Source: a virus. Taken from it: a stretch of DNA of 36,078 bases. How positions within the stretch are numbered: position 1 is the first letter of the stretch; the number at the start of each line of letters is the position of its first letter. The stretch is from IMG/VR virus record IMGVR_UViG_3300037585_003754, positions 1 through 36,078 of that record; one strand, given 5' to 3'. Positions 1-36,078 of the stretch are shown piece after piece. The notes below the pieces were generated by a model. The model worked only from the letters and a program-made list of their open reading frames with translations. It was not told the origin of the DNA and searched no databases. Both the position numbers and the translations under genes were made by a program.

Positions 1-80
1 AGGAGCTTGATGGTATTGATTCTTCCGATGCTGCTAGCAAACTGCGTTTCCTCGGGCGCAGGCGTAGGAAGGATTCTTGA
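1..80 (+). CDS. C-terminal remnant of a gene entering from the left edge
   Basis: Reading from base 3, the frame gives EELDGIDSSDAASKL and then RFLGRRRRKDS before TGA at 78-80. The codons (ctt gat ggt att gat tct) have the T-ending bias typical of this phage's real genes, which is why I favour coding. It overlaps the start of the next gene in another frame. If the molecule is circular, this is the end of the open frame that starts at 35928. The function is unknown and the short length makes the call uncertain. Confidence 0.4.
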   Translation, partial: ELDGIDSSDAASKLRFLGRRRRKDS

Positions 81-264
81 CCGTCCTTCTGATTTTGCCC
101 AGGGAGTGACTTATTCTCCTGTTCAGTCCGGGCAGGGCAAGATGTGGTGCTTGACAGATGCGGATTATATTACCGAGACAAAGCATACCGTACGATTGAA
201 TCATCTTATTGATAAATACGAATGTCAGATTGAAATTCTTAACGGAGGTAAGTGTAAGGAATGA
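10..264 (+). CDS. small lysis-type secreted/lipoprotein candidate
   Basis: An 84-aa protein. I chose ATG at 10 over TTG at 7; AGGAG lies at bases 1-5. The N-terminus (MVLILPMLLANC) is a short hydrophobic run ending in Cys, which resembles a lipobox but has Asn at -1 and no basic n-region, so lipidation is doubtful. The rest has the layout (WCLTDADYITETKH, then a C-terminal YEC) seen in small phage proteins near terminase genes that are often suspected outer spanins; that is inference. Its stop overlaps the start of the small terminase gene (ATGA at 261-264). The N-terminal third overlaps the upstream frame, as in nested Rz/Rz1 pairs. Confidence 0.6.
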   Translation: MVLILPMLLANCVSSGAGVGRILDRPSDFAQGVTYSPVQSGQGKMWCLTDADYITETKHTVRLNHLIDKYECQIEILNGGKCKE

Positions 265-659
265 AAAAGCTTTTTAACGCCGAGAAATTTGATCAGATGC
301 TTAAGTCTGCGGATCGCATGAATCAGTCCCGCAAGGAAAACCGTGAGTGGGATAAGACCATGGACTCTGTTGACAATAAGGACGTTGATTTGCCTGAGAA
401 GAAATCTGCGATTACTGCTTCCTTTGATTATGTTTACGAGAGGCTTGGCGGCCATGAGGGTTTTCTTGAGTGGGCTCGTTTCAATCCTAAGAATACGGCT
501 AAATTTTATGAGTGGCGAGCCAAGCAGTTACAGAAGGAATCAGCCGTGGATTCCAGCGAAGGCAAGGTCACTATTAACGTCTTAAATTATCACAATGATG
601 AAGATTCCGTACAATTACCAGCCGAGGGAGTACCAACTCCCCCTGTTCCAGGCGTTTGA
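261..659 (+). CDS. terS: terminase small subunit (probable)
   Basis: A 132-aa protein directly before the large terminase, the usual place for the DNA-recognition subunit of the packaging motor. The central motif YVYERLGGHEGFLEWARFNP, followed by FYEWRAKQL, matches the conserved core of small-terminase-like proteins in T7-like and marine podoviruses. The N-terminal 50 residues are charged and probably helical, and the tail is Pro-rich (PTPPVPGV). Its last 65 bases overlap the start of the large subunit gene in another frame, suggesting coupled translation. The call rests on position and motif; there is no catalytic signature to check. Confidence 0.75.
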   Translation: MKKLFNAEKFDQMLKSADRMNQSRKENREWDKTMDSVDNKDVDLPEKKSAITASFDYVYERLGGHEGFLEWARFNPKNTAKFYEWRAKQLQKESAVDSSEGKVTINVLNYHNDEDSVQLPAEGVPTPPVPGV

Positions 660-1917
660 CTCTGGTGTAAAGCGAGCCGTATGCGTGTGGCACAGGAGAT
701 CTGGAAAAGATAAAAGTGCGCTGAACTTATGCGCCAAGATGGCTTTGCAGAGGGTAGGCGGGTATTTCCACCTCTTTCCTACGGCAAGGCAGGCCAGAAA
801 AGCCATGTGGGATGGAATAGACCGTGATGGCTTTCGCTACATGGATCATTTCCCTCCTGGCGTGGCTGTCGGTAAAAATGAAACCGATATGAAGGTGACT
901 TTGTGCAACGGTTCTTATTATCAACTTGTGGGGGTTGATATGGGACTGGATTGGCTCGTCGGGACTAATCCCGTCGGGCTGATCTTTTCAGAGTGGGCTA
1001 TCATGAATCCGAGGGCCTGGGATTTGCTCCGTCCGATTTTAAGGGAGAATGGCGGCTGGGCTTTATTTATTTATACACCGCGAGGGCAGAACCATGGCTA
1101 TAAAACTTATCAGGTGGGCCTTGAGGAAGAAGATTGGTTTTGTTCCCTGCTCACTGTTGACCAAACTCGTCGTGCAGATGGAACTCATATTGTGTCACCT
1201 GAGGATATCGAGGCAGAACGTCGTGAGGGTATGGTCGAGGAAATGATACAGCAAGAGTATTTCTGTTCATTCGAATCTGCTATTCCTGGCGCTTATTTCT
1301 CTGTTGAGATGCGACGGGCTGAAGAAGATGGAAGGATTACCCAGGTTCCTTTTGAGCCAGCTCTTCCAGTAGATACCTGGTGGGATCTCGGTGTGAATGA
1401 TGCAACTTCTATCTGGTTTACGCAATCGCATGGTGACGAAGTTAGATGTATTAATTATTATGAGAATAGCGGAGAGGGTCTTTCTTTTTACGCTGGCGTG
1501 TTGTCTGACATGAGGCACAGGCATGGTTATGCGTATGGGAATCATACCGCGCCTCATGATATTGAGGTGAGGGAGTTTACTACAGGTAAAAGTCGTCGTG
1601 CAGCTGCCCGTTCTCTTGGTATTAATTTCAGGGTTGGTAAAAAGGTTATGGCGAAAGAGGAATCCATTGATGCCGCTCGTCGCTTGCTTCCCAAGGTTTG
1701 GTTTGATAGGGTTAAGTGCGAGAAAGGCATCTCGTGTCTTCGCAGCTATCATAAGGAGTTTGATGATAAGCGTCAGACTTTTCGTGTCCAGCCTGTTCAT
1801 GATTGGAGTTCGAATGGCGCAGATGCTTTTATGGAATTGGCAAAAAACTACAGGAACTTCAGCCAGGACCAGTATCAACCCATGGCGACTTCCGACTATT
1901 CTCTTTTTGGAGGTTAA
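595..1917 (+). CDS. terL: terminase large subunit
   Basis: A 440-aa packaging ATPase and nuclease. The ATPase domain has a Walker A variant WHRRSGKD at residues 32-39, a Walker B-like GLIFSE at 128-133 (with Ser-Glu, as in many phage terminases) and the coupling motif TPRG at 161-164. The nuclease half shows the RNase H-like acidic positions: D264 in WWDLGVND, D322 in HDIEVREF, and D403/D410 in the HDWSSNGADAF stretch. The length is normal for a podovirus TerL. It starts inside the small-subunit gene. This is the motor that fills the procapsid through the portal encoded downstream. Confidence 0.96.
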   Translation: MMKIPYNYQPREYQLPLFQAFDSGVKRAVCVWHRRSGKDKSALNLCAKMALQRVGGYFHLFPTARQARKAMWDGIDRDGFRYMDHFPPGVAVGKNETDMKVTLCNGSYYQLVGVDMGLDWLVGTNPVGLIFSEWAIMNPRAWDLLRPILRENGGWALFIYTPRGQNHGYKTYQVGLEEEDWFCSLLTVDQTRRADGTHIVSPEDIEAERREGMVEEMIQQEYFCSFESAIPGAYFSVEMRRAEEDGRITQVPFEPALPVDTWWDLGVNDATSIWFTQSHGDEVRCINYYENSGEGLSFYAGVLSDMRHRHGYAYGNHTAPHDIEVREFTTGKSRRAAARSLGINFRVGKKVMAKEESIDAARRLLPKVWFDRVKCEKGISCLRSYHKEFDDKRQTFRVQPVHDWSSNGADAFMELAKNYRNFSQDQYQPMATSDYSLFGG

Positions 1918-1919
1918 TT

Positions 1920-2192
1920 ATGATTTTAGATGAAAAGGATTTTTATGAGTTATTGTCCCGCAAAGTGGATCAATTCGGTGGTGGTGCCCCGTCTCCGCCG
2001 CCTCCGCCCCCTCCACCTCCGGTACAGGATGAGGATAAAAAGGACAGGGAAAAGCGACTTGCGCGTGTTGCTGCTAGAAAGAAGGGGCGTCAATCCCTTA
2101 TTCATTCTGGGGTGCGCGGTGATACCTCTACTGCCCCTGCTTTTGGTGCTTCTTTAACTGGAACTGCGCCTGGCTCTCAAACCTTAGGATAG
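1920..2192 (+). CDS. small polyproline phage protein
   Basis: A 90-aa protein. I chose ATG at 1920 because GGAGG at 1909-1913 sits just upstream, inside the end of the terminase gene. It has an acidic N-terminus, then an almost uninterrupted run of prolines (about residues 23-33), a charged KKDREKRLARVAARKKGR segment, and a Gly/Thr/Ser-rich tail ending SLTGTAPGSQTLG. Small proteins of this kind sit between terminase and portal in many podoviruses. No function is recognised. The proline run would be expected to slow ribosomes and depend on EF-P. Confidence 0.8.
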   Translation: MILDEKDFYELLSRKVDQFGGGAPSPPPPPPPPPVQDEDKKDREKRLARVAARKKGRQSLIHSGVRGDTSTAPAFGASLTGTAPGSQTLG

Positions 2193-2196
2193 TATT

Positions 2197-3864
2197 ATGA
2201 AAAATGATGATGGCGTAAAAATGATGTTGAAAAGGCGAGATGCCAAGGTTGAGGAGCGTCAGGAATGGGAACCGTTTTATTCTTCGATTGCCAGGTATAT
2301 CCGTCCGAGAAAAAAATCCATTGATTCGTTCAGGACTCCGGGCCATTTGAGTAATGACCATTATGATTCTACTGCCCCTGCAGCCAGTAATACGTTGGCC
2401 TTGATTATGGCTGACACCCTGACTCCAAAGGCTATCGAGTGGTTTGGGTTTTCTATTCCCGAGTCGAGTCAGTATTCCGTTTTAAATAAAAATGTTAATG
2501 TTAAAAACTGGTTGCGCGAAGTAAACATGGCCGTGTTTGATGGACTGGCCCAGTCTAATTTTTATTCTGTTATTAATGAAATTTATGCTGACTTTAATTC
2601 ATTCGCAACAGTTTGTATTTATCTTGAAGAGGCCCGTTTAAAAAAACCGGGTTTTAATGGTTTTAATTTTAAAGCGCTGCCTATCAGCTCTTATGTGTTT
2701 GCCGAGAATGATATGGGCTTGGTTGATACCGTGTTCAGGGATTACGAGTTTTCTGTTCGGCAAATGTATCAGCGTTTTGACAAGTCTAAAATTCCAGCCA
2801 AGTATACAGCCAAGCTTGAGAAGACACCCGATGAAGCTGTTAAGTTGGTGAACTGTGTTTGTCCTACCGAGGACCTTCCTAAAACTTTTCAATCCAAACT
2901 TCCGTTTACGGCTCTTGAAATGTTAGAGGAGGACAAGGTTGTTTTAGAGACAACAGCTTATCATGAATTTCCTTATATGGTTGGGCGTTGGGATAAGGCT
3001 TCTGGTGAGGATCGTGGCCGTGGCCCTGCGGCTGTTGCGATGGCTGATATCCTTAGTTTGAATGAATTGAGAAGACAGGAGCTGGTTGGATTGCAGAAGG
3101 CTGTTAATCCACCCTTGTTGTCTGGTGAAGAAGGTTTTGTGGGTAGTGTGAAAATGATACCCAATGCGATTGTTTATTCTCGCAATCCTAGAGAAGTTCG
3201 CACGATGCCGTCAGAGCTTCGTTTGAATTTATCTTCCCTCGTTGCGGAGAATTTGATCAAAGGGATTAAAGACATGTATCTAGTAGATCAGTTGAACCTG
3301 CCTCGAGGGAAGGCAATGACCGCAGAAGAGGTTATTACTGTTCGCGGTGAGGTTGAGCGTTTGCTTGGTCCCACCGTTTCTCGTTTTGAATCCGAGGTTC
3401 TTGGCCCCATGCTTGAGCGTTGTGCTGCAATCATGGTGAGGTCTAAGGCTGTTTCTGATCCGCCTCCGGAACTGGATGGATTGGATAGATTGGATATTGT
3501 TTATACAGGTCAACTTGCTCGGGCTCAGAAACTTGCCCAGGTGCAGGCGATCCAGCGTTGGTCGCAGATGAATGTCGAGTTTTCTTCGTCTGATCCTGGC
3601 GTGTTGGATGTTCAGAACTTGCAAGAGGCTTCCCGCTTTGCTGCTCCTTTGATGGGTGTTCCGCCCGAGATTGTTCGTGATAAGGATGAGACAGAGAGGA
3701 TGCAGGCTGAAAAAGCTGAGGCAGCCCAGGCTGAGAAACAAGGCCAACAGATGCAAGAAGGCGTTGATAGCATGAGTAAGACAGCGCCATTATTAAAAGT
3801 TCTTGGTGAACAAGGAGGAATACTGAGTGGCACCCAAAGTCAAATCCCTGCGGGAGTTTCCTAA
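2197..3864 (+). CDS. portal / head-tail connector protein
   Basis: A 555-aa protein of the podovirus head-tail connector family (T7 gp8-like). It forms the dodecameric ring through which DNA enters and leaves the head. Support comes from position after the terminase and from family-like stretches: ARYIRPRKKSID near the N-terminus, STAPAASNTLALIMADTLTP, GRWDKASGEDRGRGPA, and the helical LPRGKAMTAEEVITVRGEVE segment typical of connector wing and stem regions. The C-terminus is a Gln/Glu/Ala-rich helix, as usual. It starts 4 bases after the previous stop, and its end overlaps the next gene by 38 bases. Confidence 0.93.
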   Translation: MKNDDGVKMMLKRRDAKVEERQEWEPFYSSIARYIRPRKKSIDSFRTPGHLSNDHYDSTAPAASNTLALIMADTLTPKAIEWFGFSIPESSQYSVLNKNVNVKNWLREVNMAVFDGLAQSNFYSVINEIYADFNSFATVCIYLEEARLKKPGFNGFNFKALPISSYVFAENDMGLVDTVFRDYEFSVRQMYQRFDKSKIPAKYTAKLEKTPDEAVKLVNCVCPTEDLPKTFQSKLPFTALEMLEEDKVVLETTAYHEFPYMVGRWDKASGEDRGRGPAAVAMADILSLNELRRQELVGLQKAVNPPLLSGEEGFVGSVKMIPNAIVYSRNPREVRTMPSELRLNLSSLVAENLIKGIKDMYLVDQLNLPRGKAMTAEEVITVRGEVERLLGPTVSRFESEVLGPMLERCAAIMVRSKAVSDPPPELDGLDRLDIVYTGQLARAQKLAQVQAIQRWSQMNVEFSSSDPGVLDVQNLQEASRFAAPLMGVPPEIVRDKDETERMQAEKAEAAQAEKQGQQMQEGVDSMSKTAPLLKVLGEQGGILSGTQSQIPAGVS

Positions 3865-4078
3865 TTCAGAGGATGCTCTTGACGAGTCGTTTTACCGGAC
3901 GTTTAACAGCGTTGACGGAAAACAGGTTTATGAATTACTGGAAAATGTTTATCATTCCGTTTCTTCCTTTGAGTCCGATACGCATATGATGGCTTACAAG
4001 GAAGGGCAGCGTTCTATCTTCTTGCAGATTAAAGCCAGGATGGATAATTATCTGAGTCGCGATGTAAGGAAAAAATAA
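3827..4078 (+). CDS. Bbp19-like phage structural protein
   Basis: An 83-aa protein starting at GTG 3827 behind the SD-like AAGGAGG within the end of the portal gene. The arrangement FYRTFNSVDGKQVYELLENV, later MMAYKEGQRSIFLQIKARM, follows the pattern of the small Bbp19 family (a phenylalanine-rich start, then an A-x-x-E-G-x-R helix), which commonly follows portal genes in podoviruses. The exact role is unknown; a virion or assembly role is inferred. The stop overlaps the next start (TAATG at 4076). Confidence 0.75.
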   Translation: MAPKVKSLREFPNSEDALDESFYRTFNSVDGKQVYELLENVYHSVSSFESDTHMMAYKEGQRSIFLQIKARMDNYLSRDVRKK

Positions 4079-4596
4079 TGTTTAAAAAGTTTTTAGAATT
4101 AATGGCTGGGAAGTTTTTTAAAAAGCGAATGACAACATCGGAGTATTACGAACTTCGGCGTAAAAAATTTATGGATGAACATAAAGCTAGAGCGGCTCGC
4201 AAAGAAAAGGAACATCGAGAATTGATAGATCGTGCTAAAAAATTTACCAAGGAAACAAAGGAGTGGGAGGCTCGAGTTACGGGCAAGTTAAAAGATTTGG
4301 GGGATCGTCTGGAAAGTGGAAGCAAGCCGACGAATAAAGAATTGGGCGAACTGTTTGGGCAGGATCCGAAAGAGTTTGTTCAGGAGAATTTAGACCGCGC
4401 TAGGCGACAAAGAAAGTCTGTTAAGAAATATCGTGCGGATGTAGATAAAGGGGCTGGCAAATGGAGTCCTTCGCGTGGGATTGCTCCGTGGAAGAAAACT
4501 ACTTCGGGCAAACACTTATTAAACACCCCTGCGGCTTCTTTAGTTGGCGCGGGTACTGCGGCTTCTTTAACGCGTAAGAAAAAGAGGGAAAAATGA
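4078..4596 (+). CDS. basic, coiled-coil-prone hypothetical protein
   Basis: A 172-aa protein, unrecognised. It is rich in Lys, Arg and Glu (MTTSEYYELRRKKFMDEHKA), with a long probable coiled coil over about residues 20-85 and a basic tail ending LTRKKKREK. It is the first of four consecutive very basic genes between portal and scaffold, linked by an overlapping start and stop on both sides. That position suggests a virion or assembly component, but nothing in the sequence proves it. Confidence 0.8.
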   Translation: MFKKFLELMAGKFFKKRMTTSEYYELRRKKFMDEHKARAARKEKEHRELIDRAKKFTKETKEWEARVTGKLKDLGDRLESGSKPTNKELGELFGQDPKEFVQENLDRARRQRKSVKKYRADVDKGAGKWSPSRGIAPWKKTTSGKHLLNTPAASLVGAGTAASLTRKKKREK

Positions 4597-5240
4597 CGGT
4601 TACTTTCCAGGCAAATGCTTCTCGTTCTGAGTCTGATCCTATGTATCGCTATCAAGGCGGGGCAGAAGAAAAGGTTTTAGATCCTCCTTTTATCCCTATA
4701 AGTCTCGGCCCTGTTGGTGCTATCTTTGGTTTGGGCTGGTGGATTAGGAGGCATGGTAAGGTCTTAGGCACTAAGTTATTCGGAGAGGCTAAAAAGGCGG
4801 AACGTGCTAGGGTTATGTCCCTTCCGAAGCCAAAGCCAGGTAAAGATTTTGGCAAGAGTTTGACAGATAAGACGATGCGTGATCTTTCGAGCTTGGAGTC
4901 TAAGAATCCGAAGGCGTTTAAAAATATTTCCCCTAAAATACGAAAGCAATACGGCAAGCAGAAATTAGATTTTAAACATAAGAGTAGTCAGCAGTATCAA
5001 CATGGCCAGCGTAAGCCTTATAAGAATTATGAATCGGGTGAGCAGAAAGGTTGGGCTGGTGGTCCTACTATGCGTGAGGCTGACAAAAAGATTACACGAA
5101 TGAAGAAGTCGGAGGCACAACGGGCTCGCGAATCTCTGAACAGGGACAAGCTGCCTTCTAAATATAATCCGAATAAGGGCAAGTCAACTCGACGACAGAG
5201 TTTGCTTGGCCCTAAACCTAGAAAACCCAAAGGAAAATAG
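4593..5240 (+). CDS. basic hypothetical protein with hydrophobic N-terminal segment
   Basis: A 215-aa protein, unrecognised. It has a hydrophobic stretch at about residues 29-51 (PPFIPISLGPVGAIFGLGWW), which could be one membrane segment or a buried helix, followed by a strongly basic region to the end (SKYNPNKGKSTRRQSL, then PKPRKPKGK). It starts in an ATGA overlap with the previous gene, so translation is probably coupled. A DNA-associated internal head protein is one reading; the sequence does not decide it. Confidence 0.78.
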   Translation: MTVTFQANASRSESDPMYRYQGGAEEKVLDPPFIPISLGPVGAIFGLGWWIRRHGKVLGTKLFGEAKKAERARVMSLPKPKPGKDFGKSLTDKTMRDLSSLESKNPKAFKNISPKIRKQYGKQKLDFKHKSSQQYQHGQRKPYKNYESGEQKGWAGGPTMREADKKITRMKKSEAQRARESLNRDKLPSKYNPNKGKSTRRQSLLGPKPRKPKGK

Positions 5241-5249
5241 GAGCTGGTT

Positions 5250-5876
5250 ATGGGCGTGCGAGATAAGGCGATCAAAAAGCTTGCCGAGTTGATTAGCAAA
5301 AAAATATTTAAATCTAAGGGAGAGCCTGCGCTTAACCCTTCAAAATACAGGAAGACGATGGGCGATCCGCCTAAGAAAAAGGCGGTCAAAAAGAAAGCTA
5401 CGAAGAAGAAGACCGCGAAGAAGACAAGCGGAAAAAAGAAGATCGAGCGTGAGATGAAAAGGCGGGACGAAAAGAGGTTGGAGCGGAATGAGACGATTGC
5501 TCGCGCCAAGAGAGAGGCGGCTAGAAAGAAGGCTGAGGCTGAGAAGAAACTATTGCAGGCTCAGGCTAAGAGGCGTTCTGGGCCTAAGAAAGCTTCTACC
5601 GAGACAGAGAAGAAGCTTGAGAAGTCGGCTCGTCGTTTAAGAAAATCAAAGATGGTTCCTAAGGACGCGAAGTCTGTCGGGAAGCTTAGAGGCAGAAAGA
5701 AGATTGATATGCCTAAGGGTGTGATGAAGGCGCTTGAGAAGGCACATTCGAAGATACCTAAGACTACAACCAAGCAGAAGGTTAAGATTGGTACTGCTGG
5801 TGCTGGTCTTTATTACTTGTCTAAGAAATACAAGCAGGTGAAAGAAGAACAAAAAAAATCTAACAAGGACAAATAG
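5250..5876 (+). CDS. histone-H1-tail-like lysine-rich protein
   Basis: A 208-aa protein, with roughly a third of residues Lys or Arg. Residues 42-65 carry a KKKAVKKKATKKKTAKK pattern very like the tails of eukaryotic H1 and bacterial H1-like proteins. This is followed by charged helices (EREMKRRDEKRLERNETIAR) and a short hydrophobic stretch GTAGAGLYYL near residue 180. GGAG lies 8 bases before ATG 5250. Low complexity prevents family assignment. Non-specific DNA binding or condensation is a plausible inference from composition alone. Confidence 0.75.
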   Translation: MGVRDKAIKKLAELISKKIFKSKGEPALNPSKYRKTMGDPPKKKAVKKKATKKKTAKKTSGKKKIEREMKRRDEKRLERNETIARAKREAARKKAEAEKKLLQAQAKRRSGPKKASTETEKKLEKSARRLRKSKMVPKDAKSVGKLRGRKKIDMPKGVMKALEKAHSKIPKTTTKQKVKIGTAGAGLYYLSKKYKQVKEEQKKSNKDK

Positions 5877-5878
5877 TC

Positions 5879-6139
5879 ATGGCTAAAAAGAAATCTAAAA
5901 AGAAAGAAAGTTTTGGCAAATTACTGGCTCGCAAATTACTTGGCTGGGATGAGAAGTATTGGAAAGACAAGGAAAAGAAGGACCGCAGAAAGAAGGCTGA
6001 GTCGAAGTATCCTAAGAGATTAAAAGAGCTTACCAAGAAGGGCAAGAAGGCTCGTAAGAAGTATTGGGATAAGAAGGAGGAAGAACAGCTTTATCCTTCA
6101 GAACTGTTGGGGGTTTATATCCCAGGAGGCGACGATTAA
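5879..6139 (+). CDS. small lysine-rich hypothetical protein
   Basis: An 86-aa protein starting 2 bases after the previous stop. The N-terminal 65 residues are packed with Lys (KKKSKKKESFGKLLARKLLG), while the last 20 are acidic and aromatic (EEEQLYPSELLGVYIPGGDD), giving a bipolar charge layout. It is the last of the four basic genes before scaffold. No family is recognised. Confidence 0.78.
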   Translation: MAKKKSKKKESFGKLLARKLLGWDEKYWKDKEKKDRRKKAESKYPKRLKELTKKGKKARKKYWDKKEEEQLYPSELLGVYIPGGDD

Positions 6140-6174
6140 CAAGATTATTTTAATTTTTTAAAATAGGAGGTTTT

Positions 6175-7035
6175 ATGTCTGAAGAAGAAATCACTGAACC
6201 CGTTTATGATGATGGTTATGATGATGCGGACAATTCAAGTGGTGGCTTACTTGGTGATTCTGGTGAGTCGGGGTGGATGGCTGATTTGCCGGATGAGTTG
6301 CATGGTGATGCGAGCTTGTCAAGGTTTAAGGATGTTTCTTCCTTGGCTAAGGCTTATAAGCATATGGAGTCTTTTCGTGGTCGGTCTATATCTATACCTG
6401 ACTCAGAAGACGTTGATGCTATGGGCGATATTTGGAATAAGCTGGGGCGCCCTGAATCTCCGGAAGATTACGAATATACTCCCCCAGGCAAGATTGATAC
6501 TGGCGAGTATAACTTTGAAAACCAACAGGAGTTTTTAACCCAGGCGCATGAGAATGGTTTAAGCCAGAATCAAGCCGCGTTTGTTCTAGACTTTTATAAC
6601 AACATGGCTTTTGATTCTATTAATGACATCCAAAACTTTCAAGCTAAGACGGTTGCTGATAATACAACCGCCTTGCAGAAGGATTGGGGGAAGGCTTACG
6701 ACCAGAATCTTTCTCTAGCTGTTCGCGCTTTTGATCAGTTTGCTACTGATTCGGATCGCGACTTTTTAAAAACAAATAACCTGGATTCCAATCCTATGTT
6801 GATTCGTATGTTTCACAAGGTTGGGTCTATGATGTCCGAGGGTAGCTTTACTGGCAATGTTAGCTCAAATCATTTATTGAGCCCGGATGTGGCTCAGACG
6901 GAAATCAACGCAATTCGTAATGATCAGGGCCATGCTCTGCACGAGGCGTATCATTCTGCTGAGCATCCTAACCACCAGAAGGCTATTCAGGAGATGGAAA
7001 AACTATATAGCCTTGCATATGGCGAGGAGGAATAA
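6175..7035 (+). CDS. capsid assembly scaffolding protein
   Basis: A 286-aa protein just before the capsid gene, as T7 gp9 is. It has the typical scaffold layout: an acidic, disordered N-terminus (SEEEITEPVYDDGYDD), the conserved start of podovirus scaffolds (SLSRFKDVSSLAKAYKHMES, then a GRP..PEDYEY stretch), and long helices to the C-terminus. AGGAGG precedes ATG 6175. It would template procapsid formation and then leave the head before or during packaging. Confidence 0.88.
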   Translation: MSEEEITEPVYDDGYDDADNSSGGLLGDSGESGWMADLPDELHGDASLSRFKDVSSLAKAYKHMESFRGRSISIPDSEDVDAMGDIWNKLGRPESPEDYEYTPPGKIDTGEYNFENQQEFLTQAHENGLSQNQAAFVLDFYNNMAFDSINDIQNFQAKTVADNTTALQKDWGKAYDQNLSLAVRAFDQFATDSDRDFLKTNNLDSNPMLIRMFHKVGSMMSEGSFTGNVSSNHLLSPDVAQTEINAIRNDQGHALHEAYHSAEHPNHQKAIQEMEKLYSLAYGEEE

Positions 7036-7310
7036 TGGGTGACGGCAAGCCAATTTCATGCCGTCAATGTAATCATTATTCCGATGGTCGTTGTAAGGCG
7101 TATAATACTGTTGTATCTAATGCAGATTTAGTGTATATGTTGTGTCCAGCCTCCGATAGACTCCAGGAGCCTGTTGAGGCTGGTAACTTTCCTCCTTCTT
7201 TTGTTGTTGGGCTAGGGGAGAAGATCGTGAGTTCTCCTCCTCGATCTTCTCCTAAGCCTAAAACAAAGCGTAAGGGGGCTAGGAAGAAGAAACCCGCAAA
7301 GGTCGGATAA
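7035..7310 (+). CDS. small Cys-rich (possible zinc-binding) protein with basic tail
   Basis: A 91-aa protein translated from a TAATG overlap with the scaffold stop, with GAGGAGG just before it. The N-terminus has CRQCNHYSDGRCKAYN and another Cys at about residue 38, enough for one zinc site (C9, C12, C19, C38). The C-terminus is Pro/Lys/Arg-rich (SPKPKTKRKGARKKKPAKVG). It lies between scaffold and major capsid genes. The function is unknown; binding of nucleic acid is a guess from the basic tail. Confidence 0.78.
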   Translation: MGDGKPISCRQCNHYSDGRCKAYNTVVSNADLVYMLCPASDRLQEPVEAGNFPPSFVVGLGEKIVSSPPRSSPKPKTKRKGARKKKPAKVG

Positions 7311-7434
7311 TTTCTTTTTCACTTACCGATACCCCTTTTGGGCCGGAATCTTTTTTTTGGGGATTTCCCCGGAAGAGCCGGAGTGGTTCCGCTAACTCTT
7401 CTACTCTTAATAATCTAACTTAAGGAGTTAGCTG
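7311..7434 (+). promoter_or_regulatory. capsid gene leader with hairpins and SD in a hairpin loop
   Basis: This is the longest gap in the structural block. It holds a GC-rich element followed by eight T residues (7351-7358), which resembles a weak intrinsic terminator, then GGGGATTTCCCC (7359-7370) and CGGAGTGGTTCCG, both able to fold. Just before the capsid ATG, CTAACT (7415-7420) and AGTTAG (7426-7431) form a perfect 6-bp stem whose loop and 3' arm contain AAGGAG, the ribosome site. This could tune the high expression of capsid or protect the mRNA end. I see no convincing -35/-10 pair. Confidence 0.45.
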
Positions 7435-8310
7435 ATGTCTCAACAAATTACCAAAGCGTTTGAGCAAGATTGGGCGGATACATTTATCCATCTTTCTCAA
7501 CAAAAGCAGTCCAAGCTATCCAACGCGGTACGCATGGAACAGGTGAATGACGCTAAGGCCTTTCATTTCGATAGGTTAGACAGTGTAATTATGCAAAAAG
7601 CTGTGAGTCGACACGAGGACACTCCGTTGACCGAAGTACCCTACAGCCGAAGGCGTGTTACCTTTAACACCTTTAGGGCAGCTGATCTTATTGACAATCC
7701 TGATCGAGTCAAGATGTCGAAAGATCCTACGAGCCCTACGATGAAGACCTTGTTAATGGCATTGAACCGCCAAAAAGATGATGAAATTATATCTGCTGCT
7801 ACTGGCAATGCTTACGCGATAGATGAAAACGATTCTTCTTCGTCTGTAAGTCTTCCGGCTTCGCAGCAAATTGCTCATGGTTCTGCCGATTTAACAGTAG
7901 CTAAAATCATTACAGCTAAAAAGAAACTTCTTGATTCTGACGTTGATCCGGATGCAGAACCTCTTTATTTTTGCATCGGGCCTGCTCAGCTGGAAGCCTT
8001 GTTAAATACGACTCAAGTTACGAGCGCAGATTATAATAGCGTGAAAGCCCTTGTAAATGGTGACATTAACACGTTTATGGGATTTCACTTTATTATTTCT
8101 ACCAGGTTGGCTGTTGCATCTAATATTCGCAAGTGCCTTGCTTGGGCGAAGTCTGGTATCGGTATCGCCTTAAATGGTAATCCGAAGTCTCGCATCACAG
8201 AGCGTTCTGACAAGAATTACTCTACTCAGGTGTTCGTCGAAGGTTCTATGGGCGCTACCCGTATCGAAGATGAGAAGGTAGTCGAAGTTTCTTGTGATGA
8301 ATCTGCGTAA
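7435..8310 (+). CDS. major capsid protein
   Basis: A 291-aa protein of the phage major capsid type found in many podoviruses (Phage_capsid_2-like, HK97 fold expected). It comes directly after scaffold. Typical features are the N-terminal helix (KAFEQDWADTFIHLSQQKQS), the conserved RRVTFNTFRAADLIDNPDRV stretch, the D-x-x-I-x-x-A-x-x-G-x-A helix (KDDEIISAATGNAYA), and the C-terminal FVEGSMGATRIEDEKVVEV motif. AAGGAG lies 7 bases upstream of ATG. It builds the head shell. Confidence 0.93.
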   Translation: MSQQITKAFEQDWADTFIHLSQQKQSKLSNAVRMEQVNDAKAFHFDRLDSVIMQKAVSRHEDTPLTEVPYSRRRVTFNTFRAADLIDNPDRVKMSKDPTSPTMKTLLMALNRQKDDEIISAATGNAYAIDENDSSSSVSLPASQQIAHGSADLTVAKIITAKKKLLDSDVDPDAEPLYFCIGPAQLEALLNTTQVTSADYNSVKALVNGDINTFMGFHFIISTRLAVASNIRKCLAWAKSGIGIALNGNPKSRITERSDKNYSTQVFVEGSMGATRIEDEKVVEVSCDESA

Positions 8311-8336
8311 TAATCTTATAAATAAGGAGTAATTCA

Positions 8337-8885
8337 ATGGCTAAAGGAATCGAGATTACAAAGCTGGATGCGACTCCTCGTACTCTTATGGAGGCAGGGA
8401 GTGGTACTGGCAAAATGCGTGTTTTTATGGACACGATAGCAGCTGCTACTGGCGATATCGACGATAACGATATTATCTACATGGCTGAAGTTCCTTCGAA
8501 TTCCAAAGTTGTCAGCATTTTGCTTTATAATGACGACTTGGATTCTAATGGTTCTCCCGCTTTGGCGACAGATGTTGGCTTGTATAACGGCGGTACCAAG
8601 TTTAATGATACCGATGGTTCTACTACCGCATATGCAGCTGAGGCTGTTATAGATCGTGATGCTTATGCAACCGCAATCACTACTCTTCAGGCGGCTAATA
8701 CTGCTGGGGTAGAATGTGCGTTTGAGGCTCGCAATGTTAATGCTGTTGCAAACTTTGTATGGGAAGATGCTGGTCTGACTTCAGATCCGGGCGTTCCTTT
8801 GAGGATTGCGTTGACCATGGAAACCGCTGCGGCTACTGCTGCTGCTGGCGATATCACCATGGTTGTTACTTACGTTGTAAACTAA
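8337..8885 (+). CDS. head-associated structural protein
   Basis: A 182-aa protein directly after the capsid gene with a strong ribosome site (AAGGAG). It is rich in Ala, Thr, Asp and Gly and predicted mostly beta. Many podoviruses carry a similar small protein here, usually a virion component (decoration or stabilising protein). Family membership is inferred from position and composition (VPSNSKVVSILLYNDDLDSN), so the exact role is open. Confidence 0.8.
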   Translation: MAKGIEITKLDATPRTLMEAGSGTGKMRVFMDTIAAATGDIDDNDIIYMAEVPSNSKVVSILLYNDDLDSNGSPALATDVGLYNGGTKFNDTDGSTTAYAAEAVIDRDAYATAITTLQAANTAGVECAFEARNVNAVANFVWEDAGLTSDPGVPLRIALTMETAAATAAAGDITMVVTYVVN

Positions 8886-8901
8886 TTATTGGAGGGCGGT
8901 T

Positions 8902-9510
8902 GTGAGTTCTTTTACTCTAATAGCTTCCAATGCGCTTCAACAGCTGGGCGCTGCCCCTATCTCGGATATTGCCGAGAATACGGGGCGCGCCAAGCGTGTT
9001 AATTCTATCTATCAGGATGTAAGGGATGCTGTGATCAGGGATGCGGCTTGGAACTTTGCCGTGGTTCGTGTTCAGCTTGCGGCTCTTGCAGATGCTCCCG
9101 CTTTTACCTGGGCGAAACAACACCAAATGCCTGAGAATCCTTATTGCTTAAGGGTACTTGATGTTTATTCTGGTGATGAGCGCATTGACCATGTAATTGA
9201 AGGGCGTAAAATTCTTTCTGATTATTCCACCATAAATCTTTTATATTTACAACGGGTTACTGATCCATCTCAGTTTGATCCTCTTTTTATTGAAGCTTAT
9301 GAGGCTCGCTTGGCTGCGGAGTTGGCTATTCCCATTACAGGTTCTCGTGGTATTGCCCAGGATTTTTGGGGTACGTATGACAACAAGATCGCTAATGCTC
9401 GGTTGGTTAATAGTCAGGAGGGTACCCCGGCTGCCATTCAGGCGAATTCTTTAGTCGATGTTCGTCGTCGTACTTTTGTGGTTGATGATCAGAAAATTAA
9501 GGTTGAGTGA
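8902..9510 (+). CDS. tail tubular protein A (gatekeeper/adaptor)
   Basis: A 202-aa protein starting at GTG 8902 with GGAGGG upstream. The start ASNALQQLGAAPISDIAEN, followed by RAKRVNSIYQDVRDAVIRDA and a WNFAVVRVQLA strand, is the family signature of tail tubular protein A (T7 gp11-like). It would form the ring between portal and nozzle. The gene order capsid, head protein, TTPA, TTPB is standard. Confidence 0.92.
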   Translation: MSSFTLIASNALQQLGAAPISDIAENTGRAKRVNSIYQDVRDAVIRDAAWNFAVVRVQLAALADAPAFTWAKQHQMPENPYCLRVLDVYSGDERIDHVIEGRKILSDYSTINLLYLQRVTDPSQFDPLFIEAYEARLAAELAIPITGSRGIAQDFWGTYDNKIANARLVNSQEGTPAAIQANSLVDVRRRTFVVDDQKIKVE

Positions 9511-9513
9511 TGA

Positions 9514-12294
9514 ATGTCAAAGTCATTTTCTATATACACTCATTTCAATACCGGGGAAATCTCGGATCGCTTAAAGGGTCGCGTTGATCTTGACAAGTAT
9601 AAACATGGTTGCGAAACCATGGAGAACTTTCAAGTGCTTCCCGAGGGTGGTGCGAGGCGACGCGGTGGAATTCACTATGTTGCTGATGTAAAGCCTGCCT
9701 CTACTGGTTCCGAGTTGATGCCTAATGGAACCTTCGCTAGCAATATTACGGGCTGGACTGACAAATCTGTTGGGACTGGCTCTATTGCCCATTCTACAAA
9801 TTTAATGAATATAGTTTCCTCTAATGCCAGTAATTACGGCTGGGCCGAGGAAGAGATTGTGACTGTTGCTGGTCAGCTTTATATTCTTGGCTTTGTTGTT
9901 GGCACCGGGGCGATTAATCTTCAGATAGGAACTTCTACTGGCGGTGAGCAGATTTTTGCTTCTACTAGCATGGCTGTTGGAACTTATAGCACCGTTGAAT
10001 TTCGGGCTTTAACAACTGCCACGTTTATCGGCTTTAAGCATACTACCGCAGCTACGCATACCCTTGATACTGTTACTCTGAAAAAAGGAGTTACCGATGC
10101 AAATGTGCGTATGGTTCGTTTCCAGTTTAGCGATACCCAGGCTTATATGCTTGAGTTTGGAAATTTATACGTCAGGTTTTATAAGGACAATGGAAGGATC
10201 GAGGAGAGTGGTATAGCGGTAGAGCTTACGACTCCTTACCCTACGAGCGTTTTGTTTGATCTTATGTTTGCCCAGTCTGCCGATACTATGTTTATCGCTC
10301 ACCGTGATTATGCCCCAAGGCAGATTGAGAGGACGAGTCATACTGATTGGACGATTAACGAGACTGCTTTTATATCTGCGCCTACTTCTTTTGTTTCTGT
10401 TGCTGATGCTGTTACGAATGGTACTTTTAGAAATAATTTAACAGGCTGGACTGTTATTTCTGGTAATGATGTTACCGCAACTGGCTTTGATGTTGACCTG
10501 GATAATAGTGGAACCAGCGCTGTTATTCAGCAACAGGTTACTGTGGATTCTGGCCAGGCTTATGAGCTGACTTTTAATTTCACAGACCATAGTCATACAA
10601 CTTCTACAAATAGAAAGTTGACGGTGCAATCTGGGAGCACTGCCGGAGGTACCGATCATCTCGCGTCTACCGAGGTAACTACTGGCCAGCATTCTTTTAC
10701 TTTTACTCCGGGTGCCGCCACTACTTATCTTCGGTTTTCCAACACAAATACGGGGGTTGCTACTGTTGGCGCTGTGAGCTTAAGGCGAACGTCTGGTGGT
10801 ACGGTTGATGCGAATACTTATCCTGGGGCTGTAACTTTTTACGAGCAGCGCTTGTTTTGGGCTGGTTCTCGTAATCATCCCCAGACCTTTTGGGGTTCTC
10901 AGACAGGCTCTTATTTAAATATGGATCCTGCTACTGCTGATGCTGATCATTCTGTTCAGTTTTCTGTTGCTGCGGATTCTCTTGATGCGATTGTTTGGAT
11001 TGGTAGCGCTCGTGATTTGATACTTGGCTCGTATGGGTCGGAACACTCAGCTAATGGCGGTGTGGATAATGCTATTCAACCAGCAAGTATTAATGTCACC
11101 CTGCAGTCTGCGTTTGGCTCCGAGAGGATTATTCCCGTTAATGCTGGGCATGCCCTTTTGTTTGTGGCTCGCGGTGGAAAGAAGGTCAGAGAATTTGTTT
11201 TTAATTTCGATGTGGACGGTTTTAAGGCTCCTGATTTAACCTTGCTTGCTGCCCATATTACAAATAATGGTATTACTCAGATGGCCTATCAACAAGACCC
11301 TGATTCTGTCTGTTGGTGCTCTACTTCTACTGGCGAGTTGATTGGTATGACTTACCTGGCTGATCAAAATGTTATTGCTTGGCATAGGCATCCGCTTGGC
11401 GGAACTTTGGCTATGGTGGAATCTGTCGGGGTGATCCCTGATATCACCAAGGGCGAAGATCAGCTTTGGGTTTCTGTAAAGCATCAGGTTAATGGCGTTG
11501 ATTCTCGCTATGTTGGTTATCTCGATCCTGATTTGTTTGTAGATCATGCGGTTGAGTTAAATAGTCCTATTACTATTTCTGGTGCGACAAAGGCTAATCC
11601 TGTTGTGATTACAGCAACAGCTCATGGTCTTTCTAACGGGGATCAGGTTGATATTGAAAATGTTGCTGGCATGACTGAATTAAACAATAAGCGTTATACC
11701 GTTAGCAACCAATCTACTAATACTTTTGAATTGCAAAATATTGAGTCAACACCTGTGAATGTCGATGGCACTTCCTATTCTACTTATCTTTCTGGTGGCG
11801 AGGCTCGTTTATGTGTTACTACTCTTTCGGGGCTGGACTATCTTGAAGGCGAGAGCATAGAAATTGTTGATCGTGATACTATCGTTTATTCTGATGTTGC
11901 TGTAAGCGGTGGTTCTGTTACCATCCCTAATAGCGAGCGTGTTTCCAGGGTTTATGCTGGCAAGCATTATGATTCAACTTTAAAGCCAGTTCGCCCTGAG
12001 TATGGGTCGCCTCAAGGCATGACGCAGGGTAAGCGCAAGCGTTGGAACAAAATAGGCTTAAGATTAAGCGATACGCTTGGTGGCACAGTTAATGGGGATA
12101 ATATAGAATATTTAAATGACCAGACTATTACTGATGTTGGTCTTGGTTTGTATACTGGCGATAAGATGATGGACACGACTGATTGGAACCCTGACGGTTT
12201 TGTTACGATTGTTCAAAACAAACCGCTTCCCATGACTGTTAATGCTGTTTTTGGCGATCTTTCTGTCGGAGAAATTTATGGATCGGATGAGTAA
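9514..12294 (+). CDS. tail tubular protein B (nozzle) with inserted carbohydrate-binding-like modules
   Basis: A 926-aa protein of the T7 gp12-like nozzle family. The N-terminus has the hallmark FNTGEISDRLKGRVDLDKYK, followed by ENFQVLPEGGARRRGG. The core has FYEQRLFWAGSRNHPQTFWG and the NGITQMAYQQDP stretch. Two beta-rich modules sit inside: about residues 65-190 and 297-430 each begin with N-G-T-F-x-x-N-x-T-G-W-T and look like CBM-type jelly rolls. Residues about 680-770 (KANPVVITATAHGLSNGDQV) look like the E1-FCCH-type domain frequent in tail proteins. The two modules make it longer than T7 gp12 (794 aa). Confidence 0.9.
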   Translation: MSKSFSIYTHFNTGEISDRLKGRVDLDKYKHGCETMENFQVLPEGGARRRGGIHYVADVKPASTGSELMPNGTFASNITGWTDKSVGTGSIAHSTNLMNIVSSNASNYGWAEEEIVTVAGQLYILGFVVGTGAINLQIGTSTGGEQIFASTSMAVGTYSTVEFRALTTATFIGFKHTTAATHTLDTVTLKKGVTDANVRMVRFQFSDTQAYMLEFGNLYVRFYKDNGRIEESGIAVELTTPYPTSVLFDLMFAQSADTMFIAHRDYAPRQIERTSHTDWTINETAFISAPTSFVSVADAVTNGTFRNNLTGWTVISGNDVTATGFDVDLDNSGTSAVIQQQVTVDSGQAYELTFNFTDHSHTTSTNRKLTVQSGSTAGGTDHLASTEVTTGQHSFTFTPGAATTYLRFSNTNTGVATVGAVSLRRTSGGTVDANTYPGAVTFYEQRLFWAGSRNHPQTFWGSQTGSYLNMDPATADADHSVQFSVAADSLDAIVWIGSARDLILGSYGSEHSANGGVDNAIQPASINVTLQSAFGSERIIPVNAGHALLFVARGGKKVREFVFNFDVDGFKAPDLTLLAAHITNNGITQMAYQQDPDSVCWCSTSTGELIGMTYLADQNVIAWHRHPLGGTLAMVESVGVIPDITKGEDQLWVSVKHQVNGVDSRYVGYLDPDLFVDHAVELNSPITISGATKANPVVITATAHGLSNGDQVDIENVAGMTELNNKRYTVSNQSTNTFELQNIESTPVNVDGTSYSTYLSGGEARLCVTTLSGLDYLEGESIEIVDRDTIVYSDVAVSGGSVTIPNSERVSRVYAGKHYDSTLKPVRPEYGSPQGMTQGKRKRWNKIGLRLSDTLGGTVNGDNIEYLNDQTITDVGLGLYTGDKMMDTTDWNPDGFVTIVQNKPLPMTVNAVFGDLSVGEIYGSDE

Positions 12295-12709
12295 GCGTGT
12301 GGAACCGTATACAATATATCATTCTATGTTGCTGGATCCGGGTGGTGGGACTCGCGATTATTACAATCAAGTCGATTCGCGTACTAGTTTTTCTGGTATT
12401 GTTGGTCCTGATCATGTCATCTGTATCGCTGGCGTTCAGCCTCTCTGGGGTGGAGTCGGGTATGCTTGGGTGAGGTTTTCCACGGATGCCCATGATTATA
12501 AAATATGGCTTTATAGGAATATAAAGAAGTATTTGAATCGGCTTGTTGTTAAAAATAACCTGTGGAGGGTTCATGCAACGGTGGCTTGCGATCATATGGC
12601 TGGTTGTAGTTGGATCGAGTCTTTTGGCTTTGAGATGGAATCTACATTGAAAAAATACGGCCCTGGTCGTGAGGATCATTATATGTATAGGAAAATTTAT
12701 GAAGTCTAA
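12278..12709 (+). CDS. GNAT-like small internal protein (T7 gp13 position)
   Basis: A 143-aa protein. ATG 12278 is chosen because GGAG (12268-12271) lies 6 bases upstream; the start overlaps the end of the nozzle gene. Stretches such as YAWVRFSTDAHDYKIWLYRN, HATVACDHMAGCSWIESFGF and a C-terminal GREDHYMYRKIY fit the acetyltransferase-fold small protein that follows gp12 in T7-like phages. No acetyl-CoA loop can be proven by eye. Activity is unproven in that family, and an assembly role is likely. Confidence 0.72.
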   Translation: MDRMSKRVEPYTIYHSMLLDPGGGTRDYYNQVDSRTSFSGIVGPDHVICIAGVQPLWGGVGYAWVRFSTDAHDYKIWLYRNIKKYLNRLVVKNNLWRVHATVACDHMAGCSWIESFGFEMESTLKKYGPGREDHYMYRKIYEV

Positions 12710-13208
12710 TTTATGGAAGTTGCTTTGTCGGGTGTTAAATATTTCCTTTGCTGACCCTATTAGTGGTTGGGTTATCGCCTCTATTGTTATGTCTACGGTT
12801 TCTGCTGGATTGGGTGTTATGCAGGGCTATCAACAGCAACAGATTGCTAAGGCAAATGCGGCTAGTTTGCGTATGCAGGCTGATCGAGAAAGACAGGCCG
12901 CAGAGAGAAATGCCCAGATTGCCGCTGAAAGGAGAAAGCGTGAGAGGGGCAAGGCTGCTGCTGCTTTTGCTGCTTCCGGTGTTTTGATTGACGAGGGTTC
13001 GCCTCTTATCGTAGAGGCTGAGGATGATTACAGGTCTGAGGTAAACGAGGCTACTATTCGCGCGCAGGGTGCTGATACAGCTTGGCGATCCAGATCTCAG
13101 GCAGCTATTGAGGTTGCCAAGGGTAGTGCTGCTGTTACGCAGGGGTATGGTAGCGCTGCTGGGAGTTTAGCTCAAGGGGCATCTTTATTGTCGCCAGGTC
13201 TGAGGTAA
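12699..13208 (+). CDS. internal virion protein B-like
   Basis: A 169-aa protein starting at ATG 12699 inside the previous gene's end. It has a hydrophobic N-terminal region (SGWVIASIVMSTVSAGLGVM), then a long Gln/Ala/Arg/Glu coiled coil (QQQQIAKANAASLRMQADRE), a GVLIDEGSPLIVEAEDDYRS motif and an Ala/Gly-rich tail. This layout is typical of T7 gp14-like internal core proteins, which are ejected into the cell and form a channel in the outer membrane. The context is the first of three core genes in the right order. Confidence 0.82.
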   Translation: MKSNLWKLLCRVLNISFADPISGWVIASIVMSTVSAGLGVMQGYQQQQIAKANAASLRMQADRERQAAERNAQIAAERRKRERGKAAAAFAASGVLIDEGSPLIVEAEDDYRSEVNEATIRAQGADTAWRSRSQAAIEVAKGSAAVTQGYGSAAGSLAQGASLLSPGLR

Positions 13209-13231
13209 GTAAGACAAAATAAGGAAATAAT

Positions 13232-16219
13232 ATGGCAAAGATACCACGTAGTTATAGGGGTCTGGGGGCGAGCGATTTTGTCGCCTATGATCCTTCGACG
13301 CCTGTTTTGGCTCCTATGGATTTAGTTGACTATTCAGGTGCGAGGCGTGCTTTAGATACAGGCTCAAAATATGCTGCCGATAGATACCATGTCGAGAGGG
13401 ATTTAGATGCCGAGTCTTATCATGATAAGAAGGTGAACGCTGGTGGTTTGTTACTGACTCAGAATATAAATGATGTAGGAAAAGATGGTTATGACACTTT
13501 TGACGAGGCGGCTGAACGGAGCCGTAGCGATTGGAAGGCGGCGAAGAAGAATTTGTACGATGAGAAAGTTGTTGAGAATATGCCTGCGAGAAGGAAGGCG
13601 GCGTTTAGGGCTGCCATGGATTTGTTAGATACAAAGCATGAAGCGTCGCTTGACAAGCTAAGAACTGAGTCTATTGTTTCTGATATTAAGGCTGGTCATA
13701 TTCGTGATGTGCGGGGGCTTTTAACTCGTGTTAGGGATCCTAATACGTCTATTGATTCTACTTTGGATGAATTTGAGAAATTTTTTAATGATCGTATGGC
13801 TACGGCTAAAGGTGGTGGCAAGGTTGAGACAACGGCTCAGGTTCAAGCTGCGTATGTCAAGGACTCGAAGTTTATGGGCGAGGCGATTATTGATCGTTTT
13901 ACTTCTACTGTTATCAATAAAGCAACAAAGGGTTTGATTAAAAGCGATCAGGACTTAGGTGTGTCCTGGAATGGTGATAATTCCATAGGCTCGTATGGGT
14001 CAAAATTTTATTACCATTCTTATCTTGATCTTATTAAGGGCATTGGGGAAAATGGTGATTTTGCTAAATATTTGGCTCATACCTCTCCAGGCGCAGTAGT
14101 AAGGAAGTTGAATCGAGACCTTCATACCGCTTTAGAGTCTGCCAGTTCAGGGCGGACCAAGGTTTTAAAGCAGAGGGCTTATGATATAGAGGCAGGCTTT
14201 CTTGGGAGGGATTATCCTCCTACTGATGCAGAGATTGACGCCTTAAAGCGTGCGTATGTTAATGCTAATCTTCATTTTAGCGCTCAAACATATAATGCCT
14301 TAGCTTCGATTGGTCGCGAGCCAAGTCCTGAGGATAAGGAGAGTCTTACTAGATTCCAAAATGAGGTGATAGGGCCTGCCATTGATAAGGAAACTTACGG
14401 CATTTCCTTTGACGTTCCAACTATGATGGCCAAGGCTAACAAGTGGTTTGCCGAGGGGCGACTTCATCCTAAGCATTACAAGGATATCATGGGGGATCTT
14501 AGGAAGGAGTCTAGGGGGCAGAACAAGGACATTAATACCTTGGTTGGTAAGACAATTCAGAGGATTCAAAAGGAACACAAAATAACAAAAGGTAAAACCG
14601 CTGGAACCATGTCCGAGACTGAGCGTGAGTCGTGGGCGATTTTAAGTGATTCTTTAGGCATGGATATTGCTACTTATGTTCGAAACTATATACGGAAGAG
14701 GCACGCAGAGGCTAGCAGTCTTAAAGAAGAATTCAGGCCTGAGGAGGTTCAGAGTGAGATATTGGACTTAATTACCCAGGGTGTGAATAACGCCGGATTG
14801 TCTTCAGCTCGCCTTAATATCCCGCTTAATGATCTTGAGAGGGCATACGAGACCAGGCTTAATCCGTCTATTAAGACGACTTCTTATGACGATCTTCTTA
14901 TTGGGCTAGCTGAGGCGCGTGCTAAGAGATGGAAGAGGTTTTTAGGGACGCCTTCTTTGACGACCAAGAGCCAGGGCCCCAAGAGTGCGGTTTTTGGAAA
15001 CGATATGGGAGGCGGTTTTATACATTCGCTTTGGAAGTATAAGAATGATCCGGCTGCGTCTCAGAGATTGCTTCGTGAAAGTGGCGGGAAGCTTTGGTAT
15101 CATCAGATGGAATTTTCGAAAAATATGTACGAAATTGATGCCTTGAGGAAGAAGTATCTTCCTCCCGCCGAATATGCTCGGTATGGTGTTGTTACTGGTG
15201 CTGCTACTGGTGCTGCTACTTTTCAGCTGCCTGTTCAAAAGCCTGAGCCTGTTCAACAGCCTGAGCCTGTTCCAAAACTTGAGCCTGCTCAAAAGCCTGA
15301 GCCTGTTCCAAAACTTGAGCCTGCTCAAAAGCCTGAGCCTGTTCCAAAACTTGAGCCTGCTCAAAAGCCTGAGCCTGATAAACAGCTTGAGCCAACGGCA
15401 ACTGACGGTGGTGCTGGTTTGAAGGCTTTGCCTGAGGATCAGATGCCCCCTGATGTCAGGAAAGAGACTAAGGAGCGTCAGGAAGCAATACAAGCTGGCG
15501 AGGGAGAAGAGGTAGGGAAGGAGTATTTTAATCCTCGTATGCCAAGGTTGACAAAGGAATTATTAGGGCATACTGCTGATGGTAGGCCTATTTGGAAAAA
15601 CGAAACTGACGCTGATGGATGGGACTCTGAAAGCTCTGAGAGGGCTACTATTATAGAGGTGGATGGAAAATATTATTCTTATCCAACTTTATTTAATCAA
15701 AAGGTTGATGGGAAGCTTGAGCCTTATGAAGTTACAGAGGATCGAGCTAAAGAAATATTCATAGAGAATGAGGGTATTGACCCAGAGACAGGCATTAAGG
15801 CAAAACCTTTTGATGATCATGGTGAAGCTGAGGATTATATGATTGAGCGTTCTGAGCATTTGTCTGATCATTTGCATGGAAAAGGGGGTCAAGAAGATCA
15901 AGATACTACAATGCAAGAAATAACCTCTTTAAAGGCGCAAGGTAAGAAAACGGAAGCTATTGTTGTGGCCCTTGATAAAATTTCTGGCTTTTCTGATATG
16001 TTATCTCAAACCGGACAGGATGCGTCTGAGGTTGGTGCTGCTATTGTGCAAGATATTAAAGATGGTTATGAAACTGTTGCGGGAATGGGTCATGCCATGT
16101 CGGGCGAGATTGATGATGCTGTGGATACTTTGTTAGATTATCTGGAGAGGAAATTAAGCGGCGATCTTGATGATCGTGATAAGGTTGAAGAGATAGAGAA
16201 TAAGCTTAATAAGGAGTAA
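13232..16219 (+). CDS. internal virion protein C-like, with Pro/Glu repeat region
   Basis: A 995-aa protein in the T7 gp15 position with mostly helical, charged sequence (RYHVERDLDAESYHDKKVN) as in core proteins. Residues about 667-720 are a low-complexity KPEPVPKLEPAQ repeat (DNA repeat at 15260-15367). Past it, GKYYSYPTLFNQKVDGK, followed by AEDYMIERSEHL, resembles a small motif (YPT... then EA..Y...RS) found near the ends of phage internal proteins. The function would be DNA ejection across the envelope. No transglycosylase motif is visible, although one of the core proteins often has it. Confidence 0.78.
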   Translation: MAKIPRSYRGLGASDFVAYDPSTPVLAPMDLVDYSGARRALDTGSKYAADRYHVERDLDAESYHDKKVNAGGLLLTQNINDVGKDGYDTFDEAAERSRSDWKAAKKNLYDEKVVENMPARRKAAFRAAMDLLDTKHEASLDKLRTESIVSDIKAGHIRDVRGLLTRVRDPNTSIDSTLDEFEKFFNDRMATAKGGGKVETTAQVQAAYVKDSKFMGEAIIDRFTSTVINKATKGLIKSDQDLGVSWNGDNSIGSYGSKFYYHSYLDLIKGIGENGDFAKYLAHTSPGAVVRKLNRDLHTALESASSGRTKVLKQRAYDIEAGFLGRDYPPTDAEIDALKRAYVNANLHFSAQTYNALASIGREPSPEDKESLTRFQNEVIGPAIDKETYGISFDVPTMMAKANKWFAEGRLHPKHYKDIMGDLRKESRGQNKDINTLVGKTIQRIQKEHKITKGKTAGTMSETERESWAILSDSLGMDIATYVRNYIRKRHAEASSLKEEFRPEEVQSEILDLITQGVNNAGLSSARLNIPLNDLERAYETRLNPSIKTTSYDDLLIGLAEARAKRWKRFLGTPSLTTKSQGPKSAVFGNDMGGGFIHSLWKYKNDPAASQRLLRESGGKLWYHQMEFSKNMYEIDALRKKYLPPAEYARYGVVTGAATGAATFQLPVQKPEPVQQPEPVPKLEPAQKPEPVPKLEPAQKPEPVPKLEPAQKPEPDKQLEPTATDGGAGLKALPEDQMPPDVRKETKERQEAIQAGEGEEVGKEYFNPRMPRLTKELLGHTADGRPIWKNETDADGWDSESSERATIIEVDGKYYSYPTLFNQKVDGKLEPYEVTEDRAKEIFIENEGIDPETGIKAKPFDDHGEAEDYMIERSEHLSDHLHGKGGQEDQDTTMQEITSLKAQGKKTEAIVVALDKISGFSDMLSQTGQDASEVGAAIVQDIKDGYETVAGMGHAMSGEIDDAVDTLLDYLERKLSGDLDDRDKVEEIENKLNKE
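15260..15367 (+). repeat. three perfect 36-bp tandem repeats in a virion gene
   Basis: Copies begin at 15260, 15296 and 15332, with degenerate half-copies on both sides (from about 15231 to 15392). Each encodes PEPVPKLEPAQK. The repeats keep the frame, so copy number can vary by slippage without breaking the gene. The protein product is probably an extended rigid linker. Confidence 0.95.
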
Positions 16220-16222
16220 TTA

Positions 16223-19200
16223 ATGGCTGAAAATATAAACGAAAAGACGGTTATGGACAACATTTTCGTCGAGAATGTTGCGGACACCGAAGACAGCGCG
16301 AACAAGCTTGAGCCTATGGAGTTTGAGATAGTGCCTCCACCTTTAGGCCCTCCGCCTCAGACGGCTGATGAGATTGTTCAAGAGTTTCCGCACTCGGAGG
16401 CTCCTGATGATACTTTTACTTCTACTTTAACTTCTCCTTACGTGGCTCCTGTTGCGGGTGTTTATGATGCCGTTTTAAATACGGGGCGTTTTATTCATGA
16501 TGCTACGGATTGGCTTGGTCAGCATTTTGATACCGCTGCCAGGATTGATTCTTTTTTAGACTCCTTGCCTAATATGCCTGAGTGGCCTGCTACTCGTGGG
16601 GCTATTGGACAGGGTGGTCGTGCTATTACTAGCTTTATCGCAGCTGCGTATAGTCCAGCAAAATACTTAAAAGCTTATAACAGCATTGTTCGTGGGGCTG
16701 GTTCTGCTGGCGTTGCTGGTGCTACTGGTTTTTCTGCTGATTCTCCTAACGTGGCTAACTTAATCCAACAGCTTGCTGATGGTAGTGAGCGTATGGAATC
16801 TACTTATCGGTCTTTGCCAAGGCCGATGCAAGATATTTTAAGAGCCCTGCCTAATATTGATCCAAGCCATCCCTTGTATGGTCGTTTGAAAAATGGTGGT
16901 GTTGAGGCCATGTTCGGTGTTCCCCTTGATGTTCTGATGTCTGCAGCTAGGGTTTGGAAGGCTGGGCGTGATGCTAGCAAGCTTGCAGATGAGGATGCTG
17001 CTGTTTTAGCTGAGAAGTCAAAGGCGAAGGGCGATCCTGTTTTTCAGACTACCTCTAAGATTGATACTGACGTTTCTACGGCTAGGGAGCTGGCTGACAA
17101 TTTAGACGCAGCCAAACAGAGTGGTAATGCTCAGCATATTCAGCAAGCTGAGAAGCGTATTGAAAAATTTACAAAGACGAATCCTGAAGGCGCTAAATTA
17201 CTAGACCCTTCTTTTACTGGCGATCTTGGTCTTGGTAAGGGCACTTTGAAAAGTTGGGGTGTTCCTTCTTTAAAACCTACTTCTTTTGCAGAGCAGGGTA
17301 AGGGCGGTATTTATAAGGGGTCGGAGCAGTTTATCGACAAAAGTGTTTTGACTAAAGCTATTGCCAGTAAGGAGTTTGATCTCGCTAAATATATTTTACA
17401 TCCCGGCAATAATGCTTATAAGTCCGATTTGATAGAAAATATTTCTGCGATGGCCGAGAAGCTACAAAAGGAAGTTCTGACTAATGTTCCTGGTAAGGCT
17501 TCTCAGAGAAAAGAATCCTTAAAGGTTTTGACTGCTTTTGAGAAAGACCTAAAGTCCATGGAGGGCTCTGATGCTTACATGGCTAGCTCTTTGCTTGGGT
17601 CTATGGAGTACGGGCCTAAGACGGCTAGGGATGGTTTGGTTTTGGATATTATTCGTTCTGCTCAAGGTATGCAGTCTTGGCATTTAATGAAGCGAGCTCT
17701 TGCTGGCGATCCATCGGCAGCTCGTATGCTTCCCGCTCAACTGGCTATCGGTGCTGAAGTTGAAGCTATTGCCAGGGCTTCTAAATCTCCGCTGAACAAG
17801 GAGATGCTTCGTCAGCTGGATCAGTCATTTCAGCGCTTAGGTGAAGATTCTGTTTCTGGTTTTGGCTTTGGTAGAAATTTTAACAAAGAAGCCACGGATA
17901 TGATGATGCGTCATGCTGAAATGGTGCCTGAGTTTGATGGTTTGGATCTTGCCTTTCGCTTGAATATGTTACGCAATCCGCATCAGTATAAGACTATGAT
18001 TGGTCAAATGAGTCGCCCTGGTATGTTTGATGCTTTTTTGGAGGCTTATTATAATTCTATTTTATCCGGCCCGATAACGATTTTAGGAAACTTTGTCAGC
18101 TCTCATGTTTTTGCGTTATACCAGATTCCTGTTAGAGCTCTTGCTGGTGTTATCGGGGTTGTTGACTCTGCCCTTGTTGGCAGATCGGCAAATGATGTTC
18201 GTGTTGGTGAATTTTTAGCCATGACGGGTGGTTATATTCGAGGCGGTGTTGGCCAGTTAAAGCCGTTAGTTGATAATCTTGCTGCCGTGGCTACTTTAAA
18301 AAAACCTCTTTCTCCGTCTGGTTTGCAGAAATTTGAGGCTTATCCTCGTGAGTCGTGGAACGCTGAGGGTTTTGCTCCCGCAATTTCAGCTCTTAATAAG
18401 ATTATGGATAACGCAACTCGTGGCGCTATAAACGTCAAGGCTCCTCTGGAATGGTTGGCGAATAGTACGGGTCGTGTTGTAAGAACGACACAAAGCTTAT
18501 TTGCTACCGCTGATGAGATGAACAGGGCTATTGCTTTTGATATGTCTCGTCATGCTCAAGCTTATAGAGCGGTTGCCAATTCAGGTAAATCGCCTTTTGG
18601 CAATATGAGGGAGATGCAAAAGTATATTGATAATATTCCTACCGACAAAGGCGAGGCTTATGACTTTAGCACTATGATTGCTTTTGTTGACGAAGTTGAG
18701 GCGAGTGCTGGGTTCAGGGATTTTGTCGATAATTATCCCGCCTTGCGTGTCATGTTTCCATTCGTTCGATCCCAGGCGAGCATTTACTCTGCCTGGGTAA
18801 ACAATACTCCTTTTGCTGTGGCTTCACCTCGTTTTCACAAAGCCTTAAAAGCTGGTGGAGCAGAACGCCAGCTTGCCCTATCTCGTTTGATGTTAGGCTC
18901 TGCTTGGACTTATGCGATTTACGAGGGCTGGGCCTCTGGCCGACTAACCGGAAGTGGTTTAGCGAAGGGGGCGCAGAGAGCCATGTTGTCCAGGATGGGC
19001 TGGCAGCCTACTTCAGTTTTGGTAGATGGCGATAGCTATATATCGAATATGTTTGATTTTGAGAGGTCTATGGAGGCGACTTTAGATCGTGTTATAGACG
19101 GAGACACCATAGATGTTCGTGATGCCGATGGGGAGGTTCACCGTGTTCGTATTAAGGGCCTTGATACAGCTGAGCTTGGTACGGTTGAGGGTGAAGAAGC

Positions 19201-20281
19201 TAAGGATGTCCTTCGTTCGGTTTTTGCTGATAATCGTACTTTAACAATTAAGTGGTCCAAGATGGCAGCCAAGAAGTCTGGTAAAAACTGGGGGGATCGT
19301 TTGCTTGGTAATGTTTATTTAAATGGCATGGATATCGGGGAAACCATGATTAGCAAGGAGGCTGGCCAATTCAGGCCTGAGCCACCGAAGTATGTTTCTT
19401 TACGTGCTTTTGAGCCTTTTGCTACGCATCTTGACGCTATGGTCAATGCTTTTGAGACTTTAAATACCATTGATGATAAAGATGATCGTGATGCGTTATG
19501 GCAGGTTATGTTTGAGAATGTCGCTGGCAACTTACTTGACAAGCAATATACCAAGGGTTTTTCTACTTTGGTTGATGTTCTTCAAGGCAAGGGCGGTGAT
19601 CGCTTAGCATCTAGCTTTATCCCTGCTATTGTTACAGATGTTTCCAGGCATTTAGATCCAACCCATCGTGATTTCAGGACGATTGATCCTACCTTGACTC
19701 CCGAGCATGGTGCTATGACCAGCTTTTTAAACAACCTTGTTTCTAAAACTCCTCTCGCTTCTGGTTTTTTAATTGAAGATTATGACGGTCTTGGCCATAT
19801 CGGGGTTAAGCCGCCTTCTTTCGGCCAAAGCTTTTTTAATATTATCCCAGATAAGGCCAAGGTGCATAATAGAGTGTGGGGGGAATTTCTTGTAAATAAT
19901 TACTTCCCTAAGAAGTTAAAGCCTGAATTGCGTGGGGCTCCTTTAGAGTTAAATGAATATCGGGATTACCAGGAATTATTAGGCAAGACTAAGATTGCTG
20001 GCAAGACTTTAATGGAGGAGTTTATTGAGACGGTTGACAATTTTACTGAGTTTGATACAAGGGGACCAGACGGGCATCGTCGTGAGAGGCTTTCTGCTGT
20101 ACGTGAGGCGTATAGACAGCGAGCGGAGGAAGAGCTTGTGATTTTATACCCTGAAATAATTAGCAGAATTCAGGCGGTGGATCTTGAAGAGGAAGCTGCC
20201 AGCAACGAGGACGTTCCGTTTGGACAATTAAAAATACCAAGGTCTATGCAGGATCTAGCGCAAAGGAGTTTTAATCAATGA
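16223..20281 (+). CDS. large internal virion protein (gp16 position) with staphylococcal-nuclease-like domain
   Basis: A 1352-aa protein, the last core gene. Residues about 605-665 are hydrophobic (SILSGPITILGNFVSSHVFA, ALAGVIGVVDSALVG) and could insert in a membrane during ejection. Residues about 950-1050 form an SNase-like (thermonuclease) domain: VIDGDTIDV at 957-965, VRIKGLDTAEL at 975-985 and DRLLGNVYL at 1025-1033. Compared with staphylococcal nuclease, the metal and catalytic residues are kept: D961, R976, D981, T982, E984 and R1026. No lysozyme domain is recognised. The gene overlaps the fibre gene by 4 bases (ATGA). Confidence 0.85.
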   Translation: MAENINEKTVMDNIFVENVADTEDSANKLEPMEFEIVPPPLGPPPQTADEIVQEFPHSEAPDDTFTSTLTSPYVAPVAGVYDAVLNTGRFIHDATDWLGQHFDTAARIDSFLDSLPNMPEWPATRGAIGQGGRAITSFIAAAYSPAKYLKAYNSIVRGAGSAGVAGATGFSADSPNVANLIQQLADGSERMESTYRSLPRPMQDILRALPNIDPSHPLYGRLKNGGVEAMFGVPLDVLMSAARVWKAGRDASKLADEDAAVLAEKSKAKGDPVFQTTSKIDTDVSTARELADNLDAAKQSGNAQHIQQAEKRIEKFTKTNPEGAKLLDPSFTGDLGLGKGTLKSWGVPSLKPTSFAEQGKGGIYKGSEQFIDKSVLTKAIASKEFDLAKYILHPGNNAYKSDLIENISAMAEKLQKEVLTNVPGKASQRKESLKVLTAFEKDLKSMEGSDAYMASSLLGSMEYGPKTARDGLVLDIIRSAQGMQSWHLMKRALAGDPSAARMLPAQLAIGAEVEAIARASKSPLNKEMLRQLDQSFQRLGEDSVSGFGFGRNFNKEATDMMMRHAEMVPEFDGLDLAFRLNMLRNPHQYKTMIGQMSRPGMFDAFLEAYYNSILSGPITILGNFVSSHVFALYQIPVRALAGVIGVVDSALVGRSANDVRVGEFLAMTGGYIRGGVGQLKPLVDNLAAVATLKKPLSPSGLQKFEAYPRESWNAEGFAPAISALNKIMDNATRGAINVKAPLEWLANSTGRVVRTTQSLFATADEMNRAIAFDMSRHAQAYRAVANSGKSPFGNMREMQKYIDNIPTDKGEAYDFSTMIAFVDEVEASAGFRDFVDNYPALRVMFPFVRSQASIYSAWVNNTPFAVASPRFHKALKAGGAERQLALSRLMLGSAWTYAIYEGWASGRLTGSGLAKGAQRAMLSRMGWQPTSVLVDGDSYISNMFDFERSMEATLDRVIDGDTIDVRDADGEVHRVRIKGLDTAELGTVEGEEAKDVLRSVFADNRTLTIKWSKMAAKKSGKNWGDRLLGNVYLNGMDIGETMISKEAGQFRPEPPKYVSLRAFEPFATHLDAMVNAFETLNTIDDKDDRDALWQVMFENVAGNLLDKQYTKGFSTLVDVLQGKGGDRLASSFIPAIVTDVSRHLDPTHRDFRTIDPTLTPEHGAMTSFLNNLVSKTPLASGFLIEDYDGLGHIGVKPPSFGQSFFNIIPDKAKVHNRVWGEFLVNNYFPKKLKPELRGAPLELNEYRDYQELLGKTKIAGKTLMEEFIETVDNFTEFDTRGPDGHRRERLSAVREAYRQRAEEELVILYPEIISRIQAVDLEEEAASNEDVPFGQLKIPRSMQDLAQRSFNQ

Positions 20282-22683
20282 CACAGACAGCCACTAACGC
20301 TCGGGTTGAATATACGGGGAATAACAGCACGACTGCGTTTGCAATGACTTTCCCTATAACCGCTTCTAGTGATGTTAGTGTGTACGTGGATGGCGTGTTA
20401 AAGACAATTACTACCCATTATACTGTTGCGGTTACGAGTTACCCTGGTACTGGTACGATTACTTTTACTGGCGGGAATACTCCCGGAAGTGGCGCCAAGG
20501 TTTTACTTATCCAGAATGTTCCCCTTACCCAGCCTGTTGATTATGTTGCTTTTGGTGCTTTTACGGCTGCGACGAATGAGGGTGCTTTGGATAGGAACAC
20601 GATGCACTCTATCAGGCGCGAGGATAAGCTGGATACTAAGTTTGGTGTTGCCGACACTATGAAGGTTTCGGATCGTCCGACTATGACGATTTCTGATGTT
20701 GCCGCTGATCGGGCTTCTACGGTTTTAGGGTTTAATGCGGCTGGTACTGCCTTGACAGCCGTTCAAGGCGTTTGGAATCTTAAGGGCAATTGGGCGGCTT
20801 CAACAGCTTATGTTGTTAATGATGTTGTTAAGGACACTAACCCTACTCCTAATAAGTTTTATGTGTGCAAGACAGCTCATACTTCATCCGGTTCTCTTCC
20901 TATATCTACTAATACCCATGCTGCTAATTGGACAGCGATGGTGAGTGATGGTGCAACTGGGGCTACGGGGGCTACTGGATCTACGGGTTCGACTGGATCT
21001 ACTGGGTCTACTGGTGCTAGGGGTAGTGATGCGGGATTGGATATGACATTTGAATCAACTACGACTGATACGGATCAGGGGGTTGGAAAAGTCTGGTTTA
21101 ACCACGGGACTTTAAGTTCAGCAAGCGTTCTGTATATGGATGATGTGGATGCTAATTCAGCATCTATTAATTCTTTGGTAGATAGTTGGGACGATTCTAC
21201 AAATACTGCTCTTAGGGGTACTATTAAAGTTGTTCAGCAAGCGAATCCTGCTATCTTTGCAATCTATAATGTTACTGGTGCTGTAACTTCAGCTTCTACA
21301 TATTCTAAAATTCCAGTTTCTTATATTACTGGTGCCGGGTCTTTTACTGATGCTGATGCAAGTTCGGTTAGTTTTTTCAGAACTGGCGATAAGGGGGATA
21401 CTGGATCGACAGGCAGTACGGGCAGTACCGGGTCGCAAGGCCCGGCAGGAGTTAGCCCCGGATTACCCTTTCGTTTTAATTCTGCCACTAGCGATAGCGA
21501 TAAAGATGCCGGAGATTTTTGGTATAACGCGGCAGTCGGATCGGCAACTATTATCTATTTGGATGATGCCGATAGTGATGGTAATGCGGTATCTGCAATT
21601 ACCGATACATGGGATGATGGCGGTTCGGCAACGCATCGAGGCTTTCTCTTTGTCAAGCAAGATGCTGATCCAAGCAACATGGCGAGTTTTAAAGTCACCG
21701 GGTCAATCGTTGATGCGAGTGGTTATTCAAAAGTAACGGTGGCATTGCTAGGAGCCTATGGAACAATTTCGGATAATGATTTGTGTCACCTTGAATTTTC
21801 CTCAACGGGTGCAGGTATAACGTCACTTGTGGCAGATACCTCGCCCCAGTTGGGTGGGTATTTAGATTGCAATGGGAATTATATCCAGATGCAAAAGGGT
21901 GGGGATATATCTTCCGCTTCTCCAACGGTAATTGATACAGATGGGGATTATTTTATCTGCACAGGGACAACGGGATTTTCTGCTTTTACCGTAGCGGCAG
22001 ATCGTCATTTCTTTTTAGAGTTTGCTGGCGCATTAACCATGACTCACGGGGCTGGCACTCTTGATCTTCCTAGTGGGGCTAACATAACAACTGCCGCTGG
22101 TGATGTAGGCGAGTTTGTTTCCACAGCATCCAATGTAGTTACTTGCGTTAATTATTCCACAGCGTCAGGCAAGGCTTTAGTGGAGTCTGTTACTTTAGCC
22201 AACTCAGTTACCCTAACAAATAAAACATTAACGGCTCCCGCTGTTACTAATCTAACGGGTACTTTTAATTCTCCTACTGGCACAATAGGAGCAATGACAT
22301 TAGGAGGTGCGGTAACAGGTGGTGATCAAATAGTATCTGCCATTAACCTTAAAGATTATGGTGAAGTTACGAATGCTATGGGTGACTTAGGTGGTGGTAC
22401 GGATGCTATTAATTTAACACTTGGAAATTCTGTAAGTGCTACAGTTTCCACAGGGACTCAGACATTCACATTCACCAACCCCACAGCAAGTGATGAGTTA
22501 TGCGCTTTCAGTCTAATGCTAACAAACGGAGGATCGCAAACTGTTAACTGGCCCGGAACAGTAGATTGGGCGGGAGCAACGGCTCCTACTTTAACTACCA
22601 GCGGTGTTGACTGTTTAGTTTTCTGGACAATTGACGGTGGAACAATCTGGAACGGATCAACTGTAGCCCTAAACTTAAGCTGA
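20278..22683 (+). CDS. tail fibre with T7-type anchor, collagen-like linkers and duplicated domain
   Basis: An 801-aa protein. Residues about 1-130 are the T7 gp17-type N-terminal domain that docks the fibre to the tail (RVEYTGNNSTTAFAMTFPIT, FGAFTAATNEGALDRNTMHS). Two Gly-x-Thr/Ser collagen-like stretches lie at about 224-250 and 370-395. After each comes a related module of about 120 residues, with matching landmarks VLYMDDVD/IIYLDDAD, DSWDDS/DTWDDG and STYSKIPVS/SGYSKVTVA. The C-terminus is a beta-rich fibre tip likely to bind the host. Codon choice changes between the first and second module. Confidence 0.9.
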   Translation: MTQTATNARVEYTGNNSTTAFAMTFPITASSDVSVYVDGVLKTITTHYTVAVTSYPGTGTITFTGGNTPGSGAKVLLIQNVPLTQPVDYVAFGAFTAATNEGALDRNTMHSIRREDKLDTKFGVADTMKVSDRPTMTISDVAADRASTVLGFNAAGTALTAVQGVWNLKGNWAASTAYVVNDVVKDTNPTPNKFYVCKTAHTSSGSLPISTNTHAANWTAMVSDGATGATGATGSTGSTGSTGSTGARGSDAGLDMTFESTTTDTDQGVGKVWFNHGTLSSASVLYMDDVDANSASINSLVDSWDDSTNTALRGTIKVVQQANPAIFAIYNVTGAVTSASTYSKIPVSYITGAGSFTDADASSVSFFRTGDKGDTGSTGSTGSTGSQGPAGVSPGLPFRFNSATSDSDKDAGDFWYNAAVGSATIIYLDDADSDGNAVSAITDTWDDGGSATHRGFLFVKQDADPSNMASFKVTGSIVDASGYSKVTVALLGAYGTISDNDLCHLEFSSTGAGITSLVADTSPQLGGYLDCNGNYIQMQKGGDISSASPTVIDTDGDYFICTGTTGFSAFTVAADRHFFLEFAGALTMTHGAGTLDLPSGANITTAAGDVGEFVSTASNVVTCVNYSTASGKALVESVTLANSVTLTNKTLTAPAVTNLTGTFNSPTGTIGAMTLGGAVTGGDQIVSAINLKDYGEVTNAMGDLGGGTDAINLTLGNSVSATVSTGTQTFTFTNPTASDELCAFSLMLTNGGSQTVNWPGTVDWAGATAPTLTTSGVDCLVFWTIDGGTIWNGSTVALNLS

Positions 22684-22687
22684 CGAT

Positions 22688-24409
22688 ATGACAATTAAAA
22701 AACTAATGATGGGTGCTGGTGCAGTTGATGGGGCGCAAGTAATTGCTCCGAGTAGTAATGATTGGGATTATACGTTTGACGGTGGAGGGGAATGGCCCGT
22801 AGCAGGAAACTCTTTAGGGGATGATTCTGATGGTTGTTATATAGATAACACGGGTGGAGATTCGGCAATATCCTGCCTTATGACCCTTGACGGTGATTTT
22901 GAAATTGAGTTTACATTGGCTGATGAAGATCAAGGAAATTGGGGTGTTCACGCAATTGACGAAGATGACACAAGAACCACGGGTTGGGATTGTGGGGCTA
23001 GTTCAATGACAAACAGTTACTTTTACGCACATACTGATCGAGCTTACAATGGCAGTTCGTATGTTTCGGTGACGGCAATAGCAAATGGATCAGTAGTCAA
23101 AATAACGAGAGTCGATAGTACGATTACTATTTTGGATGATGGATCAACAACAAAGGCATGGACTTCCGCTTATACGGGAACGATGCGTTTTTTTGTTGGT
23201 TCGAGTGGTAGTCCATTTGATACTGATATTAATGATTTGAAAATAACCGATTCCGAAGGTGTTCAGCGTGATGGATTCTTCAATGAAGGCTCTGGAACGA
23301 GCTATGCTGGAGGTGGTGACAACTCAGGGATGCACATGGGTACATCTTTCGTTGCAACTCGAACAATGTCCATTGAATCTATTAAATACAGCATTGATTC
23401 AGTGTCAACTGCATACAATGCACATTTTGAAGTATGGTCATCAGATGGTACAAGTCCCGTGTCTCAAATTGGGGGTGATTCAACGAGCAACTCTCAAGCT
23501 AGTACAGGAGCTAGAACGCTTACTTTTTCATCAACCCCCTCAGTAAATAAAGGCACGGAATATTGGGTGGTTTTGGTAGATGAGGATGAATCATCCGGGA
23601 ATGTTAATTTTAAATTTATTGACGATGCATCTGGAATTGGTGGAGGTAATGACAAGTGCGGTAGGCATGACACAATTACAAGTATTTCTGATGGATCAAA
23701 CAGTGTGCAAGATGTGATGGCACTTGAAATTAAAGGAGAGGCGACAGGAGAACCAGCTCCAGACCACGATACCCTCTTGTTAATCTCCAGTGATACTAGT
23801 GATGGTAGTACGACTTTTACTGATTCTAGTGAGTTTGGTAGAACAATCACGGTGGTGGGAAATTCACAACATGACACGGCACAAAAGAAATTTGGAGCAT
23901 CCTCGATGTACTTTGATGGTACTGATGATTATATCCATGTGCCTAATTCAACAGATTGGGAATTTCGGGGGGACGGTTCTTTCACGATAGATTTTTGGAT
24001 GAAAACAACCAATGGAGGTAGGGACTACCTTGTCACGAAGGGAGCATCTGGCGCATGGAGTGCGATTGAGCTTGATTTTCGCATGGACGGATCAGGCTAT
24101 ATAGAAGTACAGATGAGTGATGATGGGGGCACAGGGAAACAGCTAAATAGTACCACTGATGTTTCTGACGGCAACTGGCATCACATCGCACTGGTAAGAC
24201 TTGGAACACGATTTGACATATATGTAGATGGGACGAGTGAAGATACAGAAACAAGTTCTTTGACTATTCTTAACAAGAGTACGACTTATGCAATTGGAGC
24301 AGACTCTAATGGAAATAATAATTACACAGGACATCTGGATGAAGTTCGTATTTCCAACGTAGCTCGATGGGACGCAGACTTCACCCCACCAACCTCACCT
24401 TATTCATAG
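22688..24409 (+). CDS. LamG/concanavalin-like receptor-binding or accessory fibre protein
   Basis: A 573-aa protein. The C-terminal 210 residues (from about 360) are a LamG-like jelly roll: FGASSMYFDGTDDYIHVPNS, GSFTIDFWMKT, DGNWHHIALVRLGTRFDIYV and GHLDEVRISNVARW are textbook motifs of this fold. Residues about 20-185 look like a second concanavalin-type domain (DFEIEFTLADED, NGSVVKITRVDSTITILDD), with a further beta domain between. There is no clear SD at ATG 22688, only 4 bases after the fibre stop, so translation may be coupled. A role in glycan or host-surface binding is inferred from domain type and neighbours. Confidence 0.85.
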   Translation: MTIKKLMMGAGAVDGAQVIAPSSNDWDYTFDGGGEWPVAGNSLGDDSDGCYIDNTGGDSAISCLMTLDGDFEIEFTLADEDQGNWGVHAIDEDDTRTTGWDCGASSMTNSYFYAHTDRAYNGSSYVSVTAIANGSVVKITRVDSTITILDDGSTTKAWTSAYTGTMRFFVGSSGSPFDTDINDLKITDSEGVQRDGFFNEGSGTSYAGGGDNSGMHMGTSFVATRTMSIESIKYSIDSVSTAYNAHFEVWSSDGTSPVSQIGGDSTSNSQASTGARTLTFSSTPSVNKGTEYWVVLVDEDESSGNVNFKFIDDASGIGGGNDKCGRHDTITSISDGSNSVQDVMALEIKGEATGEPAPDHDTLLLISSDTSDGSTTFTDSSEFGRTITVVGNSQHDTAQKKFGASSMYFDGTDDYIHVPNSTDWEFRGDGSFTIDFWMKTTNGGRDYLVTKGASGAWSAIELDFRMDGSGYIEVQMSDDGGTGKQLNSTTDVSDGNWHHIALVRLGTRFDIYVDGTSEDTETSSLTILNKSTTYAIGADSNGNNNYTGHLDEVRISNVARWDADFTPPTSPYS

Positions 24410-24417
24410 GATATAAA

Positions 24418-24858
24418 ATGGATTATTGTTTAGTAGATTCAGGTCAGCTAATACAGGGGCCAATGAGATTACCAAAATCTTGGCGCAATGTCTCTGGCTT
24501 ACACTTAGCAAGCACTGCCGAGCTTAAAGAGTACGGCTGGTTGCCAGCGGTGATTGTTGAACCAGAGTTTAACGGGGCAACGCACAAGCGAGGCGCAAGG
24601 TCTGTATCAATCGGTACAGATGATGTCACCTTTACTTATGCCACGGCAGAGCTTAATGTTTCCGATAATTGGAATAATTGGAAGCGTGATATGCTACGCT
24701 CAGACAAAGAAGATATGTCACGGGAAATGGAAGATTTGATCGAAGGCCAGCATAGCGGCAAGGTTGCAAGTGAAAAGTTGCAAGCAAAGTACGATGCTAA
24801 GAAGGCGAAGCGTGGGAAGCAACCAGAGAAACCACCCGAACCTGATCTGCCAGAATGA
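24418..24858 (+). CDS. tail-fibre-assembly-like small protein
   Basis: A 146-aa protein starting at ATG 24418 with AGGA just upstream. The beginning (MDYCLVDSGQLIQGPMRLPK, then NVSGLHLASTAELKEYGWLP) follows the pattern of small proteins encoded after fibre genes, such as XkdW-type or fibre-chaperone-like proteins, in which GWLP is a hallmark. The C-terminal half is charged and helical and ends in a Pro-rich tail. Its last 4 bases overlap the lipoprotein gene. A chaperone role is inferred, not shown. Confidence 0.72.
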   Translation: MDYCLVDSGQLIQGPMRLPKSWRNVSGLHLASTAELKEYGWLPAVIVEPEFNGATHKRGARSVSIGTDDVTFTYATAELNVSDNWNNWKRDMLRSDKEDMSREMEDLIEGQHSGKVASEKLQAKYDAKKAKRGKQPEKPPEPDLPE

Positions 24859-25007
24859 TACGCCTCTGCATAATTTTATCACTGATATTTATTACAGGGT
24901 GCGGGGCTTTGACAAATTTCATAGTTGGAGCTTCAGGAAATGTTTTTTCAGACGAAGTAGGAAGGCAAGTTGAGAAGAAAGTAAATCCTTCTGACTGTTC
25001 AAAATGA
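24855..25007 (+). CDS. 50-aa lipoprotein, outer-spanin candidate
   Basis: MIRLCIILSLIFITGC has a basic n-region, a hydrophobic core and a good lipobox (FITG-C, Cys at residue 16), leaving a mature lipoprotein of 35 residues. This is the size and type of Rz1-like outer spanins. It starts by an ATGATA overlap with the previous gene and ends directly before the next ATG at 25008. The neighbours are two single-membrane-segment coiled-coil proteins, which fits a lysis cassette. The Pro-rich body common in Rz1 is absent, so spanin function is a hypothesis. Confidence 0.75.
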   Translation: MIRLCIILSLIFITGCGALTNFIVGASGNVFSDEVGRQVEKKVNPSDCSK

Positions 25008-25322
25008 ATGGAAAAAATCTTAGAAAACATTTGGGGAATTTTTGTCGGGCTAGGCTGGTGGATGCTCAACCGCATGACCGCAAAAATAGACGGATTAGAG
25101 AAAGACAAAGCTGATGCTTCGTCTGTTGGGAGAAACTCTGGTCTGATCCATGAAACAGATAGAAGGATAGACGAAATTCAACACACGACTGTTCCTCGCC
25201 AAGAATACAAAACCGATATCGCTAGTCTGCATATGAGAATTAATGAGCTTGAAAAATCTAAAGAAGACAAAGTGCAAGACATACGAATTGTTGATGGTGA
25301 TGAAAAAAAGAAAGGCAAATAA
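25008..25322 (+). CDS. membrane-anchored coiled-coil protein, inner-spanin or holin-like
   Basis: A 104-aa protein. One N-terminal hydrophobic segment (IWGIFVGLGWWMLN, about residues 8-21) is followed by a charged helix to the end (MRINELEKSKEDKVQDI). An N-terminal anchor plus periplasmic coiled coil is the layout of inner spanins, and the partner lipoprotein gene is immediately upstream with no spacer. A small holin-like role is the alternative. Confidence 0.7.
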   Translation: MEKILENIWGIFVGLGWWMLNRMTAKIDGLEKDKADASSVGRNSGLIHETDRRIDEIQHTTVPRQEYKTDIASLHMRINELEKSKEDKVQDIRIVDGDEKKKGK

Positions 25323-25523
25323 TTGGAAAGGCTAAATGAAATGCTGATTGGTTGTGTGACCTTGGTTGGAGGATTTCTCACTAAGAGAATTTTTACTCGC
25401 CAGGATCAGCTTGATGAGCGTGTTTCTGCCTTAGAGAAAACAGTTGTCACTAAAAACGATCTTCATTCTATTGAAAATAACATTGCTTTAATACTGAAGC
25501 ATCTTTTAGGCCAGAAAAGTTAA
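25323..25523 (+). CDS. small membrane/coiled-coil protein, holin-like
   Basis: A 66-aa protein if read from TTG 25323, which follows the previous stop directly; ATG 25341 is an alternative that shortens it by six residues. A hydrophobic start (MLIGCVTLVGGFLTKRIF) is followed by a coiled coil (QLDERVSALEKTV). It resembles its upstream neighbour in layout, and the two may act together in lysis. It is the last gene before the 25532 promoter. Confidence 0.65.
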   Translation: MERLNEMLIGCVTLVGGFLTKRIFTRQDQLDERVSALEKTVVTKNDLHSIENNIALILKHLLGQKS

Positions 25524-25531
25524 AAAACGGC

Positions 25532-25560
25532 TTGCTATCTTGCGAGCAAGATGTTATACT
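25532..25560 (+). promoter_or_regulatory. sigma70-type promoter with palindromic operator in the spacer
   Basis: TTGCTA (25532-25537) and TATACT (25555-25560) are separated by exactly 17 bases, a good host sigma70 promoter. The spacer holds a perfect palindrome: ATCTTGC (25537-25543), GA, GCAAGAT (25546-25552), just the place where a repressor would block polymerase. Transcription would start near 25567 and run into the recombination/replication genes. Confidence 0.75.
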
Positions 25561-25593
25561 TCTCCTGTAGTTAAACAACAAAAAAGGAGAAAG

Positions 25594-26628
25594 ATGATGC
25601 CGTTTAAAAAAGCAGATCCGCAACAGAAGTATCTAAAGATGGGAATCTATGGGCCTCCTGGCTCTGGAAAAACTTTCACCACATTACAGTATGCAGAGAG
25701 GTTGGCCAAGGTATCGGGGGGTCGTGTAGCGTTCGTAGATACTGAGCGTGGTACGGACTTTTACGTGCACGAGGAGAAGGCGCGTCAAGTTCATCCTGAG
25801 GCTTTTGATTTCGATGCTATCTATACACGTTCGCTTGCTGAGACTTATGTTGAGTTGGCGGGTGATCCTGATAATGGACTGAAAGGTATTGATTTCAAGA
25901 AGCATACAGTTATTGTAATTGATAGCATCAGCCATCTATGGGATGCAGCTATTAGCGCTTATGAGGGTAAGATGAATTCTAATGATTCTATCCCTATGAA
26001 CGCTTGGTCTAAGATTAAGAAGCCCTATAAGGCTTTGATTCAATTTCTTATGGACTCCCCTGCCCATGTGTTTATTCTTGGCAGGCAGAAGAATGTTTTT
26101 GATAATTCTGTCGAAGGTGAGCTGAAGAAGGTGGGTGTGGCGATGAAAGCTGAAGGCGAGACTGCCTACGAGCCACATATTTGCTGTCGCATGGAAGCTA
26201 GGCAGAGTGAGAAGGATTCTACTATTACCAATTATTACGCCTTGTTTGAGAAGGATCGTACTGGCGTTCTTTCTGGTCGGACTTTCCCTAATCCAAATGC
26301 TGATCTAATTGATCTTGTTTTGCCTTGTTTGAGGGGCTCTAAGCAGGCTCAATCTCCAGATTTGGACGATGTGGCTGATCAAGATTCGGTGTTGTTTGAG
26401 AAGGAAGAGGCTAAGCGTCTGGATAAAGAGGCTAAGTCTAAGGATGATTTGGCGGTTTTTACCGCTGAAATTAACTCAGCTAAAAACCTTGAGGCTTTGG
26501 CTAAGGTTGCTGAGAAAATCAAGAAGCGCAAGCGGTATATGTTGGCTTCGCATATTGCCTCTTTGGAGATAATATACAAGTCCTCGCATGGTGCCCTTGC
26601 TAACCAAGTAGCTAAAGGAGATATATAA
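25594..26628 (+). CDS. Sak4-like RecA-fold ATPase (AAA_24)
   Basis: A 344-aa protein. Start ATG 25594 has AAGGAG 5 bases upstream; a longer TTG start would overlap the promoter. Walker A is GPPGSGKT (residues 20-27) and Walker B is HTVIVID (104-110), with ERGTDFYV between. This is the layout of the AAA_24/Sak4 family, phage single-strand annealing recombinases related to RecA. The neighbouring SSB-like gene fits, since Sak4 is known to work with a cognate SSB. The C-terminal about 80 residues are a charged helical tail. It probably supports recombination-dependent replication or repair. Confidence 0.88.
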   Translation: MMPFKKADPQQKYLKMGIYGPPGSGKTFTTLQYAERLAKVSGGRVAFVDTERGTDFYVHEEKARQVHPEAFDFDAIYTRSLAETYVELAGDPDNGLKGIDFKKHTVIVIDSISHLWDAAISAYEGKMNSNDSIPMNAWSKIKKPYKALIQFLMDSPAHVFILGRQKNVFDNSVEGELKKVGVAMKAEGETAYEPHICCRMEARQSEKDSTITNYYALFEKDRTGVLSGRTFPNPNADLIDLVLPCLRGSKQAQSPDLDDVADQDSVLFEKEEAKRLDKEAKSKDDLAVFTAEINSAKNLEALAKVAEKIKKRKRYMLASHIASLEIIYKSSHGALANQVAKGDI

Positions 26629-26629
26629 G

Positions 26630-27031
26630 ATGCCTATTAAGTACACAGAAGATGAAGTTTTTAAAAGCGATTCCTCGGATGTTGAATTCAAGAAGTTTGA
26701 TCCGGGCAGTTATTTTTGCGAGGTTAAAGAGGTTCGTGATGGCAAGAAAGCTAACCAGTACGGCCTTTGTTTTAAAGAGGTTGAGTCTGGTGAGATCATT
26801 TGTTGGGACAATTTAACCTTCGCAGGCAGGGCTTTAGGTATTGCCAATAAAAAAATCAAGATGATTGATCCTGATTTTAAGGTTGGCGAGGAATATAATG
26901 AGCAAAATTTGGTGGGCAAACGTGTGCATCTTTTACTTGCTTGGGAAACCTTTAACGGGCGCACTAGTCTGAGGCCTGATTTCAAGTCTGAAAATTTCGG
27001 CTATAAAAAGGACGACGACGTTCCATTCTAG
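26630..27031 (+). CDS. single-stranded DNA-binding protein (DUF669-like)
   Basis: A 133-aa protein that starts 1 base after the Sak4 stop. The body (FKKFDPGSYFCEVKEVRDGK, EEYNEQNLVGKRVHLLLAWE) resembles the phage DUF669 OB-fold type. The last residues, KKDDDVPF, closely match the acidic tip of bacterial SSB (DDDIPF), the hook by which SSB recruits host replication and repair proteins. It would coat ssDNA for Sak4 and call in host enzymes. Confidence 0.85.
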   Translation: MPIKYTEDEVFKSDSSDVEFKKFDPGSYFCEVKEVRDGKKANQYGLCFKEVESGEIICWDNLTFAGRALGIANKKIKMIDPDFKVGEEYNEQNLVGKRVHLLLAWETFNGRTSLRPDFKSENFGYKKDDDVPF

Positions 27032-27037
27032 GTTCTA

Positions 27038-27070
27038 GGGGCTTGTTTCATGGGGCAAGCCCCTTTTTTT
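27038..27070 (+). terminator. intrinsic terminator after the SSB gene
   Basis: GGGGCTTG (27038-27045), a 10-base loop and CAAGCCCC (27056-27063) form an 8-bp perfect stem followed by seven T residues. It lies between the SSB and zinc-protein genes, so it should reduce transcription of the downstream replication-like genes relative to Sak4 and SSB. Confidence 0.9.
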
Positions 27071-27080
27071 CGAGGAGAAT

Positions 27081-27473
27081 ATGATACATCCAGTAAAAAT
27101 ATACGATAAAGACGGTAATTTAAAAAGAGAGGTTTCGTCTGAGACGCTAGCGAAAAGGAGCGTGAAGACTTTAAACGACATTCATAACCCTAATCGTCGC
27201 TTTGGTGTTTCTCGGGCGGCTTTTAAGGTTTTTACCTGTAAAAATTGCGGGGTTAAGATTAGGTCTAGGAAGGAAAAGGCTGAGTTTTGTAGCACTTATT
27301 GTAGTGGATATTGGACTAAGACGGTTGCTACTGGCCATGGGTCTGCTTTTAGGTTTGGTGGTCTGGATGCGTACCCAGAGGCTAAGGCTGAATTGGCTCT
27401 CAGGATCAATGCTAAGGCTATTTATGATCGAGAGGGGTATCAGCCTATAAAAAGGGGGAGGAATGGAATATAA
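27081..27473 (+). CDS. zinc-finger-containing hypothetical protein
   Basis: A 130-aa protein with GAGGAG just before ATG. A zinc-ribbon-like set C53-x2-C56 ... C70-x3-C74 (CKNCGVKI, then FCSTYC) sits mid-protein. The C-terminal region is helical (PEAKAELALRINAKAIYDRE) and ends in a basic tail. It is not an HNH nuclease by eye, because the expected histidines are missing. It lies beside a replication-initiator-like gene, so DNA binding is a reasonable guess. Confidence 0.75.
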   Translation: MIHPVKIYDKDGNLKREVSSETLAKRSVKTLNDIHNPNRRFGVSRAAFKVFTCKNCGVKIRSRKEKAEFCSTYCSGYWTKTVATGHGSAFRFGGLDAYPEAKAELALRINAKAIYDREGYQPIKRGRNGI

Positions 27474-28023
27474 GGTAACTGAGAGGGGGATAAAGTGTGG
27501 TGTGGTTGAAGAGTTGGATAGATTAGAGCGGTATGGGCTCATCGAGAAGAATGTTACACGTGAAACAAAGCCTGTAAAGACTAAAAATCCTGATATTAAG
27601 GTGGCTCTTGACTATTATCATGATCAATTTTATTCTAAATTCAAAGAAAAGCCTGATATAAAAGGCGCTAAAGATGCCTCTATTGTATCTCGGGTGGTGA
27701 ACAAATATGGAATTGAGAAGTATAAGCATATGATTAATATATTCTTAATGTCCGAGGATGATTTCATATCCAAGTCGGGTCGGACCTTGGGGGTTTTTAG
27801 TTCCGTGATTAACAAATTACTGCTCAATGAGACTCCGAGAACTAAGACGGGGAAAGCTTTACGGGCAATAGCTGATTGGCGTAGTGAGCAGTCTAACGGG
27901 AATGGCGCTAATTTAATTGATGTTGAGCCTGTTTCACAGGAAATGGCTGATCCAAAAGAGGTTCAACAGTATTTGTCTAATTTTGGTGATAATTTTGGAG
28001 ACTCCCACACGTGGGGCGATTGA
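27463..28023 (+). CDS. phage replication-initiator-like protein (C-terminal replisome-organiser domain)
   Basis: A 186-aa protein that overlaps the previous gene by 11 bases; the SD GGGGGAGG is strong. Residues about 45-125 show a pattern often seen in phage replication proteins of the O/DnaD-like type: ALDYYHDQFYSKFKEKPDIK, then VVNKYGIEKYKHMI, DDFISKSGRTLGVFSSVINK. No primase or helicase motif is present. If correct, it would bind the phage origin and hand over host helicase. This is assigned from pattern memory, not a search. Confidence 0.65.
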   Translation: MEYKVTERGIKCGVVEELDRLERYGLIEKNVTRETKPVKTKNPDIKVALDYYHDQFYSKFKEKPDIKGAKDASIVSRVVNKYGIEKYKHMINIFLMSEDDFISKSGRTLGVFSSVINKLLLNETPRTKTGKALRAIADWRSEQSNGNGANLIDVEPVSQEMADPKEVQQYLSNFGDNFGDSHTWGD

Positions 28024-28034
28024 GGTAAATAAAT

Positions 28035-28439
28035 ATGTCTGAACATGATGATCAAGTTTGTTTGTTTGACTGGGCGAGATTGTACGCAAGGGAAGAGCCA
28101 CGTTTGAATTTGATGTTTGCTATTCCTAATCAGGGTGGCAAGGGTACTGGAGCTATTAAGCGTGGCAAGAAGATGGTAAAAGAGGGATTAAAAAAGGGGG
28201 TTCCAGATATATTCCTTCCTGTTGTGACGGAAGAATTTGGGGGGTTATTTATAGAAATGAAGTCCAAGGGGGGTAAGCTGTCGGTTGAGCAGACAGCTTA
28301 TTTGAATGATCTTAATAAGGCTGGGTATTTGTGCGGTGTATGCTACTCGTTTGAGCAGGCGAAGGCTTTGATTATGGATTATTTAAATAGTGAGCTTGAT
28401 TTAAGTAATCCAGATGATGTTCAGTTTAATTATATGTGA
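28035..28439 (+). CDS. VRR-NUC domain nuclease
   Basis: A 134-aa protein covering one complete VRR-NUC fold of the PD-(D/E)xK superfamily. It has an N-terminal E3..Q7..L..W pattern, GVPD (55-58), FIEMK (73-76: catalytic E74, K76) and the following LSVEQ (82-86). VRR-NUC enzymes cut structured DNA such as Holliday junctions or flaps; in phages they usually accompany recombination genes, as here. It is the last + strand gene, ending 8 bases before the convergent - strand gene. Confidence 0.9.
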   Translation: MSEHDDQVCLFDWARLYAREEPRLNLMFAIPNQGGKGTGAIKRGKKMVKEGLKKGVPDIFLPVVTEEFGGLFIEMKSKGGKLSVEQTAYLNDLNKAGYLCGVCYSFEQAKALIMDYLNSELDLSNPDDVQFNYM

Positions 28440-28447
28440 TTATGGTG

Positions 28448-28768
28448 TCAAGATGCGTTTGATTCTGGGGGTAGTGATCTGTTTTTTTGCCAATCTTGCA
28501 TTTGCAGCCTGTGTTTTCGTGCTTGCTCTTCTTTCCATTTAGCGGTTTTTAGTTCTTTGAGCTTGGCTCTGATGGTTGCTGGCACGTTGTCAGTTGGCCA
28601 CCATTTTTCCTTTTCTTTGCATATTTCAATTATAGATTCTACGAATAATGCTTCGTCCAGGTCTTTCAATAATTGCCACCATGCTTCAATCTGATGTTTT
28701 TCCTCTATTTTCAGTCCGCATGAGGACAATATTGCCAGCCCTACTTTAAATGTCTTTTCTGTCAGCAT
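28448..28768 (-). CDS. helicase-loader-like hypothetical protein
   Basis: A 106-aa all-helical protein. The layout (an N-terminal helix, then ESIIEICKEKEKWWPTDNVP followed by ATIRAKLKEL) resembles small phage proteins such as G39P/G40P-loader types, in which a W/P-rich turn precedes an 'xPtxxeir' helix. That is a weak resemblance only. Its start overlaps the 56-aa gene before it by 23 bases and it has little SD. It is the distal gene of the leftward operon. Confidence 0.6.
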   Translation of the reverse strand: MLTEKTFKVGLAILSSCGLKIEEKHQIEAWWQLLKDLDEALFVESIIEICKEKEKWWPTDNVPATIRAKLKELKTAKWKEEQARKHRLQMQDWQKNRSLPPESNAS

Positions 28769-28916
28769 TTTCTTTTGGCTCTACTTTGTATGGATCAGGG
28801 AAAACGTGTTGTTCGAATTTCCTAGAATCAAAATTAGAGTAGTTCTTTTTAAGGTCTGTTATTAGCTTTTTAATTACATTGGCTATGACCTTAAAGTCCT
28901 TCCTGGTCATTGACAT
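28746..28916 (-). CDS. 56-aa small phage protein
   Basis: The reading frame starts at ATG 28916 with AAGGAG 4 bases upstream. MSMTRKDFKVIANVIKKLI, then SNFDSRKFEQHVF, follows the well-known layout of tiny phage proteins (an S/T-R-K-D/H-F-x-x-I-A start and an N-x-x-F-D-x-x-R/K-F end), usually of unknown role. The start overlaps the end of the preceding gene and the end overlaps the next, as in a compact operon. Confidence 0.78.
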   Translation of the reverse strand: MSMTRKDFKVIANVIKKLITDLKKNYSNFDSRKFEQHVFPDPYKVEPKENADRKDI

Positions 28917-29095
28917 AATTCTCCTTTCTTTTTTAGTAATATTTCGTTCATATGATCAAGCAGCATTTGCGTTTCTTCTTTCGATCTTGATTTGGCTCTA
29001 CAGCTTAGAATTATTTTATTTCCATAATATATATTCCAGTATGTAGACCTATCTTCTCCTTTCCCGTCATGGTGGATGTAATAGAATTTACTCAT
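28907..29095 (-). CDS. 62-aa hypothetical protein
   Basis: Starts MSKFYYIHHDGKGEDRSTYW with AAAGGA upstream. It looks like an N-terminal beta hairpin (YWNIYYGNKIILSCRAK) followed by one helix (SKEETQMLLDHMNEILLKK). No family is recognised. Confidence 0.72.
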   Translation of the reverse strand: MSKFYYIHHDGKGEDRSTYWNIYYGNKIILSCRAKSRSKEETQMLLDHMNEILLKKKGELCQ

Positions 29096-29105
29096 TTTTC
29101 CTTTC

Positions 29106-29145
29106 TTTAAAGCGTCAAGGGGGCAAGCCCCCTATCAACTTTAAA
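29106..29145 (-). other. strong intercistronic hairpin
   Basis: AGGGGGC (29118-29124), AA, GCCCCCT (29127-29133), enclosed by TTTAAAG (29106-29112) and CTTTAAA (29139-29145). It lies between two - strand genes. No T run follows on either strand, so a classical terminator is unlikely; RNA processing, stability or pausing is more plausible. Confidence 0.7.
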
Positions 29146-29148
29146 CGG

Positions 29149-29373
29149 TTAGGATTTTGTCAGGACAAAATCTTTGCGTTTAATAACCGGATGAGATGGT
29201 GAAAAAGCAATCACCTCTCCGTTTGTTAGGCGGCAGGCTGTGGAGCCTGAGCCGTTTTGCTTTACGAAGGTGCGTGTGCATCCATCGTAATCTGATTGAA
29301 ACACGTTTCCGGGCTTCAAGTCAGCGAATGTACCTTCCTTTACAGAAGGTTTAGCGTTGAGACGAATCTTCAT
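29149..29373 (-). CDS. 74-aa hypothetical protein
   Basis: Starts MKIRLNAKPSVKEGTFADLK with AAAGGAG upstream. It has a beta-rich pattern with a compact barrel feel (GNVFQSDYDGCTRTFVKQNG, TACRLTNGEVIAFSPSHPVI). Its neighbour upstream in the operon is the glutamine amidotransferase. No known family is seen. Confidence 0.72.
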   Translation of the reverse strand: MKIRLNAKPSVKEGTFADLKPGNVFQSDYDGCTRTFVKQNGSGSTACRLTNGEVIAFSPSHPVIKRKDFVLTKS

Positions 29374-29420
29374 GGAGACTCCTTTCTCAAAGGGTTAATA
29401 ATAAGACATAGATCCTGATT

Positions 29421-30116
29421 CTATGCCCCTTTTACGCCATCACGAATGTTTTGGCGTGACCACATTTTGTATTGCTTGTCTCTGCTGGAATAATATCCAG
29501 TCCCATATCCCATGTAGTAGTCATCAATGTCATCCCAATAGTATGCTTTCCTGGTTTGAACATGGTTGAGATTGGAATACCAAATGTCTTCGTGTTTTTG
29601 CCAGCTTCCATACAGGTTTACTTCTCCTGTGTTTTCCATTATGGCTATTTTTTCGTTTATGAATCTGAGAAAGCCTTTTTTGGTTTTATATGCCATGTAG
29701 GCTAGAGCTCTGCTGTCAGACCAATCTTCTTGGAGTGGTCCTTCAGGGAAGTCAGCTTCTCCTGAAAACGGCATGATGCTTTGTTTCCAATCTGACCATG
29801 TTCCGTTGTGAAATAAGACGGGATTTTTTGTCTTATCTTTTATAGTCAGGGCGACTTTTTTATCCATTGGGAAGGGGTGTGTGAGCTTTGGGCATACTTC
29901 TCCTACGCTTGCTATTCTAAAATGAATTATGTAGGGGAGAGTAGGCTTTTCTTTCTCTATGATTTCCATGACTTTAGCTGCGTCTATTGCTTTTTCGTAT
30001 GATATTTCTCCGTTTTTATACCATGCGATTCCCGCTCCATGCGGGTTTGTGTTTTCTGCTGGTGCTAATTCCGCAGCTGTGGGGTGTTCTTTTGTTGGGA
30101 CTAGTATTACGCACAT
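29421..30116 (-). CDS. class II glutamine amidotransferase (Ntn hydrolase)
   Basis: A 231-aa protein. The second codon is TGC, so removal of Met exposes the catalytic Cys (MCVILV). Further class II landmarks are NPHGAGIAWYKNGEI, IIHFRIASVGEVC followed by LTHPFP, and LFHNGTWSDW; these give the Arg and Asn-Gly that hold glutamine and the oxyanion. It would hydrolyse glutamine to supply ammonia. It lies two genes downstream of the amidoligase in one tight operon. GGAGG precedes ATG 30116. No synthetase domain is fused, so it must serve another protein. Confidence 0.85.
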   Translation of the reverse strand: MCVILVPTKEHPTAAELAPAENTNPHGAGIAWYKNGEISYEKAIDAAKVMEIIEKEKPTLPYIIHFRIASVGEVCPKLTHPFPMDKKVALTIKDKTKNPVLFHNGTWSDWKQSIMPFSGEADFPEGPLQEDWSDSRALAYMAYKTKKGFLRFINEKIAIMENTGEVNLYGSWQKHEDIWYSNLNHVQTRKAYYWDDIDDYYMGYGTGYYSSRDKQYKMWSRQNIRDGVKGA

Positions 30117-30332
30117 CTAATTTTCCTCCTTTGGCATTATCATTATTTCCTCGTTTAATCTTGCTGTTTCTTGCTCAACGATGCTTATGAGTTCGTGTTG
30201 GATTAGCATTTCTTTGAACTCTTTTGCATCCTTTTTGGTCTTGAATGTTTTTGGTTCTCTTTCTTCGTCGCTTATAAATGACAAGTGTTCGCATTCTTCT
30301 TCTTTGCAATTTCTTGCCAAAACGTATTTCAT
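30117..30332 (-). CDS. 71-aa hypothetical between amidoligase and GATase
   Basis: Starts MKYVLARNCKEEECEHLSFI, with a charged helix (TKKDAKEFKEMLIQHELISI) and an acidic tail ending MPKEEN. Its SD (GAGGAGGAA) is built from codons of the amidoligase's EEE tail, so expression is tied to that gene. It could be a substrate peptide, an adaptor or an unrelated small protein; nothing is recognised. The short Cys-x4-Cys (C9, C14) may be redox or metal related. Confidence 0.75.
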   Translation of the reverse strand: MKYVLARNCKEEECEHLSFISDEEREPKTFKTKKDAKEFKEMLIQHELISIVEQETARLNEEIMIMPKEEN

Positions 30333-30333
30333 A

Positions 30334-31383
30334 TTATTCCTCCTCGTAGATTTGGTGTGAGTATTCGCTGTTGTGGCGTTCTTCCAGTACCCGTCTTGAT
30401 ACGGTATGGATTTTTGTTGCTGGTTTTATGTTTTCTGGAATTAAGTAGGTTTGCTCTGGATGGCAGACATATTCTTCCAGTGGAATGTTATTGCCTGTAA
30501 GTTTTAATCCTTTGGCGCTTACCCATCCCATATGGTCATACAGTTTTGCGTGTGATTCGCCTTTGTATTGGATAGCTTGTTCTGGTGTGATTATTTCTTC
30601 GTAAATTTCTTGTTTTTTGCTGGTCATTTGCACTTCTGTTTCGTCTTCCCAGGCATCTTTTAATTCTTCTGTTTCGTTTTCTAAATAGTTTTCGACTGTT
30701 CTTAATGTTTCAAAGATGGCGCTTTTTATTAAATTAATATCTGGCGGGCTGGTGAAATCTTTCCAGCTTGTTTTGTTTTCTGGATTGGTGTGAAAGGCTG
30801 GGAGTAGTCTGAATTCCATGGTGTTCCAAAGGCCGTAGCAGTAGTTGATATGTGTATATCTATCTCCGCCTCTTCCTTCCACGTGCATTTGATCTTCTGC
30901 TCTGAATTCTGCTTTGCAGTAACTATTTTTACCGTTTAATCTTTCCCAGAATAGATGATTTTTGGGCAGGCCCATTTTATTGCCCCACTTGCCCATTTTC
31001 TTAATGTAGTAGTTGTAGTATTTTGGTGTTGCGAGTTTGATGTAGTTGTTTATATGTTTTACTGATACATGGACATGGATTCCACAAGTGGAGTTTGCAA
31101 GGTCTGGTGCAGCCTTGTTGATCCATGACTCTATGTGCCTTATTTGAAGAGGTTTGCTGGCGATTTCTCCTTTCCAGGTTGCTCTGTTGTCTGGTATAGC
31201 CACAGATCCGTCGTATTTAAGGTTTAACGGTTGTTTCAGTCTCTTGATGACGGCATTTTCGTTTCCTTCCGGGTGCGCTGGTAAGCCAGTTTCAGCACTT
31301 TTATATTTTGACCATGCTCCTTCGAATTCAATTCCTACGGCTCTTATGTGTTTTTGCTTAGGAATTATTTTTTGCTGTTTCAT
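30334..31383 (-). CDS. glutamine-synthetase-like amidoligase (Amidoligase_2 type)
   Basis: A 349-aa protein. ATG 31383 is chosen over TTG 31386, with GGAGG 6 bases upstream. Family motifs run in order: VGIEFEGAW (about 16-24), YDGSVAIP (57-64), WKGEIASKPL, TCGIHVHVS (about 99-107), KAEFRAEDQM, RYTHINYCYGLW and NTMEFRLLPAF. These match the acidic, Arg and His positions of the GS-fold amidoligases, which join an amine or ammonia to a carboxylate using ATP. The neighbouring class II GATase is the expected ammonia source. The last about 120 residues (from VQMTSKKQEI) are not recognised. The substrate is unknown. Confidence 0.85.
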   Translation of the reverse strand: MKQQKIIPKQKHIRAVGIEFEGAWSKYKSAETGLPAHPEGNENAVIKRLKQPLNLKYDGSVAIPDNRATWKGEIASKPLQIRHIESWINKAAPDLANSTCGIHVHVSVKHINNYIKLATPKYYNYYIKKMGKWGNKMGLPKNHLFWERLNGKNSYCKAEFRAEDQMHVEGRGGDRYTHINYCYGLWNTMEFRLLPAFHTNPENKTSWKDFTSPPDINLIKSAIFETLRTVENYLENETEELKDAWEDETEVQMTSKKQEIYEEIITPEQAIQYKGESHAKLYDHMGWVSAKGLKLTGNNIPLEEYVCHPEQTYLIPENIKPATKIHTVSRRVLEERHNSEYSHQIYEEE

Positions 31384-32251
31384 CAAATTCCTCCATTGAA
31401 ATGATCATTGACTTGTCATAAGGCATGATGTTTTCTGAATAAATTTTATAAAATAGTTCTTTCAATCTCATCATGTAGTCATCTAGTGTTTTGCTTGGGA
31501 ACAGCCCGTCTATGCTTACTATGATGGGCTTGTTTGGGTTCATATACATATAGTCTAGGTCGTTTTTGAAGATTTCATTTGCAGGGGTTTTTGCTTTTGG
31601 CAGGCCTTTTTCGTCTACTGGGTAGTCGTTTACTGCGCATAGAAATCCAATGTTTGGTTTCCCGTTTTGGTTGACAAGTTTTCTTCCGCCGTATTCGAAA
31701 TAACAGAGATTTCTATAATCGTCATGTAGGTAATAATTATGATATGATCTTTGGGGATGGGCTTCAGGGATTGCTGCTGATTTCCACTTATAATCTTGTT
31801 TTTGTGCGGAATATCCTTTGTCGAACCAGTTATCTCTGAAGTATGTCTGTAGTATAGGGCTTTCGAATAGGATTTGTATTCCAGCGTTCATGCGTTGTAT
31901 TCGTATTTTATGAAGGACTCCCTTTTTCGGGGGGTCCTGTTTGACTATTACAATCTCTTTCTTGTTATCCATAAGCTGAACTCCTTTCCTTTCTGTTGGC
32001 ATGAGTGCTATTTTTTCTTTTCTTCTAATTCTGAATCTGCATCCTTTACAAACCTTAGTCCTGATTGTTTTAGGTGTTGGTCTAGTGCATCTCATTCCAC
32101 ATTCAATGCACGTTATCGGATGATCCTGGTAGTTGGTTGTTGATATTGGCTCTACTGCTGGTGGTGCTGGGGCTGGGTAATCTTCTGATATAGCCGTCCA
32201 ACTATTTACATCTAGTTGTTCAATATTTTCTCTTCCTTCTTCTATGGGCAT
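31358..32251 (-). CDS. 297-aa protein with N-terminal zinc site, upstream of amidoligase
   Basis: It has an acidic Pro-rich start, then CIECGMRC (residues 48-55) and CKGCRF (about 70), a four-Cys zinc ribbon. From about residue 94 a second unit begins (MDNKKEIVIVKQDPPKKG), with its own SD AAAGGAG upstream of an in-frame ATG (minus strand, near 31972), so two products are possible. The rest is unrecognised (YLHDDYRNLCYFEYGGRKLV, PNKPIIVSIDGLFPSKTL). It overlaps the amidoligase gene by 26 bases, suggesting a shared task. Confidence 0.75.
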   Translation of the reverse strand: MPIEEGRENIEQLDVNSWTAISEDYPAPAPPAVEPISTTNYQDHPITCIECGMRCTRPTPKTIRTKVCKGCRFRIRRKEKIALMPTERKGVQLMDNKKEIVIVKQDPPKKGVLHKIRIQRMNAGIQILFESPILQTYFRDNWFDKGYSAQKQDYKWKSAAIPEAHPQRSYHNYYLHDDYRNLCYFEYGGRKLVNQNGKPNIGFLCAVNDYPVDEKGLPKAKTPANEIFKNDLDYMYMNPNKPIIVSIDGLFPSKTLDDYMMRLKELFYKIYSENIMPYDKSMIISMEEFDETAKNNS

Positions 32252-32487
32252 TATTTTCCTCCTGACGCGCTTTTTTCTATTGCGAGTATTATGTCAATCG
32301 CTTTTTTGTAGAGTTTGATGTTTGTTTCGGCTTGTTTAATTTTGTCCTGGTATTTGTTGATCTCAGCGTTTTTTGTTTTTGCTTTTCTAGCTTTTTCTTT
32401 CTTTTCTTTTAGATATTGTTTCCTTCGTTTCTTAAATTTTGCTCGTTCTTCTTCGTGTTTGCTGTTCTTAAGGTCTTTTCTTGGCAT
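32251..32487 (-). CDS. 78-aa lysine-rich coiled-coil protein
   Basis: Starts MPRKDLKNSKHEEERAKFKK and continues as a charged helix, then a more regular coiled coil (QDKIKQAETNIKLYKKAIDI). It overlaps the preceding zinc protein by 79 bases in another frame, which is long for this phage, so either this start or the neighbour's end might be misjudged. The SD is moderate (GAGAAGG). Confidence 0.6.
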   Translation of the reverse strand: MPRKDLKNSKHEEERAKFKKRRKQYLKEKKEKARKAKTKNAEINKYQDKIKQAETNIKLYKKAIDIILAIEKSASGGK

Positions 32488-32756
32488 GTGTATACCTTCT
32501 CACCTTTCTCGTTAAAGGATATAAAATGGGTTATGTATCTTTCTCTGAACACGTGTGTATATTTCTGCCCGCACTTCTCGCAATTTGTATAGAATTTTAC
32601 TTCGTTTTTATTAGGTCGTTCGAAGTGTTCCCAGTATTCATCTATTGCGTTTTGACTTAGGCAGTTTGGGCATATTTTTTCATCGAATTTTTTAATTTCG
32701 TTTTCAGTAAGACTAACTTCTATTGTTTTTAATACGCTGTTTGAATTTCCGGACAT
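32409..32756 (-). CDS. zinc-ribbon hypothetical protein
   Basis: A 115-aa protein with AGGAG before ATG 32756. CPNCLSQN (residues 29-36) and CEKCGQKY (about 59-66) make a four-Cys zinc ribbon, flanked by beta strands (VKFYTN, THVFRERYITHFISF). This is typical of small nucleic-acid-linked phage proteins. The C-terminal 26 residues lie over the next gene's start. The role is unknown. Confidence 0.72.
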   Translation of the reverse strand: MSGNSNSVLKTIEVSLTENEIKKFDEKICPNCLSQNAIDEYWEHFERPNKNEVKFYTNCEKCGQKYTHVFRERYITHFISFNEKGEKVYTCQEKTLRTANTKKNEQNLRNEGNNI

Positions 32757-33193
32757 TCTTCTCCTTCTGTTGTTTGGGGTTTAATAGTGAGAAACGTGCG
32801 GAGTTCTTCTTTGGCTTGTTTCTTTTTCCCTTTTGGTTTTACTATTGTTGCTTTTTTCCCCTCTTCCTTTTCTTTTTCTTTTTCACTTGCTTCCAATGCT
32901 TCCTCCTCTTCTTCTTGTAGGTATTCGGCTCTTCTTTCAGCTTCATAATCTGCTATATCAACCAGTTCTTCTGCTGTTGCATTTCTTTTTTTGAGTTGGT
33001 AAAAAATTCTTGTTCTGTTTTTTGTTGCTGTGTCTACTTTAATTGCGTTTTTTTCTTCGTTTAGAATTGCGCATTCGCCTTCTGCCTGAATGTGTGTCCA
33101 GAATGGGCCGTCATACAATGACCAGACTGGATTCGATTCTATTCCGTCTGCGCTGGTTGTTCTTGTTACTTGCATTACGTCGTAAACTTTCAA
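32729..33193 (-). CDS. hypothetical protein with acidic/basic coiled-coil tail
   Basis: A 154-aa protein. I choose TTG 33193 because AGGAGG sits 7 bases upstream and the codon overlaps the previous stop (TTGA); an ATG at 33217 has no SD. The N-terminal half is a small beta domain (KVYDVMQVTRTTSADGIESN, YDGPFWTHIQAEGECAIL). The second half is Glu-rich then Lys-rich helix (EYLQEEEEEALEASEKEK, KPKGKKKQAKEEL). No family is recognised. Confidence 0.7.
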   Translation of the reverse strand: MKVYDVMQVTRTTSADGIESNPVWSLYDGPFWTHIQAEGECAILNEEKNAIKVDTATKNRTRIFYQLKKRNATAEELVDIADYEAERRAEYLQEEEEEALEASEKEKEKEEGKKATIVKPKGKKKQAKEELRTFLTIKPQTTEGEECPEIQTAY

Positions 33194-33402
33194 TTTAGTC
33201 CTCCTATGTTTTTCCAATATTCGTTAATTTGTGGCCCGTCTATTTCTTCGAGCCGTTTTTGCATTAAAAATGCTGCGATAATTATGAAGTCTGGCGGTTT
33301 GTCTTCATATCTGATATGGAGTAACGAGAGCGTTTTCCTAATAAAATCAGCTTCGTCGTCGTTTTTGATGTCCCATGGTATTGTGTTTTTATCTTCGCTC
33401 AT
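33190..33402 (-). CDS. 70-aa hypothetical protein
   Basis: Starts MSEDKNTIPWDIKNDDEADF with AAGGAG upstream. A mixed hydrophobic helix (PPDFIIIAAFLMQKRLEEID) is too interrupted for a secure membrane call. It is the first gene after the structured stretch at 33420-33650 when read leftward, so that stretch may act as its leader. Confidence 0.72.
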   Translation of the reverse strand: MSEDKNTIPWDIKNDDEADFIRKTLSLLHIRYEDKPPDFIIIAAFLMQKRLEEIDGPQINEYWKNIGGLN

Positions 33403-33734
33403 TTTTCTCCTTGGTTGAGGCGCACCTATACAACCGTGGGCAATTTGGAGAAACTTCTAAACCCACATCCGATTTATTGGCTGTATAGGCACGCTTTATT
33501 AATAAGGTCGGCTGTAAAGGGTCTTGGAACCCGCAGGTTTTGTAGAACGCTTTACAGCCTGGAAAGAGGTTGTTCGATTTATTGAGGGTGCGTGAGGTTT
33601 GGGCACTCCGCCTCGGATATTTAAAACTGTCAGATGGTAAACCCAAACATTCAGTTCCCGCGAGTCTGCGCTACTAGTCACGGCCTTCTCAATTGTCCTA
33701 ATACGCCTCTTTCTTATTCGGTTGGAGGTGATAC
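33403..33734. ncRNA. candidate structured RNA with several stems
   Basis: About 330 bases with no convincing gene but much self-complementarity. Stem A is 33425-33435 with 33479-33489 (10 of 11 pairs) around GTGGG/CCCAC (33436-33440, 33462-33466). Stem B is 33510-33519 with 33550-33559 (10 perfect pairs). Stem C is 33597-33603 with 33642-33648 (7 perfect). A closing helix at 33420-33427/33586-33593 would enclose stems A and B. A 10-base direct repeat (33470-33479, 33575-33584) follows in both halves. The neighbours are all on the - strand, so the RNA is more likely read leftward; a tRNA does not fit. Confidence 0.5.
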
Positions 33735-33827
33735 TTATGAATCAATCCAAGTCCATATGAGCATGAATCCAATCACAACTACCCAAGCTATTAATCCTAC
33801 GATCATTAAATCTTCAATTTCTGTCAT
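33735..33827 (-). CDS. 30-aa single-membrane-segment microprotein
   Basis: ATG 33827 follows a perfect ribosome site (TAAGGAGGT, 4 bases upstream). The product MTEIEDLMIVGLIAWVVVIG, then FMLIWTWIDS, is an acidic start and one membrane helix of about 22 residues. Such tiny phage membrane proteins can act as holin-like, antiholin or host-inhibitor peptides; nothing specific is recognised. It sits between two apparently non-coding, structure-rich stretches. Confidence 0.75.
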   Translation of the reverse strand: MTEIEDLMIVGLIAWVVVIGFMLIWTWIDS

Positions 33828-33839
33828 TTTTACCTCCTT

Positions 33840-34052
33840 AATTGGTGAGGATGGCGCCACCCTGTCCTCGCAGGGGCATGGTCATTGTCGGACACCTCGA
33901 CTAAATAAAAAGCCTTGCAGAACTTCTTAACCCCAGGGGGGCTCCATTCTAGCAGAGGGCTTTCCCAAATATGGATGAGCGTTCTTTCGCTTCAGTCTAC
34001 TCAGGAATTTCCTGGATTCCACGAAACAAATAGGCTCACCCTTGGGGGGGGG
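33840..34052. other. non-coding stretch with hairpins and G runs
   Basis: No supported gene. Visible elements are CCCTG/CAGGG (33860-33864, 33871-33875), TGTCC/GGACA (33863-33867, 33890-33894), GAGCG/CGCTT around 33978, CAGGA/TCCTG (34002-34014) and a run of nine G at 34044-34052. It acts as spacer and possible leader of the 30-aa membrane protein. The pairing is weaker than in the next stretch. Confidence 0.45.
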
Positions 34053-34373
34053 CTAAGTTTCTCCTAGCTGATGTTCTTTTGCCCTCCTGATTTCATATCT
34101 TCTATTCCAGCATTTTTTTGCTGCTTCTTCACCTTGCCTTCCCGTTATTCCACGTATTCTATTTAGGCTTAGAGCATGTTTGTATTTCATGTATTCAGCT
34201 ATTTCTTTTGAGTTTAGATGGGATTTTTCCAGGAATTCCCTATGCTCCTTTGCTTTATGCTTACTAGCCCAGAATCTTTTCGCTTGAAGGTGTGTTCCGG
34301 CTTGTGTGTATTCCTTCTTCACCTTGTCGTATATTCTGAATAGCTTTAGCTCTCTTTTAACGGTTATTTCCAT
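34053..34373 (-). CDS. basic helical hypothetical protein
   Basis: A 106-aa protein with many Lys/Arg/Glu (MEITVKRELKLFRIYDKVKK, KHKAKEHREFLEKSHLNSKE). The C-terminal half (RGITGRQGEEAAKKCWNRRY) could be a small DNA-binding helix pair, but there is no recognised motif. It overlaps the previous gene by 10 bases. Confidence 0.72.
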   Translation of the reverse strand: MEITVKRELKLFRIYDKVKKEYTQAGTHLQAKRFWASKHKAKEHREFLEKSHLNSKEIAEYMKYKHALSLNRIRGITGRQGEEAAKKCWNRRYEIRRAKEHQLGET

Positions 34374-34636
34374 GGTATTAGCCTTTCTGTTTGGAACCCG
34401 TGACTATGGTATTTATAAATTACCTGTAAACAGGCTGGTCTTTTTTTGTGTTCTGTAAATAGTTGCATGTCTGTTTTCCCAAAACGTGACGTTTTTTCTT
34501 CAAGAAATGCGAAGGTATTGATGTCGTTTTTAAATGATTTGTCTGATATTTGGTCTGAGATGTTAAGCTCTTCTATGATATTCATTGGTACCTCTAAGTA
34601 CCCACTGTTAGAGTCTTGGTGAAGGATGAATTTCAT
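34364..34636 (-). CDS. 90-aa hypothetical protein
   Basis: ATG 34636 is chosen because AGGAG lies upstream, and it forms an ATGA overlap with the preceding stop. MKFILHQDSNSGYLEVPMNI, then a helical middle (FKNDINTFAFLEEK) and a beta C-terminus (CLQVIYKYHSHGFQ). No family is recognised. Confidence 0.72.
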   Translation of the reverse strand: MKFILHQDSNSGYLEVPMNIIEELNISDQISDKSFKNDINTFAFLEEKTSRFGKTDMQLFTEHKKRPACLQVIYKYHSHGFQTERLIPWK

Positions 34637-34842
34637 GTTAATACTCCTAGTTCTAAGAATTCCACGAATAGGGTTAATGCTACTCCTGTAAATATGCCTA
34701 TCGTATATATGCACAGGTATATAACAGCATCTTGAAATTCATATTGATCTTCTAAGCCCTCTTCTTCAATTACTTTTTCTACCTGTTGTTCTTCCTCTTT
34801 TGTTAGTTTTGTGCCAAATTGCTTAAAGCTTGGGATCGCCAT
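34633..34842 (-). CDS. 69-aa protein with C-terminal membrane helix
   Basis: The second ATG (34842) is chosen because AGGAG is 9 bases upstream; the first ATG (34851) abuts it. An acidic soluble N-terminus (LTKEEEQQVEKVIEEEGLED) precedes a single hydrophobic helix (AVIYLCIYTIGIFTGVALTL). A tail-anchored layout; possibly an envelope-acting early protein, but the function is unknown. Confidence 0.75.
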   Translation of the reverse strand: MAIPSFKQFGTKLTKEEEQQVEKVIEEEGLEDQYEFQDAVIYLCIYTIGIFTGVALTLFVEFLELGVLT

Positions 34843-34851
34843 TACACGCAT

Positions 34852-34949
34852 CTCCTGTTTTGTAGGTTTTTTTATGCTGTGTGGATATAATCTTCCTTTG
34901 TGTTCCGACTCATTAGAGTCGGTTCCTTTCTTTTTACTCCTTTAAAGGT
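34852..34949 (-). promoter_or_regulatory. leader region with 7-bp palindrome
   Basis: This lies between the terminator and the 34842 gene. CCGACTC (34905-34911) and GAGTCGG (34916-34922) form a perfect inverted repeat with a 4-base gap. On the - strand, TATATC follows about 17 bases later, a possible -10 without a recognisable -35, so an activator-type site or operator is possible. Because the terminator lies upstream, a separate promoter for the leftward operon must be nearby. A 13-codon frame (MSRNTKEDYIHTA) starts in the palindrome. Confidence 0.4.
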
Positions 34950-34987
34950 AAAAAAAAGCTGACGGAGCTATAAGAGCCCCGCCAGCT
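34950..34987 (-). terminator. intrinsic terminator of the leftmost-reading early gene
   Basis: On the - strand, AGCTGGCGGGGCT (34987-34975) pairs with AGCTCCGTCAGCT (34969-34957) over 13 positions including two G-U, with a loop of 5, followed by eight T residues (34957-34950). It starts only a few bases after the stop of the 223-aa gene. Confidence 0.92.
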
Positions 34988-34992
34988 GGTTT

Positions 34993-35664
34993 TTAGCTGA
35001 GTTCGCCAACTACTGCTTTCCATAGCTTGCAGTTGAAATCTACAGCCTTTAAGAGCTCGTATCGTGTGTCCTGTTCCTCTTTTGTGTATTCTATTCCTGT
35101 GTCCGGGTTGACAGGTCTGATGTCGTCTCTCCAAGTGAGGACGTTTCTTAGCTCTTTGGCTTCCTTATGAAGCCTTTTTGCATTGTCCATAGCTTCGTCG
35201 TAGGTGGGTGTTTTCTTTTCTCGTTCCAGCCGATTGAGTTTTTGTTTCGCTCGGAATTTCCAATTAGGATATCGATTGATAACGAGAATTTTTTTGTCTT
35301 CGGCTTCCTCAATATGTTTTGCTATGAAAGGAGCGTCTTTTGCAGCCATTCCTTCTTCCATATATGAGTGGTTAGTCCCGTCCCAGAAAGCAATTACTAG
35401 ATCTGGCGTAATGTTAGGGTCGATAGATAATAGAGGGTCGCCGATATCAAGAAGACTTGAAACGAATCGGATATCGTTTCTTAGGTTGGGGTCTTGAGAT
35501 GCGTTGCACATCAAGACGAGACTATCTCCTTTAGTGGTCAAATCTCCCAATTCTTGAGTATTCTGTAAGTTATACTCAAGGGTGCTTTGAAAGAAATCGC
35601 CTGGTCTGAAGCATCTTGCTGAGTGTAGAATTTGAACTACGAAGTCTTTTGCTTTGTTTCCCAT
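34993..35664 (-). CDS. 223-aa hypothetical protein, own transcription unit
   Basis: ATG 35664 has GGAG 8 bases upstream, and the gene ends at a strong terminator. It looks like an alpha/beta globular domain in the first 130 residues (KGDSLVLMCNASQDPN, TPDLVIAFWDGTNHSYMEEG, DKKILVINRYPNW), with alternating strands and helices as in small nucleotide-binding folds, though no P-loop is present. A charged helical C-terminus follows. I recognise no family. Being alone and first in the leftward direction, it may be an early gene. Confidence 0.75.
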   Translation of the reverse strand: MGNKAKDFVVQILHSARCFRPGDFFQSTLEYNLQNTQELGDLTTKGDSLVLMCNASQDPNLRNDIRFVSSLLDIGDPLLSIDPNITPDLVIAFWDGTNHSYMEEGMAAKDAPFIAKHIEEAEDKKILVINRYPNWKFRAKQKLNRLEREKKTPTYDEAMDNAKRLHKEAKELRNVLTWRDDIRPVNPDTGIEYTKEEQDTRYELLKAVDFNCKLWKAVVGELS

Positions 35665-35698
35665 AATGTTTCTCCAAATTTAAAGGTTAAATTTCCGA

Positions 35699-35772
35699 GG
35701 CTTCTTGGTCTTTTGCGACCTCGTTTGCCTCGTGAGCGATTTGCGAACGAGGTCGCAAAAGAGCACGAAGCC
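35699..35772. repeat. 17-bp perfect inverted repeat hairpin
   Basis: 35709-35725 and 35746-35762 are exact reverse complements (17 of 17), separated by 20 bases. Outside lie GGCTTC (35699-35704) and GAAGCC (35767-35772), joined by small 4-base internal loops. There is no terminator-like T run. It is 35 bases upstream of the leftward 223-aa gene. It could be an RNA leader hairpin, a protein-binding site or part of a replication origin. Confidence 0.85.
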
Positions 35773-35780
35773 GTCCACCA

Positions 35781-35920
35781 CTCGGAGTCGTCGGAGCGAT
35801 TGTCGGCTGAGGTCATGACAAAATTCGACGCCCCTTGTTTTTGTCGATTTTGGCATGTTCTCAGCCTACGTCTTGGTATCGCTTGGTTGTGTCGCCAACA
35901 GAAACCACGACGATTCCGAG
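35781..35920. ncRNA. candidate structured element, long nested stem
   Basis: Ordered nested pairs are CTCGGAGTCGTCG (35781-35793) with CGACGATTCCGAG (35908-35920, 12 of 13), AGCGAT (35795-35800) with ATCGCT (35878-35883), GGCTGAG (35805-35811) with CTCAGCC (35860-35866), CATG (35814-35817) with CATG (35854-35857), and AAAATTCGAC (35820-35829) with GTCGATTTT (35843-35851, one bulge). A side hairpin TTGG/CCAA (35883-35886, 35895-35898) fits on the 3' side. Such layering is unlikely by chance. The strand is not known. Confidence 0.5.
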
Positions 35921-35927
35921 TAACTCG

Positions 35928-36078
35928 ATGGCGGAAATTAAACCGTTAAATCTTGATGAGAACATTATGAACAGGAAACAAGTAAAAGCACTTCGTACAT
36001 CAAATCACACTCAAGGCAAGATCTTCAGACCGAGGGAGGCGATTTCTTTCAAGGCCCAATCCATTTTTTTCTTTCATG
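35928..36078 (+). CDS. partial open frame running off the right end
   Basis: From ATG 35928 the frame stays open for 50 codons to the window edge (MAEIKPLNLDENIMNRKQVK, ALRTSNHTQGKIFRPREAIS). Only a weak SD (CGAG) is seen. It has no recognised family. If the genome is circular, the last base plus bases 1-2 make a Glu codon and the frame goes on to TGA at 78-80, for a 76-aa protein. Coding status is uncertain. Confidence 0.45.
   Translation, partial: MAEIKPLNLDENIMNRKQVKALRTSNHTQGKIFRPREAISFKAQSIFFFH

Follow-up and report, generated by a model that had tools for sequence, protein, structure and literature searches.

Gene order at the locus

The stretch of DNA examined here (the window) is one virus record of 36,078 bases, and its minus strand carries a small operon. 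The first gene, ORF297 (31358..32251), encodes a member of a protein family that we call X. It lies immediately upstream of the gene for a GS-like amidoligase of the Amidoligase_2 type (30334..31383, 349 aa), which it overlaps by about 26 nt. Next come ORF71 (30117..30332), a lineage-specific small protein situated between the two enzymes, and a predicted stand-alone class II GATase of 231 aa (29421..30116), an Ntn glutaminase domain with Cys2 as its nucleophile. The initial annotation had placed the amidoligase, a 71-aa ORF and the GATase correctly, tightly spaced on this strand. However, its coordinates stopped too early, at 31383. ORF297 is just outside and was missed, and the conserved unit extends to 32251.

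Neighbouring genes of the operon are separated by gaps or overlaps of only a few bases, and each is preceded by a strong ribosome-binding site (GGAGG/AGGAGG). These are AGGAGGAAAATA for ORF297, GGAGGAATTTG for the amidoligase ATG at 31383, GAGGAGGAATAAT for ORF71 and AAAGGAGGAAAATTAG for the GATase. An ORF listing gives an alternative amidoligase start, a TTG three bases upstream at 31386, and the motif positions cited below are numbered from this TTG. A consensus scan for minus-strand terminator-like sites found none inside the operon; all were outside it. When compared with the nearest relative, L029, all four genes bear the mark of purifying selection (dN 0.26-0.44, dS 1.2-2.3).

The operon is located in the minus-strand gene block of the phage, among small minus-strand genes. 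Downstream of the GATase is ORF74 (29149-29373), whose match to phrog_6570 (E 3e-8) puts it among small, functionally uncharacterised phage families; L029 has a homologue at the corresponding position. Otherwise the window is a typical tailed phage, and its virion genes, of podovirus type, include those for a terminase, a portal-type head-tail adaptor, a major head protein, tail tubular proteins and internal virion proteins. It also encodes a Sak4-like ATPase and a nuclease. Among the virion genes is one for a 995-aa protein (13232-16219) with no PHROG match. A tRNA scan of the window found none, and the defence-system models that were run gave no match.

The amidoligase

The GS-like motifs named in the initial annotation are all present: VGIEFEG (17-23), YDGS (58-61), CGIHVHV (101-107) and MEFRLL (190-195). 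In an alignment of 26 amidoligases, E20, E22, D59, G102, H104, H106, R176, T189, E191 and R193 are invariant, and the GS-like motif set as a whole (ExE, DGS, GxHxH, RY and ExR) is invariant or nearly so. The core residues of the GATase are similarly invariant across 21 sequences (see below), and therefore the motifs quoted for the two enzymes are not a product of chance.

The family label is less straightforward. When searched singly against PF12224, the check that the initial annotation had proposed, the window amidoligase gives no match, its score being below detection with the Pfam model. Fifteen of the 26 aligned amidoligases, controls included, do match PF12224 singly. Because the window protein has no match of its own, the label was tested through its relatives. 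In a profile-profile comparison, 22 amidoligases of the window's family were set against 7 further phage amidoligases, some of which match PF12224, and the probability was 98.5 (E 2.4e-15). Membership of PF12224 is thus based on the siblings and on this comparison, and judged by sequence the 349-aa protein is an amidoligase.

Structure prediction takes this a little further. An AF2 model, built from an alignment of the window and viral-contig sequences only, is confident for the core (residues 14-237, pLDDT mostly above 85) and of low confidence for the C-terminal third, an extension. A Foldseek search of the PDB with this model gave no significant match; the top-ranked entry was glutamine synthetase (E 0.82), with YbdK in fourth place. 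The sequence profile has YbdK as its best PDB match (E 0.17). The structural relation to GS and YbdK is suggestive. A separate observation is that the amidoligases of L023 (6473-7825), L026 (6476-7885) and L048 (6014-6904) have a dense Cys-rich insert, full of CxC/CxxC motifs, which follows the DGS motif and precedes GE; the corresponding loop of the window protein is short. Possibly this insert binds metal.

The GATase and its partner ligases

The cysteine at position 2, which the initial annotation had pointed out, is invariant across 21 GATases, as are N24, G27, G29, R67, H103-N104-G105 and S133-D134. C2, R67, N104-G105 and D134 make up what, by sequence, is a complete class II glutaminase signature. 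The proposed search against class II profiles succeeded for the family but not for the window protein alone, which hits GATase_4 only, with a match (E 0.011) that falls short of the cut-off. Six of the seven aligned members match GATase_4 (best 1.3e-7), homologues match both GATase_4 and GATase_6, and the best PDB match of the GATase profile is PurF (1ao0/1gph, E 0.006). We therefore take the 231-aa protein to be a class II glutaminase domain.

The suggestion that this enzyme and the amidoligase form a coupled pair has held up well. In about 44 of the 50 loci that hold upstream sequence, the GATase is preceded by an amidoligase ORF whose end lies no more than about 700 nt away. This is a hand count of records that are not all independent. 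It takes in three weak matches (E 3e-3 to 6e-3), as well as L067 once its over-long ORF had been corrected, and many of the loci were found from the GATase sequence alone. That ORF of L067 (607 aa) looked like an amidoligase-GATase fusion, and proved to be an artefact in which the first 400 aa come from another frame. No such fusion was found among the loci examined. In two of the six exceptions to the pairing (L047 and L049), the place of the amidoligase upstream of the GATase is taken by a COOH-NH2 ligase, which suggests that the GATase serves different GS-fold ligases. The segments concerned (L047:3494-5429 and L049:1-3576) pair the GATase with one or two COOH-NH2 ligases (PF14395) and hold no Amidoligase_2 gene.

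Some loci depart from the simple arrangement in other ways. An amidoligase-like domain forms the C-terminal part of 636-963-aa proteins in L061 (4119-7001), L063 (4110-7001), L054 (5007-6971) and L056 (5077-6987). These large proteins have long uncharacterised N-termini and are encoded upstream of distant GATase homologues, and in L054 and L056 another amidoligase-like ORF follows downstream. In L042 (3164-4144), the gene directly upstream of the pair codes for an AAA+ ATPase (PF00004). On contigs of four Bifidobacterium species (L065-L068) there are relatives of the GATase, and the one in L065 comes directly after an amidoligase-like ORF of 422 aa.

A third component, X

The initial annotation had proposed the 71-aa protein as a third partner. 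However, ORF71 does not belong to the conserved core: its homologue (56% identical, same position) is found in L029 only. The conserved third part is instead the gene directly upstream of the amidoligase, which is conserved across related viral contigs and in the window is ORF297. Members of family X are about 150-200 aa long, and in ORF297 an N-terminal Cys-containing region is followed by the conserved C-terminal domain (about residues 92-291). A profile from which both the window and its nearest relative were left out still finds ORF297 (E 1.2e-9), and when other members are withheld one after another they are recovered at 2.4e-6 to 1e-20. Whole-record searches found X in 20 of 28 viral records, once per record, and not in the other 8. 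The same 20 records helped to build the profile, so the informative part is the single occurrence in each.

The position of X is fairly constant. In most loci it is directly upstream of the amidoligase, the exceptions being L046, where it lies between amidoligase and GATase, and L032 and L035, where it is some kilobases downstream. Moreover, X can be joined to the amidoligase. It forms the C-terminal portion of the amidoligase chain in L022, L023 and L026 (held-out E 1e-9 to 8e-9), and in L030, L033 and L036 a divergent X-like domain at the amidoligase N-terminus (hhalign score 32; shuffled sequences reach 17.6 at most) is suggestive of a second kind of fusion. The X-bearing amidoligases fall in one clade (support 100/99), apart from Bacillus- and gut-phage amidoligases, with three long-branch members of the clade lacking a detectable X. 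From its linkage and its fusions, X is a conserved third component that behaves as an integral subunit.

What kind of protein is X? Twenty members gave no match to Pfam or PHROGs at the thresholds used, and one member hit PF08565 at E 0.09, which we take as chance. There was no match in any phage record when sequenced phages were searched by tblastn, none among PDB sequences, and none among PDB and BFVD structures for an AF2 model of medium confidence (pLDDT 71). X is therefore a protein family that has no profile in the copies of Pfam and PHROGs searched, and a previously undescribed partner. One clue to its role is that the alignment has no nearly invariant polar residue, and for this reason X is more likely to be structural or to bind something than to be a catalyst. 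ORF297 also has a CxxC...CxxC segment (residues 48-71; 32039..32110, minus strand), near-identical in L029, that looks zinc-ribbon-like and may bind metal. Most other X proteins lack this CxxC pair.

Comparison with known phage cassettes

The phiEco32/LUZ24/tf-type amidoligase cassette and its proposed role reportedly go back to Iyer et al. 2009. As the initial annotation had noted, the link between amidoligase and GATase is not new (PMC3890496, PMC10580990, PMC5498523, PMC10945688), and the pair itself is already known in phages. A cassette of amidoligase, GATase, ATP-grasp and GGCT has been published (PMC3890496; PMC5498523), and has been proposed on comparative grounds to act in peptidoglycan modification and superinfection exclusion (PMC5498523, PMC10580990). 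A different proposal, nitrogen metabolism, has been made for the amidoligase, GATase, GGCT and glutathione synthase genes of Phage-ZRK32 (PMC10945688). In the literature searched we came across no experiment that tests what the pair produces.

The phiEco32/LUZ24/tf cassettes resemble the window in having an amidoligase followed by a class II GATase on one strand. Further components, the COOH-NH2 ligase, the ATP-grasp enzyme and GGCT, are shared with some relatives of the window: a phiEco32-type COOH-NH2 ligase (PF14395) is present in 4 of 22 related records, GGCT in 5 and a RimK-like ATP-grasp match in 3. These genes link the window cassette to the published one. The initial statement that no cell-wall gene sits alongside is thus true of the window but not of its relatives. 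Within the window record, COOH-NH2 ligase, RimK-like ATP-grasp and GGCT were all looked for and are absent. Consequently, the full published pathway cannot run there, and we do not claim membership of the phiEco32 type. Two further differences are that the phiEco32/LUZ24/tf GATases, at 510-676 aa, are longer and score no better than E 0.0017 with the window-family profile, and that no X turned up in the cassette proteins examined. The protein encoded upstream of their amidoligases (gp17/phi32_85/tf_20) was considered as a homologue of X and rejected, there being no detectable similarity. The window cassette is a variant, not a member, of the phiEco32-type cassette.

Amidoligase-GATase pairs are found in other phages as well. 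OM43 phage MEP401/402, phage C75C1 and a Christensenellales phage have GATases homologous to that of the window (tblastn E 5e-2 to 5e-9) and, as in the window, an amidoligase upstream. Their amidoligases are more distant (about 20% identity), tblastn gave no X match in any of them, and C75C1 differs further in having a GATase-GGCT fusion. What is new at the window locus is the X-containing form of the cassette, along with family X itself.

A possible amidation system

What might the operon do? On balance we favour the view that X, amidoligase and GATase form a glutamine-dependent amidation system or complex, and that its likeliest target is a peptide-type carboxylate. The GATase would hydrolyse glutamine via its N-terminal cysteine and release ammonia. 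The amidoligase would activate a carboxylate of the substrate with ATP and transfer ammonia or another amine to it, and X might bind or position the substrate or else hold the two enzymes together. The physical complex, the direction of the reaction, ammonia as the nucleophile and the target are what we infer, whereas the family assignments, the conserved active sites, the gene linkage, the fusions of X and the purifying selection are what was observed. Peptide-type carboxylates come first because the companion genes of the relatives encode peptide ligases and an enzyme of gamma-glutamyl bonds. Candidate substrates would then be precursors of the peptidoglycan stem peptide, short peptides and side chains of proteins. 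The published hypotheses, too, point first to a peptide or cell-wall precursor, although a cell-wall precursor in particular is a tentative choice, somewhat short of an even bet.

MurT/GatD, a Mur ligase with a different class of glutaminase, differs in its folds from the window pair. The principle is alike, in that a ligase and a glutaminase amidate a carboxylate (PMC3267633), and the comparison is an analogy only.

What if the two enzymes oppose each other? In this scenario, the amidoligase would build a peptide or isopeptide bond by joining an amino acid to an acceptor, and the GATase-like Ntn hydrolase would be an amidase that edits or removes it. A GATase-type Ntn fold could indeed hydrolyse an amide made by the amidoligase, which goes against reading it as an ammonia donor. 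The GGCT genes of the relatives fit here, since GGCT breaks gamma-glutamyl bonds and occurs either as a fusion with, or close to, related phage GATases or amidoligases, and there is no fusion or structural sign of an ammonia channel. However, all the checked class II positions for glutamine binding and catalysis are conserved, favouring glutamine as the substrate, and we consider an opposed pair unlikely.

A further variant, in our opinion improbable, makes X itself the substrate or carrier, a scaffold on which amidoligase and GATase build an amidated product. If true, this would be a new carrier-protein-based biosynthesis in phages, and X fused to the amidoligase would act in cis.

Auxiliary metabolic genes serving the nitrogen or amino-acid metabolism of the host, as proposed for Phage-ZRK32 from a similar gene set (PMC10945688), would be another explanation. 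It has little going for it here, because the operon sits among small phage genes, because X, of no recognised type, is a dedicated partner, and because scans of bacterial genomes turned up relatives of the GATase, all in Bifidobacterium contigs, but none of the amidoligase. We see it as very improbable.

Some phage base-modification pathways include class II GATases and amide-forming enzymes. Hypermodification of DNA or nucleotides, by amidation of a carboxylated base, would be in keeping with this and with the zinc-ribbon-like segment of X in the window's lineage. However, no base-modification enzyme was recognised among the annotated window proteins, and some relatives have peptide-ligase genes instead, leaving this explanation a slim chance at best. 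Finally, phage genes are densely packed and unlinked small genes can end up side by side, but incidental adjacency deserves next to no credence when amidoligases that share only about 25-40% identity are found in the same gene order, and when fusions and purifying selection are seen as well.

Outlook

Amidoligase-GATase pairs have been annotated in phages for years, and in the literature searched their role is hypothesis only. The glutamine-dependent amidation that we favour can now be framed around a defined minimal system, X, amidoligase and GATase, given that in some phages X and the amidoligase are a single polypeptide. X thereby offers a handle for finding the substrate.

Follow-up and report, generated by a model that had tools for sequence, protein, structure and literature searches.

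The leftward strand of IMG/VR virus record IMGVR_UViG_3300037585_003754, analysed over its full 36078 bases (hereafter the window), carries a fold with base pairs kept through two-sided changes in two genomes, the mark of a conserved structured RNA. From this comparison the conserved fold is very likely real, and the RNA, several hundred bases long, is very probably a working RNA of an uncatalogued kind. The original prediction had proposed a multi-stem RNA on the leftward transcript at 33420-33650. Alignment and consensus folds with a related genome, G003, found conserved pairing and support the RNA itself. They do not bear out its borders or the switch between competing folds that was proposed for it.

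Genomic setting and extent of the element

The window comes from an uncultured tailed phage, whose rightward genes include those for terminase, tail proteins and a head-tail connector (PF12236). Judged by the connector, its nearest relatives in culture are Pelagibacter phages, at about 29–36% identity. The RNA lies in a leftward module (28448-36078) that is almost without family matches and that was seen elsewhere only in G003 in the collections searched. G003 (IMGVR_UViG_3300025168_000018, 40912 bases) is a circularly permuted relative found by connector query, with aligned blocks mostly 64–83% identical to those of the window. A contig filed as a Phycisphaerales MAG (L118) has a connector relative at 42% and a terminase relative at 59%; this was the one connector relative in the species-genome scan, and the stretch of it that was examined lacked the leftward module.

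In both genomes the same two leftward genes flank a long noncoding stretch, of 650 nt in the window (33403-34052) and 427 nt in G003 (positions 3303-3729 of locus L016). It begins at the stop codon of the upstream gene (34053-34373 on the minus strand, 106 aa, with a G003 ortholog recognized by a common C-terminal end and by position) and finishes shortly before the start of the downstream gene (33190-33402, minus strand, 70 aa, 63% identical to its G003 ortholog). Because a noncoding stretch occupies the same position in G003, we take the element to be all of 33403-34052 (minus strand), as delimited by ORF lists, the positions of the G003 orthologs and the alignment, rather than 33420-33650; it reaches 34052, about 400 bases beyond the end first proposed. 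In G003 the structured RNA measures about 410 nt; its counterpart in the window measures about 430 nt, and there a 117-nt insert and one extra hairpin are added. Its G+C content in G003 is 0.52, against 0.36 and 0.40 in the flanks, and its parts in the window have 0.47 and 0.52, against 0.40 for the leftward module.

Further upstream, the sequence contains a terminator-like hairpin (34957-34987, minus strand), with 13 pairs followed by a T run, and a similar hairpin occurs in G003. This suggests that the hairpin may bound the RNA-bearing transcript, which would start after it.

Support for a conserved fold

Window and G003 were aligned structurally on the minus strand with registers set by hand, and every conservation figure given here rests on these two genomes. 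The alignment was split into parts, since the insert misplaces a whole-length MAFFT alignment. Identical bases occupy 221 of 387 aligned positions (57%). The consensus structure has 83 pairs, 81 of which form in both genomes: 49 are unchanged, 5 have one-sided changes, 27 have two-sided changes with pairing kept, and 2 are broken. Sliding the 3' partners by 1–3 columns left 0–2 double changes and 54–65 broken pairs, a lenient control since the structure was fitted to the same sequences.

RNAalifold was run against column shuffles. With the hand alignment, z was -5.94 for the 5' part and -10.16 for the 3' part, and none of 300 shuffles was as good; with MAFFT alignments made without structure, z was -4.66 and -5.70, respectively, and none of 200 shuffles was as good. 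As controls we took 33 other homologous stretches on both strands, giving 66 values; the means were -0.85 and -0.72, the lowest values -4.71 and -4.70, and two of the 66 fell below -4.5. The 3' part lies beyond all 66 controls with either alignment; when MAFFT alone is used, the 5' part only reaches the level of the most extreme ones. One of those extremes (z -4.70, near 29128) comes from a stretch holding a short intergenic hairpin (29105-29150, minus strand) whose context is conserved in G003; the other (z -4.71) is on the plus strand at 8903-9122, the start of a coding gene. Folding 33403-33720 as a single sequence gave z of -2.9 on the minus strand and -4.5 on the plus strand. With these values and the far stronger ones obtained once G003 was added, the fold exceeds chance.

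Anatomy of the RNA

We describe the RNA in the direction of leftward transcription. It opens with a 5' stem-loop (33964-34046, minus strand) of four helices (34046-34042/33968-33964, 34039-34034/33980-33975, 34026-34022/33989-33985 and 34014-34011/34005-34002), all four of which contain double changes. A second long hairpin, helix d (33910-33962, minus strand), follows, with 13 consensus pairs, five double changes and a conserved AAGAA on its 3' side; a small hairpin within it was left unpaired because the two genomes are unalignable there. In the window's own ensemble these two hairpins are strong (helix probabilities 0.78–1.00, and 0.95–0.98 for helix d), except for the inner stem at 34026-34022, which has low probability in both single-sequence ensembles (0.01 in the window). 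In that of G003 they are weak (0.01–0.40, with helix d at 0.01).

The most intricate pairing sits at 33901-33847, outside the coordinates of the original prediction. In this core (33847-33901, minus strand) the loop of a hairpin at 33901-33887 can pair with a downstream palindrome, UGGCGCCA (33859-33852, minus strand), through 33896-33891 and 33858-33853, as GGUGUC with GGCGCC in the window and as GACGUC with GACGUC in G003. Two further stems (33874-33871/33864-33861 and 33869-33865/33851-33847) would complete an H-type pseudoknot around the loop-loop pair. Both genomes keep the pairs of this core, with double changes. The loop-loop pair was recovered with the MAFFT alignment alone, and an equally good match is expected by chance about 0.1 times per region. 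The core helices are weak in both ensembles (0.00–0.20) because the energies used permit no pseudoknots; the 5' helices overall range from 0.00 to 0.40 in the G003 ensemble. When the non-pseudoknotted 5' consensus is forced, leaving pseudoknot pairs out of the count, the penalty is 7.5 kcal/mol for the window and 10.3 kcal/mol for G003. We consider it probable that a loop-loop or pseudoknot core is part of the fold.

The 117-nt insert comes next (33722-33838, minus strand) and is absent from G003 by alignment. It holds a predicted 30-codon ORF with a hydrophobic product (MTEIEDLMIVGLIAWVVVIGFMLIWTWIDS; 33735-33827, minus strand), likewise absent from G003 and without a PHROGs match. A strong Shine-Dalgarno-like GGAGGU (33837-33832) before the ORF can pair with ACCUCC (33729-33724) near the other end of the insert, with a probability of 0.56–0.62.

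The P1-P2 domain (33562-33713, minus strand) is closed by P1 (33713-33706/33569-33562), whose 8 pairs are identical in the two genomes. Adjoining P1 is an internal loop whose strands, CRUAUUAGGACA (33705-33694) and AAAUCGAACA (33580-33570), are nearly invariant. P2 (33693-33688/33586-33581) follows, with double changes in 4 of 6 pairs and one pair broken in G003, and then a variable arm (33687-33587). Attempts to match a fold of 33687-33587 to the shorter variable arm of G003 were unsuccessful. At aligned places in this arm, although with different centres, are two self-complementary palindromes, ACUAGU in the window (33678-33673) and ACCGGU in G003 (3474-3469 of L016); overall, the two RNAs are not rich in palindromes.

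The conserved 3' hairpin, stem B (33510-33559, minus strand), has double changes at four of its lower ten pairs and at two pairs higher up. Its arms are GGCUGUAAAG/CUUUACAGCC in the window and GGCUACGGAG/CUCCGUAGCC in G003, a compensatory change; its probability is 0.91–0.99 in both ensembles, and the motif GACCU follows it. P1, P2 and stem B as a group have probabilities of 0.78–1.00 in both genomes, P2 and stem B being backed by double changes and P1 being invariant. In G003 just 21 nt separate the GACCU after stem B from the next start codon. The window alone has a further long hairpin there, stem A (33420-33494, minus strand), which by itself folds at -33.3 kcal/mol and has no G003 counterpart. 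Both it and the insert lie outside the shared pairs.

Searches for families and further copies

The window has no Rfam match at the gathering score, and permissive scans of both RNAs returned only unrelated families at chance level. Searching phage records by blastn with the window region and with the G003 RNA gave no match. Queries with the proteins beside the RNA returned only G003 or nothing from viral contigs, and nothing from phage records. Connector queries did give relatives; a nucleotide search of 12 such records with 33380-34120 yielded one match, of 25 bases in G003, and connector relatives L024-L026 were searched with covariance model R1 only. In 20 sources this model, which covers 126 nt of the 5' part, hit nothing but the two sequences it was built from. 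When 18 window proteins were compared by tblastn with 8 loci, only terminase was found, in 5 of the 8.

Short DNA patterns were also sought in viral contigs. GAGGCRTATTAGGACA occurred in 3 stretches, one of them G003; in the other two, the sequence around the match lacks that context. AGGCNTATTAGGACA occurred in 93 stretches (99 occurrences in 119 loci), with 7 of the 99 lying in the window or in G003 loci that overlap. Many of the remaining occurrences share one alignable context that, by eye, looks like a common protein gene, and a helix check of the best 30 of the 99 found the 8-pair arm with a nearby CGAAC only in window and G003 entries. AAGGCTNTTTANNNNGNCGAG occurred in 49 stretches, with the hairpin context, judged by eye, only in G003. 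Neither the viral-contig scans nor the species-genome scan produced a third copy of the RNA. Searches of an open-access paper library showed no description of it.

Possible functions

We see about an even chance that this is an undescribed large structured phage RNA, a folded noncoding RNA acting as such. That both genomes carry it in the same position, flanked by the same pair of genes, counts for this reading. The leftward transcript would carry the large structured RNA between two small genes, and the RNA might be either released from the operon transcript or retained within it. Its pseudoknotted 5' core and P1/P2 internal loop could make contacts with a protein, with a different RNA or with a second copy of the molecule, and it would act in trans. 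How far the RNA lies from the next start codon varies between the genomes, as would fit an RNA acting by some route other than that codon.

Large structured phage RNAs are few. One more class would offer a system that is small and open to testing, in a compact phage of about 40 kb; the RNA has a stable core, an internal loop that hardly varies and an ORF-bearing arm that is optional. Two related phage contigs would then be enough to expose a structured RNA absent from the family library.

Rather unlikely, but deserving consideration, is a cis-acting leader, in which the RNA would stay in the mRNA and control translation or stability of the 70-aa gene at 33190-33402, sensing a protein or ligand. 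In both genomes the RNA does end near the start codon of the gene downstream, the two genes being orthologs, its tight packing between two genes suits a cis element equally, and we found no promoter or terminator of its own, promoter-like sites being fewer than in shuffles. However, the variable start-codon distance, with stem A inserted in the window only, argues against a leader, and the two genomes showed no alternative fold in common over the start site. In size and in its pseudoknot core, the RNA also exceeds what is usual for leaders.

The nearest kind is the large ornate phage RNA, as originally suggested, although the resemblance to GOLLD, ROOL and OLE is one of style only. An association that also belongs here is the packaging RNA of phi29, a podovirus RNA assembling through loop-loop contacts; the present RNA is much longer, lacks an Rfam match and is not beside the terminase gene. 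Passages of PMC12286853 describe GOLLD, ROOL and OLE as large phage or bacterial RNAs that form homo-oligomers via kissing loops and other contacts, note that in some of them palindromic loops change yet remain palindromic, and give the purpose of the RNA-only assemblies, unexpected products of several large structured phage RNAs, as unknown. GOLLD, there described as over 800 nt long and often near tRNA genes of phages or prophages (PMC12286853), resembles our RNA in having a firmer 3' part and variable peripheral arms. Unlike GOLLD, our RNA is about half that length and has no tRNA gene nearby (none was found in the window), and neither genome has a match to an Rfam covariance model, GOLLD's included; the original prediction was right to leave GOLLD membership unclaimed. 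ROOL is portrayed in the same passages as phage-borne and complex, with pseudoknots, kissing loops and a variable linker (PMC12286853). The window's insert resembles an optional segment such as that linker, but the RNA here is shorter than ROOL, is not in a tRNA island and does not match the ROOL model in Rfam.

For OLE, a changing yet palindromic loop is taken, in the portion of PMC12286853 that treats it, as evidence for contacts between copies. Here UGGCGCCA/UGACGUCA likewise differ between the genomes and remain palindromic. Unlike the OLE case, the palindrome has a second pairing partner within its own RNA, in another loop, and is therefore not specific evidence for dimers; the Rfam model of OLE gave no match. 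The palindromic loops are compatible with an RNA-only homo-oligomer and are also explained by pairing within one molecule. We regard as unlikely a reading in which this is a new phage RNA class building an RNA-only multimer. Palindromic loops (UGGCGCCA/UGACGUCA and ACUAGU/ACCGGU) would there join copies, and the window's ORF-bearing arm, whose closing stem would hide the ORF's start site, would serve the assembly as optional linker or cargo.

It is improbable that the RNA is a ribozyme that cleaves or splices itself, perhaps an intron that has degenerated and carries its ORF in a peripheral loop. The ORF inserted in one arm and the compact pseudoknot core do resemble intron and ribozyme layouts. 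However, no Rfam intron or ribozyme model, with the catalytic cores of group I and II introns and of known ribozymes among them, matches either genome, and the RNA occupies intergenic sequence and interrupts no gene.

Good folding is likewise seen on the opposite strand (consensus z -4.44 and -8.51), and inverted repeats are many, as might be expected if the element acted as DNA, for example as an origin of replication or a packaging site. We assigned the leftward strand mainly from the flanking genes; its alignment agrees, with 5 G-U and 0 A-C cells, a small count on a strand chosen during aligning. This count, together with conserved internal-loop strands and pseudoknot pairs that suit RNA, makes an element acting as DNA highly improbable.

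Repeats and the proposed switch

Stems A and B had been read as one of two mutually exclusive sets of pairings, and the repeats behind that reading are present. The near copies GGCTGTATAGG (33479-33489) and GGCTGTAAAGG (33510-33520) are alike at 10 of 11 positions, CGATTTATTG is repeated exactly at 33470-33479 and 33575-33584, the inverted repeats of stem A (33420-33435/33479-33494) and stem B (33510-33522/33547-33559) are there, and 33479-33488 can pair with 33550-33559 at 9 of 10 positions, as claimed. Offsets matching at 10/11, 10/10 and 12/13 positions or better were as numerous as in the real sequence, or more so, in 40, 60 and 25 of 300 dinucleotide shuffles of 33403-34052, respectively. 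All three counts together were reached in 8, so the repeats by themselves are only mildly unusual.

The competition between two folds was not supported. Stems A and B coexist in the free fold (-58.1 kcal/mol), and the alternative pairing, which disrupts both hairpins, gives -37.2 kcal/mol when forced, a cost of about 21 kcal/mol. By the order of the leftward transcript, stem B is complete before the arm of stem A is made. The two stems also differ in conservation, stem A having no G003 counterpart and stem B being kept by compensatory change. A closing helix proposed for 33420-33427 with 33586-33593 was not confirmed: two of its pairs, G-U on the plus strand, become A-C on the leftward RNA, and the helix would take its left arm from stem A while its right arm meets the conserved helix P2. 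Riboswitches and attenuators have two conserved alternative folds of similar stability, which the proposed pair of folds is not, and these competing folds are not the conserved feature in the two sequences. With that energy cost, the absence of stem A from G003 and the compensatory changes in stem B set against the existence of the near copies, a riboswitch-like switch in which 33550-33559 would pair with either 33510-33520 or 33479-33488 is scarcely credible.

Stem A was also considered as a third copy of conserved motifs, since 33452-33464 resembles 33921-33933; given the shuffles, this resemblance is only suggestive.
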